Assembly: GCA_947499255.1 (NCBI GenBank)
Contig: CANMNF010000002.1
Span: 198,430 to 262,429 of the forward strand
From: an uncultured Sphingomonadaceae bacterium
GTDB lineage: Bacteria; Pseudomonadota; Alphaproteobacteria; Sphingomonadales; Sphingomonadaceae
Length of the DNA: 64,000 nucleotides
Direction: 5' to 3'
A program made the translations under genes and the position numbers. Below are positions 1 through 64,000 of the stretch, one piece after another (within the stretch, counting starts at the first letter, position 1; each line of letters opens with the position of its first letter). Under the pieces are notes generated by a model, which was given only the letters and a program-made list of their open reading frames with translations, did not search any database and was not told where the DNA came from.

Positions 1-35
1 GAATAGGCGTGAATGATATACCAGCGAGCAGCCAT
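1..35 (-). CDS. nusG: Transcription termination/antitermination factor NusG (5' end only)
   Basis: Only the first 11 codons are inside the window; they read MAARWYIIHAY, the near-invariant start of NusG, which binds RNA polymerase and couples elongation to Rho or the ribosome. The gene lies 41 bases downstream of secE on the same strand, the standard secE-nusG order. The rest runs off the left edge, so domains cannot be checked. Identification rests on the N-terminal motif plus synteny. Confidence 0.85.
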   Translation of the reverse strand, partial: MAARWYIIHAY

Positions 36-76
36 GTCAGTTGATCTCTATTCTAAAAGTCAAAGTTCAAGCGGGA

Positions 77-301
77 TCAAACGATTTCCAGCAGCCAGCG
101 CACTGTCGCGCCAAACACTGAATCCACGCCGAGGAAAAACAGCGACAAGATAATCACAAGGATGAACACGAAGATCGCCGTGCGAATGGTTTCTTCGCGC
201 GTCGGCCAGACGACCTTGGAGGTTTCGCTACGCACTTGGCGCACGAACTCACCCGGGCTCGTCTTCTTCTTTTTGACTTCTGCCTTGCCTTCGTCAGCCA
301 T
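77..301 (-). CDS. secE: Preprotein translocase subunit SecE
   Basis: SecE is the small essential clamp of the SecYEG inner-membrane translocon. The 74-residue product has a charged Lys-rich N-terminus, the conserved amphipathic stretch around residues 22-40 (VRSETSKVVWPTREE), and one transmembrane helix at about residues 41-62, the short single-helix form usual in alphaproteobacteria. It is followed by nusG, with which it is probably co-transcribed. In related genomes tRNA-Trp usually sits just upstream. Here the upstream neighbour is a divergent symporter gene and tRNA-Trp is 3.6 kb away. The start has an AGG-type ribosome-binding site a few bases upstream. Confidence 0.96.
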   Translation of the reverse strand: MADEGKAEVKKKKTSPGEFVRQVRSETSKVVWPTREETIRTAIFVFILVIILSLFFLGVDSVFGATVRWLLEIV

Positions 302-444
302 GCTGCCTGATCCGTCGCTACAAATTTATCACTTGCTTTCCGGGTATGGCTCTTCGCCGCCCCAGTTGAAGTCTGGGAGGGGCTTGTCGAGTCTCCGATG
401 TCGGAAAGCGTGATTGCATTTAGGGCCGGTCTTGGCGCTTGGCA

Positions 445-483
445 AGGGTATGTCGTCAGGGCATGTCGTAAGGGCAAGTCGAA
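445..483. repeat. Three tandem 13-bp direct repeats upstream of the symporter gene
   Basis: Three adjacent near-copies are visible: AGGGTATGTCGTC, AGGGCATGTCGTA and AGGGCAAGTCGAA, followed by a partial AGGGG. They lie in the 284-bp gap between the divergent secE and symporter starts, about 100 bases upstream of the symporter start. Their regular spacing suggests a multi-copy binding site or slippage-generated repeats. No function is established. Confidence 0.6.
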
Positions 484-585
484 AGGGGGCAGATTTGCTT
501 GCCAGTGTAACATTCGCTCTGGCCAGCGGCGCACCATCGCATTAGCACTGATTTTTTCGCCAGTTGGACAAGAGGGGTCTTTCAC

Positions 586-2118
586 GTGGCCGCAGCACAA
601 TCGACCAGCCTGATTGATCGGGTCACCAATGTTTCAGACTTTATCTGGGGCGGGACCTGGAATGGCGAAGTTTTGGGATGGCTTTCCATTGGGGAGCAAC
701 CCATTCCGCCGATGACGCTGATCTTGTTGGGCATTGGCCTGTATGTGATGGTCGGCCTCAAATTCTATCCGATCCGCAATCTGGGCAGCGCGTTCAAAGG
801 CCTTTTTGCTGGTCGCAAAGGCTCTGGTAATGGCGAGATTTCCCCCTTCGCTGCGCTTTCCACCGCGCTTTCTGGCCAGGTGGGTACTGGCAATCTGGCC
901 GGCGTGGCCACTGCCATTGCGCTGGGCGGACCGGGCGCGATTTTCTGGATGTGGGTGACTGCGCTGGTCGGCATGGCGCTGGCTTTTGCCGAAGGTTCGC
1001 TGGCCATCCGATACCGTGAGCGAACCAGTGACGGTGCCTATCGCGGCGGCCCGATGAGCTACATCATGATGGGTCTGGGGCCAAAATTCACATGGCTCGC
1101 AATCGCGTTTTGTATCGGCACTCTCGCCTCTGCTTTGGTGACGGGCAATATGATCCAGTCCAATGCGGTGGCAGACGGGCTGACCGAACTGTTTGGCCTT
1201 GAAGAATGGCTGGGCGGCGCGATTGTTGCCGTGCTGGTCTTCATCGTGATTATCGGCGGGATCAAATCGATTGGCGGGGTGGCTGAAAAGATTATCCCGT
1301 TCATGGCGGCCGCTTACATCGTTATGGCGATTATCGCCTTGATACTGAACTTTGCCGATATCCCCGCAACTTTCGGCCTGATCTTTCACGGCGCGTTTAA
1401 CCCTCAGGCGGCGACCGGTGGCTTTGTTGGTGCGGCGATCATGCTGGCGATCCGTGCCGGTGTTGCGCGCGGGCTGTTCTCTAATGAGGCGGGGCAAGGC
1501 TCCACACCTATCGCGCATGCTGTCGCGCAGACGAACGATCCTGAACAACAAGGCCGCATGGCTATGCTGGGCACGTTCATCGATACGATCATCATCTGCA
1601 CCATGACAGCGCTGGTGATCCTGACCGTGCAAGGCGATTTCACCGGCGGCGGCGAAGCGGTGCCCCATGCGTGGAATTCTGACCTTGAAGGCTTTGCCAT
1701 GACCAGCGGCGCGTTTGCCGCAGCTTTCCCTGTGCAAATCGCCTCCATCCCCATTGGCACGCTGATCGCTTCGACCGCGCTGATCCTGTTTGTCTTCACC
1801 ACGCTTTTGACGTGGAGCTATTATGGCGAGCGGGCGATCACCTTTATCTATGACCGCGTGCCCGGCTCCACCCGTGGCGGCGAAAAGGTGTTGCACATGA
1901 TCTGGCGCGTGCTGTGGTGCGTGGTGATCTATGTTGGATCAACGCAGGATTTGACGCTGGTATGGCGGCTTGGCGATATCTCCAATGCGGCGATGGCACT
2001 GCCCAACCTGTTGGCGCTCGCACTGCTATCGGGTGTGGTCTTCAAACTGGCGCAGGGGCACAAAAAGGCGGGCAAGGATCACCATGCCGACACGCCCGAA
2101 GAACCCAACGAATATTGA
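586..2118 (+). CDS. Alanine/glycine:cation symporter family protein (AGCS)
   Basis: An inner-membrane Na+- or H+-coupled amino-acid importer of the AGCS family. The 510 residues are mostly hydrophobic, with about ten or eleven helices. Two family signatures are visible: GGPGAIFWMWVTALVGM at about residues 109-125, and the SNEAGQGSTPIAHA motif at about residues 300-313 that lines the substrate site. The start is GTG, preceded by AGAGGGG at a good distance. The C-terminus is a short hydrophilic His/Lys/Glu tail. It is transcribed divergently from secE and ends at a clear intrinsic terminator, so it is probably monocistronic. The exact substrate (alanine, glycine or other) cannot be read from sequence. 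Confidence 0.94.
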   Translation: MAAAQSTSLIDRVTNVSDFIWGGTWNGEVLGWLSIGEQPIPPMTLILLGIGLYVMVGLKFYPIRNLGSAFKGLFAGRKGSGNGEISPFAALSTALSGQVGTGNLAGVATAIALGGPGAIFWMWVTALVGMALAFAEGSLAIRYRERTSDGAYRGGPMSYIMMGLGPKFTWLAIAFCIGTLASALVTGNMIQSNAVADGLTELFGLEEWLGGAIVAVLVFIVIIGGIKSIGGVAEKIIPFMAAAYIVMAIIALILNFADIPATFGLIFHGAFNPQAATGGFVGAAIMLAIRAGVARGLFSNEAGQGSTPIAHAVAQTNDPEQQGRMAMLGTFIDTIIICTMTALVILTVQGDFTGGGEAVPHAWNSDLEGFAMTSGAFAAAFPVQIASIPIGTLIASTALILFVFTTLLTWSYYGERAITFIYDRVPGSTRGGEKVLHMIWRVLWCVVIYVGSTQDLTLVWRLGDISNAAMALPNLLALALLSGVVFKLAQGHKKAGKDHHADTPEEPNEY

Positions 2119-2145
2119 AGCTTTTTTAACAGCGGTGAAAACCTA

Positions 2146-2174
2146 AGGGGCGGCTCACACGAACCGCCCCTTTT
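2146..2174 (+). terminator. Intrinsic terminator of the AGCS symporter gene
   Basis: An 8-bp perfect GC-rich stem (AGGGGCGG pairing with CCGCCCCT) around a short loop runs directly into TTTT, 28 bases after the symporter stop codon. This is a typical Rho-independent terminator for the plus-strand gene. Confidence 0.85.
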
Positions 2175-2214
2175 GTTTGGAACTGCGAAAGCCATGCTCT
2201 CGCGTGTAATGGCT

Positions 2215-2361
2215 TTACGCCCGGCGGAAAATCCGTGCCAGAAAGCCCGGCTTTTCCATGGGCAGGATTTTGCCGTGCGACATGTGCCTTAAGGCAGGGT
2301 CGCTATGCGCGCGCGGAACCGTCCAATGGTCTGGCCGGCTGCTGCGAAAGATATGGGCCAT
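2215..2361 (-). CDS. Putative small basic protein, 48 aa, downstream of the GT87-like gene
   Basis: A short reading frame begins MAHIFRSSRPDHWTVPRAH and ends FLARIFRRA. Its ATG follows an AAAGGA Shine-Dalgarno at a typical distance, and it starts 25 bases after the stop of the membrane protein gene on the same strand, so co-transcription is likely. The product is rich in Arg and His and has no membrane segment. I recognise no family. A perfect 8-bp inverted repeat (AAAGCCAT/ATGGCTTT) overlaps its stop codon. It could be a chance frame; the ribosome-binding site and operon position are the only support. Confidence 0.42.
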   Translation of the reverse strand: MAHIFRSSRPDHWTVPRAHSDPALRHMSHGKILPMEKPGFLARIFRRA

Positions 2362-2386
2362 TGTCCAATTCCTTTCACCAAGATTG

Positions 2387-3613
2387 CTATCCCGTCTTAC
2401 CCGATTGAACCGCCAAATGCGCCTCCGGGTTCCCACCAAGTCTGCTCTGATTTGAAACATGTGGCTTTTGCGCACGTGACCAGATCAGCCACAATGTCAC
2501 CAGGCTGGCCACCGGCATCAGATTGATTTCCAACGGCAAAGCCGCCGCACGCGTTGCATAAGGCGCCACAAAAAGCGCGATCAGAGCCAGCTTTTCAAAG
2601 GGCCGAAACCCCTTGGTCAAGCCTGTTTGGACCAGCCACAACAGTGGATAAATCAGAAACGGCAGATCGTAATTGAACAGATATGGCGAGGCGAGCGCGG
2701 TTGCTGCCAATGTGAAAGCAGCGCTTGCCTGCGCGTCTTGGCCAAACCGCCGCCAGCTCATCATCGTCAGGCCAATCAAGCCAAGCGCGATGGCGACATT
2801 GATGCCAAGCGCAATGGCTGGATCGATGAACAGGCGCAGCTGGCTGTAAGGTGTGGCCATGCGCAGATAAAACTCCGCATCATCGCCTTGCATAATCGCC
2901 GCGCTCGCCTGCCAGCTGGTGGTGTAGGCGAGCAGGGTTTGCGTCCCGAAAACAAGCCATGACAGGCCGATCAATCCTGCAACACTTGCCCCTGCCGCCA
3001 CAAAAGCCCGCCAACGCCCGCCCGCAGCCAGCCAGAAGGGCAGCAATATGGCAAGGTGCGGCTTGATAATCAGCGCCCCGATCAACAGGCCCGCTGCTAT
3101 AGGCCGCCGATCAATCAAAGCCGCCGCTCCCACCAAAAGCGCGCCTGTCAGCAAGCCTGTTTGCGCATGGCCTGCCGCGATCAAAGCGCCTGGAAAAACC
3201 AAAGCAATCGGCCAAAGGCGCGGGAAAGCTGTAATCGATGCCCACGCCCACAAGGCATAAGTCGCCACCACCCAGGCGATCCACGCCACCGGAAATGGCA
3301 GCGCGCCAAAAGGCGCTGCAGCAAACAAAAATGGCGGCGGATTGACGAAGGCGAACCACCCTTGAGACCCCGTGCCTGTCTGCACGCGTTCCTGCACGCC
3401 AATGTCATAAGCCGCCGCCGGATCACCTGCCACAGTGACATGTCCTGCGCCCCAAAAGGCGAGGAAATCCGTGCCGGCCAGACCCATCGCTTTGACATAG
3501 GAATTGGCCAGCAATGCAAGCGAGGCCAGCCCCAGAATAACTGCATAACCGCGCACCCGCTTCCCATCGAGCCAGTCCGCGTCACGCAGAAAACAAAGAA
3601 CCGAATGCGCCAT
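2387..3613 (-). CDS. GT87 / DUF2029-like polytopic membrane glycosyltransferase
   Basis: A membrane protein of about 408 residues with roughly ten hydrophobic segments. The N-terminal luminal-type motif GTDFLAFWGAGH followed by a short loop ending AAAYD resembles the GT87 (DUF2029) family, whose members transfer mannose or arabinose from polyprenyl-phosphate sugars. I chose the ATG at MAHSVLCF because an AGG-type site precedes it; a start 14 codons further upstream is possible. The C-terminal tail is hydrophilic. There are no clear polysaccharide genes beside it, so the acceptor is unknown. Family assignment is by fold pattern and motif, not search. Confidence 0.7.
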   Translation of the reverse strand: MAHSVLCFLRDADWLDGKRVRGYAVILGLASLALLANSYVKAMGLAGTDFLAFWGAGHVTVAGDPAAAYDIGVQERVQTGTGSQGWFAFVNPPPFLFAAAPFGALPFPVAWIAWVVATYALWAWASITAFPRLWPIALVFPGALIAAGHAQTGLLTGALLVGAAALIDRRPIAAGLLIGALIIKPHLAILLPFWLAAGGRWRAFVAAGASVAGLIGLSWLVFGTQTLLAYTTSWQASAAIMQGDDAEFYLRMATPYSQLRLFIDPAIALGINVAIALGLIGLTMMSWRRFGQDAQASAAFTLAATALASPYLFNYDLPFLIYPLLWLVQTGLTKGFRPFEKLALIALFVAPYATRAAALPLEINLMPVASLVTLWLIWSRAQKPHVSNQSRLGGNPEAHLAVQSGKTG

Positions 3614-3954
3614 GCCAACACCTATGGACCTGCAAGCTGCGCCAAGCGAAATCAAAGGCGTGTATCACTGTGGAAAATGAGGAAGGATGAAAGGGGATTT
3701 GTTCAAAGCTCACCCATCCCGTGTGAGCATCTTTGGTGCTGTTCCCACCGCTTCTCTGCACGGCACCTGCGGTCACGCAGTCGCGCCCTGACTTAAATTC
3801 CGTCAGCGCCTGATCGGCACCAAGACAAACGCATCATTTTCAGGAAAGCCCCTAAACGGTCCGCAGGACCGCATGGGTGGCCGCCCGCACGAACCTACTC
3901 GAGGAAAGCTAACGCCACGAATGTGGCTGTCCGGCGTTTGAGGCAAAAACAAAA
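3614..3954. other. Intergenic stretch between the GT87-like gene and tRNA-Trp
   Basis: About 340 bases with no supportable gene. It contains a 6-bp perfect hairpin (CGGTCC/GGACCG, 3857-3871). Just downstream of the tRNA on the minus strand there is an inverted pair AACGCC/GGCGTT at 3911-3938 that could help end or process the tRNA transcript. Overlapping reading frames here lack ribosome-binding sites and look like chance. Confidence 0.5.
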
Positions 3955-4030
3955 TGGCAGGGGTGTGCGGACTCGAACCGCAGGCCCTCGGTTTTGGAGA
4001 CCGATGCTCTACCAACTGAGCTACACCCCT
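3955..4030 (-). tRNA. trnW: tRNA-Trp (anticodon CCA)
   Basis: A complete 76-base cloverleaf with a 7-bp acceptor stem AGGGGTG/CACCCCT, discriminator G and encoded CCA. The D-arm is AGCTCAGTTGGTAGAGCA, the anticodon loop CTCCAAA places CCA at the decoding position, and the T-loop reads GGTTCGAGTCC. The usual alphaproteobacterial partner downstream is secE-nusG, but here the next same-strand gene is the GT87-like gene and secE is 3.6 kb away. Confidence 0.98.
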
Positions 4031-4112
4031 GCAGGAGAGACGGGCCTTTAAGGCAAGCTTGTGGGGATGACAAGCGGCTCTTGACGCGAGATAAGGCGAT
4101 AAGGGAATCGTT

Positions 4113-4814
4113 ATGCACGCGCCGCAACCGCAGATCATTGCACCAGACCTGCTCCTGCTCGCTTATCGCAGCGGGGTTTTTCCCATGTCCGATGCGCGCG
4201 ATGATGAGGAAATCTTCTGGGTAGAGCCGCGTTTTCGCGCCGTTTTGCCGCTAAATGGCTTCAAGTGTTCGCGCTCTTTGGCCAAATATTTGCGGCAGGA
4301 TCGCTACACCGTCACGCTGGATCGGGATTTTTCGGCGGTCATTGATGCCTGTGCGCAGCCGCGCCCGGATCACCCCGAAACATGGATCAGCGAACGAATC
4401 GATGCCTCTTATCGCAATCTGCACCGCCATGGCGCAGCGCATTCGATTGAAGTGTGGCGCGATGAGGAATTGGTTGGCGGGCTGTACGGCGTATCATTTG
4501 ACCGCGCCTTTTGCGGGGAGAGCATGTTTAGCCGCGCTGACAATGCTTCCAAAGTAGCGCTGGCATGGCTGGTCGTGTTGCTCAACCGCGCCGGATACCG
4601 CGTGCTCGATTGCCAGTTTATGACCGGGCATCTGGCACGGCTGGGCGCGGTGGAGATTGCGCGTGATGAGTATATGGCGAAACTTGAACTGGCCTGTGCC
4701 GCGCCTCCGGTGATGAGTTTGCACAAGGCGTGGAGAGGTTTGTACAAAGAGGCTCAGGAATTGGGTTCTTCGCCCGGAAAGCTCATCGCGCAGTCTTTGA
4801 CCCAGACATCATAG
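4113..4814 (+). CDS. aat: Leucyl/phenylalanyl-tRNA--protein transferase
   Basis: Adds Leu or Phe from aminoacyl-tRNA to proteins with N-terminal Arg or Lys, marking them for ClpS/ClpAP degradation in the N-end rule pathway. The 233 residues carry the family signatures: YRSGVFPMSD near the N-terminus, the central WISERI...Y motif, GGLYGVSFDRAFCGESMFSR at about residues 122-141, and the DCQFMTGHLARLGA segment near residues 167-180. The ATG has an AAGGGA site seven bases upstream. Its 3' end overlaps the convergent DUF2155 gene by 61 bases. Confidence 0.97.
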   Translation: MHAPQPQIIAPDLLLLAYRSGVFPMSDARDDEEIFWVEPRFRAVLPLNGFKCSRSLAKYLRQDRYTVTLDRDFSAVIDACAQPRPDHPETWISERIDASYRNLHRHGAAHSIEVWRDEELVGGLYGVSFDRAFCGESMFSRADNASKVALAWLVVLLNRAGYRVLDCQFMTGHLARLGAVEIARDEYMAKLELACAAPPVMSLHKAWRGLYKEAQELGSSPGKLIAQSLTQTS

Positions 4815-5260
4815 ATCGGGTGTTCCACCACATTTAAGCTGGGCGAGTTTTTGAACAGCCAGCCGGAGAAGACTTGGCGAAATTGCGCCTCTTCCCCTGC
4901 AGCGACACGTTCATTGACCAGCACTTGCACAAAGGCGCCCGTCTCTGCCGGGTCTTCCCACGGCGCGGTGCGTTCGCATGATTGCAGGCGCAAGACGACA
5001 TCATCCAGCCGGCGCTGTTCTCCGGGGCGCAGCTCAACATCCTGCGAGATATTGTTGCGTTTGTTGATCAGACCCAGCGTTGCCACACGCTCTTCCAGCG
5101 GGGTGCCGATGCCGGGATTGCCGGCAAATTCGGGCTGCTGCGCGCTGGCCAGTTCGTCCGGAATTTCCGTTTCTTGCACCGCACGTTCCGGCGGGCCATC
5201 ATCGCAGGCGCAAATCGCCGCGCAAGCCGCTGCGATCATAGCCGCACGGACAAAGTTCAC
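4754..5260 (-). CDS. DUF2155 domain-containing exported protein
   Basis: A 168-residue exported protein of unknown function found widely in alphaproteobacteria. The hydrophobic leader ends AAICAC-DD, a plausible lipobox, so it may be a lipoprotein. The C-terminal half has the DUF2155 pattern: GAFVQVLVNERVAAGEEAQF followed by FSGWLFKNSPSLNVVEHPIYDVWVKDC. I chose the GTG whose bases overlap the NDUFA12 stop as GTGA, implying translational coupling; a GTG five codons upstream also exists. Synteny with the complex I accessory gene NDUFA12 is common in this class and hints at a link to respiratory-chain maturation, but that is inference. Confidence 0.85.
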   Translation of the reverse strand: MNFVRAAMIAAACAAICACDDGPPERAVQETEIPDELASAQQPEFAGNPGIGTPLEERVATLGLINKRNNISQDVELRPGEQRRLDDVVLRLQSCERTAPWEDPAETGAFVQVLVNERVAAGEEAQFRQVFSGWLFKNSPSLNVVEHPIYDVWVKDCAMSFPGEEPNS

Positions 5261-5655
5261 GCGTCCGGCGTCCACGCTTCGTAATCACCGGTGGCTTTGG
5301 CGCGTTTGCCGCCACGTTGCAGCGCGCCAGCAGGCAGATAAGCATCCGCAGTGCCGGTGGCATTGGGCTCATAATCCACTTCCCAGATTTTGGGTTCGGG
5401 CAAGTGGCTTTCAGGCAATTCATCATAGGAGCCGTGCAGCCAGCCATGCCATTCGGCAGGCACGCGGCTGGCATCATTGGCGCCATCATACATCACCCAG
5501 CGCCGTTCTTTCTGGCCTTCTTTCGAAGATTTGGTGCGATAATATTTGTTGCCCTGACCATCAGTGCCAACTTGCTCGCCATTTTTGAATGACCACCAAA
5601 GCGTGCCGATGGTGGCACCATCCCACCAGGTGAATAATTTGCCGAAGATTCCCAT
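5257..5655 (-). CDS. NADH:ubiquinone oxidoreductase accessory subunit NDUFA12 (B17.2)
   Basis: Homologue of the supernumerary complex I subunit B17.2/NDUFA12, present in alphaproteobacteria and mitochondria but not in most other bacteria. The 132-residue protein starts MGIFGKLFTWWDGATIGT. It shows the family patterns GTLWWSFKNGEQVGTDGQGN, YY near residue 40, RRWVMYDG and PAEWHGWLHG. The ATG was preferred over a TTG 12 codons upstream because it matches the usual family start. It lies outside any nuo operon and overlaps the DUF2155 start by four bases. Confidence 0.95.
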   Translation of the reverse strand: MGIFGKLFTWWDGATIGTLWWSFKNGEQVGTDGQGNKYYRTKSSKEGQKERRWVMYDGANDASRVPAEWHGWLHGSYDELPESHLPEPKIWEVDYEPNATGTADAYLPAGALQRGGKRAKATGDYEAWTPDA

Positions 5656-5706
5656 GCGGTGCGCTTTAGCGTGGAAGCTTAGCCCCGCCAAGTATCAACT
5701 GACCGA

Positions 5707-6270
5707 TCACCACTCCAGCGTGTCGCCCGGCGCGATTTGCAGCTCTTGTGCGCGGCCACCGTTTAATTCCAGCACGCCTATCGCGATGCCATCGGAATAG
5801 ATTTGATCTTCGGAATATGGCTGCGCGTTGGCAACGATATTCAACACCCGGCGATCACCATCGATAAACACCAGATCAAGCGGGATATAAGTGTTGCGCA
5901 TCCAGAAGCTGAGAACGCGCGGGGTATCTTCGTAATCGAACAACATGCCTTCATCCGCGCCCATTTCTGATCGGAACATCAGGCCGCGCGCCTGATCGGC
6001 CTCGTCCACCGCATTTTCTGCAAGGATGATATGCGCTGTGCCATCGGCGCGGGTGATCGTGACAGGGATGATTTCCAGGCCGGAAACCGGATGCGTCTGC
6101 ACCGCTTTAGCTGCGCCATTTTGGGCAATGCTGGCCTGTGCAACATTGGCCTGTGCAACATTGGCTTCGGCAACACCGGCTGCCGCCGATGCGCCATCTG
6201 CTGCTTGCGGGGAACAGGCCGCCAGCAACGCCGCCAGACTGCCCGCCAACATTCTACCCAAAGCTGTCAT
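5707..6270 (-). CDS. DUF192 family exported protein
   Basis: A 187-residue predicted lipoprotein: the leader ends LAALLAACS, a good lipobox. The C-terminal two-thirds match DUF192, with the signatures ARGLMFRSEMGADEGMLFDYE, SFWMRNTYIPLDLVFID and GVLELNGGRAQE. The function of DUF192 is not firmly known. Between leader and domain is a low-complexity stretch built from short Val-Ala-Gln-Ala-Asn-like repeats (encoded by a 15-bp tandem repeat near 6131-6175), probably a flexible linker. I chose the ATG preceded by GAGG seven bases upstream; it overlaps the end of recX by 17 bases, so the two are probably coupled. Confidence 0.86.
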   Translation of the reverse strand: MTALGRMLAGSLAALLAACSPQAADGASAAAGVAEANVAQANVAQASIAQNGAAKAVQTHPVSGLEIIPVTITRADGTAHIILAENAVDEADQARGLMFRSEMGADEGMLFDYEDTPRVLSFWMRNTYIPLDLVFIDGDRRVLNIVANAQPYSEDQIYSDGIAIGVLELNGGRAQELQIAPGDTLEW

Positions 6271-6862
6271 CGCTATCCTCGCCACCTTCCTCATCATATT
6301 CGTGCGCCCATTGAAGCGCGGCATCTTCATCTGCTGCATTGACCATTTTTCTGGCCATGTCGAGCGCATGGCCAGCGCGCATCATCGCAGCAATCTGTTT
6401 TTCGCGTTTAGGCGGATCGGGTGGCTCGGCGCTGAACGGGCCAAAGCGCCGCTTTTGCGCCAGCCGCAACACTGCATGGCGCGCTGCCGCTTCACCTGGA
6501 GCCATATCCGAGCGCAGGCCTTCATCGATGCCATCCTGCCACAAGGTCTGCTCCACCCGCCTGCCGCCATACCCGCGCCGCAGCAGACTGGAGGAACGCG
6601 CGCGGGCATAGGCGGCATCATCGATATACCCCATTTCTACATAGCGCGCTGCAATCGCGGATGGATCGGGATGCTTGTCCTCATCCTCCCACCCGCGTTC
6701 GCGCAATTTGCGCGCCAGATACCGTTCAAGCTTGGCCGCACTGGTGGAAAACCGCGCCACATAGGCCAGCGCCAGCTCTTCCAATTTGGCCGCATTCAAA
6801 GGGCGCACCACCCGCCGCTTATTGACAGATTTGTGAAATTTGGGTTGTCCAGAGCCACGCAT
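6254..6862 (-). CDS. recX: Regulatory protein RecX
   Basis: RecX binds RecA filaments and inhibits strand exchange. The product of about 202 residues has the helical three-repeat architecture. Its first repeat reads LEELALAYVARFSTSAAKLERYLARKLRERGW, followed by YVEMGYIDDAAYARARSSSLLRRGYG; these are typical RecX motifs. The C-terminus is acidic. A start 32 codons further upstream is open; I prefer the internal ATG because AGGG lies just upstream and the family domain starts soon after. recA is not in the window. The last bases overlap the DUF192 gene. Confidence 0.86.
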   Translation of the reverse strand: MRGSGQPKFHKSVNKRRVVRPLNAAKLEELALAYVARFSTSAAKLERYLARKLRERGWEDEDKHPDPSAIAARYVEMGYIDDAAYARARSSSLLRRGYGGRRVEQTLWQDGIDEGLRSDMAPGEAAARHAVLRLAQKRRFGPFSAEPPDPPKREKQIAAMMRAGHALDMARKMVNAADEDAALQWAHEYDEEGGEDSDDSFG

Positions 6863-6995
6863 TGGCCCTATTTGTGCCACACTTGCTGTCAAATGGACAG
6901 GTTTACCACGCGGCTTGGATGGGATTGCCCGCGTGGTTTCGTATCTGGGAGGCGTCAATAAGGCGCGCGGGATTTAAGGATCGTTCTTTACCAAT

Positions 6996-8723
6996 ATGAC
7001 CGAACTCACCCCTACGCCCAATGACTGCGCTTTGCCGCGCCGTCGTGCGGACTTCGCTACCTTCAATGATGCCATCGATTACGCGGCGCGCAGTGAGAAG
7101 GGCTTGAATTTCCATGATATGCGCGGCGATTTGCAACGCGTTTATCCTTACAGCCAGATGCGCGAAGATGCGCTCCAAATGGCCTATCGCCTCAAAGCGA
7201 TGGGCATCGAAAAAGAAGACCGCGTTGCCTTGATAGCCGAAACCGCGCCGGAATTCGCCGCGCTGTTTTGTGCCTGTGTCTATGCCGGTGCATGGCCTGT
7301 GCCGCTGCCTTTGCCGACCACATTTGGCGGCAAGGAAAGCTATATCGATCAACTTTCTGTGCAGCTTGACAGCTCTGATCCCAAGATTTTGCTTTATCCT
7401 GCCGAAATTGGCGAGATGGCCAAAGCGGCGGCTGACAAGCAAGGTTGTGATGGCATGGATTGGGAAACGCTGGGCACGCATAATGCGCCAGAGGCCGATT
7501 TGCCGCAAGCGCATCCAGACGACATATCTTACCTGCAATATTCATCCGGCTCGACCAGGTTTCCAACCGGCGTTGCAGTGACGCACAAGGCGTTGCTGCA
7601 CAATCTGTTTGGCCATGCAGACAGCATGGATATCGGCACCAATGATCGCGTGGTCAGCTGGCTGCCGTGGTATCATGATATGGGCTTGGTCGGCTGTTTC
7701 TTGTCGCTGATCGCCAATCAGGTCAGCGTCGATTATCTCAAAACCGAACATTTCGCCCGCCGCCCGCTGGCATGGCTTGATCTGATCAGCCGCAATAAAG
7801 GCGGCACGCTGAGCTATTCGCCCACCTTTGGTTATGACATTTGCGCGCGCCGCATTTCCAGCCAGACGGATGTGGCAGACCGGTTTGACCTGTCGCGCTG
7901 GCGGCTTGCGGGCAATGGCGCGGATATGATCCGGCCCGATGTGATGCAGCAATTCGTGAACGCGTTTAGCGATGCAGGCTTCAAGGCCACCGCCTTCACG
8001 CCCAGCTATGGCCTTGCCGAAGCAACCCTTGCCGTCACCGTAATGCCGCCGGGTGAAGGCATCCGCATCGAACTGGTCGAGGAAGAGCGTTTGTCCGGCA
8101 CGCCGCGCGATCTTTCACGTCCCGCGCGTTACCGTGCGATTGTGAATTGCGGCAAGCCATTGAAAGATATGGAAGTAGAAATTCGCGGCGAAAGTGGTGC
8201 GCTGCGCAGCGATCACCAGATCGGCAAAGTGTGGTGCCGTGGCCCCAGCGTCATGCATTCCTATTTCCGCAACGAAGAGGCGACGCGCGATTGCCTGGTG
8301 GATGGCTGGCTCGATACCGGCGATATGGGTTATATGGCCGATGGCTATCTGTTCATCGTGGGCCGCGCGAAAGACATGATCATCATCAATGGTAAAAACC
8401 ATTGGCCACAAGACATTGAATGGGCCGTGGAGCAATTGCCCGGCTTTAATCATGGCGATATCGCAGCGTTCTCGGTGGAAACAGAAGATGGCGAAGAAGC
8501 GCCTGCCGTGCTGGTCCATTGCCGCGTGTCGGATCCGGATGAACGGGTGCGCTTGCATGCCGAGATCCGTGACAGGGTGCGCGCGATCACCGGCATGAAC
8601 TGCGTTGTCGAACTGGTCCCGCCGCGTACTTTGCCGCGCACCAGCTCCGGCAAATTGAGCCGGATGAAAGCCAAGAAGATGTATATGTCCGGCGAAATCG
8701 CTCCGCTGGAATTAGCGGCTTAG
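6996..8723 (+). CDS. Fatty acyl-AMP ligase (FAAL-like adenylate-forming enzyme)
   Basis: A 575-residue ANL-superfamily enzyme that activates a fatty acid with ATP to an acyl-adenylate; FAALs then pass it to an acyl carrier protein instead of CoA. Visible motifs are the P-loop YSSGSTRFPTGVAVTH at about residues 180-196, WLPWYHDMGL, YGLAEATL near 336, and GWLDTGDMGYMADGYLFIVGRAKD at about 436-459. The FAAL-like P-loop and the absence of a typical CoA-ligase start support FAAL over FadD. No polyketide synthase, carrier protein or sphingolipid gene is beside it, so its pathway is open. It is divergent from recX and convergent with the DUF389 gene. Confidence 0.88.
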   Translation: MTELTPTPNDCALPRRRADFATFNDAIDYAARSEKGLNFHDMRGDLQRVYPYSQMREDALQMAYRLKAMGIEKEDRVALIAETAPEFAALFCACVYAGAWPVPLPLPTTFGGKESYIDQLSVQLDSSDPKILLYPAEIGEMAKAAADKQGCDGMDWETLGTHNAPEADLPQAHPDDISYLQYSSGSTRFPTGVAVTHKALLHNLFGHADSMDIGTNDRVVSWLPWYHDMGLVGCFLSLIANQVSVDYLKTEHFARRPLAWLDLISRNKGGTLSYSPTFGYDICARRISSQTDVADRFDLSRWRLAGNGADMIRPDVMQQFVNAFSDAGFKATAFTPSYGLAEATLAVTVMPPGEGIRIELVEEERLSGTPRDLSRPARYRAIVNCGKPLKDMEVEIRGESGALRSDHQIGKVWCRGPSVMHSYFRNEEATRDCLVDGWLDTGDMGYMADGYLFIVGRAKDMIIINGKNHWPQDIEWAVEQLPGFNHGDIAAFSVETEDGEEAPAVLVHCRVSDPDERVRLHAEIRDRVRAITGMNCVVELVPPRTLPRTSSGKLSRMKAKKMYMSGEIAPLELAA

Positions 8724-8740
8724 GCCAGGCTCACCAGGCT

Positions 8741-10333
8741 TTACTCCACCGCCGCTGACCAGCTTGCCGTGACGCTTGTCGCACCAGGCGTGGTGGTGAC
8801 ATCACCAATCGCGACGCCCGCACGCTCCATATCTGAACGGGTAAGCGCCACCAGATCAGCCGGGCCGGACAGGTCAAGCGGACGCGCTGTGCGCTGTGCT
8901 GCCCAGATCGCCAGAGTTAGCGCGCGCGCGCCTTCGCTGGTGGGCTCCATAACGGTTTCCGGCACGGTTTCCGGCGGAACGTCATTGTCATCGCGCTCAA
9001 CCTTTTTTTCTTGATAGGAGATGGGTGAGAACGAGCCGCCGGGCGGCTGCACTTCAATGCGCCAGCCTTCCTGGCTTTGTGCAATGCGCCGTTCCAGCGC
9101 ATAATACGTCGACAGATTTGCGCCATCGAGCCGTTTGGCCCGCACCACCGCGGCCCGGCGCTGGCGATCCACCAGCACTTCACTTTCGGGCACACCGGCC
9201 ACCAAAGCAAGGCGCATGGCCAGTTCTTCGGCCTGCTCCTTGGCAGCGGCTTCTTGTGCGCGCGCCTGTGACAATTGTGCTTCTTCGGCGGCTTGCGCAT
9301 TGGAGCCGACGCGCACCTGTGTCAGTTGCACATCAACGGGGCGGCCCAGCGTCCGGCTGATCGCTTCAATTGTGCGGCGTTCGGCATCACCGATAATTTC
9401 AGGCGTCAGCACTGTCGCGGTAACCTGGATCGGCACGGCCTGATAATTGGGGTTCAAATCGGACACGCGCGCATTGCCGCCAAAAACCTGCTCCACCACC
9501 GAATTCATCTGCCGGCTGGCATTGCTTTCCCACACGATCTGCCGCAGCGACAGAAACAGCGGGATCGCCAGCGCTACGAAAGCGCCAAAGATCAGCAGGC
9601 CCTGCACTTGCGTTTGTTTTTCAGAAAGGCTGGTGCTGAACCCGTAAATCCGCGCCATCGCGGTTGCGGTGAGCGCGATGGCGGTCAAGTTGGTGATGAA
9701 CAGGAACAATGCGCCAAAAAACACCGTGCCGTTCCATGTCGCAATACCAAAACCCACCACGGCCAGCGGCGGCATCAACGCCGTTGCGATCGCAACGCCA
9801 ACAATCGTGCCATCACGGCCCCGGATCATCGCATACGCGCCTGCCACCGCCGAGAAGAAGGCCACGCCAAGGTCAAACAGATTGGGCCGGGTTCGGGCGG
9901 CAATTTCACTCGTCACAGTTTGAATGGGCGAGAAGAAAACCACCAGAACGCAAAACCCGATCGCCACCAGCGACCCAATCGCAAGCGAGCGCGCGGACTG
10001 TTTCAACCATTTGAAATCCCCCACCGCCAGCGCAAAACCAACGCCCATAATCGGGTCCATCAAAGGGGAGAGCAGCATGGCGCCGATCACTACCGCAGGC
10101 GAGGATTGCAGCAGGCCAAGGATTGCAATACCCGCCGACATCGCGATCATCAGCAGATATCGCGCGGAAAGCTGGCACTCCTCGCGCCGTTTGGTGATGA
10201 CAGCGGCCTGATCAACCGTGCCCGACACATCGGCAGACCACCACCTGCTAAACGTGGTGAGCACATGGCCAAAGCCGGCCTTGGTGCGTTGTGGGACTGT
10301 GGTGGGCGCGCCAGCGGCGTTCTCAATTTGCAT
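8741..10333 (-). CDS. DUF389 domain-containing membrane protein
   Basis: A 530-residue protein with a hydrophobic core of about six helices (residues ~58-255) carrying the DUF389 signatures SSPAVVIGAMLLSPLMDPIMGVG and DGTIVGVAIATALMPPLAVVG. A long soluble C-terminal region follows, with an Ala/Glu-rich helical stretch near residues 345-370. The biochemical function of the family is not known. It is read divergently from telA across a 100-base gap, so the two may share control; that is inference. Confidence 0.88.
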   Translation of the reverse strand: MQIENAAGAPTTVPQRTKAGFGHVLTTFSRWWSADVSGTVDQAAVITKRREECQLSARYLLMIAMSAGIAILGLLQSSPAVVIGAMLLSPLMDPIMGVGFALAVGDFKWLKQSARSLAIGSLVAIGFCVLVVFFSPIQTVTSEIAARTRPNLFDLGVAFFSAVAGAYAMIRGRDGTIVGVAIATALMPPLAVVGFGIATWNGTVFFGALFLFITNLTAIALTATAMARIYGFSTSLSEKQTQVQGLLIFGAFVALAIPLFLSLRQIVWESNASRQMNSVVEQVFGGNARVSDLNPNYQAVPIQVTATVLTPEIIGDAERRTIEAISRTLGRPVDVQLTQVRVGSNAQAAEEAQLSQARAQEAAAKEQAEELAMRLALVAGVPESEVLVDRQRRAAVVRAKRLDGANLSTYYALERRIAQSQEGWRIEVQPPGGSFSPISYQEKKVERDDNDVPPETVPETVMEPTSEGARALTLAIWAAQRTARPLDLSGPADLVALTRSDMERAGVAIGDVTTTPGATSVTASWSAAVE

Positions 10334-10433
10334 TATGGCCTAATACTGCCAAACTCGGGTTTGGGAAATGCTTGAAACACGTGTCTTGCATCCCTAATAC
10401 AGTTAAAGACGTTTTCAGGGGAATTTTGCGGCC

Positions 10434-11642
10434 ATGGCCACCAGCAATCAGACAACCACCAAGACCGAGACCGCGCTTGATCTTACTCCGCCCGATCCGG
10501 TGCCTGTTGTTGCGCCGGCAAAGGCGGCTGGCCTTGTCCCTGTGGATGAGGAGCAAAAGACTGCATTGCAGACAAAGGTCGAAGGCTTTGTTGATGAGCT
10601 GATTGCGTTGGATGCCAAGTCTCCTGATTTTGGCAAAAAGGTCGATCAGATCACCAATATGGGCCGCAAAGAGATCATGGCCGCCAGCCAGATGTCCAAC
10701 CGTTTCCTCGATCGCCCGGTGCGCGCAATGGATCAGGAAGGCGGCGTTGGCGCTGATCTTTCAGAGCTGCGGCGCACGGTTGAAGATCTTGATCCGGGCC
10801 GCAAGGGCAAGCTGACCGGGCGCAAGCTGTTTGGCATCATCCCGTTTGGTAACAAGCTGAAGAACTATTTTGACAGCTACACTTCGGCCCAAGGCCATAT
10901 CCAATCGATTCTCGCACGGCTTTCATCGGGCAAGGATGAGCTGATCATGGACAATGCCGCCATTGATGTGGAGCGGCAAAAACTGTGGGATGCGATGGGC
11001 AAGCTGGAACAGATGATCGTCATCGCCAAATCGCTCGATACGCGGCTGGAGGAAGAAGCGGCCACTTTGGACGCCACCGATCCTGAAAAAGCCAAAGCGA
11101 TCCGGGAAACCGCATTGTTCTATGTCCGTCAGCGCACGCAAGATTTGCTGACACAAATGGCTGTGTCGGTGCAAGGGTATCTGGCGCTGGATCTGGTGAA
11201 GAAGAACAATGTCGAACTGGTCAAAGGCGTGGACCGCGCCAGTACCACGACTGTTGGCGCATTGCGCACTGCGGTGACCGTATCGCAAGCGATGACCAAT
11301 CAAAAACTGGTGCTGGGCCAGATTACCGCGCTTAATGAAACGACCGCAGGCATTATCGATTCCACCAGCACCATGCTGCGCGACAATACTGGCAAAATTC
11401 ACGAACAGGCCGCCTCCAGCACCATCCCGATGGAAACGCTGCAACGCGCTTTCCAGAATATCTACGATACGATGGATGAAGTCGATACTTTCAAGCTCAA
11501 AGCGCTCGATAGTATGAAGCAAACGGTTGATGTGCTGTCTGGCGAAGTGGAGAAATCCAAAGGCTATATCGCGCGCGCAGAAGGGCAAGCGCAGGCCGCA
11601 TCGCAGGTTACCGATAGCGGCTTGTTGAGCCTTGAGAACTGA
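10434..11642 (+). CDS. telA: TelA/KlaA family toxic anion resistance protein
   Basis: A 402-residue, mainly helical cytoplasmic protein. It carries the TelA-family core GRKLFGIIPFGNKLKNYFDSYTSAQGHIQSILARLSSGKDEL (residues ~127-168) and the later NNVELVKGVDRASTTTVGALRTAVTVSQAM segment. The name comes from tellurite resistance on plasmids; in chromosomes the family is linked to general envelope or stress tolerance. It heads a three-gene run with an xpaC-like gene 8 bases downstream. The ATG has AGGGG about a dozen bases upstream. Confidence 0.92.
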   Translation: MATSNQTTTKTETALDLTPPDPVPVVAPAKAAGLVPVDEEQKTALQTKVEGFVDELIALDAKSPDFGKKVDQITNMGRKEIMAASQMSNRFLDRPVRAMDQEGGVGADLSELRRTVEDLDPGRKGKLTGRKLFGIIPFGNKLKNYFDSYTSAQGHIQSILARLSSGKDELIMDNAAIDVERQKLWDAMGKLEQMIVIAKSLDTRLEEEAATLDATDPEKAKAIRETALFYVRQRTQDLLTQMAVSVQGYLALDLVKKNNVELVKGVDRASTTTVGALRTAVTVSQAMTNQKLVLGQITALNETTAGIIDSTSTMLRDNTGKIHEQAASSTIPMETLQRAFQNIYDTMDEVDTFKLKALDSMKQTVDVLSGEVEKSKGYIARAEGQAQAASQVTDSGLLSLEN

Positions 11643-11650
11643 TCCCTGGC

Positions 11651-12406
11651 ATGAGCGACACCACCCGTCAAACTGATGCCATTATGCAGGCTGCTGGACA
11701 AAGCCTGCAAACCAATCGCGAAGGTGGATATCACCGGCGCGCAGGCTCTATCGCCAAAGGTTCCGCTGCACTGAAATGGAAGAACCTGCTGCGCCGCGCT
11801 GGGTTTTTTGGCGCGGCTTTGCTGGCCATTTTGGCAGCGGTCGTTGCCGCCGGGATTGTGCTCAACGGGATCGGCTTTACCGGGATTGTGATCGCCTTTT
11901 TCGCCGTGGTGGCAGCAGCGATCCTGTTTTCCAGCTGGCCCAAGGTGAAAGTGCCCGCCCGCGCTGATCTAGAACGGACGAAAGATGCCAGGCAGCTTGT
12001 GGCGCGCACTGAATTGTGGCTCGAACATCAACGTCCTGCTTTGCCGCCGCCCGCCATTAATCTGGTCGATCAGATCGGAGTTCAGCTTGATGGGTTGGGC
12101 GCGCAGTTGGAACATATCGATGCCAATCATCCTGCCGCTGCGGAAACGCGCAAGCTGGTGGGTGAACATTTGCCCGAGATGATCGATGCCTATCGCCGCA
12201 TCCCCGACAAACTGCGCCGGGAAGAACGAGCGGGCGGCACGCCAGACAAGCAATTGGTTGATAGCCTTGGCAAAATCAGCGGCGAGATTGATCATGTGAC
12301 CCGGCAATTGGCCGAGGGTTCATTGGACGATCTGGCGATCCGCAACCGGTTTCTGGAATACAAATATGGCGGTGAAGCCGTCGATGCCGCTCCTGGCAAA
12401 AGCTAA
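11651..12406 (+). CDS. XpaC-like membrane protein partner of TelA
   Basis: A 251-residue protein with a hydrophilic N-terminus, two adjacent transmembrane helices at about residues 52-92, and a cytoplasmic helical domain. The helical domain ends with a stretch (residues ~175-225) in which IDAYRRIPDKLR and a later LDDLAIRNRFLEYKYG are recognisable. XpaC-family proteins are commonly encoded next to telA, and this arrangement plus the topology suggests that assignment. The sequence match itself is weak by eye. Starts eight bases after telA. Confidence 0.6.
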   Translation: MSDTTRQTDAIMQAAGQSLQTNREGGYHRRAGSIAKGSAALKWKNLLRRAGFFGAALLAILAAVVAAGIVLNGIGFTGIVIAFFAVVAAAILFSSWPKVKVPARADLERTKDARQLVARTELWLEHQRPALPPPAINLVDQIGVQLDGLGAQLEHIDANHPAAAETRKLVGEHLPEMIDAYRRIPDKLRREERAGGTPDKQLVDSLGKISGEIDHVTRQLAEGSLDDLAIRNRFLEYKYGGEAVDAAPGKS

Positions 12407-12429
12407 TCGGGACGGCGAGAGGAGATACC

Positions 12430-12735
12430 ATGGACGTTACCATCCCCCATAGTCTCGGCAGCGAAGAAGTCCGCCGCCGTTTGCAGGAAAACAGCGATCA
12501 GATCGGTGCAGGAATGCCGGGCGGAATGGTGGACATCACCACCAGCTGGCCAAGCGAAAACCGCATGGCAATGGATATTCAGGCGATGGGGCAAACCATC
12601 GCAGGCCATGTCGATATTACCGAAACGCAGGTCGTCTTCCATGTCGAGCTGCCCATGGCGCTTGGCTTTGTGAAACCCATGATTGAAAGCGCGATCCGCG
12701 ATCAGGGACAAAAGCTTGTAGCGCCCCTCCCGTAA
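12430..12735 (+). CDS. Polyhydroxyalkanoic acid system family small protein
   Basis: A 101-residue soluble protein starting MDVTIPHSLGSEEVRRRLQ. The pattern of an N-terminal IPHxLG motif, a central D-I-T-x-x-W segment and a C-terminal KPMIESAIRDQG helix matches the small putative PHA granule-associated family (TIGR02610-like). The ATG has a strong AGGAG site. It follows the telA/xpaC-like pair by 23 bases. No PHA synthase or depolymerase is nearby, so a role in PHA storage is family-based only. Confidence 0.78.
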   Translation: MDVTIPHSLGSEEVRRRLQENSDQIGAGMPGGMVDITTSWPSENRMAMDIQAMGQTIAGHVDITETQVVFHVELPMALGFVKPMIESAIRDQGQKLVAPLP

Positions 12736-12761
12736 GTACGGATGCCTCAAAAACGGGCGCG

Positions 12762-13229
12762 TTAAAGCTTCCGGTCCCGTTCCAGATAGTTGTCCGGAAT
12801 GCGCAAAGCTTCGCGCGCAATTTGTGTTTCGCGCAAGAACAGCACCAGCGCCCACATCAAAAGCGCAACGCCGACAATAAACGTGCCCGCAGCGATAGGT
12901 TGCAAGCCGATATGGGCAAATTCGTCGATAAACAGCACAACGATGGTCGCGCCAATTGAAAGCGCGGTTAACACCAGCAAACGCAGCGCATTGCCGATGG
13001 TGTCCATGCGTTGATCAATCAGGCGCAGCTCACGCACAATCTCGTCATGCTCATCACCTGTGGTGGTGTTGAATTCCCGTTTCAGTTCGCGCCATCGATC
13101 AACCACCCGGCCCAGCCGCGAGGACAGTGTGCCGATGATATTGCCAATCGCGACCAGCACAAAAACCGGCGCAATTGCCAGCTGGATCGTCTGCGCGATC
13201 ATGATGTCCATGTTGGTAATGCTATCCAT
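12762..13229 (-). CDS. DUF2721 domain-containing membrane protein
   Basis: A 155-residue inner-membrane protein of unknown function. Features are an N-terminal helix AIAPVFVLVAIGNIIGTLSSRLGRVVDR (residues ~15-42), a charged helical linker with EIVRELRLIDQRM, and two further transmembrane segments near residues 75-97 and 105-130. This is the standard DUF2721 layout. The chosen ATG (MDSITNMD) has a G-rich site upstream and matches family length; a start ten codons upstream is possible. It lies 36 bases after manC and may share its transcript. Confidence 0.85.
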   Translation of the reverse strand: MDSITNMDIMIAQTIQLAIAPVFVLVAIGNIIGTLSSRLGRVVDRWRELKREFNTTTGDEHDEIVRELRLIDQRMDTIGNALRLLVLTALSIGATIVVLFIDEFAHIGLQPIAAGTFIVGVALLMWALVLFLRETQIAREALRIPDNYLERDRKL

Positions 13230-13265
13230 GGTTAGCCCCCGAGCCGCCTTGAACCACAATGCGCA

Positions 13266-14309
13266 TCATTGATTGGCAGCGCCATCAAGTTTGCCAACCT
13301 TTTGCGTACCCGCCATCGAAGTGACGAGGATCTCATCCCCGTCCACAACAATCGCAATATCGTCAAGCCCGATCACATTGACGCGCGGCCCATCGGTTTC
13401 GACCAGCACATTGGCGCAATCGATAAGATCAGCGCGGCCGATCACGTGATTGCCAGCCTCATCGTTATTGCCATCGCCTTGGCGTGCATCGCGCAGGGCC
13501 TGCCAATTGCCAATGTCAGACCAACCCATCGCAACCGGCACCATGGCCGCGCGGCTGGTGGCTTCCATCACGGCATAATCCACGCTTTCATTGCCCGCTT
13601 CGCCAAACGCTTCGGCGTGCGGGTGGAAGCAAGCGCCATCGCTGCGGCCTTGCGCAACAGCGCGCGCGACAGGTTCTGCGATATCGGGGCGGTGTTTGGC
13701 CAGCTCATCCATGAAATATCCGGCGCGGAAGGCAAAAATGCCGCCGTTCCAGCTATATCCGCCATCTGCGAGGAAGCTTTGCGCCGTTTCCAGATCAGGC
13801 TTTTCGACAAAGCGTTCAACCTGATATCCGCCGGGAAGTTCGCCCGCCCGTTTGATATAGCCAAAGCCTGTTTCGGGTGCATCGGGCGTAATGCCAAAGG
13901 ATACCAGCCAATCTTGCGCAGCCAATGCAGCGGCGGCCTCAGCAGCGGCCTGAAAGGCGGGAACATCGGCAATGTGATGATCGCTTGGGCATACCAGCAT
14001 GACGGCATCTTGCGGCAAACGCGCCGCGGCCAAAGCAATCGCAGCGGCGGTGTTCTTGGCCTGCGGCTCTACAATAATCGTCGCGTCATCGTTTGGTAAC
14101 TGGCTTTGCACATGGGGCAGATGCGCTGCTCCTGTTACCACAATCGGTGCACCAAACACGCTATCATTGCTGCACCGCGCCAAAGTGGCTTCGAACAAGG
14201 TCTGCTCACCCACCAAAGGCAGGAAAGGTTTGGGCATAACCTTGCGGCTGCGCGGCCAAAGGCGCGTTCCTGACCCCCCACAAAGCACCACTGGATGAAG
14301 CTTGGACAC
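13266..14309 (-). CDS. manC: Mannose-1-phosphate guanylyltransferase
   Basis: Makes GDP-mannose from mannose-1-phosphate and GTP for polysaccharide synthesis. The 347 residues show the nucleotidyltransferase signature GGSGTRLWPRSRKVMPKPF at residues 11-29, the EPQAKNTAAAIALAA motif, VCPSDHHI, FVEKPD and WNGGIFAF, and a C-terminal GWSDIGNWQAL. It is the short form: the C-terminal cupin phosphomannose isomerase domain of bifunctional AlgA/XanB proteins is absent. It lies 60 bases downstream of the TonB-like gene on the same strand. Confidence 0.94.
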   Translation of the reverse strand: MSKLHPVVLCGGSGTRLWPRSRKVMPKPFLPLVGEQTLFEATLARCSNDSVFGAPIVVTGAAHLPHVQSQLPNDDATIIVEPQAKNTAAAIALAAARLPQDAVMLVCPSDHHIADVPAFQAAAEAAAALAAQDWLVSFGITPDAPETGFGYIKRAGELPGGYQVERFVEKPDLETAQSFLADGGYSWNGGIFAFRAGYFMDELAKHRPDIAEPVARAVAQGRSDGACFHPHAEAFGEAGNESVDYAVMEATSRAAMVPVAMGWSDIGNWQALRDARQGDGNNDEAGNHVIGRADLIDCANVLVETDGPRVNVIGLDDIAIVVDGDEILVTSMAGTQKVGKLDGAANQ

Positions 14310-14369
14310 GGTAATCCCCTTAAACGAAAGCGTCTGTTTGCATGCTTTGTTCGCTATTGCAGCAAAATG

Positions 14370-15101
14370 CTACCGGGAAAAGAAATCTTGTCGCCAGCCA
14401 TAGCGCGCTGGCACTGCATTGCCATTGGCATCGCGCGCGGGATTAAAGCGAATTCGCTCCATCACCAGCGGACATACCAACGCATTGGTTGGCGCATCAG
14501 GGCCAGGGCGCGAGACGCTGCAATCCACTGCACGGCCTTCTGGGGTGACGGTGAATATCACGGTGACAGACGTGCCAGCGCGCGCCGCGCGCCCGCCATC
14601 GGGAATGGGGAAATCGCGCGCGGCATCAATGCGCCCGGATTTTACTGTCGGCCCGCTCACCGCTTGGCCGCCGCGCCCCTGCCCGGCGGTGCCGCTGCCT
14701 GTGCCATCGCCTATGCCGCCAGCGCCTGTGCCATCGCCATCACGCAGCGCGCCTGATTGATTAGCATTGCCGGTGGAGGCTGCACGCGGGGCAGGCGATG
14801 GGCGTGGCAATGGGTTTTGCGGTGCGGCCACTTCGCGCGCCAAAGCCTCTGCTCCCTCTTCCCCCGCTGCTCCGGGATCAAGCGCAGGCGGGCTGACGCT
14901 GGGCTGCGCCTCAGGGGGTTCCTCTTCATATGTCGCAACCGTCACCGAGATGACGCGCCCTGCCCGCTCCACCACAGCATTGGTGAAATCAGGTGCCAGG
15001 AACCGCGCCAAGGCAAACAAAGCCAACACATGCAGCCCGGCAATCAATGCAATCAAAGGCCAGCGCAATTTGCGCCGTGGTTGATAGCTGCTTTGTGCCA
15101 T
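14370..15101 (-). CDS. TonB family energy-transducer-like protein
   Basis: A 243-residue protein with one N-terminal transmembrane helix (residues ~14-34) and a long Pro/Gly/Ala-rich periplasmic linker including a GDGTGAGGIGDGTGSG stretch. A C-terminal TonB-like domain carries SVTVIFTVTPEGRAVDCSVSRPGPD and ends in an R-F-x-P-A-R segment. TonB proteins couple inner-membrane energy to outer-membrane receptors. No exbB/exbD or TonB-dependent receptor is close, so its partner is unknown. It is divergent from the two-component operon. Confidence 0.84.
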   Translation of the reverse strand: MAQSSYQPRRKLRWPLIALIAGLHVLALFALARFLAPDFTNAVVERAGRVISVTVATYEEEPPEAQPSVSPPALDPGAAGEEGAEALAREVAAPQNPLPRPSPAPRAASTGNANQSGALRDGDGTGAGGIGDGTGSGTAGQGRGGQAVSGPTVKSGRIDAARDFPIPDGGRAARAGTSVTVIFTVTPEGRAVDCSVSRPGPDAPTNALVCPLVMERIRFNPARDANGNAVPARYGWRQDFFSR

Positions 15102-15310
15102 AATCCGCTCCTGCCCCTCTCAATGCCCAGCCCTTTGGCGCAATGCCGCAGCAATCTGCAAATCTAACAGCATTTGTCAGCTATCAAACAGCCGCTTTCG
15201 CAATCTTGCCGCTGCGTGTGATCTAAGCACAACTGAGACAGTGCAAAATTTGTGCGGATCATCGCGTGCATTTATAGGCAAGGTGTCGGGGCGATTGACG
15301 GGGGTGGAAG

Positions 15311-15988
15311 GTGAAGCTGCTATATATTGAGGACAATGCCGATGCGGCAGCTGATGTTACCGCGCTTTTGGCCCGTGCCGGCAGTCAGGTGGTGTGGGAA
15401 AAAGAAGGATCGGCGGGCCTGCGCCGTGCCGCTTTTGAACCGTTTGATGTCATCATCCTTGATCGCATGTTGCCCGATATGGACGGTTTGCAGATTGTTG
15501 AACGCCTGCGGTCAAGCGGCGTCGATGCGCCCGTGCTGATGCTGTCTGCTTTGGGCCGATCATCCAACCGGGTGGAAGGATTGGATGCAGGCGTCGATGA
15601 TTATCTCGCCAAGCCTTATGAGCCTGAAGAATTGATGGCGCGGTTAAAAGCGCTAGCGCGGCGTTCTGAAGGGCGCTCCCATTCCGCGATCTTCATTTAC
15701 GGCCAGTTTGAATGCCATGTAAAAGCGCGCACCGCATTCCGGCAAAACCAGCATATAGCGCTTAGCCCCAAAGAGTTTGAACTGTTCCGCTATTTCATGG
15801 AAAATGCAGGCGAGACGGTGACCCGCGATATGTTGCTGCGCGATGTGTGGGGGATGAATTTCGATCCGCAAACCAATGTGGTGGATGTCAATATCGGCAG
15901 GCTGCGCCGCAAGCTGGAACAAGGCTTTGAAAAACCGGCTTTGGAAACGATCTGGGGCAGCGGATACCGGTTGACGCAGGGCCATTGA
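15311..15988 (+). CDS. OmpR/PhoB-family response regulator
   Basis: A 225-residue two-domain regulator. The receiver domain has the acidic pocket at E7-D8, phospho-acceptor Asp51 in VIILDRMLPDMDG, a switch Ser in LMLSALG, and Lys in DYLAKPYEPEEL. The C-terminal winged-helix DNA-binding domain has LSPKEFELFRYFMENAGETVTRDMLL and ends VDVNIGRLRRKLE...WGSGYRL. The start is GTG behind a G-rich site. It is followed 33 bases later by its cognate kinase and then by a lipoprotein. Its targets cannot be told from sequence. Confidence 0.96.
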   Translation: MKLLYIEDNADAAADVTALLARAGSQVVWEKEGSAGLRRAAFEPFDVIILDRMLPDMDGLQIVERLRSSGVDAPVLMLSALGRSSNRVEGLDAGVDDYLAKPYEPEELMARLKALARRSEGRSHSAIFIYGQFECHVKARTAFRQNQHIALSPKEFELFRYFMENAGETVTRDMLLRDVWGMNFDPQTNVVDVNIGRLRRKLEQGFEKPALETIWGSGYRLTQGH

Positions 15989-16021
15989 TAATTGGGTGAT
16001 GAGTGACTGGAACTAGATCTC

Positions 16022-17389
16022 ATGCCGATTGAACCATCAGGTTCGCTGGTCAAGCGTTGGGTCCGCGCTGCCATTGGCATCACGGTGATCGCGCTTGGCC
16101 TGCTGCTGGCGGTCACCATCATGCAAAGCTGGCGCGCAAGTGAAAGCGCGCTATCGCAAGCCGTTGACACCGATATGGCAGGTCTGGTCGATATCTATGC
16201 CAGCGGCGGTTTGGATGAGCTGAAATTGCGGCTTGGGGATCGCACGGCTCTTGCCACGCTGGATGGGCGGCAACCGCATTATATGCTGGGTCAGGTGGGT
16301 GATCAGATCATCGTGGGTGATCAAGGCGGATGGCCGCCATTGTCTCCGACCAATTCCGAAGAAGGTTTTGTGACGCTGACCGATGGCACCAATGTCTATG
16401 CCCGCGCGACCCGGCTTGCTCCTGAGCTGGATCTGCTAGTGGCGCGCGAATATGCACCCGATACAGCCGCGATCCAGCGTTTGGCAGCGATTTTTCTGGC
16501 AACGGCAGGCGCGATTGTGCTGGTCGTATCGCTGCTGGGATGGAGTGTCGCCAAACGCTTGAGCAAGCGGATCACCACCATTAGCGGCGCGTTTCGCGAA
16601 GCTGAATTGGGCGGCGAACCCGTCCTTGATCAAAGCGCGCCGCGCGATGAAATCGATGTGCTGGCTGCGCATTCCAGCCGCGCAATCGCCCGCTGCGCTG
16701 CACTGGCACGCACACATCGGCATATGACAGATCACATCGCACATGAAATTCGCACACCTTTAACGCATTTGGAAAATCGGCTGGTCAGCTGGCAACGCGC
16801 GACGGACAATCCGGCTGAGCGTGAGACGTTTGAACGCGGGCGGCAGGATATCCGCTCTGTCGTCACCATGCTCGATTCCCTGCTTGATATCGCCGCCAGT
16901 GAAGCGCGCGTTGGTGATTGCACGGGGCTTAAGGATGTGAACCTGTCCGCTTTGGCCGAAAGTCTGGTGGAGCTTTATGAAGGCAGCGCGGAAGAAGCTG
17001 GCATAACCTTTCGCACCCAGATTGCGCCGGGTGTGGTGCTGCGCGGAGAACAGATGCAGCTGACGCGGCTGCTTTCCAACCTGCTCGACAATGCGTTGAA
17101 ATATGTGCCGCGCGGCGGCGAAGTGCGGCTGGTGATCGGTGCCGGGCCAGTGATCGCGGTGTCCGATAATGGTCCGGGTATAGAGGCGGCCTTGCGCCCC
17201 TTCGTGTTTGACAGGTTCCGCAGCGGCACGCCCAGCCAAGGCACCACCAGTCACGGCCTTGGTCTTGCTCTTGCCCGCGCGATTGCGCTGCGCCATGATA
17301 TGCGTATCGCCTTGATGGATAGCGATAAAGGCGCGCATTTTGTGATAAAGCCGCATGCGCTATGGGATCAGGAGGGGGACAGCGCATGA
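16022..17389 (+). CDS. Sensor histidine kinase, partner of the preceding regulator
   Basis: A 455-residue inner-membrane kinase. It has a transmembrane helix at about 14-34, a periplasmic sensor of roughly 110 residues, a second helix near 152-175, and a HAMP-type linker. The dimerisation domain has phospho-acceptor His at about residue 241 in HIAHEIRTPLTHLENR. The ATPase domain has the N box NLLDNALKYVPRGG, G1 box DNGPGIE and G2 box GLGLALARAI. The stop overlaps the start of the lipoprotein gene as ATGA. The signal sensed is unknown; the sensor domain is not a recognised named fold. Confidence 0.95.
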   Translation: MPIEPSGSLVKRWVRAAIGITVIALGLLLAVTIMQSWRASESALSQAVDTDMAGLVDIYASGGLDELKLRLGDRTALATLDGRQPHYMLGQVGDQIIVGDQGGWPPLSPTNSEEGFVTLTDGTNVYARATRLAPELDLLVAREYAPDTAAIQRLAAIFLATAGAIVLVVSLLGWSVAKRLSKRITTISGAFREAELGGEPVLDQSAPRDEIDVLAAHSSRAIARCAALARTHRHMTDHIAHEIRTPLTHLENRLVSWQRATDNPAERETFERGRQDIRSVVTMLDSLLDIAASEARVGDCTGLKDVNLSALAESLVELYEGSAEEAGITFRTQIAPGVVLRGEQMQLTRLLSNLLDNALKYVPRGGEVRLVIGAGPVIAVSDNGPGIEAALRPFVFDRFRSGTPSQGTTSHGLGLALARAIALRHDMRIALMDSDKGAHFVIKPHALWDQEGDSA

Positions 17390-17994
17390 ACGCAATTGCA
17401 CAAAAACGCATGATAACGGCGCTCGCTGCATCTTTGATGCTGGCCGGGTGCGCTGGCACGGCCAATTTGGCGTCGCATGCGCAAGCTGACATTGATCCGA
17501 TGGCCGATCCTTTGATCGCCAGCGATGATATGCTGACCAGCGCTGCTGCCCTATTGGTCGCAGCCCAGGCGGCTCCTGATGCTGCATCGCGCGCGCCGGT
17601 TATGGAGCGGCTTCTTGCTTTGAATGTGCAGCCTGCTGACGCGGCATCGGACAATCCGCTGGCCCAATGGCGTACAGCGCACGCGCCCTATGCTGGCACG
17701 CCTTATCGCGGGCGCACGCTTGGCCCCGCTTATCGCCGCGCAAATCTGGCGCCGGGGCAAATGATTGAAATCGCGCAGGTGTTTTACGCTGGCCGCCGTG
17801 CCGAAATGCGTGCGCAGGCCAATCGCAGCACTGTGGCGCTGGCTATCAACAATTCGCGCGATGAAGCGGTATGCCAGGCGCAGTTAAGCCCGCAGGCGCA
17901 ATGCCGCTGGTTGCCTTTGTTTACCGAACGCTTTGCGATCACACTGGAAAATACAGGCGATATGCCCGCCAGCGTCTATCTCGTATTTGAGTAG
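17386..17994 (+). CDS. Predicted lipoprotein coupled to the two-component system
   Basis: A 202-residue exported protein with a lipobox SLMLAGCAG. I chose the ATG that overlaps the kinase stop (ATGA) because a strong GGAGGGGG site lies just upstream. After an Ala-rich helical half comes a C-terminal part that looks beta-rich (residues ~118-202), with two Cys separated by eight residues in EAVCQAQLSPQAQCRWLP. I recognise no family. Tight coupling to the kinase suggests it takes part in sensing or is a co-regulated envelope factor; this is inference only. Confidence 0.75.
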   Translation: MNAIAQKRMITALAASLMLAGCAGTANLASHAQADIDPMADPLIASDDMLTSAAALLVAAQAAPDAASRAPVMERLLALNVQPADAASDNPLAQWRTAHAPYAGTPYRGRTLGPAYRRANLAPGQMIEIAQVFYAGRRAEMRAQANRSTVALAINNSRDEAVCQAQLSPQAQCRWLPLFTERFAITLENTGDMPASVYLVFE

Positions 17995-18025
17995 GGGTTT
18001 TGTGGTTGCGCGATGGTTTGTTTTT

Positions 18026-18199
18026 CGCTCCCACATCGGTGGGAGCGTCCTCGCTAGACGGGCAGCAAGCTGCCCCCGCTGCGGGCGGGCGGGCGCCCTT
18101 GCGGCCTAGACGGCCGTTTGGGGCTTTCCTAGAAATGTTGCGCTAGTCTCGGTGCCCATAGGGCACCGACAGCCCGCGACCGCGGGCCGGCCGGTAGGC
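18026..18199. repeat. Cluster of perfect palindromes (REP-like intergenic element)
   Basis: Between a stop codon and a shared terminator are five successive hairpins: CGCTCCCAC/GTGGGAGCG (9-bp stem, 4-base loop, 18026-18047), GGGCAGC/GCTGCCC (18060-18075), CGGCC/GGCCG (18102-18116), TCGGTGCCC/GGGCACCGA (9-bp stem, 18149-18169) and GCCCGCG/CGCGGGC (18172-18187), then CCGGCCGG. The short word CTAGACGG occurs twice. No open frame with a ribosome-binding site covers it. It looks like a repetitive extragenic palindromic element or a structured 3' UTR rather than a gene. Confidence 0.65.
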
Positions 18200-18262
18200 C
18201 GCAAGCCTAAGAGAGCGAATGCGAACGCCGGCGCTTGAGGCTAAACAAAAACATCCTCAAAC

Positions 18263-18299
18263 AAAACCGGCCCGACCACTTGGGCCGGACCGGTTTTTT
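18263..18299. terminator. Bidirectional intrinsic terminator
   Basis: An AAAACCGGCCC arm pairs with GGGCCGG and with CCGGTTTTTT, so it can fold with a T-run on either strand. It sits between the convergent lipoprotein gene and the giant FecR-repeat gene and probably ends both transcripts. Confidence 0.85.
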
Positions 18300-18314
18300 A
18301 AGCTGCTAAAACGC

Positions 18315-21300
18315 TCAGCGTGCTTGCGCGGCCAGATGCGCTTCGAGCATTTGCACCTGTTCGGCGCTGAACTGAATGCCGCTGGATTGCAAAGCATCCA
18401 CACCCGGCGCGGTGGCTACATCCGGCGCACCGTTTACGCTTGCACCATCGCTAACGCTCCAGCGATCCCAATCTGTACTTTGCGGCGCAGCCACAGCGAC
18501 CGTCCCGGTATTTGCCGTTGTCGTTGGAGCAGATCCTGGGACAGATCCTGTGGCAAATCCCGTGGCGGATCCCGTGGCACCGGCAGCTTCACGATCAAAG
18601 AAGATTGATCCTTCGGCAAAATTGCCTTGCTCGTTCAACGAGACACCAAGGCCAACTTGCTTGCCGCCGTCGCCAAAGACGAAACCGGCAACCGTGACGT
18701 TACAACCGCTGGTGCAATCCGCCGTGCCGCTGGGCACGATACTCGCGCCAAGGCTGCCGGAAAATGCGCCTTCGGTATCCACCAGCAGGACACTGTTGGA
18801 AGGATCAGCCACACCGCCGGAAGTCTCCGCTGTATATTCGCGCCCTCCAATCGCCAGATCCAGCTCAAGCCCAAGGCGCGGTGATGCAGGACCGTTGAAA
18901 ACCAGCGATGCGTCACCCGAAACGGTGCCTTCTTCGCCATCATTGTTGACCAGTTTGGTGCTGCCAATCTGTTCAAAATCGATGCGGCCGCTTGCAGGCA
19001 AATTGCTGACTTGTGTGCCGCCAAAGACATGGAAATCATCGAAGGCGCCATTGCGCGGTTGCCCCGGTGTTTGCCAGCGCGCCCAGACCATATCGCTGGC
19101 CCCGCCATTCTCAACCAGCATCCCTGTGCCACTGCTTAAATCAGCATCGCTGCCACGCAATTGGCTGGGATAGATTTCCAGAACGCCGTTATCGAGCGTG
19201 CTTGCCCCAGCGAACAAATCAAGCTGGCCGCCATTGGCAAAAGCTGTGCCGATCAGATCGGTCGTGCCGGTGAAGGCGGCAAGTCCGGTGGCCGCGCCAC
19301 CACCACTGCCAGGCATGGTGCCTTCAGGTGCATAAATCACAGCGCCTTGAATACGGGGCCGCGAAAAGCTGCCGGGGAAGATTTGATAGACAAAGCCTGC
19401 CCGCTCTTCAGGGTTTTCGCCACCGAAACCGCCATAAAAGGTGATGTTGCATCCCGACCCATCACAGCCGCGCCCTGTTCCGGTAACATCGCCTCGCATG
19501 ATGAAATCAGCTGGTCCTGGGCCTGCCACATTCAAATTGACGAAGTCACCATTGTCGAACCCCATCGAGGCAAACGCATAAGTCACATCTCCGCCAGCTT
19601 CAGGCATCACAATACTACCGTTGGTTTGATAGCGAAGCTGCGATCCGAACTGGACGCTCAGATTGCCGTTGAAAGTGCCTGGTGCCGATTCACCATTGTT
19701 GAACACAGGATCGGTGGCTGCATACACGACGTAATCGATCTGGCCGCTGGTCGGTAACGCATTCACCGATGGTGCAAGCACCACATAAGGCAGGCCATCA
19801 TTGATAGTGAAGTTGCTGGTGCCACCGCGGAATGTCGCCGTACCATCAGAGAAGCGTCCAACAACTGCGCTCGCATCGCCTGCAATATTGAATGCAGTCG
19901 CAGTTCCAGCAGCGAGATTGCCAGCGCTTACCAATGCGCCTGATCCATCAAGGGTCGGGCTTTCGCTGCCGGGCTGGCTGTTGCCGCCATCGGTGGCAAA
20001 GGCACGGCCCGTGGCATCAGGGAAACCGCCCAGATAGGTGTTCACAAGAGCACCCCCAGCGCCGGTATCGCCACTGCCATCGTCGTAAACACCATTACCA
20101 AAAATCGCCGCGCCGCTGATCTGTTGGCCAAAAGTGCCGTTTTGCGCGGTGTAGGTCAGGCCCAGCTCATTGATATCATCGCCTGCGAAATACCCGCCAA
20201 ACTGAATGACGCAGGTATTGTCGCAGCTATTGTCGCTGGTGGTGATTTGGGTGTCTGCAAACTGGAAGTTTACATTGCGGCCAAAGGTTACGCGGAATTC
20301 ACTATCGCTTTGCGATGGATCGGTGAGGCCACCGGTCGATGCAAAGCTGTAGACATAATCATCGCCAGCGGTTGGCAGCGTGATGCTGCCTTCCATGGCG
20401 ATGAAATTGGTTGCCCCGAACAGCACCGCCATATCCGCCTGGAATTGACCAGGAGCGAGCGAACCATCAGCGATGGTCGGAGCGGTGGCCGCGATCAGAT
20501 CATAATCTATGCGGCCCGTCGTGGGCACCATAAAGCTGCCCGTTGTCGGTGCGGCCAGCAGGTAATGGAACCCTTGCGCAGGCGTGAGAGTCGTCGTCTC
20601 AAACTGGTTGGCCGAGATATATTCGCCATCTGTCCAACGGCCAATCGCAAAGCGGGCATTGCTGGAGATATCCGTTACTTGCGCTGTACCGATGCTGCGC
20701 GGTTGGAAGCTGTCATCGATAGCTGTCACACCGTCATTATCGTTAAAAGTGGCGGTTGTCAGGCTAAAGCCATTGCCAACATTGCTTGGGCTGGAGAAGT
20801 TGAAATTCACCCCGGTTGTCCCGGCAAAATCCGTCGCATCGTTGAGCAATAGCGGGGTGCCGGTGGGTACCGGAACCTCCGGCGCAGTGCCCAGCCCGTC
20901 AATCGCGGTGCCGCCTGCCTGAAAAATCGCAACGCCTTGAATGCCATTGCCCACCCCGCGGTCGAGAATGTTGTAGGTAAAGCCGCCCGTTTCGCCGCCC
21001 TCGCCAAACAATCCGCCAAACACCTGCGCATTACAGAACCCTGTGCAGGTGGTGGCAGTGAGCCGTTCAAATGGCAGGTTGAGGTTTTCAAACGTACCAT
21101 CAGATCGCACGACAATGCCCCCGTTGGTCGGATCAGCTGCGCCGCCTGTGGTGCCGACACGGTAGCCTTCGGTTGCTGTCAGAACATCGAAGTTCAGGCC
21201 GACAAAGGCCGTCGATCCAAAAGCAACAGCCATCTCGCCATCGAAAAACTCTGTCGAGCCGGTAGCGCCAAGACGATTGGTCGGCTGCGTGCCGCCCACA

Positions 21301-24300
21301 AGCGCATAATTAACAACGCCCGAGGTTGGCAGATTGGTCGCCGGTGTGCCGACCAGCAAATGCTCGCTGACATTGGGGACGCTGTTAGGCCCATTGGTCA
21401 CGCCCACGAAATAGCGGGTCCAAGCTACATCGTTGCCGATGCGACCAAATTCGCGCAGGTCAGCATCGCGCGTCGAATAATCGGTGGTGACGGGATTGGG
21501 ATTGTAGAGCGTCATGCTGGTGATGCGGCCATCATCGGTAATCTCGGCATCGGCACGCGCCACACGCAGCGCGTCGGCGGCGAACTGCCAGCCATTGAGA
21601 TCGGCGAACATGTTCGTGAGACCATCCGGCAGACCGCCAAATTGATCAGGCACGCCGCCACCATTGATGAAGGCGAGGTAATCATTGAAGAACGTCAGCA
21701 CTTCGCCATCAAAAGTGCTCGCAAGCAGGCCAGCGCCTTGTAAAGCGGCGAGGTAATCCTCGACCTGCTGCGCGGTTAATCCGGTAAAGTCGCTAGGCAC
21801 ACCGCCGCCCAGCAAAAAGGCGTAGAACTGCGAGATAGCGGTCAGATATTCGGCATAGACCGGCAGACCCGCAAAATCCTCAGCATCGCCGCCACCCAGC
21901 ACAAATTGCGAATACGCGGCGAAAAAGCTGTTCAGCCCATTAAAGCTGTCCAGCCCGCCGGTCACATTCGTCAGCGCTGCCAGATAGGCCTCGATGGTCG
22001 CCTGATCGAGCGCCGTGTACTCGGCAGGCAGCCCACCGCCCGCAAGGAAAGCGAAGTAAGCGTTCAGCTGCGTCACATAGCCGGAATAGACCGGCAGGCC
22101 AGCGAAGGTCGCCGGATCGCCGCCGTTCAAAAGGAAGGTGATGTAGCTGTCGAAATTGCCGTTGAGACCGGCAAACGCGTCCAGCCCGCCCGTCACATTG
22201 GCGAGCGCTGCCAGATAGGCGTCAATTGTTGCCTGATTGAGGCCAGTGAAATCGCCGGGCAATCCGCCGCCTGCAAGGAAAGCGAAATAGGCGTTCAGCT
22301 GCGTCACGTAGCTGGCATAGACAGGCAAGCCTGCAAAGCGCGCCGGATCACCGCCGCCCAGAATAAAGGCGGCGTAATTGTCGGCAAACATGTCCAGATC
22401 ATCAAACGCGTCCAGCCCGCCTGAAACACCGTTCAATGCGGCCAGATATTGCGTGATAATCTGCTGCGACAGACCAGAGAAATCAGCTGGCAATCCGCCG
22501 CCTGCCAGAAAATCGAAATAGGCGTTCAGCTGGGTGACATAGTCCCCATAAATCGGAAGTTGCGCAAAGTTTTGCGGGTCATTGCCCGCGCCGATAAAGG
22601 CGAAATAATCGGCAAAGAAAGCCGCAGCATCGCCGCCAATCTGCAATTGGAACCCGCCAGCTGCATTCAACGCGGCGAGATAATCTGCGACCTGCGCCTC
22701 GCTCAGACCGGTAAAGTCATTGGGTAGCCCGCCATTGGCAAGAAACGTGAAATACGCCTGCAAATCGGTGGCATACCCTACATAAAGCGGCAGGTTGGGG
22801 AACAGATCAATGGCCCCGCCCTGTTCGATAAATGCAAAATACGCGGTCAACAGATCGGCATTCGCACCCAGCAAATTGTCAGTTTCCCCGGCTGTTTGCA
22901 GCGCGCTGACATAATTGGCCAGCACATCAAGATCGGTTGCAGTAAAGTCTGCTGGAAGCCCGCCATTGTTCAAAAACGCCGCATACGCATTCAACGCAGA
23001 GGCAAAGGCCGGGAAGTTGAGAACAGGCAGCCCGGTAAAGACATCGGGATTGCCCCCTGAGGCAAGGAAGGCCGCATAATCGGTGTAAAAACCGGCCAGA
23101 TCATCAAGGAACCGGCCCGTTACACCTTGCGCCTGCAAGGCTGCGATATAGCTTGCAATCTGTGTTTGCGTCAGCGGCTGATAAGCGCTGGGCTGACCAC
23201 CATTGAGCAGATAGGTATAATAGGCATCCAGATCGGTTGCGAAACCTGCAAACAGGTTGGCATTCAATCCCGCAAACGCATCAGGATCGCCGCCAGCTTG
23301 TACAAATGTCAGGTAATCTGCATAAAATCCGGCCTGATTTCCAAGAAACCGGTTGAGCAGGCCAGCGGTTTGCAATTGCTCCAGATACGCCTGCAAAGTG
23401 GCAAGGTCTGTCGCGGTAAAATCGCTTGGCAGATCGCCGTTTTGCAGGAACGCAAAATACGCGTTGAGATCGGTTGCAAAGCCAGCGAAGATATTCGCGT
23501 TGAGGCGGGCAAACGCGTCAGGATCGCCGCCACCTTGTACAAAGGCGAGATATTCAGCGTAAAAATCCGCTTGTTCGCCAAGAAACGCCTGGAACAATCC
23601 AGAAGCCTGCAATTGCTCAAGGTAAGCTTGCAGGAGATCAGGATCTGTAGCGGCAAATTCGCTGGGCAGATTGCCGCTTTGCAAAAATGCGAAATAGGCA
23701 TTGAGCGCTTCTTCAAATTCACGCGCAAAACCAAGCCCACCATTGGCGTTGAACGCCGCCAGCAGCGTTTGATCGGCAGCGCTCAATTGTTGTTGAAGCC
23801 CACTGGCTGCAAGGAAAGCGATGTAATCGTTGAGCAAGCTTTGTGATGCGCCAGCGAAATTATCGGGATCACCGCCGCCGCGCACGAATGTGAAATAGGC
23901 GTTCACAAGCCCGGTGAAAGTGGTGGCAAAGCCATCAACATCGCCGCCGCTCGCCAGGAAAGCGAGATAGCGATCGGCAAGCACTTGGTCCGCCGCTGCC
24001 AGATCGTTGAACGCGCCTGTGCGGCCAGAAAAGGCCAGAAACGCGTTGATATCGGTGATCGAGGCTGCGCCAAAATCGGAAGGCAAGCCGCCATCGCGGA
24101 TCAAATCAAGATATTGGGTAAGGAACCCTGCATAAGTGGTAAGAAAGCTAGCACCCGAACCACCATCAGCCAAAAAGCCCAGATAGGTGCGGATGATATC
24201 TGCCTGTGCGGCGGGAAAAGGCGTGCCGCCATTAAGCCCTTCAAGATCCGCAGCTGCTGCCACCAGCAAAGCAAGATCGCCGGTTGGAAATGTATCAAGC

Positions 24301-24986
24301 GAAGGATTGCCCGCCGCCAGATCAACACTACGCGCTGCTCCCAGAATATCGGAGGACGCCCCCGCTGCCGCCAAAGCATCACCCAAGGACACGGGCAATC
24401 CATTTTGCGCAGCAGCCACCGGGCCGCCTTCGCTCAGATCAGCGACTTCAACTTGCCGCTCACGCTCGCCAGCATCTTGCGGCGTTGGCGCAGGGGCGGT
24501 GTTTGCGACCACTTGGCGAAGACCGCGCCGGCCTGAGCTTTCCCAAAATTCACCGGCGCGAAATTCGCGTTCAGACCGGCCACGCATCACGCGCGAGGTG
24601 CCCGTAATGGCATGGCCCGCGCTATCGCCATTGTCGGCAACAGTGAAGGAGGCAGAGCTGTCCGCGCCGCTAACAAAGCCTTGCGCGCCATCGGGCATGG
24701 AAATGGTTGCGGTGCCATTGGGCGCGCCGGATACGGTGACAGAGCCTGAGAACAGCTCCACCGAACCATCGGCATTGATCTGATATTCAGCGCCATCCAC
24801 AAAAGAGAGCATCGCGCCGTTATCAAGCTTGATCTGCGTCAAGCCAGAGGCTTGCGTCACACGTTCACCAATCTCAACTTGCGCTTGGCCTGCATTGGAA
24901 AAGATCACTTCGGCAGCTTGCGCCGAATGTGTGCCCAGCGCGATGGCTGAGGCGGTTACGAGGAGGGTTGCGGTCTTGCGGGTCAT
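18315..24986 (-). CDS. Giant FecR-domain repeat protein with four barrel-like C-terminal modules
   Basis: An exported protein of about 2,223 residues. A signal peptide ends SAQA-AE with no lipobox Cys. Residues ~22-145 resemble a FecR-type domain (IGERVTQASGLTQIKLDNGA, then LFSGSVTVSG and FVSGADSSASFTV). Residues ~265-1120 hold about 32 copies of a ~27-residue motif of the form YFAFLxxGGxPxxF. Residues ~1140-2180 hold four modules of about 250 residues. Each module has an LPTSGxIxY strand pattern, a Cys pair (CTGFC, CDNTC, CDGSGC, CTSGC) and then G-x-F-x-G...G...G-x-x-x-F/Y, reminiscent of TbpB-type eight-strand barrels. I chose the third ATG of an ATG-ATG-ATG run because GGGGAG is correctly spaced; the first in-frame ATG overlaps the upstream TPR-barrel gene stop (TGATG). 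Probably a secreted or surface client of that barrel protein. Function unknown. Confidence 0.85.
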   Translation of the reverse strand: MTRKTATLLVTASAIALGTHSAQAAEVIFSNAGQAQVEIGERVTQASGLTQIKLDNGAMLSFVDGAEYQINADGSVELFSGSVTVSGAPNGTATISMPDGAQGFVSGADSSASFTVADNGDSAGHAITGTSRVMRGRSEREFRAGEFWESSGRRGLRQVVANTAPAPTPQDAGERERQVEVADLSEGGPVAAAQNGLPVSLGDALAAAGASSDILGAARSVDLAAGNPSLDTFPTGDLALLVAAAADLEGLNGGTPFPAAQADIIRTYLGFLADGGSGASFLTTYAGFLTQYLDLIRDGGLPSDFGAASITDINAFLAFSGRTGAFNDLAAADQVLADRYLAFLASGGDVDGFATTFTGLVNAYFTFVRGGGDPDNFAGASQSLLNDYIAFLAASGLQQQLSAADQTLLAAFNANGGLGFAREFEEALNAYFAFLQSGNLPSEFAATDPDLLQAYLEQLQASGLFQAFLGEQADFYAEYLAFVQGGGDPDAFARLNANIFAGFATDLNAYFAFLQNGDLPSDFTATDLATLQAYLEQLQTAGLLNRFLGNQAGFYADYLTFVQAGGDPDAFAGLNANLFAGFATDLDAYYTYLLNGGQPSAYQPLTQTQIASYIAALQAQGVTGRFLDDLAGFYTDYAAFLASGGNPDVFTGLPVLNFPAFASALNAYAAFLNNGGLPADFTATDLDVLANYVSALQTAGETDNLLGANADLLTAYFAFIEQGGAIDLFPNLPLYVGYATDLQAYFTFLANGGLPNDFTGLSEAQVADYLAALNAAGGFQLQIGGDAAAFFADYFAFIGAGNDPQNFAQLPIYGDYVTQLNAYFDFLAGGGLPADFSGLSQQIITQYLAALNGVSGGLDAFDDLDMFADNYAAFILGGGDPARFAGLPVYASYVTQLNAYFAFLAGGGLPGDFTGLNQATIDAYLAALANVTGGLDAFAGLNGNFDSYITFLLNGGDPATFAGLPVYSGYVTQLNAYFAFLAGGGLPAEYTALDQATIEAYLAALTNVTGGLDSFNGLNSFFAAYSQFVLGGGDAEDFAGLPVYAEYLTAISQFYAFLLGGGVPSDFTGLTAQQVEDYLAALQGAGLLASTFDGEVLTFFNDYLAFINGGGVPDQFGGLPDGLTNMFADLNGWQFAADALRVARADAEITDDGRITSMTLYNPNPVTTDYSTRDADLREFGRIGNDVAWTRYFVGVTNGPNSVPNVSEHLLVGTPATNLPTSGVVNYALVGGTQPTNRLGATGSTEFFDGEMAVAFGSTAFVGLNFDVLTATEGYRVGTTGGAADPTNGGIVVRSDGTFENLNLPFERLTATTCTGFCNAQVFGGLFGEGGETGGFTYNILDRGVGNGIQGVAIFQAGGTAIDGLGTAPEVPVPTGTPLLLNDATDFAGTTGVNFNFSSPSNVGNGFSLTTATFNDNDGVTAIDDSFQPRSIGTAQVTDISSNARFAIGRWTDGEYISANQFETTTLTPAQGFHYLLAAPTTGSFMVPTTGRIDYDLIAATAPTIADGSLAPGQFQADMAVLFGATNFIAMEGSITLPTAGDDYVYSFASTGGLTDPSQSDSEFRVTFGRNVNFQFADTQITTSDNSCDNTCVIQFGGYFAGDDINELGLTYTAQNGTFGQQISGAAIFGNGVYDDGSGDTGAGGALVNTYLGGFPDATGRAFATDGGNSQPGSESPTLDGSGALVSAGNLAAGTATAFNIAGDASAVVGRFSDGTATFRGGTSNFTINDGLPYVVLAPSVNALPTSGQIDYVVYAATDPVFNNGESAPGTFNGNLSVQFGSQLRYQTNGSIVMPEAGGDVTYAFASMGFDNGDFVNLNVAGPGPADFIMRGDVTGTGRGCDGSGCNITFYGGFGGENPEERAGFVYQIFPGSFSRPRIQGAVIYAPEGTMPGSGGGAATGLAAFTGTTDLIGTAFANGGQLDLFAGASTLDNGVLEIYPSQLRGSDADLSSGTGMLVENGGASDMVWARWQTPGQPRNGAFDDFHVFGGTQVSNLPASGRIDFEQIGSTKLVNNDGEEGTVSGDASLVFNGPASPRLGLELDLAIGGREYTAETSGGVADPSNSVLLVDTEGAFSGSLGASIVPSGTADCTSGCNVTVAGFVFGDGGKQVGLGVSLNEQGNFAEGSIFFDREAAGATGSATGFATGSVPGSAPTTTANTGTVAVAAPQSTDWDRWSVSDGASVNGAPDVATAPGVDALQSSGIQFSAEQVQMLEAHLAAQAR
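21640..24197 (-). repeat. Coding repeats: ~32 copies of a YFAFL-GGG-type motif
   Basis: Within the giant gene a motif Tyr-x-x-Phe-Leu-x-x-Gly-Gly-x-x-x-x-Phe recurs about every 25-28 residues. In the 3' half the copies fall into triplets (for example YFAFLAGGGLPADF, YLAALANVTGGLDAF, YITFLLNGGDPATF), giving a super-repeat of about 77 residues or 231 bases. The DNA of neighbouring super-repeats near 22034-22540 is nearly identical, pointing to recent internal duplication. Copies toward the N-terminus are more diverged. The motif spacing suggests a helical solenoid, which is inference. Confidence 0.85.
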
Positions 24987-25000
24987 CATCATTCTCCCCA

Positions 25001-26305
25001 TCAGAACTCAAACCGCAGGCCAGCCGAAGCCGTCCAGCGATCGTAGTCATACAGTGCGATATTGCTCCAATTGCGCGTGTAAGTGGCGCGCGGCTGGAAA
25101 AAGAAATTGCCGACAAGCTGAACTTTCAGCCCGCCTTGCAGGTCGAGGCGTTCATCTGCGCGGTCCACCAAGAACAGCGCATCGGGCGCATCATATCGGC
25201 GCAGATCAAAGCTTGCGCCTGCCACCACCGCAACACGCTGTGACACGGGCAATTCGGTGCCGATAGAAGCGCTGGTAAACCAGTTGGAGAAATTGTCCCC
25301 TGCCTGGCGAAGCGTTTCTTCCTTGCCGCCTTGGATGGTGGCTGAAAGGTTGCGGGTAACAAGGCCAACAGCCACAGCCACACGGTCTGCATCAAGATTG
25401 GGCTGACCATCGAAATCAAGGCGATTATATTGCGCCGATACGGTGATCGCTTTGGTCGTTGAAACTGCCTTTGTATATTGCGCGATTGCACCATAGCTGT
25501 TGCGAAAACCATCCCCATCCAGCCGGAAATGCTGCGCTTGTGCCGATAACGAAATGACATCGCGATTGGCAAAGCTGTGCGCATAGCCAACAGTGCCCGT
25601 CAGGCTGGCCTGATCAAAATCACTGGTGTTGAGATTTTCGCGCCAATTGCCCAGCACAGAGGCAAACAGCCGATCTTGCCGGCCAACCGCTGTAACACCT
25701 GAAATACCTGCGCCAATTTCTGCAAATTCGTCATCGGTAGCGCGCGCATTGGCGCCCAGATTACCGGGGCCCAGGAATGAGAAAAGCGGGATGGTGATTT
25801 GCGTCAGATCGGTGGCCGCGTTCACATTGCTATCATGTCCGCCGCGCGCATCGATAAAGCCTGAAACATTGCTGCCTCCGCCCGAAATCTGCTCATCAAA
25901 CTGGCGTACAAAGCCGGTGAAGCGTTGGCGGACGGGATCAGGCAGGCTGGGATCATCTACCACAGTGGCAAACTGATCGCGCGCAGTATCGATATCGCCT
26001 GCCATCGCATAGGCGCGGGCCAGCTCGGCACGGGCAGCGGCATTTTCGGGCTGCACAGCCAGCACACGTTGGAGCGCGATGATCGCCTCGCCATATCGGC
26101 CACTATCAATTGCAGCGATAGCCAGCGCATAATCAAATTGCGGATCGCCAGCGTTTGTAGCCGCTTGCGGGGCGAGCGCCTGATAAGCTTGCTCGGCCTG
26201 CGCCGCGTTGCCTGATTGCTGCGCCTGAGCGGTTGCCGGCAAGCTTGCCAGAACCGCCCCTGAAATTGCAGCAAATACACCGTATTGCCATGCCGAACGT
26301 CGCAT
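25001..26305 (-). CDS. TPR plus outer-membrane beta-barrel protein, SLAM/DUF560-like
   Basis: A 434-residue exported protein with a signal peptide ending ATAQA-QQ and TPR-like helices at about residues 30-125 (DSGRYGEAIIALQRVLAVQPENAAARAELARAYAMAGDIDTA). The remaining ~280 residues are alternating beta-strands, ending in an LRFEF terminal strand with C-terminal Phe, the hallmark of BAM-inserted barrels. This TPR-then-barrel layout is that of surface lipoprotein assembly modifier (SLAM) proteins, the outer-membrane part of type XI secretion. The ATG was chosen for its signal peptide and G-rich site; about 49 upstream codons look non-coding. Its stop overlaps the first possible start of the giant gene (TGATG). 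The partner role is inferred. Confidence 0.8.
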   Translation of the reverse strand: MRRSAWQYGVFAAISGAVLASLPATAQAQQSGNAAQAEQAYQALAPQAATNAGDPQFDYALAIAAIDSGRYGEAIIALQRVLAVQPENAAARAELARAYAMAGDIDTARDQFATVVDDPSLPDPVRQRFTGFVRQFDEQISGGGSNVSGFIDARGGHDSNVNAATDLTQITIPLFSFLGPGNLGANARATDDEFAEIGAGISGVTAVGRQDRLFASVLGNWRENLNTSDFDQASLTGTVGYAHSFANRDVISLSAQAQHFRLDGDGFRNSYGAIAQYTKAVSTTKAITVSAQYNRLDFDGQPNLDADRVAVAVGLVTRNLSATIQGGKEETLRQAGDNFSNWFTSASIGTELPVSQRVAVVAGASFDLRRYDAPDALFLVDRADERLDLQGGLKVQLVGNFFFQPRATYTRNWSNIALYDYDRWTASAGLRFEF

Positions 26306-26501
26306 CCCTTGCCCCCAAAAACCTTTATCGGTGACCAAGGGCTTAGCGCAATTGACTACGCGATTGTCCTGACAAGAAGCGTATTGGACGTGACAGAACC
26401 TGTTAGGTTTCCATATAAAACAAGTATTTGGCGCAACCATATTGGTGCACAAAAACCCATTGCGCTTGCCTGATGCGCCGCGCCGGGTAAGGCGGAGCGT
26501 T

Positions 26502-29500
26502 ATGACTGGCAGTTATCGTTTTGCAATTGATCGCGGCGGCACGTTCACCGATGTCGTGGCGCAATTGCCCGATGGCGAGCTGGTCACCGCAAAGCTGCTT
26601 TCCAGCGATCCTGCGCATTATGAAGATGCCGCCAGCGAAGCGGTGCGGCGCATTGTGGAACAGCATGGCGATGCGCCCATTGCTGAGCTGCGCATTGGCA
26701 CAACAATCGCCACCAACGCCTTGCTCGAACGCGAGGGGGAGCCTTGCGCGCTGGCGATTACGGCGGGGCACCGCGATGCGCTTGCCATCGGCAATCAGGC
26801 GCGGCCCGATATTTTCGCGCGCCATATTGTAAAGCCCGAACGGCTCGAAAGCGCGGTCGTTGAAATCACCGAGAGAGTAAGCGCAAAAGGCGATATCCTC
26901 GTCAGCCTTGATGAAGCCACCGCGCGCCGCGATTTCGCGCAGCTTTTGCAACAAGGCTACCGCGCCATCGCCATCATCTTGCTGCATGGCTGGAAATATA
27001 CAGACCACGAAGCGCGCCTTGCCGCGTTAGCGCGCGATATGGGTTTTGCGCAGGTCAGCGTCAGCCATGAGGTCGCGCCGTTGATTAAGCTGGTGCCGCG
27101 CGGCGATACCTGTGTGGCAGATGCGTATCTCTCACCCGTGATCCGCGCCTATGTCGAACAGCTGGCCACACGCGTTCCCAAAACTGGCACTTCCCCGCCC
27201 ACTTTGCGCTTTATGCAAAGCAATGGCGGTTTGGCCGATGCGGCTGCTTTTCGCGGCAAGGATGCGGTGCTTTCCGGTCCGGCAGGCGGCGTTGTGGGCA
27301 TGGCGCAAACGGCAGCTCAGCTTGGCTTCGAAAAGGTAATCGGCTTTGATATGGGCGGGACCAGCACCGATGTCGCGCATTACGCTGGCGAGTATGAGCG
27401 CACCGGCGATAGCGTGGTCGCAGGTATCCGCATTGCTGCCCCGATGATGCACATTCACACCGTTGCAGCGGGCGGCGGATCGATCTGCCGCTTTGATGGA
27501 TCGCGCCTGCTGGTGGGTCCGCAAAGCGCGGGCGCGGATCCGGGGCCAGCCTGTTATCGCAAAGGCGGCCCGCTGACTTTAACCGATTGCAATCTGGCGC
27601 TGGGCCGCATTGATCCTGCCCAATTTCCGCATGTCTTCGGCGTCGGTGCGGACGAACCGCTCGATCCCAAAGCATCCATCGCGCGGCTGGAGGAGGTCGC
27701 TGCGCAATTGCCCGATGCGATGAGCGCGCAGCAGCTTGCCGAGGGATTTCTGGCCATTGGCGTTGATGCGATGGCCAAAGCGATCAGCCGAGTAAGCACC
27801 GCGCGCGGGCTGGACCCTTCCACCCATGCGCTGGCCTGTTTTGGCGGCGCAGGCGGGCAATTTGCCTGCTGCGTGGCGGATGAGCTGGGGATCGAAACGG
27901 TGCTGGTCCATCCGCTGGCCGGGATGCTGTCTGCTTATGGCATTGGCCTTGCCCCGCTTGTGGCGATGCGCGAAGTCAGCCTTGTTCAGCCATTGGAGCA
28001 GTCCTGCGATGAAGCGCTGTCAGACCTGCAAGATGCCGCGCGCGATGCGTTGATCGAACAGGGCATTACACAGCGCGACATCACGCTTACCGCGCGCATG
28101 AAACTGCGCTTTGCTGGCAGTGATACAGCGCTCACTTTACCCTTTGCCGCACCGCAATCAGCCGCCTCCACTTTCCGCCAAGAGCATCGCCAACGCTTTG
28201 GCTGGTCAGACGATAGCGCGCCGATTTTTCTGGAAGCGCTCAGCGTTGAAGCATCGGGAAATAGCGGCGGCCTGCACACGGCAAAGCTGGCCCATGCAAA
28301 GCGCGACGAATTGGGTGCGGGCGAGGTTTTGCAAGGCCCCGCCACTATTGCCGATCCGGGCTCCACCACTATTGTCGAACCCGGCTGGCAGGCGAGATGT
28401 GCTGTTGATGGATCGCTTATCCTCACCCGCGCAGTGCCGCGCGAAATGCGCCATGCCGCGGGCACCAAGGTTGATCCTGTTCGCCTTGAAATCTTCAACA
28501 ATCTGTTCATGGCGATTGCTGAGGAAATGGGTGTTGTCCTCGAAGCGACGGCCAGCTCTGTCAATATCAAGGAGCGGCTCGATTTCTCCTGCGCGATCTT
28601 TGATGGCGAAGGCGCACTGATAGCCAATGCGCCGCATATTCCGGTGCATCTGGGCTCCATGGGTGACAGCGTGCGACATATTATCGCCCAGCGTGACAAT
28701 AGCGGCCAAGGCAGCGGCGATGCTCGCGGGATCTTGCGCGGTGATGCCTATGTGCTGAACGATCCTTATCATGGCGGGACGCATCTGCCCGATGTCACCG
28801 TGATCGTGCCGGTGTTTTTGAACGATCACGACGCGCCGCACGCCCGGCCACAAGCTTATGTCGCAGCGCGCGGGCATCATGCCGATATTGGCGGCATCGC
28901 GCCCGGCTCCATGCCGCCTGACAGCACCGATATCGCGCAAGAAGGCGTCCGGCTAAACAATGTACTGTTGGTGGATGAGGGGCGCTTTTGTGAGCGCGAA
29001 TTGCGCGATTTGTTGAGTGCAGGCGATTATCCAGCGCGCCAGCCGGATCGCAATATCGCCGATCTGCGCGCACAATTGGCCGCCTGCGCAAGAGGCGAGC
29101 AGCTGCTCGGCGATGCCGCGCGTGATTTTGGCAGCGATGTGCTTACCGCCTATATGGGCCATGTGATGGACAATGGCGAAGCCGCTGTGCGCAAGCTTTT
29201 GCGCGGATTGGCGCCGGGGCGCTTCACCTATCCGATGGACAATGGTGCCAAGGTTTGTGTGGCCATCACAACGGATCGTGAAACCGGCAGCGCGACTTTC
29301 GATTTTACAGGGACAAGCGATCAGCTGGCAGGCAATTTCAATGCCCCGCGCGCCATCACCCGCGCTGCTGTTTTGTATGCCTTGCGCTGTTTGATCGATG
29401 ATCCGATGCCATTAAATGATGGGTGCCTGCGCCCTGTCACCATGCGTATTCCCGAAGGCTCGATGCTTGCGCCTATGCCGCCCGCCGCAGTTGTCGCAGG

Positions 29501-30041
29501 CAATGTGGAAACAAGCCAGGTGGTAACAGAAGCAATCCTTGCCGCCACGCGCCGCCTTGCCCCGGCACAAGGCACGATGAACAATTTCACCTTTGGCGAT
29601 GCGACCCGGCAATATTATGAAACGATCGCTGGCGGATCAGGCGCAGGCCCGGATCACCCCGGCACCGACGGCGTGCAAACGCATATGACCAATAGCCGCC
29701 TGACCGATCCCGAAGTTCTGGAAACGCGCCTGCCCGTGCGTGTGGACAGCTTCGCCATTCGCCCCTGCTCCGGCGGATCAGGCGCGCAGCATGGCGGCAA
29801 TGGGGTTGAGCGCAAGCTGACCTTCTTAGAGCCGATGCGTGCGCAAATCCTTGCCAATCGCCGCCTTGTGCCGCCGCGCGGTTTGGCCGGAGGCGGCGAT
29901 GCCTTGGCCGGCGCGACCTTTGTGATCCGTGCCGATGGCCGCAAAGAGATGCTCGGCTCTACCGATGCCGCCGATATGGCGCGCGGCGATGCGATTGTGA
30001 TCTGCACACCGGGCGGTGGCGGTTTTGGCCGAATGAACTAG
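26502..30041 (+). CDS. 5-oxoprolinase / hydantoinase, fused A and B subunits
   Basis: A 1,179-residue ATP-dependent amidohydrolase of the HyuA-HyuB family. The A half begins FAIDRGGTFTDVVAQ and contains GTTIATNALLER, SGPAGGVVGMAQ and DMGGTSTDVAH, the actin-like ATP-binding motifs. The B half starts at about residue 650 with the pattern VRLEIFNNLFMAIAEEMG and includes SxNIKERLDFSCAIFD, NDPYHGGTHLPDVT and a C-terminal GGSGAQHGGNG. Fused A-B proteins of this length open 5-oxoproline, but related enzymes act on hydantoins or lactams. The ATG has GGAG six bases upstream. It heads a catabolic cluster, so the true substrate may not be 5-oxoproline. Confidence 0.9.
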   Translation: MTGSYRFAIDRGGTFTDVVAQLPDGELVTAKLLSSDPAHYEDAASEAVRRIVEQHGDAPIAELRIGTTIATNALLEREGEPCALAITAGHRDALAIGNQARPDIFARHIVKPERLESAVVEITERVSAKGDILVSLDEATARRDFAQLLQQGYRAIAIILLHGWKYTDHEARLAALARDMGFAQVSVSHEVAPLIKLVPRGDTCVADAYLSPVIRAYVEQLATRVPKTGTSPPTLRFMQSNGGLADAAAFRGKDAVLSGPAGGVVGMAQTAAQLGFEKVIGFDMGGTSTDVAHYAGEYERTGDSVVAGIRIAAPMMHIHTVAAGGGSICRFDGSRLLVGPQSAGADPGPACYRKGGPLTLTDCNLALGRIDPAQFPHVFGVGADEPLDPKASIARLEEVAAQLPDAMSAQQLAEGFLAIGVDAMAKAISRVSTARGLDPSTHALACFGGAGGQFACCVADELGIETVLVHPLAGMLSAYGIGLAPLVAMREVSLVQPLEQSCDEALSDLQDAARDALIEQGITQRDITLTARMKLRFAGSDTALTLPFAAPQSAASTFRQEHRQRFGWSDDSAPIFLEALSVEASGNSGGLHTAKLAHAKRDELGAGEVLQGPATIADPGSTTIVEPGWQARCAVDGSLILTRAVPREMRHAAGTKVDPVRLEIFNNLFMAIAEEMGVVLEATASSVNIKERLDFSCAIFDGEGALIANAPHIPVHLGSMGDSVRHIIAQRDNSGQGSGDARGILRGDAYVLNDPYHGGTHLPDVTVIVPVFLNDHDAPHARPQAYVAARGHHADIGGIAPGSMPPDSTDIAQEGVRLNNVLLVDEGRFCERELRDLLSAGDYPARQPDRNIADLRAQLAACARGEQLLGDAARDFGSDVLTAYMGHVMDNGEAAVRKLLRGLAPGRFTYPMDNGAKVCVAITTDRETGSATFDFTGTSDQLAGNFNAPRAITRAAVLYALRCLIDDPMPLNDGCLRPVTMRIPEGSMLAPMPPAAVVAGNVETSQVVTEAILAATRRLAPAQGTMNNFTFGDATRQYYETIAGGSGAGPDHPGTDGVQTHMTNSRLTDPEVLETRLPVRVDSFAIRPCSGGSGAQHGGNGVERKLTFLEPMRAQILANRRLVPPRGLAGGGDALAGATFVIRADGRKEMLGSTDAADMARGDAIVICTPGGGGFGRMN

Positions 30042-30670
30042 GATTTGGCCTTTACCGTGCCCAGAAATGCGATGATCTCTTTTTCAGAAACGACATCGGC
30101 ATATTTGGCGTCCATATCGAAAAGGTTCGCCTCGTGCGGGCCATCATGGCGATCCCCGCAGGCCTCTTTAACAACCGTGGTGATAAAGCCATGGCTAACC
30201 GAATCCACGCAGCTTGCACGGATACAGCCGCTTGTGGTGAGGCCTGTCAGGATCACCTGATCCACGCCAGCGGCAGTCAAAGTCGATGCCAAAGACGTTC
30301 CGAAAAAGGCGCTGGGATATTGCTTGGAGATGATCAGCTCATCTGCGCGCGGTTCAAGTCCGCTGGGCCATGCGCCCATCGGACTGCCTTCAAGAAAGAA
30401 GCGCAAAGGCCGCGCTTTTTTAAAGAACCTGCCGCCATCGATGGCGCTGGGATGATAGACAACGCGGGTCAAAATGATCGGAATGCCTGCTTCATGCGCG
30501 GCTTCGCGCACCCGCAAGGCAGATGCCAGCGCATCTTCGACATCGGAATACAGATCACATTCCGGATCGAAATAAGCTTCGACGAAATCGACCAACACCA
30601 AAGCAGGACGTTTGCCCATTCCAGCCTTCTGGCCATAGGCTTTGGCATAGTTTTCGCCAAGGTCGGTCAT
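30038..30670 (-). CDS. Isochorismatase-family cysteine hydrolase
   Basis: A 210-residue enzyme of the cysteine hydrolase fold, closest by eye to N-carbamoylsarcosine or maleamate amidohydrolases. The catalytic triad is visible: Asp in ALVLVDFVEAY near residue 28, Lys in LIISKQYPSAFFGT near 115, and Cys in LTTSGCIRAS near 149. Such enzymes hydrolyse amides or carbamoyl groups and release ammonia. The ATG follows AAGGA at good spacing. The gene is opposite in orientation to the surrounding catabolic genes and overlaps the end of the oxoprolinase gene by four bases (CTAG). Substrate unknown. Confidence 0.88.
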   Translation of the reverse strand: MTDLGENYAKAYGQKAGMGKRPALVLVDFVEAYFDPECDLYSDVEDALASALRVREAAHEAGIPIILTRVVYHPSAIDGGRFFKKARPLRFFLEGSPMGAWPSGLEPRADELIISKQYPSAFFGTSLASTLTAAGVDQVILTGLTTSGCIRASCVDSVSHGFITTVVKEACGDRHDGPHEANLFDMDAKYADVVSEKEIIAFLGTVKAKS

Positions 30671-30842
30671 ATCAGTTCCTTCTTTGTCGCGTGCGCACAT
30701 CGCTGCCTAAGTCGCTGGTGCGCCAAGTTGGGAGCGCGGAACGTGGAATATCCATCACACGAATTAAACCAGAGCAGCCTTCGCGACTTTTGATATGCAG
30801 GCGTAGCAACACAGCAAAGCTTTATCTTAGCCAAGGACAATT

Positions 30843-31706
30843 TTGACAGTGGTAAGCAACTCTCTGAAATCGGCGCTCGATGCTGGCAAATTCGTCGCCG
30901 CGCCCGGCCTTTTTGATATGATTGGCGCAACCATTGCCAACAAGGTCGGGTTCGATTTCGTCTATGCGTCTGGCTATTGGTTGACCGCTTCTGCTCACGG
31001 GCTGCCCGATGCAGGGCTTGTATCTTACACACAATTGCTCGACCGGGTGGCGCAGCTTTGCGAAACCAGCGATGCGCAGGTTATTGCCGATGCGGATACC
31101 GGCTTTGGCGGGCTGTTAAATGTCGCGCATACAGTGCGCGGATATGAACGTGCCGGGGTATGCGCAATCCAGCTGGAAGATCAGGAATTCCCCAAGAAAT
31201 GCGGCCACACGCGCGGCAAACGCGTAACCCCCATTGCTGAAATGGCCGATAAGATCAAAGTCGCAGTCGATACGCGTGACACCATGCTCGTGATCGCGCG
31301 GACCGATGCGCGCCAGCCCGAAGGCTATGACGCCGCGATTGAACGCGCGCATTCCTATGCCGAAGCAGGCGCAGACATTATTTTCGTCGAAGCGCTTGAA
31401 AGCGAAGAGGAAATGGCCAGCGCGTGCGCTGCAATCAATAAGCCGATGCTGGCCAATATGGCCAATGGCGGGGTCAGCCCGATCCTGCCCAGCGCGCGGT
31501 TGGAAGAACTGGGCTATAGCATGGCGATTTTCCCGGCCATGACCGCCCTGGTCGCAGCACAAGCCATGGAGACCGCTATGCTCCACCTTAAGGAAACCGG
31601 CAGCACCTTCTCACCCGAAGCGCCGCATTTTAACTTCTTTGAATTTTGTGAGCTGATTGGTTTTGGCGACGTATGGGATTTTGAAAAGAAATGGGCGAAG
31701 AAATGA
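30843..31706 (+). CDS. Isocitrate lyase / PEP mutase family enzyme
   Basis: A 287-residue TIM-barrel enzyme of the PEP mutase/isocitrate lyase superfamily. Its active-site loop KKCGHTRGK is at about residues 118-126, VIADADTGFGG near 80-90 provides metal-binding Asp residues, and AIQLEDQ follows. Members include oxaloacetate decarboxylase, 2-methylisocitrate lyase, 2,3-dimethylmalate lyase and phosphonate enzymes; the eye cannot separate these. The start is TTG with AAGGA five bases upstream. Its stop overlaps the next start as ATGA, so it works with the following flavoprotein. Confidence 0.87.
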   Translation: MTVVSNSLKSALDAGKFVAAPGLFDMIGATIANKVGFDFVYASGYWLTASAHGLPDAGLVSYTQLLDRVAQLCETSDAQVIADADTGFGGLLNVAHTVRGYERAGVCAIQLEDQEFPKKCGHTRGKRVTPIAEMADKIKVAVDTRDTMLVIARTDARQPEGYDAAIERAHSYAEAGADIIFVEALESEEEMASACAAINKPMLANMANGGVSPILPSARLEELGYSMAIFPAMTALVAAQAMETAMLHLKETGSTFSPEAPHFNFFEFCELIGFGDVWDFEKKWAKK

Positions 31707-33112
31707 CAACCAACGCCATCAAGGTCGTTCGTACACAAAGCATTGATGCAATTGCGGAAATCCCCGTCATTGTGATCGGCGGGGGCGGCACCGGGCTGTG
31801 CGCGGCTTTGGCTGTACGTGATGCAGGCAAAGATGTGTTCGTGATCGAACGCGACAAACAACCGCTTGGCACCACCGCCATGTCTACCGGACTAATCCCG
31901 GCGGCAGGCAGCAAGATCCAACAAGCTGCAGGCGTTGAAGACAGCCCGCAGCTTTTTGCCGATGATATCAAAGGCAAAGCGAGCGGCAAAGTCGATGGCG
32001 AAGTGGTAGATTTTCTCGCTTCCGAAAGCGCGCACACAATTGATTGGTTGGTCGAACAGCACGGCCTTCAGCTCAGCCTTGTCGAAGGCTTCACCTATCC
32101 TGGCCATTCGGTACGCCGGATGCACGGCATGCCCAGCCGCTCTGGTTCAGAATTGATGGGCGCGCTGGCTGATGTGTGTGAGACGGCGGGCGTTGATATC
32201 TTGACAGAAGCAACTGTCGATACGCTTTATGCCAATGATGAAGGGCGCATTTTGGGCGTCGGCGCGGTCCGGCCTGATGGCGAAGAAGACATTATTGGCT
32301 GTGACGCGCTGATCCTTGCGTGCTGCGGTTTTGCCGGAAATGAAGAGATGGTTGCTCGCCTTATTCCCGAACTTGAGCATGCGACTTTCCACGGTCATCC
32401 CGGCAATAAAGGCCATGCGATTGCGTGGGGTGAAGATCTGGACGCAGCGATGGCCGATCTTTCCTCTTACCAAGGGCATGCTGGCCTTGCCGCAGGCTTT
32501 GGCATTCCCATCCTGTGGCCAACGATCACCGAAGGCGGTGTGCAGGTAAACAAAGCAGGAATGCGCTTTGCCAATGAAGCCGCTGGCTATTCCGAACAGG
32601 CTGTCGAAGTGCTCAAGCAGGAAGGCCATGTCGCCTGGACTGTCTATGACGAGACGCGCCATAAGATCATGGAACAATTTGATGATTATCAACAAGCTAT
32701 CACGGCAGGCTGCCTGATCCGGGCCGAAAGCCCCGAAGAATTGGCCGACAAGACGGGCATCGATCCCGATGGCCTGCGCGCCACTCTGGTGGAAACGCAA
32801 TTGCTGACAGAAAGCGGCGACAAGGATCAGTTTGGTCGCAGCTTTGCGGGCAAATCGCCATTGCGCGCACCGTTTTATGCCGTGCGCGTGACCGGTGCCT
32901 TGTTCCATACCCAAGGCGGCCTGGAAGTGGGCAAGGATGCACGTGTTCTGCGCCAGGATCGTTCCGCCCTGCCCAATCTTTTCGCAGGTGGCGGCGCAGC
33001 GCGCGGAATTTCTGGTCCGGGCGCGGATGGCTATATGGCTGGCAATGGTTTGCTCACTGCCACCACGCTGGGCCGGATTGCCGGACAGGAAGCGGCCAAG
33101 ATCGCGTCATAA
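31703..33112 (+). CDS. FAD-dependent dehydrogenase, fumarate reductase/ketosteroid dehydrogenase type
   Basis: A 469-residue flavoprotein. A Rossmann dinucleotide motif VIGGGGTGLCAALAVRDAG lies at about residues 24-42, and a C-terminal FAD contact reads NLFAGGGAARGISGPGADGYMAGNGL. This pattern is typical of the succinate dehydrogenase/fumarate reductase flavoprotein-like family, which reduces or oxidises C-C bonds next to a carbonyl or carboxylate. I chose the ATG coupled to the upstream stop (ATGA); an ATG four codons earlier is also open. No signal peptide is seen, so it is cytoplasmic. Natural substrate unknown; the neighbouring genes suggest a dicarboxylate-type intermediate. Confidence 0.86.
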   Translation: MTTNAIKVVRTQSIDAIAEIPVIVIGGGGTGLCAALAVRDAGKDVFVIERDKQPLGTTAMSTGLIPAAGSKIQQAAGVEDSPQLFADDIKGKASGKVDGEVVDFLASESAHTIDWLVEQHGLQLSLVEGFTYPGHSVRRMHGMPSRSGSELMGALADVCETAGVDILTEATVDTLYANDEGRILGVGAVRPDGEEDIIGCDALILACCGFAGNEEMVARLIPELEHATFHGHPGNKGHAIAWGEDLDAAMADLSSYQGHAGLAAGFGIPILWPTITEGGVQVNKAGMRFANEAAGYSEQAVEVLKQEGHVAWTVYDETRHKIMEQFDDYQQAITAGCLIRAESPEELADKTGIDPDGLRATLVETQLLTESGDKDQFGRSFAGKSPLRAPFYAVRVTGALFHTQGGLEVGKDARVLRQDRSALPNLFAGGGAARGISGPGADGYMAGNGLLTATTLGRIAGQEAAKIAS

Positions 33113-33216
33113 GCGCAAACCGTTTAATAAGGTTCGTCTGGCGAGCATAATGGGAAACACCTCAGCCTCTTGCGTATTCATACTTCATCGTCTCATCAAA
33201 GACAGGACGAAACATC

Positions 33217-34731
33217 ATGACTCAGATTGATATCAAACCGCCTCAGCTGGGCGCTGCAGCCGCCGCTTTTCTGGCGAAGGGGCCGCAAAAATTGCTGATC
33301 GGCGGCGAATGGGTGGAAAGCCAGAGCGGCGCCACTTTTGATACGCTTGATCCGGCCACAGGCTCTGTCATCAGCAAGTTGCAACGGGCCAATGCCGCCG
33401 ATGTCGATGCCGCGGTTGCTGCGGCGCGCAAAGCCTTTGAAACAGGGCCGTGGCCATCAATGACACCGATGGAGCGCAGCCAGCTTCTGTGGAAGATCGC
33501 GGACATCATGGAAGCCAATATTGACGAGCTTTCCGAGCTGGAAACGCTTGATCAGGGTAAAGCGCTTTATGTTGGGCGCTGGGCTGAAATTCCGGGCGCG
33601 ATTGCGCAGTTCCGCTATTTCTCCGGGATGGCGACAAAGATTGAAGGTTCGACCATCCCGACCTCGATCAATTACCAACCCGAAGGCAAGCAGGTCTTCG
33701 CTTACACACGGCTTGAAGCTGTCGGCGTTGTGGGCGCGATCCTGCCATGGAATTCGCCGCTTGTGTTAACGGCGATGAAGATTGCCCCTGCGCTAGCGGC
33801 AGGCTGCACGATGGTTCTCAAACCCTCAGAGGAAACTTCGCTGACAACTGTGCGTCTTCTTGAACTTATTCAGGAAGCGGGCTTGCCCGAAGGTGTGCTC
33901 AATCTCGTCACCGGTTTTGGCGGCGAAGTGGGCCAGCCTTTGGCTGAGCATATGGATGTCAACAAGATCGTCTTCACCGGTTCGACCGCTACGGGTCGCC
34001 GCATTGTGGAGGCATCCAAAGGCAATCTCAAACGTGTCGGCGTAGAGCTGGGCGGCAAGTCTCCTGTCATCATCATGGACGATGCCGATCTGGACGCAGC
34101 CATCCCCGGCGCGGCCAATGCGATCTTCTTCAATGGCGGGCAGGTGTGTATCGCTGGCTCGCGCCTTTATGCGCATTCCAGCGTATATGACAAAGTCGTC
34201 GAAGGCATGGCAGCGCAAGCACAGGCGATCCAGCTTGGCCATGGCCTTGATCCCAACACCCACATGGGCCCGCTTATCTCCAAAGGCCATGCAAGCAAAG
34301 TTGCCGGATTTATCGCGGACGGCAAGAAGGCAGGAGCCAGCATACTGACCGGCGGCGAGACAGCGGGGCCGAACGAAAGCTTCGTCACGCCCACCGTGAT
34401 CGCGGACGTATCGCCCGATATGAGCGTTGTGCGCGAGGAGATTTTCGGCCCCGTCGTCGTCGTTACCCGCTTCGATGATGCAGACGAAGTGGTTGCCGCT
34501 GCCAATGACAGCGATTTCGGTCTGGCTGCGGGTATCTGGACTGAAGGCCTCTCCAACGCCACCCGCCTTGCCGAGCGTATTCATGCCGGCACTGTGTGGA
34601 TCAACAGCCATGCGATGTATGATGCCGCCCTTCCCATCGGCGGGATGAAGCAATCAGGCTATGGCCGGGAAAGCGGCCAGGCGGCGATGGACAATTATCT
34701 AGAGCTCAAAACCGTCTGCGCTATCGTTTGA
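33217..34731 (+). CDS. NAD(P)+-dependent aldehyde dehydrogenase
   Basis: A 504-residue ALDH-superfamily enzyme oxidising an aldehyde to a carboxylate. Motifs: PWNSPLVLTAMKIAPALAAG and KPSEETSL for cofactor binding, FTGSTATGRRI, catalytic base Glu277 in ELGGKSP, nucleophile Cys311 in GGQVCIAGSR, and EEIFGPVVVV. Length is normal. The ATG has AGGA about eight bases upstream. It is 104 bases after the flavoprotein gene and is the last gene of the catabolic cluster. Its substrate cannot be assigned from sequence. Confidence 0.94.
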   Translation: MTQIDIKPPQLGAAAAAFLAKGPQKLLIGGEWVESQSGATFDTLDPATGSVISKLQRANAADVDAAVAAARKAFETGPWPSMTPMERSQLLWKIADIMEANIDELSELETLDQGKALYVGRWAEIPGAIAQFRYFSGMATKIEGSTIPTSINYQPEGKQVFAYTRLEAVGVVGAILPWNSPLVLTAMKIAPALAAGCTMVLKPSEETSLTTVRLLELIQEAGLPEGVLNLVTGFGGEVGQPLAEHMDVNKIVFTGSTATGRRIVEASKGNLKRVGVELGGKSPVIIMDDADLDAAIPGAANAIFFNGGQVCIAGSRLYAHSSVYDKVVEGMAAQAQAIQLGHGLDPNTHMGPLISKGHASKVAGFIADGKKAGASILTGGETAGPNESFVTPTVIADVSPDMSVVREEIFGPVVVVTRFDDADEVVAAANDSDFGLAAGIWTEGLSNATRLAERIHAGTVWINSHAMYDAALPIGGMKQSGYGRESGQAAMDNYLELKTVCAIV

Positions 34732-34733
34732 TA

Positions 34734-34775
34734 AGGTGGGGATTTGAGTGTTTGGAGGCCCCCAAACTACCACCT
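34734..34775. terminator. Possible hairpin terminator between convergent genes
   Basis: A nested inverted repeat: outer arms AGGTGG/CCACCT and inner arms GTTTGG/CCAAAC around a short loop, lying in the 55-base gap between the aldehyde dehydrogenase and TPR lipoprotein stops. There is no long T-run, so it may act as an RNA-stabilising or weak termination structure. Confidence 0.4.
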
Positions 34776-34786
34776 CATAAGATCGG

Positions 34787-36439
34787 TCAAAGCTGTTCGA
34801 GCAGCGCGTCAATCGTTTCACGCTGCGCGGGGCCTGCAAATTCGCGCACGCTCATCGCCATGGCGCGCGCTTCGCTCTTGCGGCCATTGGCGGCAAGCGC
34901 GGCGGCATAATGCCAGCGAAATTCCAGATTGCCAGGGCTCAGCTCATGCGCGCGGCGCAGCAAGGCCAGCGCCTCGCTCTTATTCTCATCTGTTTCCAGC
35001 AGCACCCAGCCCAGCGTGTTGATCACCGCCGGATCATCCGGCGTCAACGCATGAGCGCGCCGGGCAAAGCCAAGCGCGTCGGCTGAATTGCCGACGTTAA
35101 GCGCCATCAGCGCGCCATTGTTAAGCACCATGGCATTGGACCCCATCCCTTCATTCACAAGGCCCGCATAGGTTTCATAAGCGGTCTGATAATCGCCGCT
35201 ATCAATCGCGCGGTCTGCTGCCGCAAGGCGCGTAGGCGCATCTTCGGGAGGCGCGCTTTTGGCAACCCGCGCTGCGTATGGATTATCCCCGCCCACATCT
35301 TGTGCCAGCCGGGAGGCCAGCGCCAACAATTCCGGGCTTGCAGCCGCTTGCGCCGCGGGAGCTTCGATAACGGCCAACGCTTTGGCTTTATCGCCAGTCG
35401 CGACATAGGATTGCGCCAGTACCATCGCGCCTTGCAAATGCAGCGGATTGTTCCGCATAAATGGCACAAGCGCGGAAATGGCAGCTTCCTGATTGCCGCG
35501 CAGATGGGCGATTTCGCCGCGCAGCAATTGGGCGGCGGGCACTTTGCGCAGATCGCCTTCGCCTTGTTGCAAAGTGCTATGCGCGGTTTCCAGATCGCCT
35601 TGCATGAAAGCCAGTTTGGCTTCGAAAAACAAGCCCAGGGGATGGTTTGGTGCCAATTGGCGAAGGCGCAACAATGTGTCTTGCGCAGCTTCGACATTGG
35701 CAGCATCCGCTTGTGTCGCGGCCAAAGCAAGCAACGGCCCGATCACGCCGCCATGTTGGCGCGCGGCTTCGCCATAATACTTTTGCGCCTCGTCCCAGTC
35801 TTGCGACAGCACAGAAACGCGCCCAGCCAACATCAACGCCTGCAAGGATTGACCATCGGCTGCCAAAGCCCGGTCCGCAAAATCGCGCGCAGGCTCAATT
35901 TCTCCGCGTCCCAGCGCCATTTCGCCGGCAAGCGCCAGCAGCGAAGCCTCCTTGGGATGCGATAGCAAAGCTGCATCAATGCGCGCGCGCGCTTTGGCGG
36001 TTTGTCCTTGAGAAAGCAGCGCACCTGTTTCTACCCAAGCGCCCAGAGCATGGTCAGCACCTGCCTTTTGCGCCCATTCCAGCGCTTGTTCAGGGCGTTC
36101 CTGCAACAAGGCGGCATGACCCATCAACGCCGCTGCCTGTGCGCTTTGCAATCCGGTATCGGACAAGCCTTCAAGCGTTGATTGTGCCCCAACACCATCG
36201 CCAAGCATCAATTGCGTTTGCGCAAGGCGCAGGCGGACATCCTCATCGCCGGGATTGTCCGACAGGGCCTGCGTCAATGCAAAGCGTTGCTGGTTGTGAT
36301 CAAGCTCCACCTGTGATGAGGCGGCATCAGGTGCAGGCTCGCTGTCACACGCAGCCAGAATCAGCGCGAAAGGCAGAACCGCATACCTGCAGGCTAAACG
36401 GCGAATGGCTGGGCGGCGAATGGCAAAATGCGTTTTCAT
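34787..36439 (-). CDS. TPR-repeat lipoprotein
   Basis: A 550-residue envelope protein. The basic leader ends ALILAACDS, a good lipobox. The rest is a chain of about twelve TPR-like helix pairs, with clear ones near residues 100-135, 190-225 and 480-535 (ALALLRRAHELSPGNLEFRWHYAAALAANG). TPR lipoproteins act as scaffolds. It lies downstream of, and on the same strand as, a PEP-CTERM protein gene, separated by a strong terminator. That recalls the TPR lipoprotein (PrsT-like) of PEP-CTERM/exosortase loci, but it is much shorter than those and no exosortase is in the window. The ATG has AGGGG eight bases upstream. Confidence 0.85.
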   Translation of the reverse strand: MKTHFAIRRPAIRRLACRYAVLPFALILAACDSEPAPDAASSQVELDHNQQRFALTQALSDNPGDEDVRLRLAQTQLMLGDGVGAQSTLEGLSDTGLQSAQAAALMGHAALLQERPEQALEWAQKAGADHALGAWVETGALLSQGQTAKARARIDAALLSHPKEASLLALAGEMALGRGEIEPARDFADRALAADGQSLQALMLAGRVSVLSQDWDEAQKYYGEAARQHGGVIGPLLALAATQADAANVEAAQDTLLRLRQLAPNHPLGLFFEAKLAFMQGDLETAHSTLQQGEGDLRKVPAAQLLRGEIAHLRGNQEAAISALVPFMRNNPLHLQGAMVLAQSYVATGDKAKALAVIEAPAAQAAASPELLALASRLAQDVGGDNPYAARVAKSAPPEDAPTRLAAADRAIDSGDYQTAYETYAGLVNEGMGSNAMVLNNGALMALNVGNSADALGFARRAHALTPDDPAVINTLGWVLLETDENKSEALALLRRAHELSPGNLEFRWHYAAALAANGRKSEARAMAMSVREFAGPAQRETIDALLEQL

Positions 36440-36512
36440 GGTGACACCCCTTAGCAGATGACCCCTAATTAACGGCTAACCAGTCACGCGCCAACCGGCA
36501 CGGCGCAAAAGC

Positions 36513-36552
36513 AAAAGGGCGGCGCTGATCTCCTGACCAGCGCCGCCCTTTT
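36513..36552 (-). terminator. Strong intrinsic terminator after the PEP-CTERM gene
   Basis: A stem of about 15 base pairs (AAAAGGGCGGCGCTG with CAGCGCCGCCCTTTT) closes a 10-base loop and ends in TTTT on the minus strand, 26 bases past the PEP-CTERM stop. It also has an A/T flank on the other strand and may work both ways. Confidence 0.9.
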
Positions 36553-36577
36553 AAGCGTTGCGAATATATCGCGTCGA

Positions 36578-37246
36578 TCAGGCTTTGCGGCGACGACGGC
36601 GACCGGCCCAGATGCCACCAAGGGCAAGACCAAACAGCGCCAGTGCACCCGGAGCTGGAACAGGGGTTCCAGGACGCAGAGCGAGGTCGAAGTTGATATC
36701 GAAATGCGGGATTCTTTTGCCTGATGGGTCAAGGATGTTGAGCCAGGCCGAACCGCCCAGATCACTGCTGAAGAAATTCGCACCTTCGCCGATTTGCAGC
36801 AGCGTATCATCGGTCAAAGAAGGCGATGGGTTGAGCGAATAGGTGACACCGGCAATATCAATCGTGCCGGACGCTGAATTGTAAAAATCCATCGTGGCTG
36901 GATTGTAAGGCAAGCCGCCAGGGCCTTGCTTATAAGGCTGACCAGCGGTGAGTTCGTCCTGGAAACCATCAAAGCTCAGGTTCAGCGTTGCAACCTCACC
37001 AGCCTTGTTCAGCGCGGTACCGGTGAAAGTCGCGGTGCCAGCCGAGGTGTCTTGCGTGAAAGTCGTGCCGTCCTGGAACGAGAATTTCTTGTTACAGGCG
37101 CTGCGCAGCGTGTTGACCCACAGGCCATGCGGACAGCTGGTGTCGGTGGCGTTAGTCACATCATATTCGATGATCGAAGCCGCAGCCGGTGTAGCAAGAA
37201 ACATTGCTGGTGCCGAAACAGCAGCCAAAAGAAGAAGCTTTTTCAT
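36578..37246 (-). CDS. PEP-CTERM sorting-domain protein
   Basis: A 222-residue exported protein: signal peptide MKKLLLLAAVSAPAMFLATPAAA, a beta-rich central domain with two Cys near residues 31 and 44, and a C-terminal tripartite signal of VPAPGALALFGLALGG followed by RRRRRKA. That signal is the VPAPG form of the PEP-CTERM motif recognised by exosortase, which cleaves such proteins for attachment or release in exopolysaccharide-producing bacteria. The ATG is preceded by a GGGG site. The middle domain matches no family I know. Confidence 0.9.
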   Translation of the reverse strand: MKKLLLLAAVSAPAMFLATPAAASIIEYDVTNATDTSCPHGLWVNTLRSACNKKFSFQDGTTFTQDTSAGTATFTGTALNKAGEVATLNLSFDGFQDELTAGQPYKQGPGGLPYNPATMDFYNSASGTIDIAGVTYSLNPSPSLTDDTLLQIGEGANFFSSDLGGSAWLNILDPSGKRIPHFDINFDLALRPGTPVPAPGALALFGLALGGIWAGRRRRRKA

Positions 37247-37406
37247 ATTGAAAACCCCGTTTACCGTCAAAATCCATCGCGCTTCAGTTTAAAAACACTT
37301 CCGAAACGTCATTGGCGAAGATTAATGCATTATCGGTGCCAGTTTGGGTGAAGGCGCGGTTTTGTGCCGATTACAAAGGTTAATGGTCACAAGGGCCAAT
37401 AAGGGT

Positions 37407-37436
37407 TTGTCAAGAATCTCGACGGTTTGGTAAAAT
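37407..37436 (+). promoter_or_regulatory. Candidate sigma-70-type promoter of gyrB
   Basis: TTGTCA, an 18-base spacer, and TAAAAT, ending about 105 bases upstream of the gyrB start in the 294-base gap shared with the divergent PEP-CTERM gene. The hexamers are good matches by eye; no start-site data are available. Confidence 0.4.
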
Positions 37437-37534
37437 ATACGGTAACTATCGGCACGCGCGCGCTGGGCCGCTGCAAACGAGCTGTGGAACAGTATACCGC
37501 GCGCTTCCCTAAAGCCTGCGGGAAACCTATATGA

Positions 37535-40078
<2,544 letters not shown>

Positions 40079-40088
40079 TGGAGCGCTA

Positions 40089-41189
40089 ATGCCTGATCAC
40101 GAGCCTCATTCACACGACAAGACGCAGCTGGAACAAGCCAGTTTTCTGGCGCTGGTGCTGATTGTCACGATTTTGCTGGTGATGATCGCATGGCCGTTTG
40201 CCAATCCGATTTTGTGGTCTGCGCTTGCCGCGATCATGTTTCAACCGCTCTATCAAGGTGTGCTGCGCCGGATGAAAGGACGCAGCAATCCAGCGGCTAT
40301 CGTCACTTTGCTGATCATCTTTTTCGCCGTGCTGGTACCGGCAATGGTGGTCGGCGGATTGGTGGTCGATGAAGCGGCGAATGTCGTCAACGCGCTGCAA
40401 ACTGGCGATATCGACATCGCATCCTGGTTCGACGCTGTTTACGCGGTGCTGCCAGAATTTGCGCGCACCAGCATTGAGAATGCCGGGTTTGGCGATATTT
40501 CCAGCCTTCAGGCTCGCTTGCAAGAATTGTTCGGCGAAAGCGCCGGGCTGATCGCACGACAGGCAGTGTCCATTGGCGGCGGCGCGTTGGGTTTCTTCTT
40601 GTCCTTTGGTCTTGGGCTGTATGTCTCCTACTTCCTGCTGCGCGATGGCAAACAGGTTGGCGAAACAATCTTAAGCAGCGTGCCGTTAGAGCGCGAAATT
40701 GCTGACCGCATGGCTGTGCGCTTCCTTTCCATCGTGCGCGCCACCATCAAAGGATCGCTTGTGGTTGGCCTTGTCCAAGGGGCGTTGGGCGCGCTCACAT
40801 TCTGGATTGCTGGTGTGCCCAGCGCGATCCTGTTTGGTGTTGTGATGGCAGTTTTGTCGCTGCTGCCCGCTGTTGGTACGGCACTGGTCTGGTTGCCTGC
40901 TGCAATTTATCTGCTGGCGACGGGTTATGTCTGGCAGGGCATCTTTGTCTTTGCCTCAGGCGCGCTGATTATCGGAATGGCCGACAATGTTTTGCGCCCG
41001 ATTCTGGTGGGCCGCGATACCGGTATTCCTGACTGGATCATTTTGGTGACGACGCTTGGCGGCATTGCTGCGGCGGGGCTGTCGGGTGTGGTACTTGGGC
41101 CGTTGGTGGCCGGTTTGTTCCTTGCCAGCTGGTCTATCCTGCGCGAACAGCGTGAAGAGAACGAAGCTGATATTCCGCCTGCGTCCTAA
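40089..41189 (+). CDS. AI-2E (TqsA/PerM) family membrane protein
   Basis: A 366-residue inner-membrane protein with about eight transmembrane helices, a soluble insert around residues 95-150, and the family signature IGMADNVLRPILVG (residues ~297-310). It ends in PLVAGLFLASWSILREQREE. The family includes TqsA, proposed to export autoinducer-2, and PerM-like permeases and antiporters; the substrate here is not determined. The ATG with GGAG six bases upstream lies 10 bases after gyrB. Its stop overlaps that of the convergent EEP gene by four bases (CTAA). Confidence 0.92.
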   Translation: MPDHEPHSHDKTQLEQASFLALVLIVTILLVMIAWPFANPILWSALAAIMFQPLYQGVLRRMKGRSNPAAIVTLLIIFFAVLVPAMVVGGLVVDEAANVVNALQTGDIDIASWFDAVYAVLPEFARTSIENAGFGDISSLQARLQELFGESAGLIARQAVSIGGGALGFFLSFGLGLYVSYFLLRDGKQVGETILSSVPLEREIADRMAVRFLSIVRATIKGSLVVGLVQGALGALTFWIAGVPSAILFGVVMAVLSLLPAVGTALVWLPAAIYLLATGYVWQGIFVFASGALIIGMADNVLRPILVGRDTGIPDWIILVTTLGGIAAAGLSGVVLGPLVAGLFLASWSILREQREENEADIPPAS

Positions 41190-42274
41190 CGCAAATCGTC
41201 CGCTACTTCTTTGGCACCTTCAACATCGGATGACAGCAGCTCTTCACGCGCGTCCTCCAATGTTTCGCTGTCCAATTCCGGCGCTTCCTGGCGCGGGGCG
41301 AAGCGCGAGGCATCAAGGCACAAATCAGCATGAAGCGGGAAATGGTCTGATCCGACATCGCGGCCAACTTCATAGCGCGAAATGGCAAAGTCATCGGTGT
41401 AAAACAGATGATCCAGCGGCCAACGCATCAACGGATTGCTGGCATCAAACGTCGCCATGAAGCCGCGCCCGACACGCGGATCGACCAACCCGCCTGTGGC
41501 CTGAAACGTTTCTGTAACCCGCGACCATGGCACATCGTTAAAATCTCCCACCACCAGAGTTGGCCGCCCAGATTCGCGCACCAGATCGGCCAGCATAATC
41601 AGCTCTGCATCGCGCTGCCCGCTATCTTGTCCTGGATGGGGAGGCTTTGGATGCACTGCAAAAATCGTGGCCACTTTATCACTGGGCAATATGACCCGCG
41701 TTTTGATGGATGGCGTACCGCCGCCTGACAGATCGTTGCGTTCTTCATCGCGCAGCGGCAATCTTGAATACAGCGCCATGCCATATGTGTTGTCCTGCGG
41801 GATAAGCATTTGGTGCGGATAGGCATCAGACAAGGCGGCAGACAACGCATCTGTCCAGCCAACATCAGTTTCCATCGCTAAGAACACATCGGGCGCATCC
41901 TCTTCCACCAAGGCAATCGTCGCCGCGTAATCAGTGTTCTTTTGCAGCACATTGAGCACCAAAAGGCGCAGATTGTTTTGGGGCGAACAGGTTTGCGCGG
42001 CAATCGCACTTGGCGCAACCAATGGGGAGTATGGGTAAATCTGAAAAATCTGAAAGCCCAGAGAAATGGCCGCTATCCCGCCCCAAACCGGCAGCAATTT
42101 GGAACGCGTGACCACCAGCAAACCAATCGCCACTGCTAACAATATTGCAAACTGCAAGCGGGGGAAATCAAACACGCGGATCCACCACGCATCAGCAGCG
42201 ACCACTCCAACAAATGTCGCGATTGCCAGAAGTATAATTGTGAGCCGGGCAAGCCTGCCAAACCAGATTTTCAT
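41186..42274 (-). CDS. Membrane-anchored endonuclease/exonuclease/phosphatase family protein
   Basis: A 362-residue protein with three N-terminal hydrophobic helices (residues ~8-80) and an EEP-fold hydrolase domain. Catalytic motifs are LRLLVLNVLQ, Glu in FLAMETDVGW, VVGDFNDVPWS, WPLDHLFY and GSDHFPLHADL. The family hydrolyses phosphodiesters in nucleic acids, lipids or small molecules. The acidic C-terminal tail (about 45 residues) is unusual. The ATG was preferred over a TTG three codons upstream. It follows an acyltransferase gene by 17 bases, so a lipid-related substrate is possible, but unproven. Confidence 0.86.
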   Translation of the reverse strand: MKIWFGRLARLTIILLAIATFVGVVAADAWWIRVFDFPRLQFAILLAVAIGLLVVTRSKLLPVWGGIAAISLGFQIFQIYPYSPLVAPSAIAAQTCSPQNNLRLLVLNVLQKNTDYAATIALVEEDAPDVFLAMETDVGWTDALSAALSDAYPHQMLIPQDNTYGMALYSRLPLRDEERNDLSGGGTPSIKTRVILPSDKVATIFAVHPKPPHPGQDSGQRDAELIMLADLVRESGRPTLVVGDFNDVPWSRVTETFQATGGLVDPRVGRGFMATFDASNPLMRWPLDHLFYTDDFAISRYEVGRDVGSDHFPLHADLCLDASRFAPRQEAPELDSETLEDAREELLSSDVEGAKEVADDLR

Positions 42275-42291
42275 GTTGTGCAATTGTCCCG

Positions 42292-42885
42292 TTATTCGTT
42301 GGCCACACCTTCCAAAACGGCAAAGCGTTCACAATCGGGCATCTTGGATCGATAAAACGCCGCGATTTTTGCAAGATCAGTCTTATAATCTCCGCTTGGC
42401 ATGATCGGTTCCCCCAACCCTCCGCGCAATGTCTCATGATTTACCCAAGCTGGCACGATCGGGACGCGCGCACCAACCGCGATCCGATAAAAGCCAGTGC
42501 GCCATTCACCATTGCTGGTGCGGCTGCCTTCGGGTGCGATTACCAGCGCCATCTCGTCAGCAGCAGCAAAGGCATCCACCACGCTTGTGACATAACCGCC
42601 AGGCTGCGCGCGATCGACCGGCATCCCGCCCATATCATACATGAACCGCGTCATCGGCCATTTGAACAAGGTATGCTTGCCGATAAAGCTAGGCCGGATA
42701 CCCAGCATACGGGTGGCACCGGCAAAGAACACAAAATCCCAATTCGAGGTATGCGGCGCGCCAACAATGATGAACTTTTTAATCGGCGGCGCAGTGTTTT
42801 CCAGCTGCCAACCTTTTAATCCATACAGGCGGCGCAAAAACCAGAAGGCCGCCCCTGATAAGGACGAGCGCGCATTCTCTTTCAA
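42292..42885 (-). CDS. Lysophospholipid acyltransferase family protein (PlsC-like)
   Basis: A 197-residue glycerolipid acyltransferase-type protein. The catalytic H-x-x-x-x-D motif reads HTSNWD at about residues 45-50, and the second conserved block is VIAPEGSRTSNGEWRTGFYRIA near residues 114-135. A KHTLFKWPM segment between them contributes to glycerophosphate binding in the family. Compact members such as this acylate lysolipids or related acceptors at the inner membrane. It shares a minus-strand run with the EEP gene and a glycosyltransferase-like gene, suggesting an envelope-lipid theme. Confidence 0.88.
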   Translation of the reverse strand: MKENARSSLSGAAFWFLRRLYGLKGWQLENTAPPIKKFIIVGAPHTSNWDFVFFAGATRMLGIRPSFIGKHTLFKWPMTRFMYDMGGMPVDRAQPGGYVTSVVDAFAAADEMALVIAPEGSRTSNGEWRTGFYRIAVGARVPIVPAWVNHETLRGGLGEPIMPSGDYKTDLAKIAAFYRSKMPDCERFAVLEGVANE

Positions 42886-42933
42886 TAACTTCCCCCCCGA
42901 ATTTTTGATCTCGATACCGTCTTGAACACTGCG

Positions 42934-43752
42934 TTAGCGCAGCCGTGCCAACATCCCCCCTTTGCTCAGCAATCCTTTGGATGCGCGCAGCAAATACCGC
43001 ATGATCGCCTTGGGCCCGCGCAAGAATGTAACAGGTGACACACTGTCTTTCCCCTCAGGCGAAATCCCCGCGAGTACGCGCTCTTGTTTCTCCTTGGAGA
43101 ACTTTTGAAAAGCACGATCATGCATCACCTGAGGATAGCCTGAGAACGATCCAAAGGGCCGCGCATTATATTCCGGCGGCAAAACCCAGATCAGTTTGTC
43201 TTCCCACATTTCCAGAATGGTTTGCCGAAAAGAAACCTGATCAAAGCTGCGATATTCGCCTTCGCCATAAAACGCTTTGAGCTGGTCAATTAATCGATCA
43301 TCGTTCTCACGCCACCGCTGCACAAAAGCTGGATCTGCACGCATCGCGACAAGTCCGGCATTGAATTGCGGGATTAACGGTGAGCCCAACGAGATTTCGA
43401 AATGGCGATAGTTGAAGCGGATCGGTGCATGCGTGGCGGCCAGATCATAACGGTCCAGAATATCAAACATACCGCGCAAATCGCCCACGATTGTGGTGTC
43501 GGTATCGATATAGATGAAACGTTCAAACCGGGTACCTTCAAACGCATATAATTTATCGGAAAAGCTAAAACTGGGATTGCTTATCGGGCGGCTCATACCC
43601 GGAAAGGCTTCTGGATGATCGGTGAAGACTTCGATCGGCACATCGCCGTGAGTATCGCGCAAGGAACGGATCGATGCCTTGCATTCTTCCACATAGCGCG
43701 GGCCAGTGGCGCAATAAACAAAGCCACAATTGGCGGTCGGCGCTTCACTCAT
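42934..43752 (-). CDS. Glycosyltransferase-like (GT8-type DxD) protein
   Basis: A 272-residue protein starting MSEAPTANCGFVYCATG. It has a conserved nucleotide-sugar site IYIDTDTTIVGDLRGMFDIL at about residues 80-100 (DxD motif), and later FNAGLVAM and SFDQVSFR segments, an arrangement of GT-A fold transferases related to GT8. The C-terminal ~50 residues are basic. Sugar donor and acceptor are unknown. The ATG was preferred over a TTG one codon upstream; the Shine-Dalgarno is weak. It is divergent from the HWE kinase gene. Confidence 0.75.
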   Translation of the reverse strand: MSEAPTANCGFVYCATGPRYVEECKASIRSLRDTHGDVPIEVFTDHPEAFPGMSRPISNPSFSFSDKLYAFEGTRFERFIYIDTDTTIVGDLRGMFDILDRYDLAATHAPIRFNYRHFEISLGSPLIPQFNAGLVAMRADPAFVQRWRENDDRLIDQLKAFYGEGEYRSFDQVSFRQTILEMWEDKLIWVLPPEYNARPFGSFSGYPQVMHDRAFQKFSKEKQERVLAGISPEGKDSVSPVTFLRGPKAIMRYLLRASKGLLSKGGMLARLR

Positions 43753-44019
43753 CAATCATCGCTTTCACACGCAGATTGTCACAAGCCCCATCTTGCGACA
43801 CGGCTACCTATGGCGTGCGCCGGTTCGCCCGGCAAGGCCATATGCGCATGGTGCCAGGCCCAAACCGCCAGGAAGTGCTCTCAAAACATCCCAAAACACT
43901 TTGCGAATAGGGCGCTGGTTTGCTATTCCATGGTGAAGGTCATGGACACTTGTTGTTCAACGTCCCTCTTCCCAAAATCTAAAAATCCCGCTATCAAGCA
44001 TTACACGAGGTGTAAGCAC

Positions 44020-45546
44020 TTGAAATTAAAGGATTCTTTAGAAAACCCGGCTGTTCCCATGCCAGCCCCGCAGATTGCGGATGAAGCCGAACGCCTGCGT
44101 ATCGTACAAAGCTTTGAGCCTGATTCGCTGATTGATGATCCTGAACTTGCGAGCATTGTCAGTTTTGCTGCCAAGCTTTGCGATGTGCCGATGGGGCAGG
44201 TTTCTCTGGTCGAAGATGTACGGCAACGCTTTCTGGCGCGCGAAGGCATTACCTTAAAGGAAACCCCGCGCGACATCGCTTTTTGCGATCATGCCATGCG
44301 GGAAGGCGAAATCCTCGAAGTGCGTGATGCGCGCAAGGATCCGCGCTTTGCCGATAATCCTCTGGTCACCAGTGGTCCGGGTATCCGCTTTTATGCAGGC
44401 CACCCGCTTGTCTCACCTGAAGGTGCGCCGCTGGGCGCATTATGTGCAGTGGATGTCGAAGCGCGGCCAGAAGGGTTAAACGATTTTCAGCGCGAAGGAA
44501 TGGCTGTATTGGCGCAGGCCGTCATGCGCCGCCTGCAGGAACGGCGCGCCAATATCCGCGCGCGCGCGGATATTGCCGATCGTGAAAACCAGTTACGCGC
44601 CATTATCGAAGGCGTCCCGCAAATCGCGTGGTCAGCCGATAGCGAAGGCAATTTCGATTATTTCAACGCCCGCTGGGAACAGCTGACGGGAGTGCAAGCT
44701 CCCACATTGGCGGAACATTGGCGTCCTCTGATCCATCCCGAAGATGCAGAAGACCTCTTTCAAAATTGGCAGGACAGTTTTGCGCAGAGCCTGCCATTTG
44801 AAGGCGAATACCGGCTGAAAACCAAAGACGGTTGGCTTTGGGTATTGGGTCAGGCGGCCCCTGTTAAAAATCTAACGGGCGATGGCGTTCGCTGGTTTGG
44901 CACGATCACCGATATCGATGAAGTGCGCCGCGCTTTGGAAGAGCGTGATATGCTCGCCAAGGAGCTATCGCACCGGATCAAGAACATCTTTGCTGTGGTA
45001 ATCGGCCTTGCCAGTTTAAAAGCGCGCCAGACGCCAGAGCACAAGCCCTTCGCGGACGATATGATCGCTGTGCTGCATTCCTTGGGCCGCGCGCATGATG
45101 TGGTGCGGGCCGGTAGTGAGCCAGAACATGATAGCCTGCTCACCCTGCTCGAAGCGTTATTTGCGCCCTATGGCTCTGACAAGGAGACACAGCGGATCAC
45201 CATTACCGGGCCGGACGCATTGATCCACCCGCAAGCGGCCACGCCATTGGCGCTGGTCTTTCATGAGTTGGCGACCAATTCGGCCAAATATGGCGCGCTT
45301 TCCAGCGATGGCGGACATGTTGAACTCACGCTGGAAGATGCCGGCGATATGGTCGCAATGACGTGGCGCGAAATTGGCGGGCCGCCGGTTGATTGCAATG
45401 CCGGAGAGCCTGGCAAAGGCGGCTTTGGTTCGCGCCTTGTGGAAATGAGCATTACCGGTCAGCTCCAAGGCACCTGGAAGCGCGATTTTGCCGATGATGG
45501 CTTGGTTGCACACCTCACGGTGGCCAAGGACGCTTTGGCTGGGTAA
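44020..45546 (+). CDS. HWE-family sensor histidine kinase with GAF and PAS domains
   Basis: A cytoplasmic sensor kinase of about 508 residues. A GAF domain lies at about 30-180 (ELASIVSFAAKLCDVPMGQVSLVED), and a PAS/PAC domain at about 190-305 (IIEGVPQIAWSADSEGNFDYFNARWEQLTG). The HWE kinase core has phospho-acceptor His318 in KELSHRIKNIFAVV, ELATNSAKYGAL, and the defining MTWREIGGPPV. HWE kinases in alphaproteobacteria often feed the general stress response. The TTG start is chosen for GAGG nine bases upstream; ATG at 44059 and upstream ATGs are alternatives because the N-terminus is poorly marked. No response regulator is adjacent. Confidence 0.88.
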   Translation: MKLKDSLENPAVPMPAPQIADEAERLRIVQSFEPDSLIDDPELASIVSFAAKLCDVPMGQVSLVEDVRQRFLAREGITLKETPRDIAFCDHAMREGEILEVRDARKDPRFADNPLVTSGPGIRFYAGHPLVSPEGAPLGALCAVDVEARPEGLNDFQREGMAVLAQAVMRRLQERRANIRARADIADRENQLRAIIEGVPQIAWSADSEGNFDYFNARWEQLTGVQAPTLAEHWRPLIHPEDAEDLFQNWQDSFAQSLPFEGEYRLKTKDGWLWVLGQAAPVKNLTGDGVRWFGTITDIDEVRRALEERDMLAKELSHRIKNIFAVVIGLASLKARQTPEHKPFADDMIAVLHSLGRAHDVVRAGSEPEHDSLLTLLEALFAPYGSDKETQRITITGPDALIHPQAATPLALVFHELATNSAKYGALSSDGGHVELTLEDAGDMVAMTWREIGGPPVDCNAGEPGKGGFGSRLVEMSITGQLQGTWKRDFADDGLVAHLTVAKDALAG

Positions 45547-45555
45547 ACCGGCCAC

Positions 45556-46335
45556 ATGGCCGAAAACGCCGCCTCTGCCCTGCAATTTGATGCAATCGCG
45601 CGCAATTATGGCGATGTTGTTGCGGTGGGCGGTGTATCCCTATCGATCGCGCCGGGCGCATTTGTGGCGTTGGTTGGCGCATCGGGTTCGGGCAAATCGA
45701 CGCTCTTGAAGATGGTCAACCGGCTGGTGGAGCCAAGCGCGGGCCGGGTCTTGGTAAATGGCGCGGATGTCATGCAAATCCCGCCGTCCCAATTGCGCCA
45801 CTCCATCGGTTATGTGTTTCAAGGCATTGGCCTGTTTGGCCATATGACTATCTCGGAAAACATCGCCATTGTGCCCCGGCTGGAAGGGCGAACATTGCCC
45901 GGTGAAGAGATCGCAAAGCTGCTCGAACTGGTTGAGCTCGATCCTGATATGGCTGCCCGCTATCCCGATGAACTGTCCGGCGGACAACGTCAGCGCGTTG
46001 GCGTGGCGCGCGCATTGGCGGGTGATGGCAAGCTGCTTTTGATGGATGAACCTTTCGGCGCGCTCGATCCGGTCACGCGGGATGCGTTGGGGGAACGGGT
46101 GAAGCGCCTGCACGCACAGCTGGGCCTCACTACCGTTATGGTGACGCATGACATGGCCGAAGCGCTGCTTTTGGCAGACCGCGTGCTGGTGATGGAAGCA
46201 GGCGCAGTTGTCGCAGATGAAACACCTGCCGCATTGCTGGGCGGCGCTGGAGGAGAAGCCGCGCAAGCGCTTGTCGCCGTGCCGCGCGCGCAGGCCAAAG
46301 CATTGGCCGATAAAGCGCAAGGTAGCGCGCCGTGA
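45556..46335 (+). CDS. Osmoprotectant/glycine betaine-type ABC transporter ATP-binding protein
   Basis: A 259-residue ABC ATPase: Walker A GASGSGKST at about residues 40-48, Q-loop FQGIGLF, signature LSGGQRQRVGVARAL, Walker B LLLMDEPFGALDP and H-loop VTHD. The KMVNRLVEPSAGRVLVNG stretch after Walker A is typical of the OpuA/OpuC/ProV subfamily. It lacks the C-terminal CBS domains of larger members. Its stop overlaps the GTG start of the next gene by four bases, so the importer is a two-gene operon. It starts nine bases after the kinase gene, so co-transcription with it is possible. Confidence 0.91.
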   Translation: MAENAASALQFDAIARNYGDVVAVGGVSLSIAPGAFVALVGASGSGKSTLLKMVNRLVEPSAGRVLVNGADVMQIPPSQLRHSIGYVFQGIGLFGHMTISENIAIVPRLEGRTLPGEEIAKLLELVELDPDMAARYPDELSGGQRQRVGVARALAGDGKLLLMDEPFGALDPVTRDALGERVKRLHAQLGLTTVMVTHDMAEALLLADRVLVMEAGAVVADETPAALLGGAGGEAAQALVAVPRAQAKALADKAQGSAP

Positions 46336-47870
46336 ACGATATTCTCACAGCCCTTTTGCGCCTCGGCCCACAATTGGCCGAGCATGTTTTGTTAAGCGCA
46401 GCAGCGGTTGCATTGGGCATCGCTGTCGCTTTGCCGCTGGCCGTTTGGGCCAGCCGTTCGGCAAATGTCGCGCGCATCGCATTGGGCTTTGCCAGCCTTG
46501 TGCAAACCATTCCGGCATTGGCCTTGCTGGCGTTATTCTTTCCGCTGCTGCTGGCTTTGCGCGGCGTATTTGGCGAAGGGTTGCCCACGCTTGGCTTCCT
46601 GCCTGCATGGTTGGCGCTGGCGCTTTATGCGCTGCTGCCGATCCTGCGCAATGCTGTGACCGCGCTTACCAATGTGGATGCCGAAATGATTGAGGCCGCC
46701 GATGGGCTGGGCATGACCAGCTGGCAAAAACTGCGTCTGGTCGAGGCACCGCTGGCCGCGCCTTATGTGATGGCAGGCATCCGTACAGCGAGCGTGTGGA
46801 CCATTGGCGCGGCCACTTTGGCAACCACTATCGGGCAGCGATCTTTGGGCGATCCGATCTTTGCTGGATTGCAAACGCAAAACTGGGCGCTGGTGCTGGC
46901 GGGTTGTATTGCATCGGCTGGATTGGCGTTGGTGGCCGATGCACTGCTGGGCTTGATTGAGCGTGGCTTTGCCAAACGGCGCAAAATGCTCTCCGCCATC
47001 GGCGCGATATTGGCGCTGGCCGGAGTTGGCGCTGCGGCCTTGGCGCTGATGTCGCCCGATGATCAAGGCGAGCGCATTGTCATCGGCGCAAAAGGTTTTT
47101 CCGAGCAATATATCCTTGCCCGCGCCATTGGAATGACTCTCCAAGAAGCAGGATACGCGGTCGAATATCGCGAAGGGTTGGGCTCCGCCGTTGTGCATAG
47201 CGCGCTCACCAGCGGGGAGATTGATATCGCGGTCGATTACACCGGCACTTTATGGACCAATCAGCTGGGGCGAACCGATAATTCGGGGCGCGAGGCGATG
47301 TATGACGCGATTGTGCGCTGGGAAGCAGAGACGAGCGGCACCAAAGTGCTGGGCCGGTTGGGCTTTGAAAATGCCTATGGCTTTGCAATGCGGCGGGACC
47401 GGGCACAGGCGCTGGGCGCACGCTCAATCGCGGATCTTGCGCGGGTTGCCCCGCAGCTGACCATGGGCGGTGATCCGGAATGGTTTGAACGGCCTGAATG
47501 GATTGGCGTGCGCGATGCCTATGGCTTGCAATTTGGCGAGCAGCGCACCTTCTCACCCACCTTTATGTATAACGCGCTGACGTCCGGCGATGCTGACGTG
47601 ATCAGCGCCTACACCTCTGATGGACGCATTGCCGCTGGTGATCTGGTGGTGCTGGCCGATCCCAATGCCGCGCTGCCCAATTATGATGCGATTGTGCTGA
47701 TCAGCCCCGATATGGCGAATGATGCACGGATTGCCGCCACCCTCGCCCCGCTGATCGGCGCGGTTGATGTCGATACCATGCGTGAGGCGAATTATGCGGT
47801 GGATCGGGAGCAGAACAAATGGCCCGTGCGCAGGGCCGCGCGTTGGCTGCTTGATGAAGTGACGGGTTAA
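46332..47870 (+). CDS. Fused osmoprotectant ABC permease and substrate-binding protein
   Basis: A 512-residue protein joining two importer parts. Residues ~1-215 are a permease with five to six helices and the EAA-type motif EAADGLGMTSWQKLRLVEAPLAAPYVMAG. After a further helix near 219-240, residues ~245-512 are an OpuAC-type binding domain (IVIGAKGFSEQYILARAIGMTLQEAGYAVE, then GEIDIAVDYTGTLW), facing the periplasm. Such fusions are known in OpuC/YehYZ-like systems. Likely ligands are betaines, choline or carnitine, inferred from family. The start is GTG, coupled to the ATPase gene; the stop overlaps the convergent MidA gene by four bases. Confidence 0.91.
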   Translation: MNDILTALLRLGPQLAEHVLLSAAAVALGIAVALPLAVWASRSANVARIALGFASLVQTIPALALLALFFPLLLALRGVFGEGLPTLGFLPAWLALALYALLPILRNAVTALTNVDAEMIEAADGLGMTSWQKLRLVEAPLAAPYVMAGIRTASVWTIGAATLATTIGQRSLGDPIFAGLQTQNWALVLAGCIASAGLALVADALLGLIERGFAKRRKMLSAIGAILALAGVGAAALALMSPDDQGERIVIGAKGFSEQYILARAIGMTLQEAGYAVEYREGLGSAVVHSALTSGEIDIAVDYTGTLWTNQLGRTDNSGREAMYDAIVRWEAETSGTKVLGRLGFENAYGFAMRRDRAQALGARSIADLARVAPQLTMGGDPEWFERPEWIGVRDAYGLQFGEQRTFSPTFMYNALTSGDADVISAYTSDGRIAAGDLVVLADPNAALPNYDAIVLISPDMANDARIAATLAPLIGAVDVDTMREANYAVDREQNKWPVRRAARWLLDEVTG

Positions 47871-48916
47871 AACCCCACCCCTTGCGGCCATCGCGGCGCG
47901 GCAAGACCCAGCACTTTGAACAAAGCCCCCATCTGCTTTGCATCGACCAAGCGATCTCGCGCGCTCTGCAATTCAGCGCGGCGATCAGGCGAGCTTTGTG
48001 CCAAAGCGGCAAAGCGTTGATCGACGCCCAATGCGGTGAGCCAAGCGCCTTGTTCAGCCACGCCAAGGACCCTCGCCCCTGCCGCGCGCGCCACATCACC
48101 CATCGCACCAAAATCCACATGGGCAGAGATATCCGCTGCACCAGGAGCTTCGCGCCAATCGACCTTTTCATGCCCGCGTACCGCCTGAATGCTGGAGCCA
48201 TAGCGGGTAGTGTCATGACCATAGTCGATCAGCACCGCCGCGCCGCCTTGCGCCTGCAATCGCTGTGCAATTTCGCCTACCACGGCAGCGCACGCTGGCG
48301 ATGTTTCGATCACTGCACCCGGCTTTGCCTCGCGCAAATGCGAAGGCACCGCGCTGTCCATTGGCACCGATCCGGGCAGCTCGATAAAGCGGCCTTGCGC
48401 ATCGCATCCGATCAACACTTCGCGCCAGCCATTATCCGTCATCACCAATTGGCGGACGGGCAAAGCATCGAGAAATTCATTGGCCACCAGCAAGATCACG
48501 CCATCGTCAGGCACAGTGGTCAGATCATCATGAAACTGGGCAGTTGGCACCTGTTTGGCCTGTTCTTCGCGCAAACTCGCAGAGCCTTCGACAAGATGCA
48601 CTTGCGGCTGCAACCGCGCGGCTTTCATCGCGCGCAAAGCATCATGCGCCAAGGCTCCGCGGCCCGGACCCAGTTCAACATAATGCACCTTTGCCGGAGC
48701 ACCTGCCTGATGCCACATATCCGCCAGCCACAATCCGCAAAGCTCACCAAAGACCTGCGAGATATCGGGTGCCGTAATGAAATCGCCGCTGGTGCCAAAG
48801 GGTTCGCGCTGCCCATAATAATGCGCGTTGGCCTCACCCATAAATTGGGCAAGGCTGATCGGCCCGGTGGCGGCAATCAGGCGGCGAAAAGTCTCAGCAA
48901 GATCGGCGCTGCTCAA
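47867..48916 (-). CDS. NDUFAF7/MidA-like SAM-dependent methyltransferase (DUF185)
   Basis: A 349-residue class I methyltransferase of the family whose mitochondrial member NDUFAF7 dimethylates an arginine of complex I subunit NDUFS2. Motifs: SLAQFMGEANAHYYG, DFITAPDISQVFGELCGLW, SAM site YVELGPGRGALAHDAL at about residues 79-94, ANEFLDALPVRQ and a C-terminal LIDYGHDTT. The start is TTG overlapping the lgt stop (TTGA); the conserved N-terminal motif requires it. The presence of NDUFA12 elsewhere in the window fits an alphaproteobacterial complex I, though nuo genes are not here. Confidence 0.93.
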   Translation of the reverse strand: MSSADLAETFRRLIAATGPISLAQFMGEANAHYYGQREPFGTSGDFITAPDISQVFGELCGLWLADMWHQAGAPAKVHYVELGPGRGALAHDALRAMKAARLQPQVHLVEGSASLREEQAKQVPTAQFHDDLTTVPDDGVILLVANEFLDALPVRQLVMTDNGWREVLIGCDAQGRFIELPGSVPMDSAVPSHLREAKPGAVIETSPACAAVVGEIAQRLQAQGGAAVLIDYGHDTTRYGSSIQAVRGHEKVDWREAPGAADISAHVDFGAMGDVARAAGARVLGVAEQGAWLTALGVDQRFAALAQSSPDRRAELQSARDRLVDAKQMGALFKVLGLAAPRWPQGVGF

Positions 48917-49839
48917 GCCTTCTCAGGCGGCGTTTTGCCAGCAGTGCCCGGTTTCGGATTGGCCGGCGCCAGATTGGCGGGCCGCGAAAGCGACCATGCC
49001 ACCAGACCAAGACCTGCAATGATCAACGGGATCGAAAGCCACTGGCCCATGGAAAGCCCGGTATCCTGCTGTAACCACAGCAATTGCGCATCGGGCTGAC
49101 GATAAAATTCTACCACAAAGCGCGCGATGGAAATCACCACCGTAAACGTACCCACCAAAACGCCTGTGCGAAACCGCGCACGTGTTAGCCAGAACAGGCA
49201 CAGCATGATGATAACGACCATCAAACCTTCGCCGAATGCTTGATACAATTGGCTGGGATGGCGCGGCTCCAGCCCTGCGCCGGGAAACACCATCGCCCAT
49301 GCAATATCGCTTTCGACAGGACGGCCCCACAGCTCACCATTGATGAAATTGGCCAGCCGTCCAAACAGCATTCCAAAGCCGACATTCACCGCAATATAAT
49401 CGCACACCCGCATGAAGCTAAGGCCGCCGCGCCAGCTGACATAACCGATCGCCGCAAGCACACCGATCAAACCACCATGGAAGCTCATGCCTCCATCCCA
49501 CATGCGCAAAACGCCCCATGAGACAAAGCCTTCATTGTCAAAATCAGTCCACAAGCTTGGCTCATAAAACGTTGCGTAGCCGAGCCTGCCGCCCAGAATA
49601 ATGCCCATCGTACACCAGAAAAACAGATCATCGGCATGGCGCTGCGCCATCGGTGCGCCGGGCGCTTTGATCATTTTGGACAAGTGCCAATAGCCAAGGA
49701 TAATCCCCGCCAGATAAGCCAGCGAGTAATATTTGAGCGTGAAAAAGCCCAGATCGATGCCTTCTGTAAGGCCAAGCGAGGCCCATTGGATCACGCCATT
49801 ATCCGTCGCAAGACTGCCATTGGCCAGTAATTCAAGCAT
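48913..49839 (-). CDS. lgt: Prolipoprotein diacylglyceryl transferase
   Basis: Transfers diacylglycerol from phosphatidylglycerol to the lipobox Cys of prolipoproteins at the inner membrane. The 308 residues have about seven helices and the family motifs LGGRLGYATFYEP, MSFHGGLIGVLAAI, FGRLANFINGELWGRP (catalytic loop, residues ~169-184) and PRHPSQLYQAFGEG. The ATG (MLELLANG) is chosen because GAGGAA lies seven bases upstream; 18 extra upstream codons look spurious. Upstream of and coupled to the methyltransferase gene, and divergent from glnD. Confidence 0.97.
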   Translation of the reverse strand: MLELLANGSLATDNGVIQWASLGLTEGIDLGFFTLKYYSLAYLAGIILGYWHLSKMIKAPGAPMAQRHADDLFFWCTMGIILGGRLGYATFYEPSLWTDFDNEGFVSWGVLRMWDGGMSFHGGLIGVLAAIGYVSWRGGLSFMRVCDYIAVNVGFGMLFGRLANFINGELWGRPVESDIAWAMVFPGAGLEPRHPSQLYQAFGEGLMVVIIMLCLFWLTRARFRTGVLVGTFTVVISIARFVVEFYRQPDAQLLWLQQDTGLSMGQWLSIPLIIAGLGLVAWSLSRPANLAPANPKPGTAGKTPPEKA

Positions 49840-49965
49840 CGCGTTCCTCGTCTTTTCATGGCCAAACCGCGTCAATATGGCGGGCTTTGGCACAGCGCGG
49901 CTGGCCTTGGAACCCCTGATTGGCGCTTTCCAAGCAGGCGCGCGGGCACTATGTGCAACGGGTTT

Positions 49966-52731
49966 ATGAGCCAGGTTCGAATCCCCAAACAGCGCGACGT
50001 GCTCAACCGTCGCAAACTCCTCTCCCGGATTGCCGATGCGGTGGCCGAAAATGGCATGCCCAAAGCGCGCAAGGACATTGTCGAAGCTCTTAAAGATGCG
50101 CTCAATTCAGGTCGCGAGGAATTGTCCCGCAGGCTGGAGAAGAAACCGGGCGCGGGGCATGAAAGCGCCAATGGCTATGCCTTCTTGATCGATCAGATTA
50201 TCCGGGTGATCCACGATCATGTGATCGATGATGTGTACCCCGTGGCCAATCGATCCAAAGGCGAACGGCTCGTCCTGATTGCGGTGGGTGGATATGGGCG
50301 CGCAGAAATGTCGCCGCATTCCGACGTCGATATCGCCTTTATCACCCCCGATAAGCCCACATCATGGTGCGAACAGGTGATCGAGGCGATCTTGTATTAC
50401 CTGTGGGATCTCAATCTGACCGTTGGCCATTCCAGCCGTTCCCTGAATGAAATGGTGCGCATGGCGAAAGATGATCTGACGATCCGTACCGCCATTCTGG
50501 AAGGCCGGTATCTGTGGGGTGATCAGGATCTGTATGAAGTCGCCAGCGCAAAATTCTGGAGCGAAGTTGTCACCGGATCGGAAAGCGATTTCGTGACGCA
50601 AAAGCTGGCCGAACGCGATGCCCGGCACAAACGCATGGGGGATAGCCGCTATGTCGTGGAACCCAATGTCAAGGATGGCAAAGGGGGCCTGCGCGATCTG
50701 CAAACGCTCTACTGGATCGGCAAATATGTGTACCGCGTGCGCGCAGCCGCTGAACTGGTCGATAAAGGGCTTTTCACCGATAAGGAATATCGCAGTTTCC
50801 GCCGGGCAGAAAGCTTTCTGCTCGCCGTGCGCGCGCATCTGCACACAATTGCGCGGCGCGGTGAAGATCGGCTGACTTTTGATCTACAACGCGAAGTGGC
50901 CCGGCGCATGAATTATGCCGATCGGCCAGGCAAAAGCGCGGTTGAGCGGTTCATGCAGTTTTATTTCCTGCAAGTGCAGCATGTGGGCAACCTCACCGGC
51001 GTTTTCCTTGCGCATCTGGAAGAAGAAACGGTGGAAGAGGGCCTTATCAGCGGCCTGATATCCAACTTTACCAAAAGCAAACCCAAAAAGCTCAAAGGCT
51101 ATATCGTTGATGGCGATAAGATCGCTGCGCCTAATGACACATGGTTCCAGAAAGACCCTGTGCGCCTCATCGAGATATTTGCGATTGCAGAGCAGCAGGG
51201 TTTGGAAGTCCACCCCTCCACCATTCGCATGGCGCGGCGCGATGCCCCTTTGATCAAATCAGCGGTGCGCAAGGATAAGCGCGCCAATGCGATGTTCCTT
51301 GACGTGCTGGCGGGCCGAAACGACCCTGAAAACGTGCTGCGCTGGATGAATGAGGCGGGCGTTTTTGGCCGGTTTGTGCCTGATTTTGGCAAGGTCAATG
51401 CGCAGATGCAGTTCGATATGTATCATCACTATACCGTTGATGAACACACGATCCGCGCCATCGGGCTGCTATCGCAGATCGAACGCGGCGTGCTTAAAGC
51501 AGATCACCCGCTGGCCAGCGGTATTTTGCCCAGCTTGAACAGCCGCCGGGTCGCTTATGTCGCGGTGTTATTGCACGATATTGCCAAAGGCCGCGGCGGC
51601 GATCATTCTGTTTTGGGTGCGCAAGTGGCGCTGAAACTGTGTCCGCGCCTGGGTTTGGACAAAGAAGAAACGCAGCTTGTCAGCTGGCTGGTGCGCAATC
51701 ATTTGTTGATGAGCGCAACCTCCTTCAAACGCGATCTTTCTGATCCCAAAACGATCACTGATTTTGTTGGCGAAGTGCAAAGTCTTGATCGGTTGAACCA
51801 GCTTACCGTGCTCACCATCGTTGATATTCGCGCGGTTGGGCCGGGGATATGGAACAGCTGGAAGCGCCAATTGCTGTCCGATTTGCATGAGCTTTCCCGC
51901 GAACGCCTGCGCCTTGGCCACAAAACCTTTGGGCGTGAAGAACGTGTGGTAAGCAAGAGAAAACAGGTTGCCGCGCTATTGGGCGATGATGCAGCTTTGG
52001 TGGAGAGCTATGGCGATGATATGCTCGATGCTTATTGGATCGCCGAAAACGAAGATGTGATCGCCAGCAACCTTGCACAATTTGCCCAGCTGGAAAAAGA
52101 TGGCGCGAGCTTATCCATACATGCACAATATGAAGCGGATCTGGGCGCGGCTTTGGTCACAGTGATTTCCGATGATCATCCGGGCCTGTTCTTCCGCATT
52201 GCAGGGGCGATCCATCTGGCTGGCGGCAATATCATCGATGCACGCATCCACACCAATCGTCAGGGCAAAGCGGTCGATAATTTTCTGGTGCAGGATCCGC
52301 TCGGTAAACCGCTAAGCGAACCACAGCAATTGGCGCGCCTTAAAAAGAATATCGAAGATGGTCTGGCTGACAAGATCAACATGGTGCCCAATCTGGCAAA
52401 ACGCCCGCTATCGCGCAGCCGTGCTGAACATTTCCAAATCGCCCCGCGTATTGTGTTCGACAATGAAGCATCGAACCAGTTCACCGTGATTGAAGTCAAT
52501 GCAACCGACCGGCCTGCACTGCTCAACCGGCTGACCCGGGCGATGTTTGAACAAAGTTTGCTGATCAATTCTGCGCACATTACCCAATATGGTGAGCGCG
52601 CGGTGGATACCTTTTATGTCACCGATCTTCTAGGCGGCAAACTGGACAGCAAATCGCGCCAAAGCAAAGTCAAGAAAGCCTTGCTTAAAGCCATTGCGGC
52701 AGGTGAACCGGCCGAAGCAGAACTGGCTTAA
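49966..52731 (+). CDS. glnD: Bifunctional [protein-PII] uridylyltransferase / uridylyl-removing enzyme
   Basis: Senses glutamine and modifies PII signal proteins. The roughly 921 residues show the nucleotidyltransferase motif GGYGRAEMSPHSDVDIAF at about 108-125, the PII-uridylyltransferase linker, and the HD hydrolase motif LLHDIAKGRGGDHS near 535-548. Two C-terminal ACT domains begin VTVISDDHPGLFFRIAGAI (about 730) and VIEVNATDRPALLNRLTRAM (about 842). The start is uncertain: ATGs at 49951 and 49966 are both possible, neither with a strong ribosome-binding site. The GGTTCGAATCC near its start is coding, not part of a tRNA. Confidence 0.96.
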   Translation: MSQVRIPKQRDVLNRRKLLSRIADAVAENGMPKARKDIVEALKDALNSGREELSRRLEKKPGAGHESANGYAFLIDQIIRVIHDHVIDDVYPVANRSKGERLVLIAVGGYGRAEMSPHSDVDIAFITPDKPTSWCEQVIEAILYYLWDLNLTVGHSSRSLNEMVRMAKDDLTIRTAILEGRYLWGDQDLYEVASAKFWSEVVTGSESDFVTQKLAERDARHKRMGDSRYVVEPNVKDGKGGLRDLQTLYWIGKYVYRVRAAAELVDKGLFTDKEYRSFRRAESFLLAVRAHLHTIARRGEDRLTFDLQREVARRMNYADRPGKSAVERFMQFYFLQVQHVGNLTGVFLAHLEEETVEEGLISGLISNFTKSKPKKLKGYIVDGDKIAAPNDTWFQKDPVRLIEIFAIAEQQGLEVHPSTIRMARRDAPLIKSAVRKDKRANAMFLDVLAGRNDPENVLRWMNEAGVFGRFVPDFGKVNAQMQFDMYHHYTVDEHTIRAIGLLSQIERGVLKADHPLASGILPSLNSRRVAYVAVLLHDIAKGRGGDHSVLGAQVALKLCPRLGLDKEETQLVSWLVRNHLLMSATSFKRDLSDPKTITDFVGEVQSLDRLNQLTVLTIVDIRAVGPGIWNSWKRQLLSDLHELSRERLRLGHKTFGREERVVSKRKQVAALLGDDAALVESYGDDMLDAYWIAENEDVIASNLAQFAQLEKDGASLSIHAQYEADLGAALVTVISDDHPGLFFRIAGAIHLAGGNIIDARIHTNRQGKAVDNFLVQDPLGKPLSEPQQLARLKKNIEDGLADKINMVPNLAKRPLSRSRAEHFQIAPRIVFDNEASNQFTVIEVNATDRPALLNRLTRAMFEQSLLINSAHITQYGERAVDTFYVTDLLGGKLDSKSRQSKVKKALLKAIAAGEPAEAELA

Positions 52732-53396
52732 CCGTCTCGCGCTCCGAACAAAGCGGTCCCAACACGCACATGCGTTGCGCCCAGCATAATCGCGGTTGGA
52801 TAATCGCTGCTCATGCCCATAGAGCGGCCTTCAAGCCCATTATCATCTGCCATTTTGGCAAGCAGCGCAAAAAAGGGCGCAGGCTCAATGTCGAAAGGCG
52901 GCACACACATCAGGCCTGCCAGCGGGATATCAGCATCGCGCGCTTTTGCGATTAAATCAGGCACATCACCAATCGCGCAGCCGCCCTTTTGCTCCTCCTC
53001 TCCGATATTCACCTGCACAAAACATGGGATGCGTTGGCCCAGCTTGTCCTGCGCTTTGCCAATCGCTTTTACCAAGGATGGCCGGTCAAGCGAGTGGATG
53101 CAGTCAAACAGCGCCAGCGCATCTTCGGCTTTGTTCGATTGCAATTGGCCAACAAGATGCAATTCGACACCATCGAAATCTTCGCGAAGACTAGGCCATT
53201 TGCCTTGCGCTTCCTGAACGCGGTTTTCGCCAAACACGCGCTGACCGGCATCCAGCAATGGCATGATCTCATCGGCAGGATGCGTCTTGCTTATCGCGAT
53301 CAATGTCACATCAACAGGGGCGCGGCGGGCGATTTTGCAGGCCTTTGCAATGGCCGCCTGCACATCTTCAAGGTTTTGCGCTGCATTTACACTCAT
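52728..53396 (-). CDS. YggS/PLPBP family pyridoxal 5'-phosphate-binding protein
   Basis: A 222-residue PLP-homeostasis protein of the alanine racemase-like fold. PLP-Lys is in LIAISKTHPADEIMPL near residue 37, followed by FGENRVQEAQGKW, LHLVGQLQSNKA, NIGEEEQKGGC and GMSSDYPTAIMLGATHVRVGTALFG. It buffers cellular PLP and influences amino-acid metabolism. The ATG (MSVNAAQ) lies 20 bases from the divergent thiE-like start; the promoter of each must lie within the other. Its stop overlaps glnD by four bases. Confidence 0.95.
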   Translation of the reverse strand: MSVNAAQNLEDVQAAIAKACKIARRAPVDVTLIAISKTHPADEIMPLLDAGQRVFGENRVQEAQGKWPSLREDFDGVELHLVGQLQSNKAEDALALFDCIHSLDRPSLVKAIGKAQDKLGQRIPCFVQVNIGEEEQKGGCAIGDVPDLIAKARDADIPLAGLMCVPPFDIEPAPFFALLAKMADDNGLEGRSMGMSSDYPTAIMLGATHVRVGTALFGARDG

Positions 53397-53416
53397 GCCC
53401 GCGCTATAGCGACCCA

Positions 53417-53971
53417 ATGCACGCTCGCCACCCCCTGCAAAAGCCCTGGCCCAAACTCTGGCTGATTTCTGATCAGCGCAACGATGCTGGGCTGGAGCAA
53501 GCGTTGCAGCGCCTGCCGCGCGGGAGCGGGTTTATCTATCGCCACTATCACCTGGCGCCAGAAGAACGGATCGCCCGCTATCGCCAATGCGCACGGATTG
53601 CACGGGCGCGCAGGCACTGGCTGATTTTGGCCGATAGCGCTTTAACGGCGAAGGAATGGGGCGCAGATGGCATGTATGGCGCGCCTTTGATGCTGGGGCC
53701 GCGCCGCGCAGGCCTTGTGATGCTGGCAACAGCGCACAATGCGCGCGAAATCGGGCAGGCATCGCGCATGGGGGCAGATGCCGTGCTGCTTTCACCGGTT
53801 TACCCAACGCGTTCACATCCCGGCGGCCAAGTGCTTGGTCCATCGCGCTTTCTTGCCCTTGCGCGGCAAGCGCCGTTGCCGGTGATTGCGCTGGGCGGGA
53901 TGACACAGCGCGGCGCGCGGCGGCTGCAATGGCCGTGTTGGGCAGCAATCGACGGGCTGGGTTCAACCTAA
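53417..53971 (+). CDS. Thiamine-phosphate synthase-like (ThiE/TenI family) protein
   Basis: A 184-residue TIM-barrel protein. Motifs resembling ThiE/TenI are LWLISDQRN at the N-terminus, a central LILADSALTAKEWGADGMY (pyrophosphate-side Asp in the ThiE pattern), SRMGADAVLLSPVYPTRSHPG and PVIALGGMTQ. True ThiE joins HMP-PP and thiazole-phosphate; this copy is a little short and lacks a clear VHLGQ-D motif, so it may be a TenI-like or divergent member. No TPP riboswitch or other thiamine genes are nearby. The ATG has no clear ribosome-binding site. Confidence 0.74.
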   Translation: MHARHPLQKPWPKLWLISDQRNDAGLEQALQRLPRGSGFIYRHYHLAPEERIARYRQCARIARARRHWLILADSALTAKEWGADGMYGAPLMLGPRRAGLVMLATAHNAREIGQASRMGADAVLLSPVYPTRSHPGGQVLGPSRFLALARQAPLPVIALGGMTQRGARRLQWPCWAAIDGLGST

Positions 53972-53977
53972 ACCTTA

Positions 53978-54007
53978 CTTGACCCAAGACTCCTTGACCC
54001 ATAACTC
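53978..54007. repeat. Two tandem 15-bp repeats upstream of ftsK
   Basis: CTTGACCCAAGACTC is followed directly by CTTGACCCATAACTC (13 of 15 identical). Each contains TTGACC, close to a sigma-70 -35 hexamer, so the array may offer two promoter registers for ftsK, whose start is about 50 bases downstream. Function not shown. Confidence 0.5.
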
Positions 54008-54055
54008 CGGGTCTGCGATTCTGCGCTTTGGGACGCAATTTCGCGAGGTAGAAAC

Positions 54056-56416
54056 ATGGCCAGCAGAGCGGGTAAATCAGGCTCCGGATCGGGGAATGCC
54101 GATTGGGGCGCGGCTTTTCGCCGTTCGATCACGCGTTCGGTGCAGATTGCCGGATCGCTGGCGCTGTTCGCTTTCACCGCATTCCTCGCCATAGCTTTGC
54201 TGAGCTATTCGCAAACCGATCCGTCCCTTTCCACCGCTGCAGGAGATACGATTGGCAATTGGATGGGCCGTGCCGGAGCTTTTGCTGCCGATATTGCGCT
54301 GACAGGATTTGGCCTTGTCGCGATCCTTTTCCTGCCACTTAGCTATGTGTTTGCGCGCAAGTTGTGGCGCGATGTTGATGAGGAGGAGAGCTGGGGCGGT
54401 GCATGGTGGCGCACGGTTGCACTGATGGTGCTGGCGATGGCGTTGCTGGCGACCGTTTTGTCCCTCGTGACCGAGCCGCGCGAATGGAGCTTGCCTGCGT
54501 CCACTGGCGGGCTGGCCGGATTGCTGGGCCAAGGTGCGATTACGGCGCTGGCCGGATTGCTGCCCGAAGCCGGCCGGTTCTGGGCCATCCTTGCCGCTGG
54601 CATCGCCTGCCTTGGTGGCGGCGCGTTTATTGCAGGGCGCATCTTTGCGATTGATTGGGCCAGTCTGCTGACATTGCCAGATTGGCTGCGCCATCCGCCG
54701 CGCCTGCTACCCGAAAGCAATCCCTTTAAAGCGGAGACAAAACAGCGCGCGAAGAAACGCGCCTCTACCGCCAATACTGAGCTGGATGCGGATGAAGCGC
54801 CCATCCCGCTGTCAGAACGCCGCGCGCCTGAAATCGCGGCCCCTTCTGCGCCCGCCCGCCGTGCGCAACCAGCCAAGAAAACGCAGCAAAAAGACCTGTT
54901 TGCGGACTTTGACTTGCCTTCTGTCGATCTGCTCGAAGATCCAACGGGCAATCAGGCTCCTGCTCTTGATAAGCTGGCGCTGGAACGCAATGCGCGCCTG
55001 TTGGAAACCGTGCTCGATGATTTTAACGTCAAAGGTGAAATCAGCGCGGTACGCACCGGCCCTGTTGTCACCACGTATGAACTGGAGCCAGCCCCCGGCA
55101 TCAAAGCCAGCCGGGTGATCGGTTTGGCAGAAGACATCGCGCGAAACATGTCCGCCATCAGCGCGCGCGTCGCCTCTATTCCGGGCAAAACGGTCATGGG
55201 GATCGAACTTCCCAATGCGGACAGACAAACGGTCAATTTCAAAGAGATGATCGCCAGCGAAGCCTATGTCGATGCCAAAGGCAAGCTGCCGATTATTCTG
55301 GGTAAAGATATTGCTGGCGAACCCGTGGTGGCCGATCTGGCAGCTATGCCGCATCTGCTGGTGGCGGGTACCACCGGCTCTGGTAAATCCGTGGGCCTCA
55401 ACTGTATCCTGCTGTCGCTGCTTTATCGGTTCAGCCCGGAAGAATGTCGCCTGATTTTGATCGATCCCAAAGTGCTGGAGCTCAAAAGCTACGACGATAT
55501 CCCGCACCTTCTGGCCCCTGTGGTGACAGAGCCTGCCAAATCGGTCCGTTCGCTCAAATGGGCGGTTGAGGAGATGGAGCGGCGTTATCGCATGATGAGC
55601 GAAATCGGCGTGCGCAACCTTGGCGGCTTTAACGACAAAGTTCGCAAGGCCGCTGCCAATGGCAAACCGATGAAACGCGCGGTACAAACCGGCTTTGATC
55701 CCGATAGCGGGGAGCCGATTATCGAAGAAGAAGCGCTCGATTATGAAGTGCTGCCACAGATCGTGCTGATCGTCGATGAGCTGGCCGATTTGATGGTGAC
55801 CATCGGCAAGGAAATCGAAGTCCTGATCCAACGCCTCAGCCAAAAATCGCGCGCAGCTGGCATTCACCTGATCATGGCGACACAGCGCCCATCGGTTGAT
55901 GTCATCACCGGCGTGATCAAAGCCAATCTGCCCACCCGGATCAGTTTCCACGTCACCAGCCGCATCGATAGCCGCACCATTTTGGGCGAGCAGGGCTCTG
56001 AACAGCTGCTGGGTCGGGGCGATATGTTGTACAAAGCATCCTCAGGCCCGCTGCTGCGTGTGCACGGGCCATTTGTGTCCGATGAAGAGGTGGAAAAAGT
56101 TGCCGAACACTGGCGCGCTCAGGGTAAGCCGGATTACGTCGATGCTGTCACCGAAGAGCCTGCCGATGGCGGGTATTCTTTTGAAGATGAGATGACCGCA
56201 TCGGACAATCCGGCAGAACGCCAATATCGCCAAGCCTGCCAGATCGTTATCGAAAATCAGAAGGCATCGGGCTCCTGGCTCCAGCGGCAATTGGGCATTG
56301 GCTACAATACAGCTGCCAAATTGATCGAGCGGATGGAGGAAGAGGGGCTTGTCGGCCCCGCCAATCATGTCGGCCGCCGCGAGATTTACCGCGATAAGGA
56401 AGGCAATCCCATATAA
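54056..56416 (+). CDS. ftsK: DNA translocase FtsK
   Basis: Septum-bound DNA pump that clears chromosomes and activates XerCD at dif. The 786 residues have four N-terminal helices (~22-190), a short Pro/Ala/Lys-rich linker, an alpha domain, and the RecA-like motor with Walker A GTTGSGKSVGLN (~440-451) and Walker B VLIVDELADLMV. A C-terminal gamma winged helix (~720-786: ASGSWLQRQLGIGYNTAAKLIERMEEEGLVG) reads KOPS. The linker is short compared with E. coli, as usual in alphaproteobacteria. The ATG has GAGG seven bases upstream. Confidence 0.97.
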   Translation: MASRAGKSGSGSGNADWGAAFRRSITRSVQIAGSLALFAFTAFLAIALLSYSQTDPSLSTAAGDTIGNWMGRAGAFAADIALTGFGLVAILFLPLSYVFARKLWRDVDEEESWGGAWWRTVALMVLAMALLATVLSLVTEPREWSLPASTGGLAGLLGQGAITALAGLLPEAGRFWAILAAGIACLGGGAFIAGRIFAIDWASLLTLPDWLRHPPRLLPESNPFKAETKQRAKKRASTANTELDADEAPIPLSERRAPEIAAPSAPARRAQPAKKTQQKDLFADFDLPSVDLLEDPTGNQAPALDKLALERNARLLETVLDDFNVKGEISAVRTGPVVTTYELEPAPGIKASRVIGLAEDIARNMSAISARVASIPGKTVMGIELPNADRQTVNFKEMIASEAYVDAKGKLPIILGKDIAGEPVVADLAAMPHLLVAGTTGSGKSVGLNCILLSLLYRFSPEECRLILIDPKVLELKSYDDIPHLLAPVVTEPAKSVRSLKWAVEEMERRYRMMSEIGVRNLGGFNDKVRKAAANGKPMKRAVQTGFDPDSGEPIIEEEALDYEVLPQIVLIVDELADLMVTIGKEIEVLIQRLSQKSRAAGIHLIMATQRPSVDVITGVIKANLPTRISFHVTSRIDSRTILGEQGSEQLLGRGDMLYKASSGPLLRVHGPFVSDEEVEKVAEHWRAQGKPDYVDAVTEEPADGGYSFEDEMTASDNPAERQYRQACQIVIENQKASGSWLQRQLGIGYNTAAKLIERMEEEGLVGPANHVGRREIYRDKEGNPI

Positions 56417-56513
56417 TCGCGCAAATTTATGCACTTAGGCGTTAACCTTGCTCGCGGCGCGATTACGGCGCGCCACTAACCCAAAATTAAACGGCTTTGT
56501 CTAAATTGAAATC

Positions 56514-58286
56514 GTGGGAGACCGCTATTTCGCCCCCTTGTTCTGCCTTCGGCAGATCATTTTGCTTGCCCTGATTGTGGTGGGCTTTTTTGCGTTGCCT
56601 GCCGTGCTGCAAAGCGAAGCACGTGCCCAAGCCAATTTTGCAACAGGCTCTATTTGCCATGCCACGGCACAAGCTGATGAAAATTATGCCGAAATAAGCG
56701 GAACTGCGTCGCGCTGGATTTGCTCTCTCGACAAGCCGATTGAGGATGCGGATCGGCATATTGTTCGTTTTGAACTGGATGCCCAAGCTTTTGGCGAACA
56801 AGCGCCACGATATCTGGCGATGCCGCGTTACGAGTTTGATCGAATGGAAGTCGCCTTCCTGACCCAAGGGACGGTGACAGCAAAATCGGTCTTTGCCTTC
56901 CACGATATGTTCGTCGGGCCAGACCGTGATTTTGGGTTTATCGAATTGCCTCAAACCACCACCACACCCGGCACATTGGTGGTGACACTTGATAGCGCGA
57001 CCTATCCCGAAAGCATCGTGGTGGCAGACCTCACTTCAACGCCACCTTTTGCGATCAATGCAGGGATCATTCACATCATTTGCGCGCTTATTTGCGGTTT
57101 GCTGATCGCGCCTATCCTGTTTGACCTGGGATTTGCCCGCACTTTGCGAGAATCCTTCCCGATTTATCATGCCTTTTTCTGCTTAATTGCATTTGTTCAA
57201 ACAGCATCGATTTCCGGCCTGATCGCGATAATTTTCGAACCACCGGGCCATGTTGAACATCTGATCAACATCCACTCTTTCGACCTTATGCTGTTCGCCA
57301 CGATCATGTTCATCCGCAGCTTCATCGAAAAAGGCGTGCTTGATCGGTTTCACTACCGGGTGCTGACCTTTGCCGCTGCGATGCCGCTCCTTTCTTTAAC
57401 GCTTATCAACTTCCACAAATTCTTGCCCGCTGCCCTGTTTGAACCGGCAGTCTATCTTAGCCTTGGTGCCATGCTGATCGCTTTGATCTATGTTCTGGCT
57501 GCGGCGTGGCGACGTGGCAGCCGCGCGGTGCGCTTTGTGAGTCTCGCTTTTGCACCGTTGATCACCATTGGCCTGTTCCGGGTCACAGGCGCTCTTATTC
57601 CCGCGCTTTATGTTCCTTTCAGCGAGCTTTGGGCACAAAGCTTTGCACTTTTGTTTGAAGTGGCCGTCACCTCCTTTGCCGTGGCCGATCGCTTCCTGAC
57701 CATCAAGCGAGAGCGTGACAGCGCCGTACACGAAGCGCGCTCTCTTGAAGCTTTGAGCGAACGTGACGCGTTGACCGGCTTGTTAAACCGTCGGGCGCTG
57801 GAAAGCCGCTTTGATCTGCTGCGTGCAGAGGGCTTTAACGCCATAGCCCTGGTTGATCTGGATCACTTCAAATCGGTGAATGACACTTATGGCCATCAGG
57901 TCGGTGATGACGTGCTGATCTGTGCTGCCAAAGCTATACGCGGTCACGAAGATCCCGACCTTCTGGCTTTCCGCATTGGCGGTGAAGAGTTCCTGATCCT
58001 GCTGCGCGGCCGTTCCAAACAGGCGCGCGCAGAGACGCGTCGCCGCAGCGTTGCCACCGCAATTGCCGCACAAATGAACATCGAACAGCAGGTGACTGCC
58101 AGCATGGGCTTTGTGGAGGCGGCAGCAGGAGCGCTGGCGGATGCAAGCTTTGATACGCTGTATGATCGTGCAGACAGGCTGCTTTACGAAGCGAAGGAGC
58201 GCGGGCGCGACCGTATTGTCGTTGAAAAAGTGCGTGTCTTCCGTCGCCGCGATAGCGATCGCCGGGACGGCAAACAGGCAGCCTGA
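56514..58286 (+). CDS. Membrane diguanylate cyclase with 7TM sensor (7TMR-DISM-like)
   Basis: A 590-residue c-di-GMP synthase. After a signal-like first helix and an extracytoplasmic domain (~30-180) come seven transmembrane helices (~185-405), a 7TMR-DISM-like sensor. The C-terminal GGDEF domain (~425-575) has DALTGLLNRRALE, LVDLDHFKSVNDTYGH and active-site GGEEF. No clear RxxD inhibitory site is visible upstream of GGEEF, so product inhibition may be absent. The start is GTG. It is about 100 bases after ftsK. The ligand of the extracytoplasmic domain is unknown. Confidence 0.92.
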   Translation: MGDRYFAPLFCLRQIILLALIVVGFFALPAVLQSEARAQANFATGSICHATAQADENYAEISGTASRWICSLDKPIEDADRHIVRFELDAQAFGEQAPRYLAMPRYEFDRMEVAFLTQGTVTAKSVFAFHDMFVGPDRDFGFIELPQTTTTPGTLVVTLDSATYPESIVVADLTSTPPFAINAGIIHIICALICGLLIAPILFDLGFARTLRESFPIYHAFFCLIAFVQTASISGLIAIIFEPPGHVEHLINIHSFDLMLFATIMFIRSFIEKGVLDRFHYRVLTFAAAMPLLSLTLINFHKFLPAALFEPAVYLSLGAMLIALIYVLAAAWRRGSRAVRFVSLAFAPLITIGLFRVTGALIPALYVPFSELWAQSFALLFEVAVTSFAVADRFLTIKRERDSAVHEARSLEALSERDALTGLLNRRALESRFDLLRAEGFNAIALVDLDHFKSVNDTYGHQVGDDVLICAAKAIRGHEDPDLLAFRIGGEEFLILLRGRSKQARAETRRRSVATAIAAQMNIEQQVTASMGFVEAAAGALADASFDTLYDRADRLLYEAKERGRDRIVVEKVRVFRRRDSDRRDGKQAA

Positions 58287-58296
58287 ACGTCTGGGA

Positions 58297-58701
58297 TCAA
58301 GCGCCGGGCGGCATAAAGGGTGCAGCAACTTCGGCGGGAACGCGCGCTGGCCTGCCGCTGGCCAAATCGATCATCGCCCAGCTGGTTTTGGCGCGCACAA
58401 GCTCGCGGCCATCTCCATCGGTGAAAGTGAAATGCCGTTCAAAGCGCGCGCCACGCGGCCCTTCGAGGATTTCGGTGGTGCCGGTAACCTTCGCGCCTTC
58501 GCGCGCATTGCCGCGAAAATCGATCTCATGGCGCAAGACGACCCAGCTATACGCCTCAACATGCTCGGGCGCTGCGTCTTGTTGCCAATGGCACGCTGCC
58601 AGCTCCTCCATCCAGCGCACCCACACCGCATTGTTCACATGCGCATTGGCATCGATATGTTCTGGCAAAGCGGTAAAGCTGCGCGAGAACGTGTTGCTCA
58701 T
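58297..58701 (-). CDS. Acyl-CoA thioesterase of the 4HBT hot-dog family
   Basis: A 134-residue hot-dog-fold thioesterase (YbgC/FcbC type). The active-site segment DANAHVNNAVWVRWMEEL near residues 18-35 carries the conserved Asp and Asn pattern of the family, followed by HEIDFRGNAREGAKVTGTTEI and RFERHFTF. Such enzymes hydrolyse short or long acyl-CoAs. Its ATG overlaps the peptidase stop as ATGA, so it is the second gene of a minus-strand pair; eleven bases separate its stop from the convergent cyclase gene. Confidence 0.88.
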   Translation of the reverse strand: MSNTFSRSFTALPEHIDANAHVNNAVWVRWMEELAACHWQQDAAPEHVEAYSWVVLRHEIDFRGNAREGAKVTGTTEILEGPRGARFERHFTFTDGDGRELVRAKTSWAMIDLASGRPARVPAEVAAPFMPPGA

Positions 58702-60761
58702 TGGGTAAGGCCCAATTGCCACAGGATAAAGGCCGCTTCCTCCGCCGTTTCGCGCAAGCCTTCGAAGCGGCCTGATTTGCCGCCATGCCCTGCGCCCATA
58801 TTGGTTTTGAGCATCAGCAAATTCTCATCCGTTTTCACATCGCGCAGCTTGGCCACCCATTTGGTCGGCTCCCAATAGGTGACGCGCGGATCGTTGAGGC
58901 CTGCGGTCACAAATAGCGGCGGATAATCCTGCGCGCTCGTCTGATCATAGGGCGAGTAGCTCAATAGATGCTCAAACGCTGATTTGTCCGTCAAAGGGTT
59001 GCCCCATTCCGGCCATTCGCCCGGTGTCAGCGGCAAGCTTTCATCCAGCATGGTGTTGAGCACATCGACAAACGGCACATGCGCCACCACTGCGCCAAAC
59101 AGCTCAGGCGCCTGATTAAGCACCGCCCCCATCAATTCACCGCCTGCCGAACCGCCACTCGCGCTGATCTGGCCTGTGGTGGTGAAACCGCGTTCCACCA
59201 GCCCGCGGCCCACATCGACGAAATCGTTGAAAGTGTTGGTCCGGTGTTCCAGCTTGCCCGCATCATGCCACGCCCGGCCCATTTCATCGCCGCCGCGAAT
59301 ATGCGCAATGGCATAGGCCATGCCGCGATCGACCAGACTAAACCGGCTGGTGGAAAATCCGGGCGGTGTTGCCAATCCATACGCGCCATAGCCATACAGA
59401 TGCAGCGGGCCACCATCCACACGGTCGTTGCGATAGAGGATACTGACAGGGATGTTGGTGCCATCGCGCGCCGGGATCAGCAAACGCTGTGTCGCATATT
59501 GCGACGCGTCATAGCCGGAGGGGATCTCACGAGTTTTAAGCGTGGTCAGCGTGCGCGCGGCAACATCATAGTCATATACCGTATCGGGCGTGACCATCGA
59601 ATTATAGCCAATGCGCAACCGCTCCATCGCCCATTCAGGATTGTTGCCCATGCCCGCCGAATAGGCCGCTTCGGGGAACGCAATGGGCTCTGCCCGGTCC
59701 CGATCATCGTAATATCGAATTTCGATTTGATCGAGGCCCTCTTTGCGCCCTTCGATAACGTAAAAATCACAGAACAGATCAAACCCGGTGAGATAAAAAT
59801 CGTCCGAGCCGGGGATCAGCGTCGTCCATTGCCCCGGATTGGCGAGAGGCGCTGTTGCAAGGCGGAAATTTACATGCTCATCATTGGTCCAGATGAACAG
59901 CGTATCCCCGTGCAGATCCGCGCTGTATTCAACGCCGTCCTTGCGCTCTTTCACCAAGATCGGGTCTGCGAAGGGATCGCTGATGGGCAGCAAGCGCACT
60001 TCGCTGGTCGCATGATCGCCTGTGGCTAAGATCAACCATTCGCGGTTGGAAGATTGGCCAGGATTGGCGGTAAAGCCGATTTGCGGCTCATAATAAATCT
60101 CACGGTCTTGCGCGGCATCATCGCCCAATTGGTGCACGAGGATACGGTCCACCCGCCAATTCTCATTCGCCCGGCCATACACCAGCATCGTATCACCTGC
60201 GGCCCAGATCAGGCCGGTATTGGTGTCCTCAATGACATCGGGCAGCAACGCGCCGGTGGCCAAATCCTTGATGTAAACCGTAAAGCGTTCAGCACCATTG
60301 GTATCAACCGAATAGGCCGCAAGCCGTCCATCTTCGCTGATCGCGATATCGTTCAGGCGGAAATATTCGTGGCCTTCTGCCAAAGCGGGACAATCAAGAT
60401 AAAGCTGCGCTTCGCCACCTGCGGAAGGCTTGCGATAATATTTCGCATATTCGCCTCCCTCTTCAAATTCTGTCCAATACAGCCAATCACCATCCTTTTG
60501 CGGAACGGAGCTGTCATCCTCCTTTATCCGCCCACGCATTTCTTTGAAAAGCTGATCGACGAGTGGTTTTTGCGGCTCCATCTGCGCTTCGTAAAACGCG
60601 TTTTCCGCTTTGAGATAATCGAGCACATCTGCATCACTTACCTCAGGATATCCCGGATCGCGCAGCCAGGCATATGGATCTTCAACCGTGATGCCATGAT
60701 GGGTAATAGTATGATCACGTTTCGCCGCGCGCGGCGCAGTGGTGGGGGCTGAATCGGGCAA
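58698..60761 (-). CDS. S9 prolyl oligopeptidase family peptidase (oligopeptidase B-like)
   Basis: A 687-residue serine peptidase. The N-terminal half is a beta-propeller domain starting after the HGITVEDPYAWLRD motif. The C-terminal alpha/beta-hydrolase domain has nucleophile Ser in ASGGSAGGELMGAV (about 536), Asp in TAGLNDPRV (about 624) and His in GAGHGGKSGR (about 657). HIRGGDEMGRAWHDAGKLEHRTNTFNDF is typical of oligopeptidase B, which cleaves short peptides after basic residues. No signal peptide, so probably cytoplasmic. The start is TTG; no better in-frame start is visible. Confidence 0.94.
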   Translation of the reverse strand: MPDSAPTTAPRAAKRDHTITHHGITVEDPYAWLRDPGYPEVSDADVLDYLKAENAFYEAQMEPQKPLVDQLFKEMRGRIKEDDSSVPQKDGDWLYWTEFEEGGEYAKYYRKPSAGGEAQLYLDCPALAEGHEYFRLNDIAISEDGRLAAYSVDTNGAERFTVYIKDLATGALLPDVIEDTNTGLIWAAGDTMLVYGRANENWRVDRILVHQLGDDAAQDREIYYEPQIGFTANPGQSSNREWLILATGDHATSEVRLLPISDPFADPILVKERKDGVEYSADLHGDTLFIWTNDEHVNFRLATAPLANPGQWTTLIPGSDDFYLTGFDLFCDFYVIEGRKEGLDQIEIRYYDDRDRAEPIAFPEAAYSAGMGNNPEWAMERLRIGYNSMVTPDTVYDYDVAARTLTTLKTREIPSGYDASQYATQRLLIPARDGTNIPVSILYRNDRVDGGPLHLYGYGAYGLATPPGFSTSRFSLVDRGMAYAIAHIRGGDEMGRAWHDAGKLEHRTNTFNDFVDVGRGLVERGFTTTGQISASGGSAGGELMGAVLNQAPELFGAVVAHVPFVDVLNTMLDESLPLTPGEWPEWGNPLTDKSAFEHLLSYSPYDQTSAQDYPPLFVTAGLNDPRVTYWEPTKWVAKLRDVKTDENLLMLKTNMGAGHGGKSGRFEGLRETAEEAAFILWQLGLTQ

Positions 60762-61019
60762 GGAGCAAATGCTTTCGATATGATTTCAATTGTTACACCA
60801 CCGCTCAAGCCGATGCGCTGCCATGCGGCAAGGGGAATTCTGCGCAGATTTCCAAAGATAAGCGCAAGGTGACGAGAATTTCACACAAAGCTCAATAATC
60901 TACCGCTATGCACAAACCACTTGCCGCCATATCCGGTGTGGATATGATTCGTTTTGACACGGCCCGTTGTCGCATGGCTCATTCCGCCAGCACCGGGCAG
61001 CAAAAGGACTGAATTTTCC

Positions 61020-62033
61020 ATGACTACCAAAAATCGCGTGCCTGTTCTGGTCACCGGCGGCGCTGGCTATATTGGCAGTCATGCCGTGCTCGCACTGGTC
61101 GATGCAGGCTGGCCTGTCGCTGTGATCGACAATCTATCGACCGGCTTCAAATTCGCGATCCCTGATGGTGTGCCGCTTTACGAAGGCGATATCGAAGATG
61201 GCGCATTGCTGGCGCGCATTTTCGCTGAGCAAGGCACACAGGCGATCATGCATTTTGCGGGCTCTATCATCGTACCGGAAAGCGTGGAAAACCCGCTCAA
61301 ATATTATCACAACAACACGGTAAAAAGCCGCGCCCTGATCGAAGCGGCTGTGACAGCTGGCGTGCCGCATTTCATCTTCTCCAGCACTGCGGCAACCTAT
61401 GGCGTTCCCGAAACTTCCCCCATTTCAGAGGATATCGCGAAATCGCCAATCAACCCGTATGGCACATCCAAGCTGATGACGGAGCACATGCTGGCCGACA
61501 CCGCGGCTGCTCATGACATCAATTATTGCGCCTTGCGGTATTTCAATGTTGCAGGCGCTGATCCGCAGGCCCGCTCTGGCCAATCAACCGCGGGCGCGAC
61601 GCATCTGATCAAAGTCGCGTGCGAAGCGGCGACGGGCAAACGCGAACATGTGGCCGTGTTTGGCACCGATTATGATACGCCCGATGGCACTGGCGTGCGC
61701 GATTATATCCATGTCAGCGATTTGGCAGCCGCCCATGTGCTGGCATTGGAAGCGTTAATTGACGTGCCGGACCGCTCGCTCACTATGAATTGCGGCTATG
61801 GCAAAGGGTTCTCCGTGCTCGAAGTTCTCGATGCGGTGGACCGGGTGACGAATATGACATTAAACCGCCAGATGCAGCCGCGTCGCGCCGGTGATCCGGC
61901 TGCATTGGTGTCTGATCCTTCCCGCATCCGCGCAACCATTCCATGGGAACCCAAACACGCCAATCTCGATGAGATTATCGGCCATGCGCTGCAATGGGAG
62001 CGGCGGCTAAGCGAGATCCGTGGCGACGCGTAA
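61020..62033 (+). CDS. galE: UDP-glucose 4-epimerase
   Basis: Interconverts UDP-glucose and UDP-galactose for envelope sugars. The 337 residues are an extended short-chain dehydrogenase: NAD motif TGGAGYIGSHAVLALVDAG at about 12-30, FAGSIIVPESVENP, SSTAATYG with the catalytic Ser/Thr, and YGTSK with catalytic Tyr and Lys near 147-151. RYFNVAGADP and GTGVRDYIHVSDLAAAHVLAL are further GalE hallmarks. The ATG (MTTKNR) is preferred over an upstream in-frame ATG because it precedes the Rossmann motif directly; AGGA is about 11 bases upstream. The next gene starts inside its 3' end. Confidence 0.96.
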   Translation: MTTKNRVPVLVTGGAGYIGSHAVLALVDAGWPVAVIDNLSTGFKFAIPDGVPLYEGDIEDGALLARIFAEQGTQAIMHFAGSIIVPESVENPLKYYHNNTVKSRALIEAAVTAGVPHFIFSSTAATYGVPETSPISEDIAKSPINPYGTSKLMTEHMLADTAAAHDINYCALRYFNVAGADPQARSGQSTAGATHLIKVACEAATGKREHVAVFGTDYDTPDGTGVRDYIHVSDLAAAHVLALEALIDVPDRSLTMNCGYGKGFSVLEVLDAVDRVTNMTLNRQMQPRRAGDPAALVSDPSRIRATIPWEPKHANLDEIIGHALQWERRLSEIRGDA

Positions 62034-63003
62034 CACCCTGCGAAAAGCCCCGCGCAAAGGCAGGCGGCTGGGTTTGCGCCGAGCCTTGCTGGTATTCCTG
62101 ATCTTGGCGCTGGGCGTGCTTGGCGCAGGGCAATTGGGTGGCGATTATCCAACGCTTGATCTTGCCAATGTCGCGCTTGTGCCCGGCGCGATTGCCGCGA
62201 TTGTCGTTGCCATCCTTTTGGCTTGGTTGACCAAGCGGTGGGCCAAGCGATGCGCTTATGGAGTGATCATCGCAATTGCGGCCTATCTGATGATCCCTCC
62301 ACCCAGCGCGATGGGCACATGCGATGTGGATGCAGCGCGCGTAACGGTCGCATGGCTCAACCTGCAAGGCAGCACACAGCCGCAACCGATCGTGGATTGG
62401 CTGGAGCAGGAGCGGCCCGATATTGTCGGCTTTGGCGAACTTCACAGCAGTGTTGAGCCAACGCGCACCGTTTTGGCCGAACGCTATGCCCACGCGCAAT
62501 CCTGCCTTGCCAATGGGCGTTGTTCGACCATCCTTTACACCGCCAATCCCCTGCTTGGATCGCAGCCGCTGTCACGCGGCGATGTGCAAAACCGCAAGAC
62601 ACTTTCTGCCGCCCGCATGACCATTGCCGATAGCGATGGCGCACCGCTGCATGTGATCGCTGCGCATCTCTCGCGCCCGCCATATATGCAGCGCCAGCGG
62701 GAAGAGCTGACGCAGCTGCAATTGTTGCTGGAAGATACGGCCAACACTGTGATGATCGGCGATCTTAATATGGTGCGCCGGATGCAAGGCTTGCGCAATT
62801 TTGCCCAAGGCAGCGGCTTTGCGACCACCCCTGCGGATCGCTCCACATGGCCGCTTTGGTACAAGGGCACCAGCGTCACGCCCTTTGTGCAGATTGATCA
62901 CGTGCTTGCAGGCCAAAGCTGGCAGGTCGAGGCCCTGCGCAGCTCAGATGACCTTGGCTCTGACCATCGCGGTATTGTGGCCGATTTGTGCCGTGTTGGC
63001 TGA
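62020..63003 (+). CDS. Membrane-anchored endonuclease/exonuclease/phosphatase family protein
   Basis: A 327-residue protein: basic N-terminus, three hydrophobic helices at about 22-92, then an EEP hydrolase domain with VAWLNLQGS, GFGELHSS, MIGDLNMVRR and SDHRGIVADL. The layout matches the other EEP protein at 41186-42274, though they are not close in sequence. The GTG start lies inside the last codons of galE (14-base overlap), so they form one operon; a role in envelope glycan or lipid turnover is inferred from that. Confidence 0.85.
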   Translation: MATRNTLRKAPRKGRRLGLRRALLVFLILALGVLGAGQLGGDYPTLDLANVALVPGAIAAIVVAILLAWLTKRWAKRCAYGVIIAIAAYLMIPPPSAMGTCDVDAARVTVAWLNLQGSTQPQPIVDWLEQERPDIVGFGELHSSVEPTRTVLAERYAHAQSCLANGRCSTILYTANPLLGSQPLSRGDVQNRKTLSAARMTIADSDGAPLHVIAAHLSRPPYMQRQREELTQLQLLLEDTANTVMIGDLNMVRRMQGLRNFAQGSGFATTPADRSTWPLWYKGTSVTPFVQIDHVLAGQSWQVEALRSSDDLGSDHRGIVADLCRVG

Positions 63004-63028
63004 AAGATCAGCCGACTAGGCGGATCAA

Positions 63029-64000
63029 TTAGTCCAGCGGATCGTCAAGCTGTTGCGCAGGTTCGTAGACATCGTCATCTTCCACTACAACGCCAGCATC
63101 CTTGGTCCGGCCATTGGTGAACGCTGCATCAATCGGGTCCAGCAATGGGCGCAAAGGCAAACCGGCAACGCCGCCTGTGTCATAATCCATCGGATCATAA
63201 TCGGTCACCTGTGTAAACAAACCGATCGAGAGCAAGCCCGCATCGCGCAAGGCCGCGGCATGGCTGATATACCGGTCTGCTTCCGCCTGCGCCGCAGCAG
63301 AGCGTGCATTGAACAGATCATTTGTCACATCCAGCACATCGCGCAATGTGCGAATGCCCGATGTTTCCTGCTGCTGCACACCGGCAACGGCTCGCCGTGC
63401 TGCTTCGACAGCTGAACGAAAGCGCGGGAGAGAGAGATTGGCTGCCTGATACTGGTTCCAATCCGCTGCCAACGCGCCGCGCACCGTACGCCGGGTCTGC
63501 TCCACAAGGTATTGTGCAGCGATATTGCGCTCACGCGCCTCACGAATGCGTGAGGATACAAGGCCGCCTGTATAGAGCGGCACGGTGAGCGATACACCGG
63601 CAACGATCTGATCCGCCGTGTCGGAATTGGCAAAAGGCGACAAAGGCAAACGCCCGGCTGTCACATCCGCCTGCGCGCGCGGCCCTATTTGGGCACGGGA
63701 AGCGGCCAATTGCGCAACCGATGCCTGCCGTGTGTACAACGCACTAAGCAGTTCCGGGCTGCTTTGCTCGGCTAATAAATACATCTCTTCAATAGAGGTG
63801 AGTGGCGGCAATTGCGGAGGCGGCGGCAAATCATCGGGATATTTGCCAACCAGACTGCGATACGCCGCTGCGCTTGCTTCCAGATTGGAGCGCGCCTGTA
63901 TCACCCGGCCAGCAGCAATTTCAGCTCGGTTGACGGTTTGATCAACATCGGGCGCGGTTGCATCGCGCAGATCAAACCGTGACCTTGTAATATCGCTTTG
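63029..64000 (-). CDS. TolC family outer-membrane efflux/secretion protein (5' end outside window)
   Basis: The visible 323 C-terminal residues belong to a TolC-type trimeric outer-membrane channel. The frame stays open to the right edge: the first codons visible read QSDITRSRFDLRDATAPDVDQTVNRAEI, matching the TolC helix that contacts the periplasmic tunnel. Later parts show the second repeat, with QIVAGVSLTVPLYTGGLVSSRIREARERN (barrel strand plus helix) and the final helices. The C-terminal ~60 residues form an acidic, disordered tail. The partner pump or type I system is not in the window. Confidence 0.9.
   Translation of the reverse strand, partial: QSDITRSRFDLRDATAPDVDQTVNRAEIAAGRVIQARSNLEASAAAYRSLVGKYPDDLPPPPQLPPLTSIEEMYLLAEQSSPELLSALYTRQASVAQLAASRAQIGPRAQADVTAGRLPLSPFANSDTADQIVAGVSLTVPLYTGGLVSSRIREARERNIAAQYLVEQTRRTVRGALAADWNQYQAANLSLPRFRSAVEAARRAVAGVQQQETSGIRTLRDVLDVTNDLFNARSAAAQAEADRYISHAAALRDAGLLSIGLFTQVTDYDPMDYDTGGVAGLPLRPLLDPIDAAFTNGRTKDAGVVVEDDDVYEPAQQLDDPLD

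Follow-up and report, generated by a model that had tools for sequence, protein, structure and literature searches.

According to PMC12282271, every one of the seven type XI outer-membrane proteins with experimental verification belongs to an animal-associated cluster. TbpB and fHbp, which pair with Slam1 and Slam2, are lipoproteins of pathogens with two lobes or one barrel. Haemophilin/HrpC, which pairs with HrpB, is a soluble type XI cargo of roughly 240 aa (PDB chains) and has a handle, one eight-strand barrel and a SlipAM/TPR exporter. Multi-barrel cargo with two to three handle-barrel pairs has already been described from Sphingomonas under the name 'Sphingomonas surface proteins' (PMC12282271; Sphingomonadaceae subcluster 1C in PMC8406197).

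The DNA analysed here (the window, 64,000 nucleotides from an uncultured Sphingomonadaceae bacterium) carries a gene pair that, within Sphingomonadales, appears to be a new and larger variant of type XI secretion. The two genes very probably constitute a type XI (SLAM-like) secretion pair, one encoding an outer-membrane export gate and the other a lipid-free, presumably exported cargo. This reading, already made in the first-pass annotation, proved largely right and is based on exporter homology, the predicted fold of one cargo module and co-occurrence of the genes. The pair has the exporter family and predicted module fold of TbpB and fHbp with their Slams, but its cargo has no lipobox. With haemophilin/HrpC it shares a SlipAM/TPR exporter and a cargo built on handle and barrel that is probably not lipidated; it differs in having four modules in 2,228 aa, and no TonB or TonB-dependent receptor was found among the 10 neighbouring window proteins scanned. 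The features of the locus are as follows.

25001..26305, minus strand: exporter gene; 434 aa with a signal peptide, TPR repeats and an outer-membrane barrel of SlipAM/DUF560 type
18315..25001, minus strand: cargo gene; 2,228 aa if read from the first ATG, but probably starting at codons 4-6, near 24992
24912..25001, minus strand: signal peptide of the cargo, with an AQA cleavage site and without cysteine (translation, by eye)
24510..24908, minus strand: predicted FecR/PupR-type beta domain, residues 32-164 (AlphaFold2 model and Foldseek)
21672..24434, minus strand: helical repeat stalk, roughly residues 190-1110, repeat length about 77 aa (autocorrelation and partial model)
20913..21611, minus strand: module 1, handle plus barrel; barrel profile residues 1223-1364 (profile, model, Foldseek)
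20094..20864, minus strand: module 2; barrel profile residues 1492-1636 (profile only)
19320..20093, minus strand: module 3; barrel profile residues 1749-1894 (profile only)
18588..19319, minus strand: module 4, C-terminal, presumed export signal; barrel profile residues 2000-2138 (profile only)
18318..18587, minus strand: C-terminal tail with WDRW...GIQFS motif, a type found in 9 of 51 cargo proteins
15311..15988, plus strand: OmpR-type response regulator, convergent neighbour
16022..17389, plus strand: sensor histidine kinase, convergent neighbour
17362..17994, plus strand: predicted lipoprotein of about 210 aa (LAGC, by eye), convergent neighbour

Gene order and the putative exporter

Both genes lie on the minus strand and adjoin each other, at the coordinates first assigned to them. 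The 434 aa of the exporter are counted from the ATG at 26305; the open frame extends upstream to a TTG at 26452, but the stop-to-stop frame of the ortholog in one relative (L071) starts at the Met equivalent to ATG 26305. The exporter stop and the first cargo ATG do share the sequence TGATG, which had been taken as an overlap of the two genes. Just downstream, however, inspection by eye reveals GGGGAGA followed by three consecutive ATG codons (cargo codons 4-6, near 24992); the true cargo start is therefore probably there, leaving the genes close without overlapping. From this start the cargo would have 2,223-2,225 aa. Of the 52 ORFs next to an exporter, 43 received a start from a simple pattern (a wrong one in L133), and 40 of these 43 starts fall between a 1 nt overlap and a 35 nt gap.

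The description of the exporter as a TPR-plus-barrel protein was borne out: TPR_16 and TPR_19 score above their Pfam cut-offs, as does SlipAM (PF04575, DUF560), the latter as a borderline pass from ATG 26305 (22.1 bits, cut-off 22) and just under the cut-off with the longer upstream frame (21.7 bits). The specific TPR_Slam model (23.7 bits, cut-off 35.2) and DUF2860 (17.1 bits, cut-off 22.9) stay below threshold. The TPR domain is N-terminal and would lie in the periplasm. The assignment to a SLAM/DUF560-like family is upheld by alignment of the exporter family with seven SlipAM exporters from relatives (hhalign 99.95%, E 2e-37, 382 columns). All seven match SlipAM, and for six of them a TbpB_B_D gene lies no more than about 4 kb away on that contig; four of these neighbours were examined protein by protein. 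A PF04575 search of the window's own genome gave no match at E<=0.001, but as control genomes were equally without a match, this result carries little weight.

At E<=0.01, SlipAM matches 8 of 13 exporter orthologs (best 1.5e-5), DUF2860 11 (best 5.5e-6), OMP_b-brl 10 and BBP2_2 6, so Pfam alone is not decisive on the family. An unrelated porin is nevertheless unlikely, given the SlipAM score and the alignment to the seven SlipAM exporters. A related question is whether the exporter homologue translocates this cargo at all, as the large protein could be a periplasmic FecR-repeat protein and the barrel a porin-like partner or anchor. In favour of this, DUF2860 and other barrel models hit the orthologs roughly as frequently as SlipAM does; against it, the barrel protein aligns along its length with SlipAM exporters.

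As obligate parts of the system, the convergent two-component system and lipoprotein were rejected, since the kinase (E<=1e-50) occurs in 26 of 296 genomes and only 8 of 13 exporter genomes. At 10 loci carrying the regulator-kinase-lipoprotein trio there was no exporter, cargo, module or N-domain match nearby. At the thresholds applied, the predicted lipoprotein falls into neither a Pfam nor an NCBIfam family.

Domains of the cargo protein

The signal peptide of the cargo, read by eye, ends in ...SAQA before AEV and contains no cysteine, in agreement with the original observation that a lipobox is missing. A pattern located the signal region in 39 of 53 cargo ORFs, and one relative (L127) has a lipobox-like LVGC there.

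The N-terminal beta domain is predicted to have the fold of the FecR/PupR periplasmic domain. Its AlphaFold2 model (moderate confidence) matched 4m0h, 4m0n and 6ovk in Foldseek (probability 1.00, E 2e-4 to 4e-4), and a profile of the domain matches 51 of 52 cargo ORFs. The FecR-type N-terminus proposed earlier thus stands as a predicted fold but not as a Pfam assignment: Pfam FecR matches 1 of 12 N-domains (E 3e-4), and not that of the window (alignments have 12 rows, with the N-terminal piece of G001, L069, left out). The cargo has this predicted fold in common with FecR/PupR anti-sigma factors; unlike in these, the domain follows a signal peptide and is joined to a stalk and handle-barrel modules. 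FecR domains usually reside in the periplasm, which favours the reading as a periplasmic FecR-repeat protein; against it, module 1 is predicted to have the fold of proteins exported by type XI gates.

The repeat stalk was recovered as an autocorrelation peak at 77 residues and is helical in the AlphaFold2 model up to residue 591, the remainder being known by its sequence repeat only. A Phage_int_SAM_1 match to the cargo (35.8 bits for the whole protein, cut-off 22.3) lies within the repeats, with no single stretch passing, and was taken as a repeat artefact.

Four matches of a profile built from the cargo family itself locate the four C-terminal modules that had been proposed. The fold predicted for these tail units, from module 1 as the one modelled, is that of iron- and haem-binding surface proteins from pathogens. 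Its AlphaFold2 model (pLDDT 88.7) has a seven-strand handle, then eight main strands behind residue 118, in line with the eight-strand barrel expected for this module; the 'four barrels' are better described as four handle-barrel pairs. All 33 Foldseek matches at E<=1e-3 belong to cargo known from type XI systems, namely TbpB, haemophilin/HphA or fHbp (two, 9clt_B and 9dc4_B, taken as TbpB by chain length), compared with none at that threshold in a viral structure library searched for contrast. TM-scores by query length of 0.31-0.47 and rmsd of 6-15 A indicate that the match is one of parts and their order, not of one rigid body.

The suggested check with Pfam TbpB_B_D came out negative, with 0 of 49 modules matching, and the same search of the window's genome gave no match. 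In the PDB, a sequence search with the whole cargo had no match at E<=1 and one with the module profile a single chance-like match (E 0.087). Alignment of the module profile to 16 TbpB_B_D modules of relatives (one of 17 loci, L091, left out) gave 80% and E 1.4e-5 over a short stretch of 35 columns. With TbpB_B_D negative, the link of the modules to type XI cargo rests on fold, partner and context.

The pair might also be covered already by the published Sphingomonas surface proteins. Both come from Sphingomonadales, with a SlipAM exporter beside a cargo that has several handle-barrel pairs, and proline-threonine-rich stalks like theirs occur in 7 of 53 cargo ORFs of the window family (PT count over all 53). 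PMC12282271, however, characterises that class by PT repeats and by two to three pairs, and its members were identified through their resemblance to known cargo; the window cargo, at 2,228 aa, combines a FecR-fold N-domain with a helical stalk and four pairs, whose barrels Pfam TbpB_B_D does not detect. The term 'FecR' is absent from the main text of PMC12282271. Coverage by the published class is considered unlikely. The claim that no example of this architecture has been characterised must be narrowed, as multi-barrel Sphingomonas cargo (two to three pairs) was already described there.

Conservation of the pair

In a set of 99 genomes, exporter and cargo were found in the same 13, the window's own included. 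Among 296 genomes of Sphingomonadales (E<=1e-60 for the exporter, E<=1e-6 for modules), 13 have the exporter and 11 the modules; 11 have both, two the exporter only and none modules only (Fisher p 2.5e-18, relatedness ignored). Of the two exporter-only genomes, one (G300) has a truncated exporter and in the other (G303) the contig ends just inside the cargo gene. Cargo without exporter was thus seen in 0 of 13 and 0 of 11 genomes in the two sets. None of the three findings that the first-pass annotation named as refuting its reading (an unrelated porin family, modules without an eight-strand fold, cargo genes regularly without the exporter) was encountered. G003 and G007 hold short exporter-like fragments without cargo (54% across 73 residues and 43% across 64, respectively).

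An ORF lies next to the exporter at 52 of 55 named loci, and 50 of these 52 carry one to five modules; the other two run off their contigs. L120 and L129, cut by contig ends, are not counted among complete cargo. The presence of modules in every such ORF not cut by a contig end also counts against a periplasmic FecR-repeat protein with a porin-like partner, for which the chance now seems slim. The pair is not a chance association, because it is kept across many genera. The 'giant' client of the first-pass annotation is real at 2,228 aa, but stands at the long end of a family whose shortest members have one module in about 800 aa, as in the 814-aa frame of Rhizorhabdus histidinilytica. Culturable relatives with the pair include Alteraurantiacibacter aestuarii and Erythrobacter longus.

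Proposed route of export and its implications

In the type XI reading, Sec would take the cargo across the inner membrane, and the signal peptide would be cut off without lipidation. In the periplasm the exporter would recognise the handle-barrel modules, the C-terminal one first, and these would cross the outer membrane via the exporter barrel, as TbpB, fHbp and haemophilin do. Outside the cell, four modules would sit at the end of a helical stalk with the FecR-like domain at its N-terminus; the modules might attach to ligands or surfaces, with the FecR-like domain perhaps keeping the fibre at the envelope. Route, direction and C-terminal signal are proposed by analogy with known type XI systems. 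The C-terminal tail was ruled out as a universal export signal, as 25 of 51 cargo proteins stop <=11 aa after the last module match.

As a sub-case of this type XI reading, the cargo may stay threaded or plugged in the exporter, with the C-terminal modules outside and the FecR-like domain inside as an anchor or sensor. Found in 51 of 52 cargo ORFs, the domain lies at the N-terminus and would exit last if the C-terminal barrel leads; it is similar to the signalling domain that PupR-type anti-sigma factors have in the periplasm. Such an arrangement is quite improbable, given that no sigma factor was found among the 10 neighbouring window proteins scanned and that HrpC, a soluble type XI cargo, is reported in PMC8406197 to occur mainly in the soluble fraction of cultures. 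Very doubtful, too, is a further idea, that the cargo is an outer-membrane-spanning sensor, its modules passed out through the SLAM-like gate on the stalk while the periplasmic FecR/PupR-like domain reports ligand capture or exporter occupancy, perhaps via the neighbouring two-component system or lipoprotein. If true, this would turn a type XI cargo into a signalling receptor.

Under the preferred reading as a type XI secretion pair, this locus provides a clear test of the size limit for soluble proteins at the SLAM gate, and of the last barrel alone as signal. The results suggest that surveys based on TbpB_B_D undercount cargo. They point to a version of type XI secretion that is distributed across many sphingomonad genera, with a far longer cargo that the usual Pfam test misses and that has exchangeable stalks (helical or proline-threonine) and one to five modules.

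The probable exporter and its family

The exporter and cargo genes lie adjacent on one strand, as the first-pass annotation described:

26305-25001, minus strand: exporter gene, 434 aa, with signal peptide, TPR repeats and a predicted outer-membrane barrel
25001-18315, minus strand: cargo gene, 2,228 aa, with signal peptide (as claimed earlier) and without a lipobox

The exporter stop and the first ATG of the cargo share TGATG, although by eye three ATG codons behind GGGGAGA are likelier cargo starts than this first ATG.

The barrel protein had been proposed to be a SLAM-like (DUF560) exporter. Read from its ATG, it reached 22.1 bits with Pfam SlipAM (cut-off 22) and 17.1 with DUF2860 (cut-off 22.9); it cleared the cut-offs of two Pfam TPR models, and TPR_Slam stayed under its cut-off in the Pfam scan. 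When 13 exporter orthologs were scanned singly (E ≤ 0.01), SlipAM was matched by 8, DUF2860 by 11, OMP_b-brl by 10 and BBP2_2 by 6, so single Pfam models are not decisive for the exporter family. DUF2860, which matched more orthologs than SlipAM, had a best E of 5.5e-6 in the orthologs (alignment A6), and SlipAM and DUF2860 may be related barrel families.

Clearer is a profile of the 13 orthologs set against seven more distant exporters of relatives (382 columns, 99.95%, E = 2e-37), which agrees with the original proposal. All seven match SlipAM and TPR_Slam. Six are accompanied on their contig by a TbpB_B_D gene at a distance of up to about 4 kb; the seventh belongs to the related genome G067, where the TbpB_B_D match sits on another contig. 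Four of the neighbour genes, scanned as proteins, contain 3, 2, 1 and 4 TbpB_B_D stretches. By eye, several TbpB_B_D neighbours show PT repeats together with a signal of the lipoprotein type, and in this they resemble the Sphingomonas surface proteins described in PMC12282271. Subcluster 1C, according to PMC8406197, holds many Sphingomonadaceae exporters. In genome G047, four TbpB_B_D matches lie close together (C2:631017-634858) in open frames of 331-372 aa, possibly a cargo array.

Architecture of the proposed cargo

With a profile derived from the cargo proteins, four modules were located in the window cargo, each presumably a handle plus a barrel and numbered 1 to 4 toward the C-terminus, and three or four in each of 11 related proteins. 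The cargo of the related genome G001 is in two pieces, a separate C-terminal piece with four modules and an N-terminal piece, cut by the contig end, with none. Counted per protein, window included, one module occurs in 3 proteins, two in 10, three in 24, four in 13 and five in 1.

The proposed match of the modules to TbpB_B_D was not found with Pfam (0 of 49 modules scanned). The eight-strand barrel proposed for them is consistent with the predicted structure of module 1 (mean pLDDT 88.7), in which a seven-strand handle precedes eight main strands. All 33 Foldseek matches of this model at E ≤ 1e-3 are TbpB, haemophilin/HphA or fHbp (9clt_B and 9dc4_B being assigned to TbpB by chain length), the known type XI cargo families. 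Matches to other proteins begin at rank 46 (E = 2.3e-3), and comparison with viral proteins gave no matches at E ≤ 1e-3. TM-scores by query length were 0.31-0.47, indicating that handle and barrel agree only partly or in different relative placement. The module profile matched 16 TbpB_B_D modules of relatives at 80% (E = 1.4e-5, 35 columns).

When 152 modules were placed on a quick tree, last versus other positions required 19 changes (200 shuffles: mean 42.5, minimum 36), as did first versus other positions (counted without shuffles). Last modules are thus in part a kind of their own, a pattern expected if an export signal resides there; shared descent of whole genes would give the same pattern. 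The closest modules to window modules 1-4 are in four different loci (64, 71, 73 and 52% identity), a mosaic that suggests exchange or unequal loss. The C-terminal tail after the last barrel occupies 18318-18587 in the window. Two tail types, GIQFS and LGGxITF, recur among the window cargo and its relatives; among 51 cargo proteins, 25 end ≤ 11 aa past the last module match, 9 have GIQFS-type, 16 LGGxITF-type and 1 another tail.

The FecR-type N-terminus proposed earlier is favoured by the predicted fold, whereas Pfam FecR is matched by only 1 of 12 cargo members. Residues 32-591 are modelled as a beta domain followed by helices (mean pLDDT 74.6, pTM 0.48), and the four Foldseek matches at E ≤ 1e-3 are a putative Parabacteroides anti-sigma factor (three chains) and PupR. 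The repeat stalk was confirmed, with a period of about 77 residues. An N-domain profile matches the cargo ORF in 51 of 52 named loci; in the exception, locus L146, the N-terminal part is encoded in a different frame. Of 53 cargo ORFs, seven (loci L133, L138, L148, L149, L155, L157 and L158) contain 28-53 PT dipeptides, in stretches that largely or wholly replace the helical stalk (six of the seven PT-rich cargo sequences inspected) and link the window cargo family to published Sphingomonas surface proteins.

Co-occurrence and neighbouring genes

Close orthologs of the exporter (E below 1e-100) are present in 13 of 99 genomes, the window's own among them, and the cargo is present in exactly those 13. 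The two adjoin in 12 relatives and the window; the G001 cargo reaches the contig end. Two further genomes lack cargo but have short stretches resembling the exporter: G003 with 54% over 73 residues and G007 with 43% over 64. Across the order (296 genomes), the exporter (E ≤ 1e-60) was found in 13 and modules (E ≤ 1e-6) in 11, with both in 11 and modules alone in none (Fisher p = 2.5e-18, relatedness ignored), bearing out the co-occurrence expected across Sphingomonadales. In the two exporter-only genomes, the exporter is truncated (G300, 178 of 437 positions) or the contig stops just inside the cargo gene (G303). Scanning named genomes yielded 55 exporter loci, 12 of them taken to be those of the 12 relatives, in Erythrobacter, Sphingopyxis, Novosphingobium, Sphingomonas, Rhizorhabdus, Pacificimonas and others. 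An ORF follows the exporter in 52 of the 55 and has 1-5 modules in 50; the other two leave the contig.

The pair is flanked by:

15311-17994, plus strand: conserved trio of OmpR-type regulator, histidine kinase and predicted lipoprotein (LAGC by eye, about 210 aa, matching no Pfam or NCBIfam family at the thresholds applied), convergent to the cargo
26442-30041, plus strand: fused hydantoinase/oxoprolinase A-B gene, divergent from the exporter and with no evident link to the pair

In retrieved flanks of the 55 named loci, the regulator was matched (E ≤ 1e-8) in 44, the kinase in 43 and the lipoprotein in 36; identity is below 50% for six of these 44 regulator matches, and these six may belong to other pairs. 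Of the 296 genomes, 26 carry the kinase (E ≤ 1e-50): 8 of the 13 with the exporter and 18 of the 283 others (Fisher p = 1.1e-6). Ten of the 18 kinase loci from exporter-less genomes were retrieved; all ten have the trio and none has exporter, cargo, module or N-domain matches nearby. The trio is therefore not an obligate part of the pair but a frequent neighbour, and perhaps a regulator.

Proposed export

Type XI is a known class of system; searches of subscription-free main texts on type XI, SLAM, DUF560, FecR and sphingomonads turned up no account of this architecture. Transport of the cargo, its direction and its ligand are all inferred. From homology, predicted fold and pairing, the exporter would move a lipid-free cargo by type XI export, with the C-terminal barrel acting as the export signal. 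The FecR-like domain might, at a guess that fits its N-terminal position, be an envelope anchor or a sensor.
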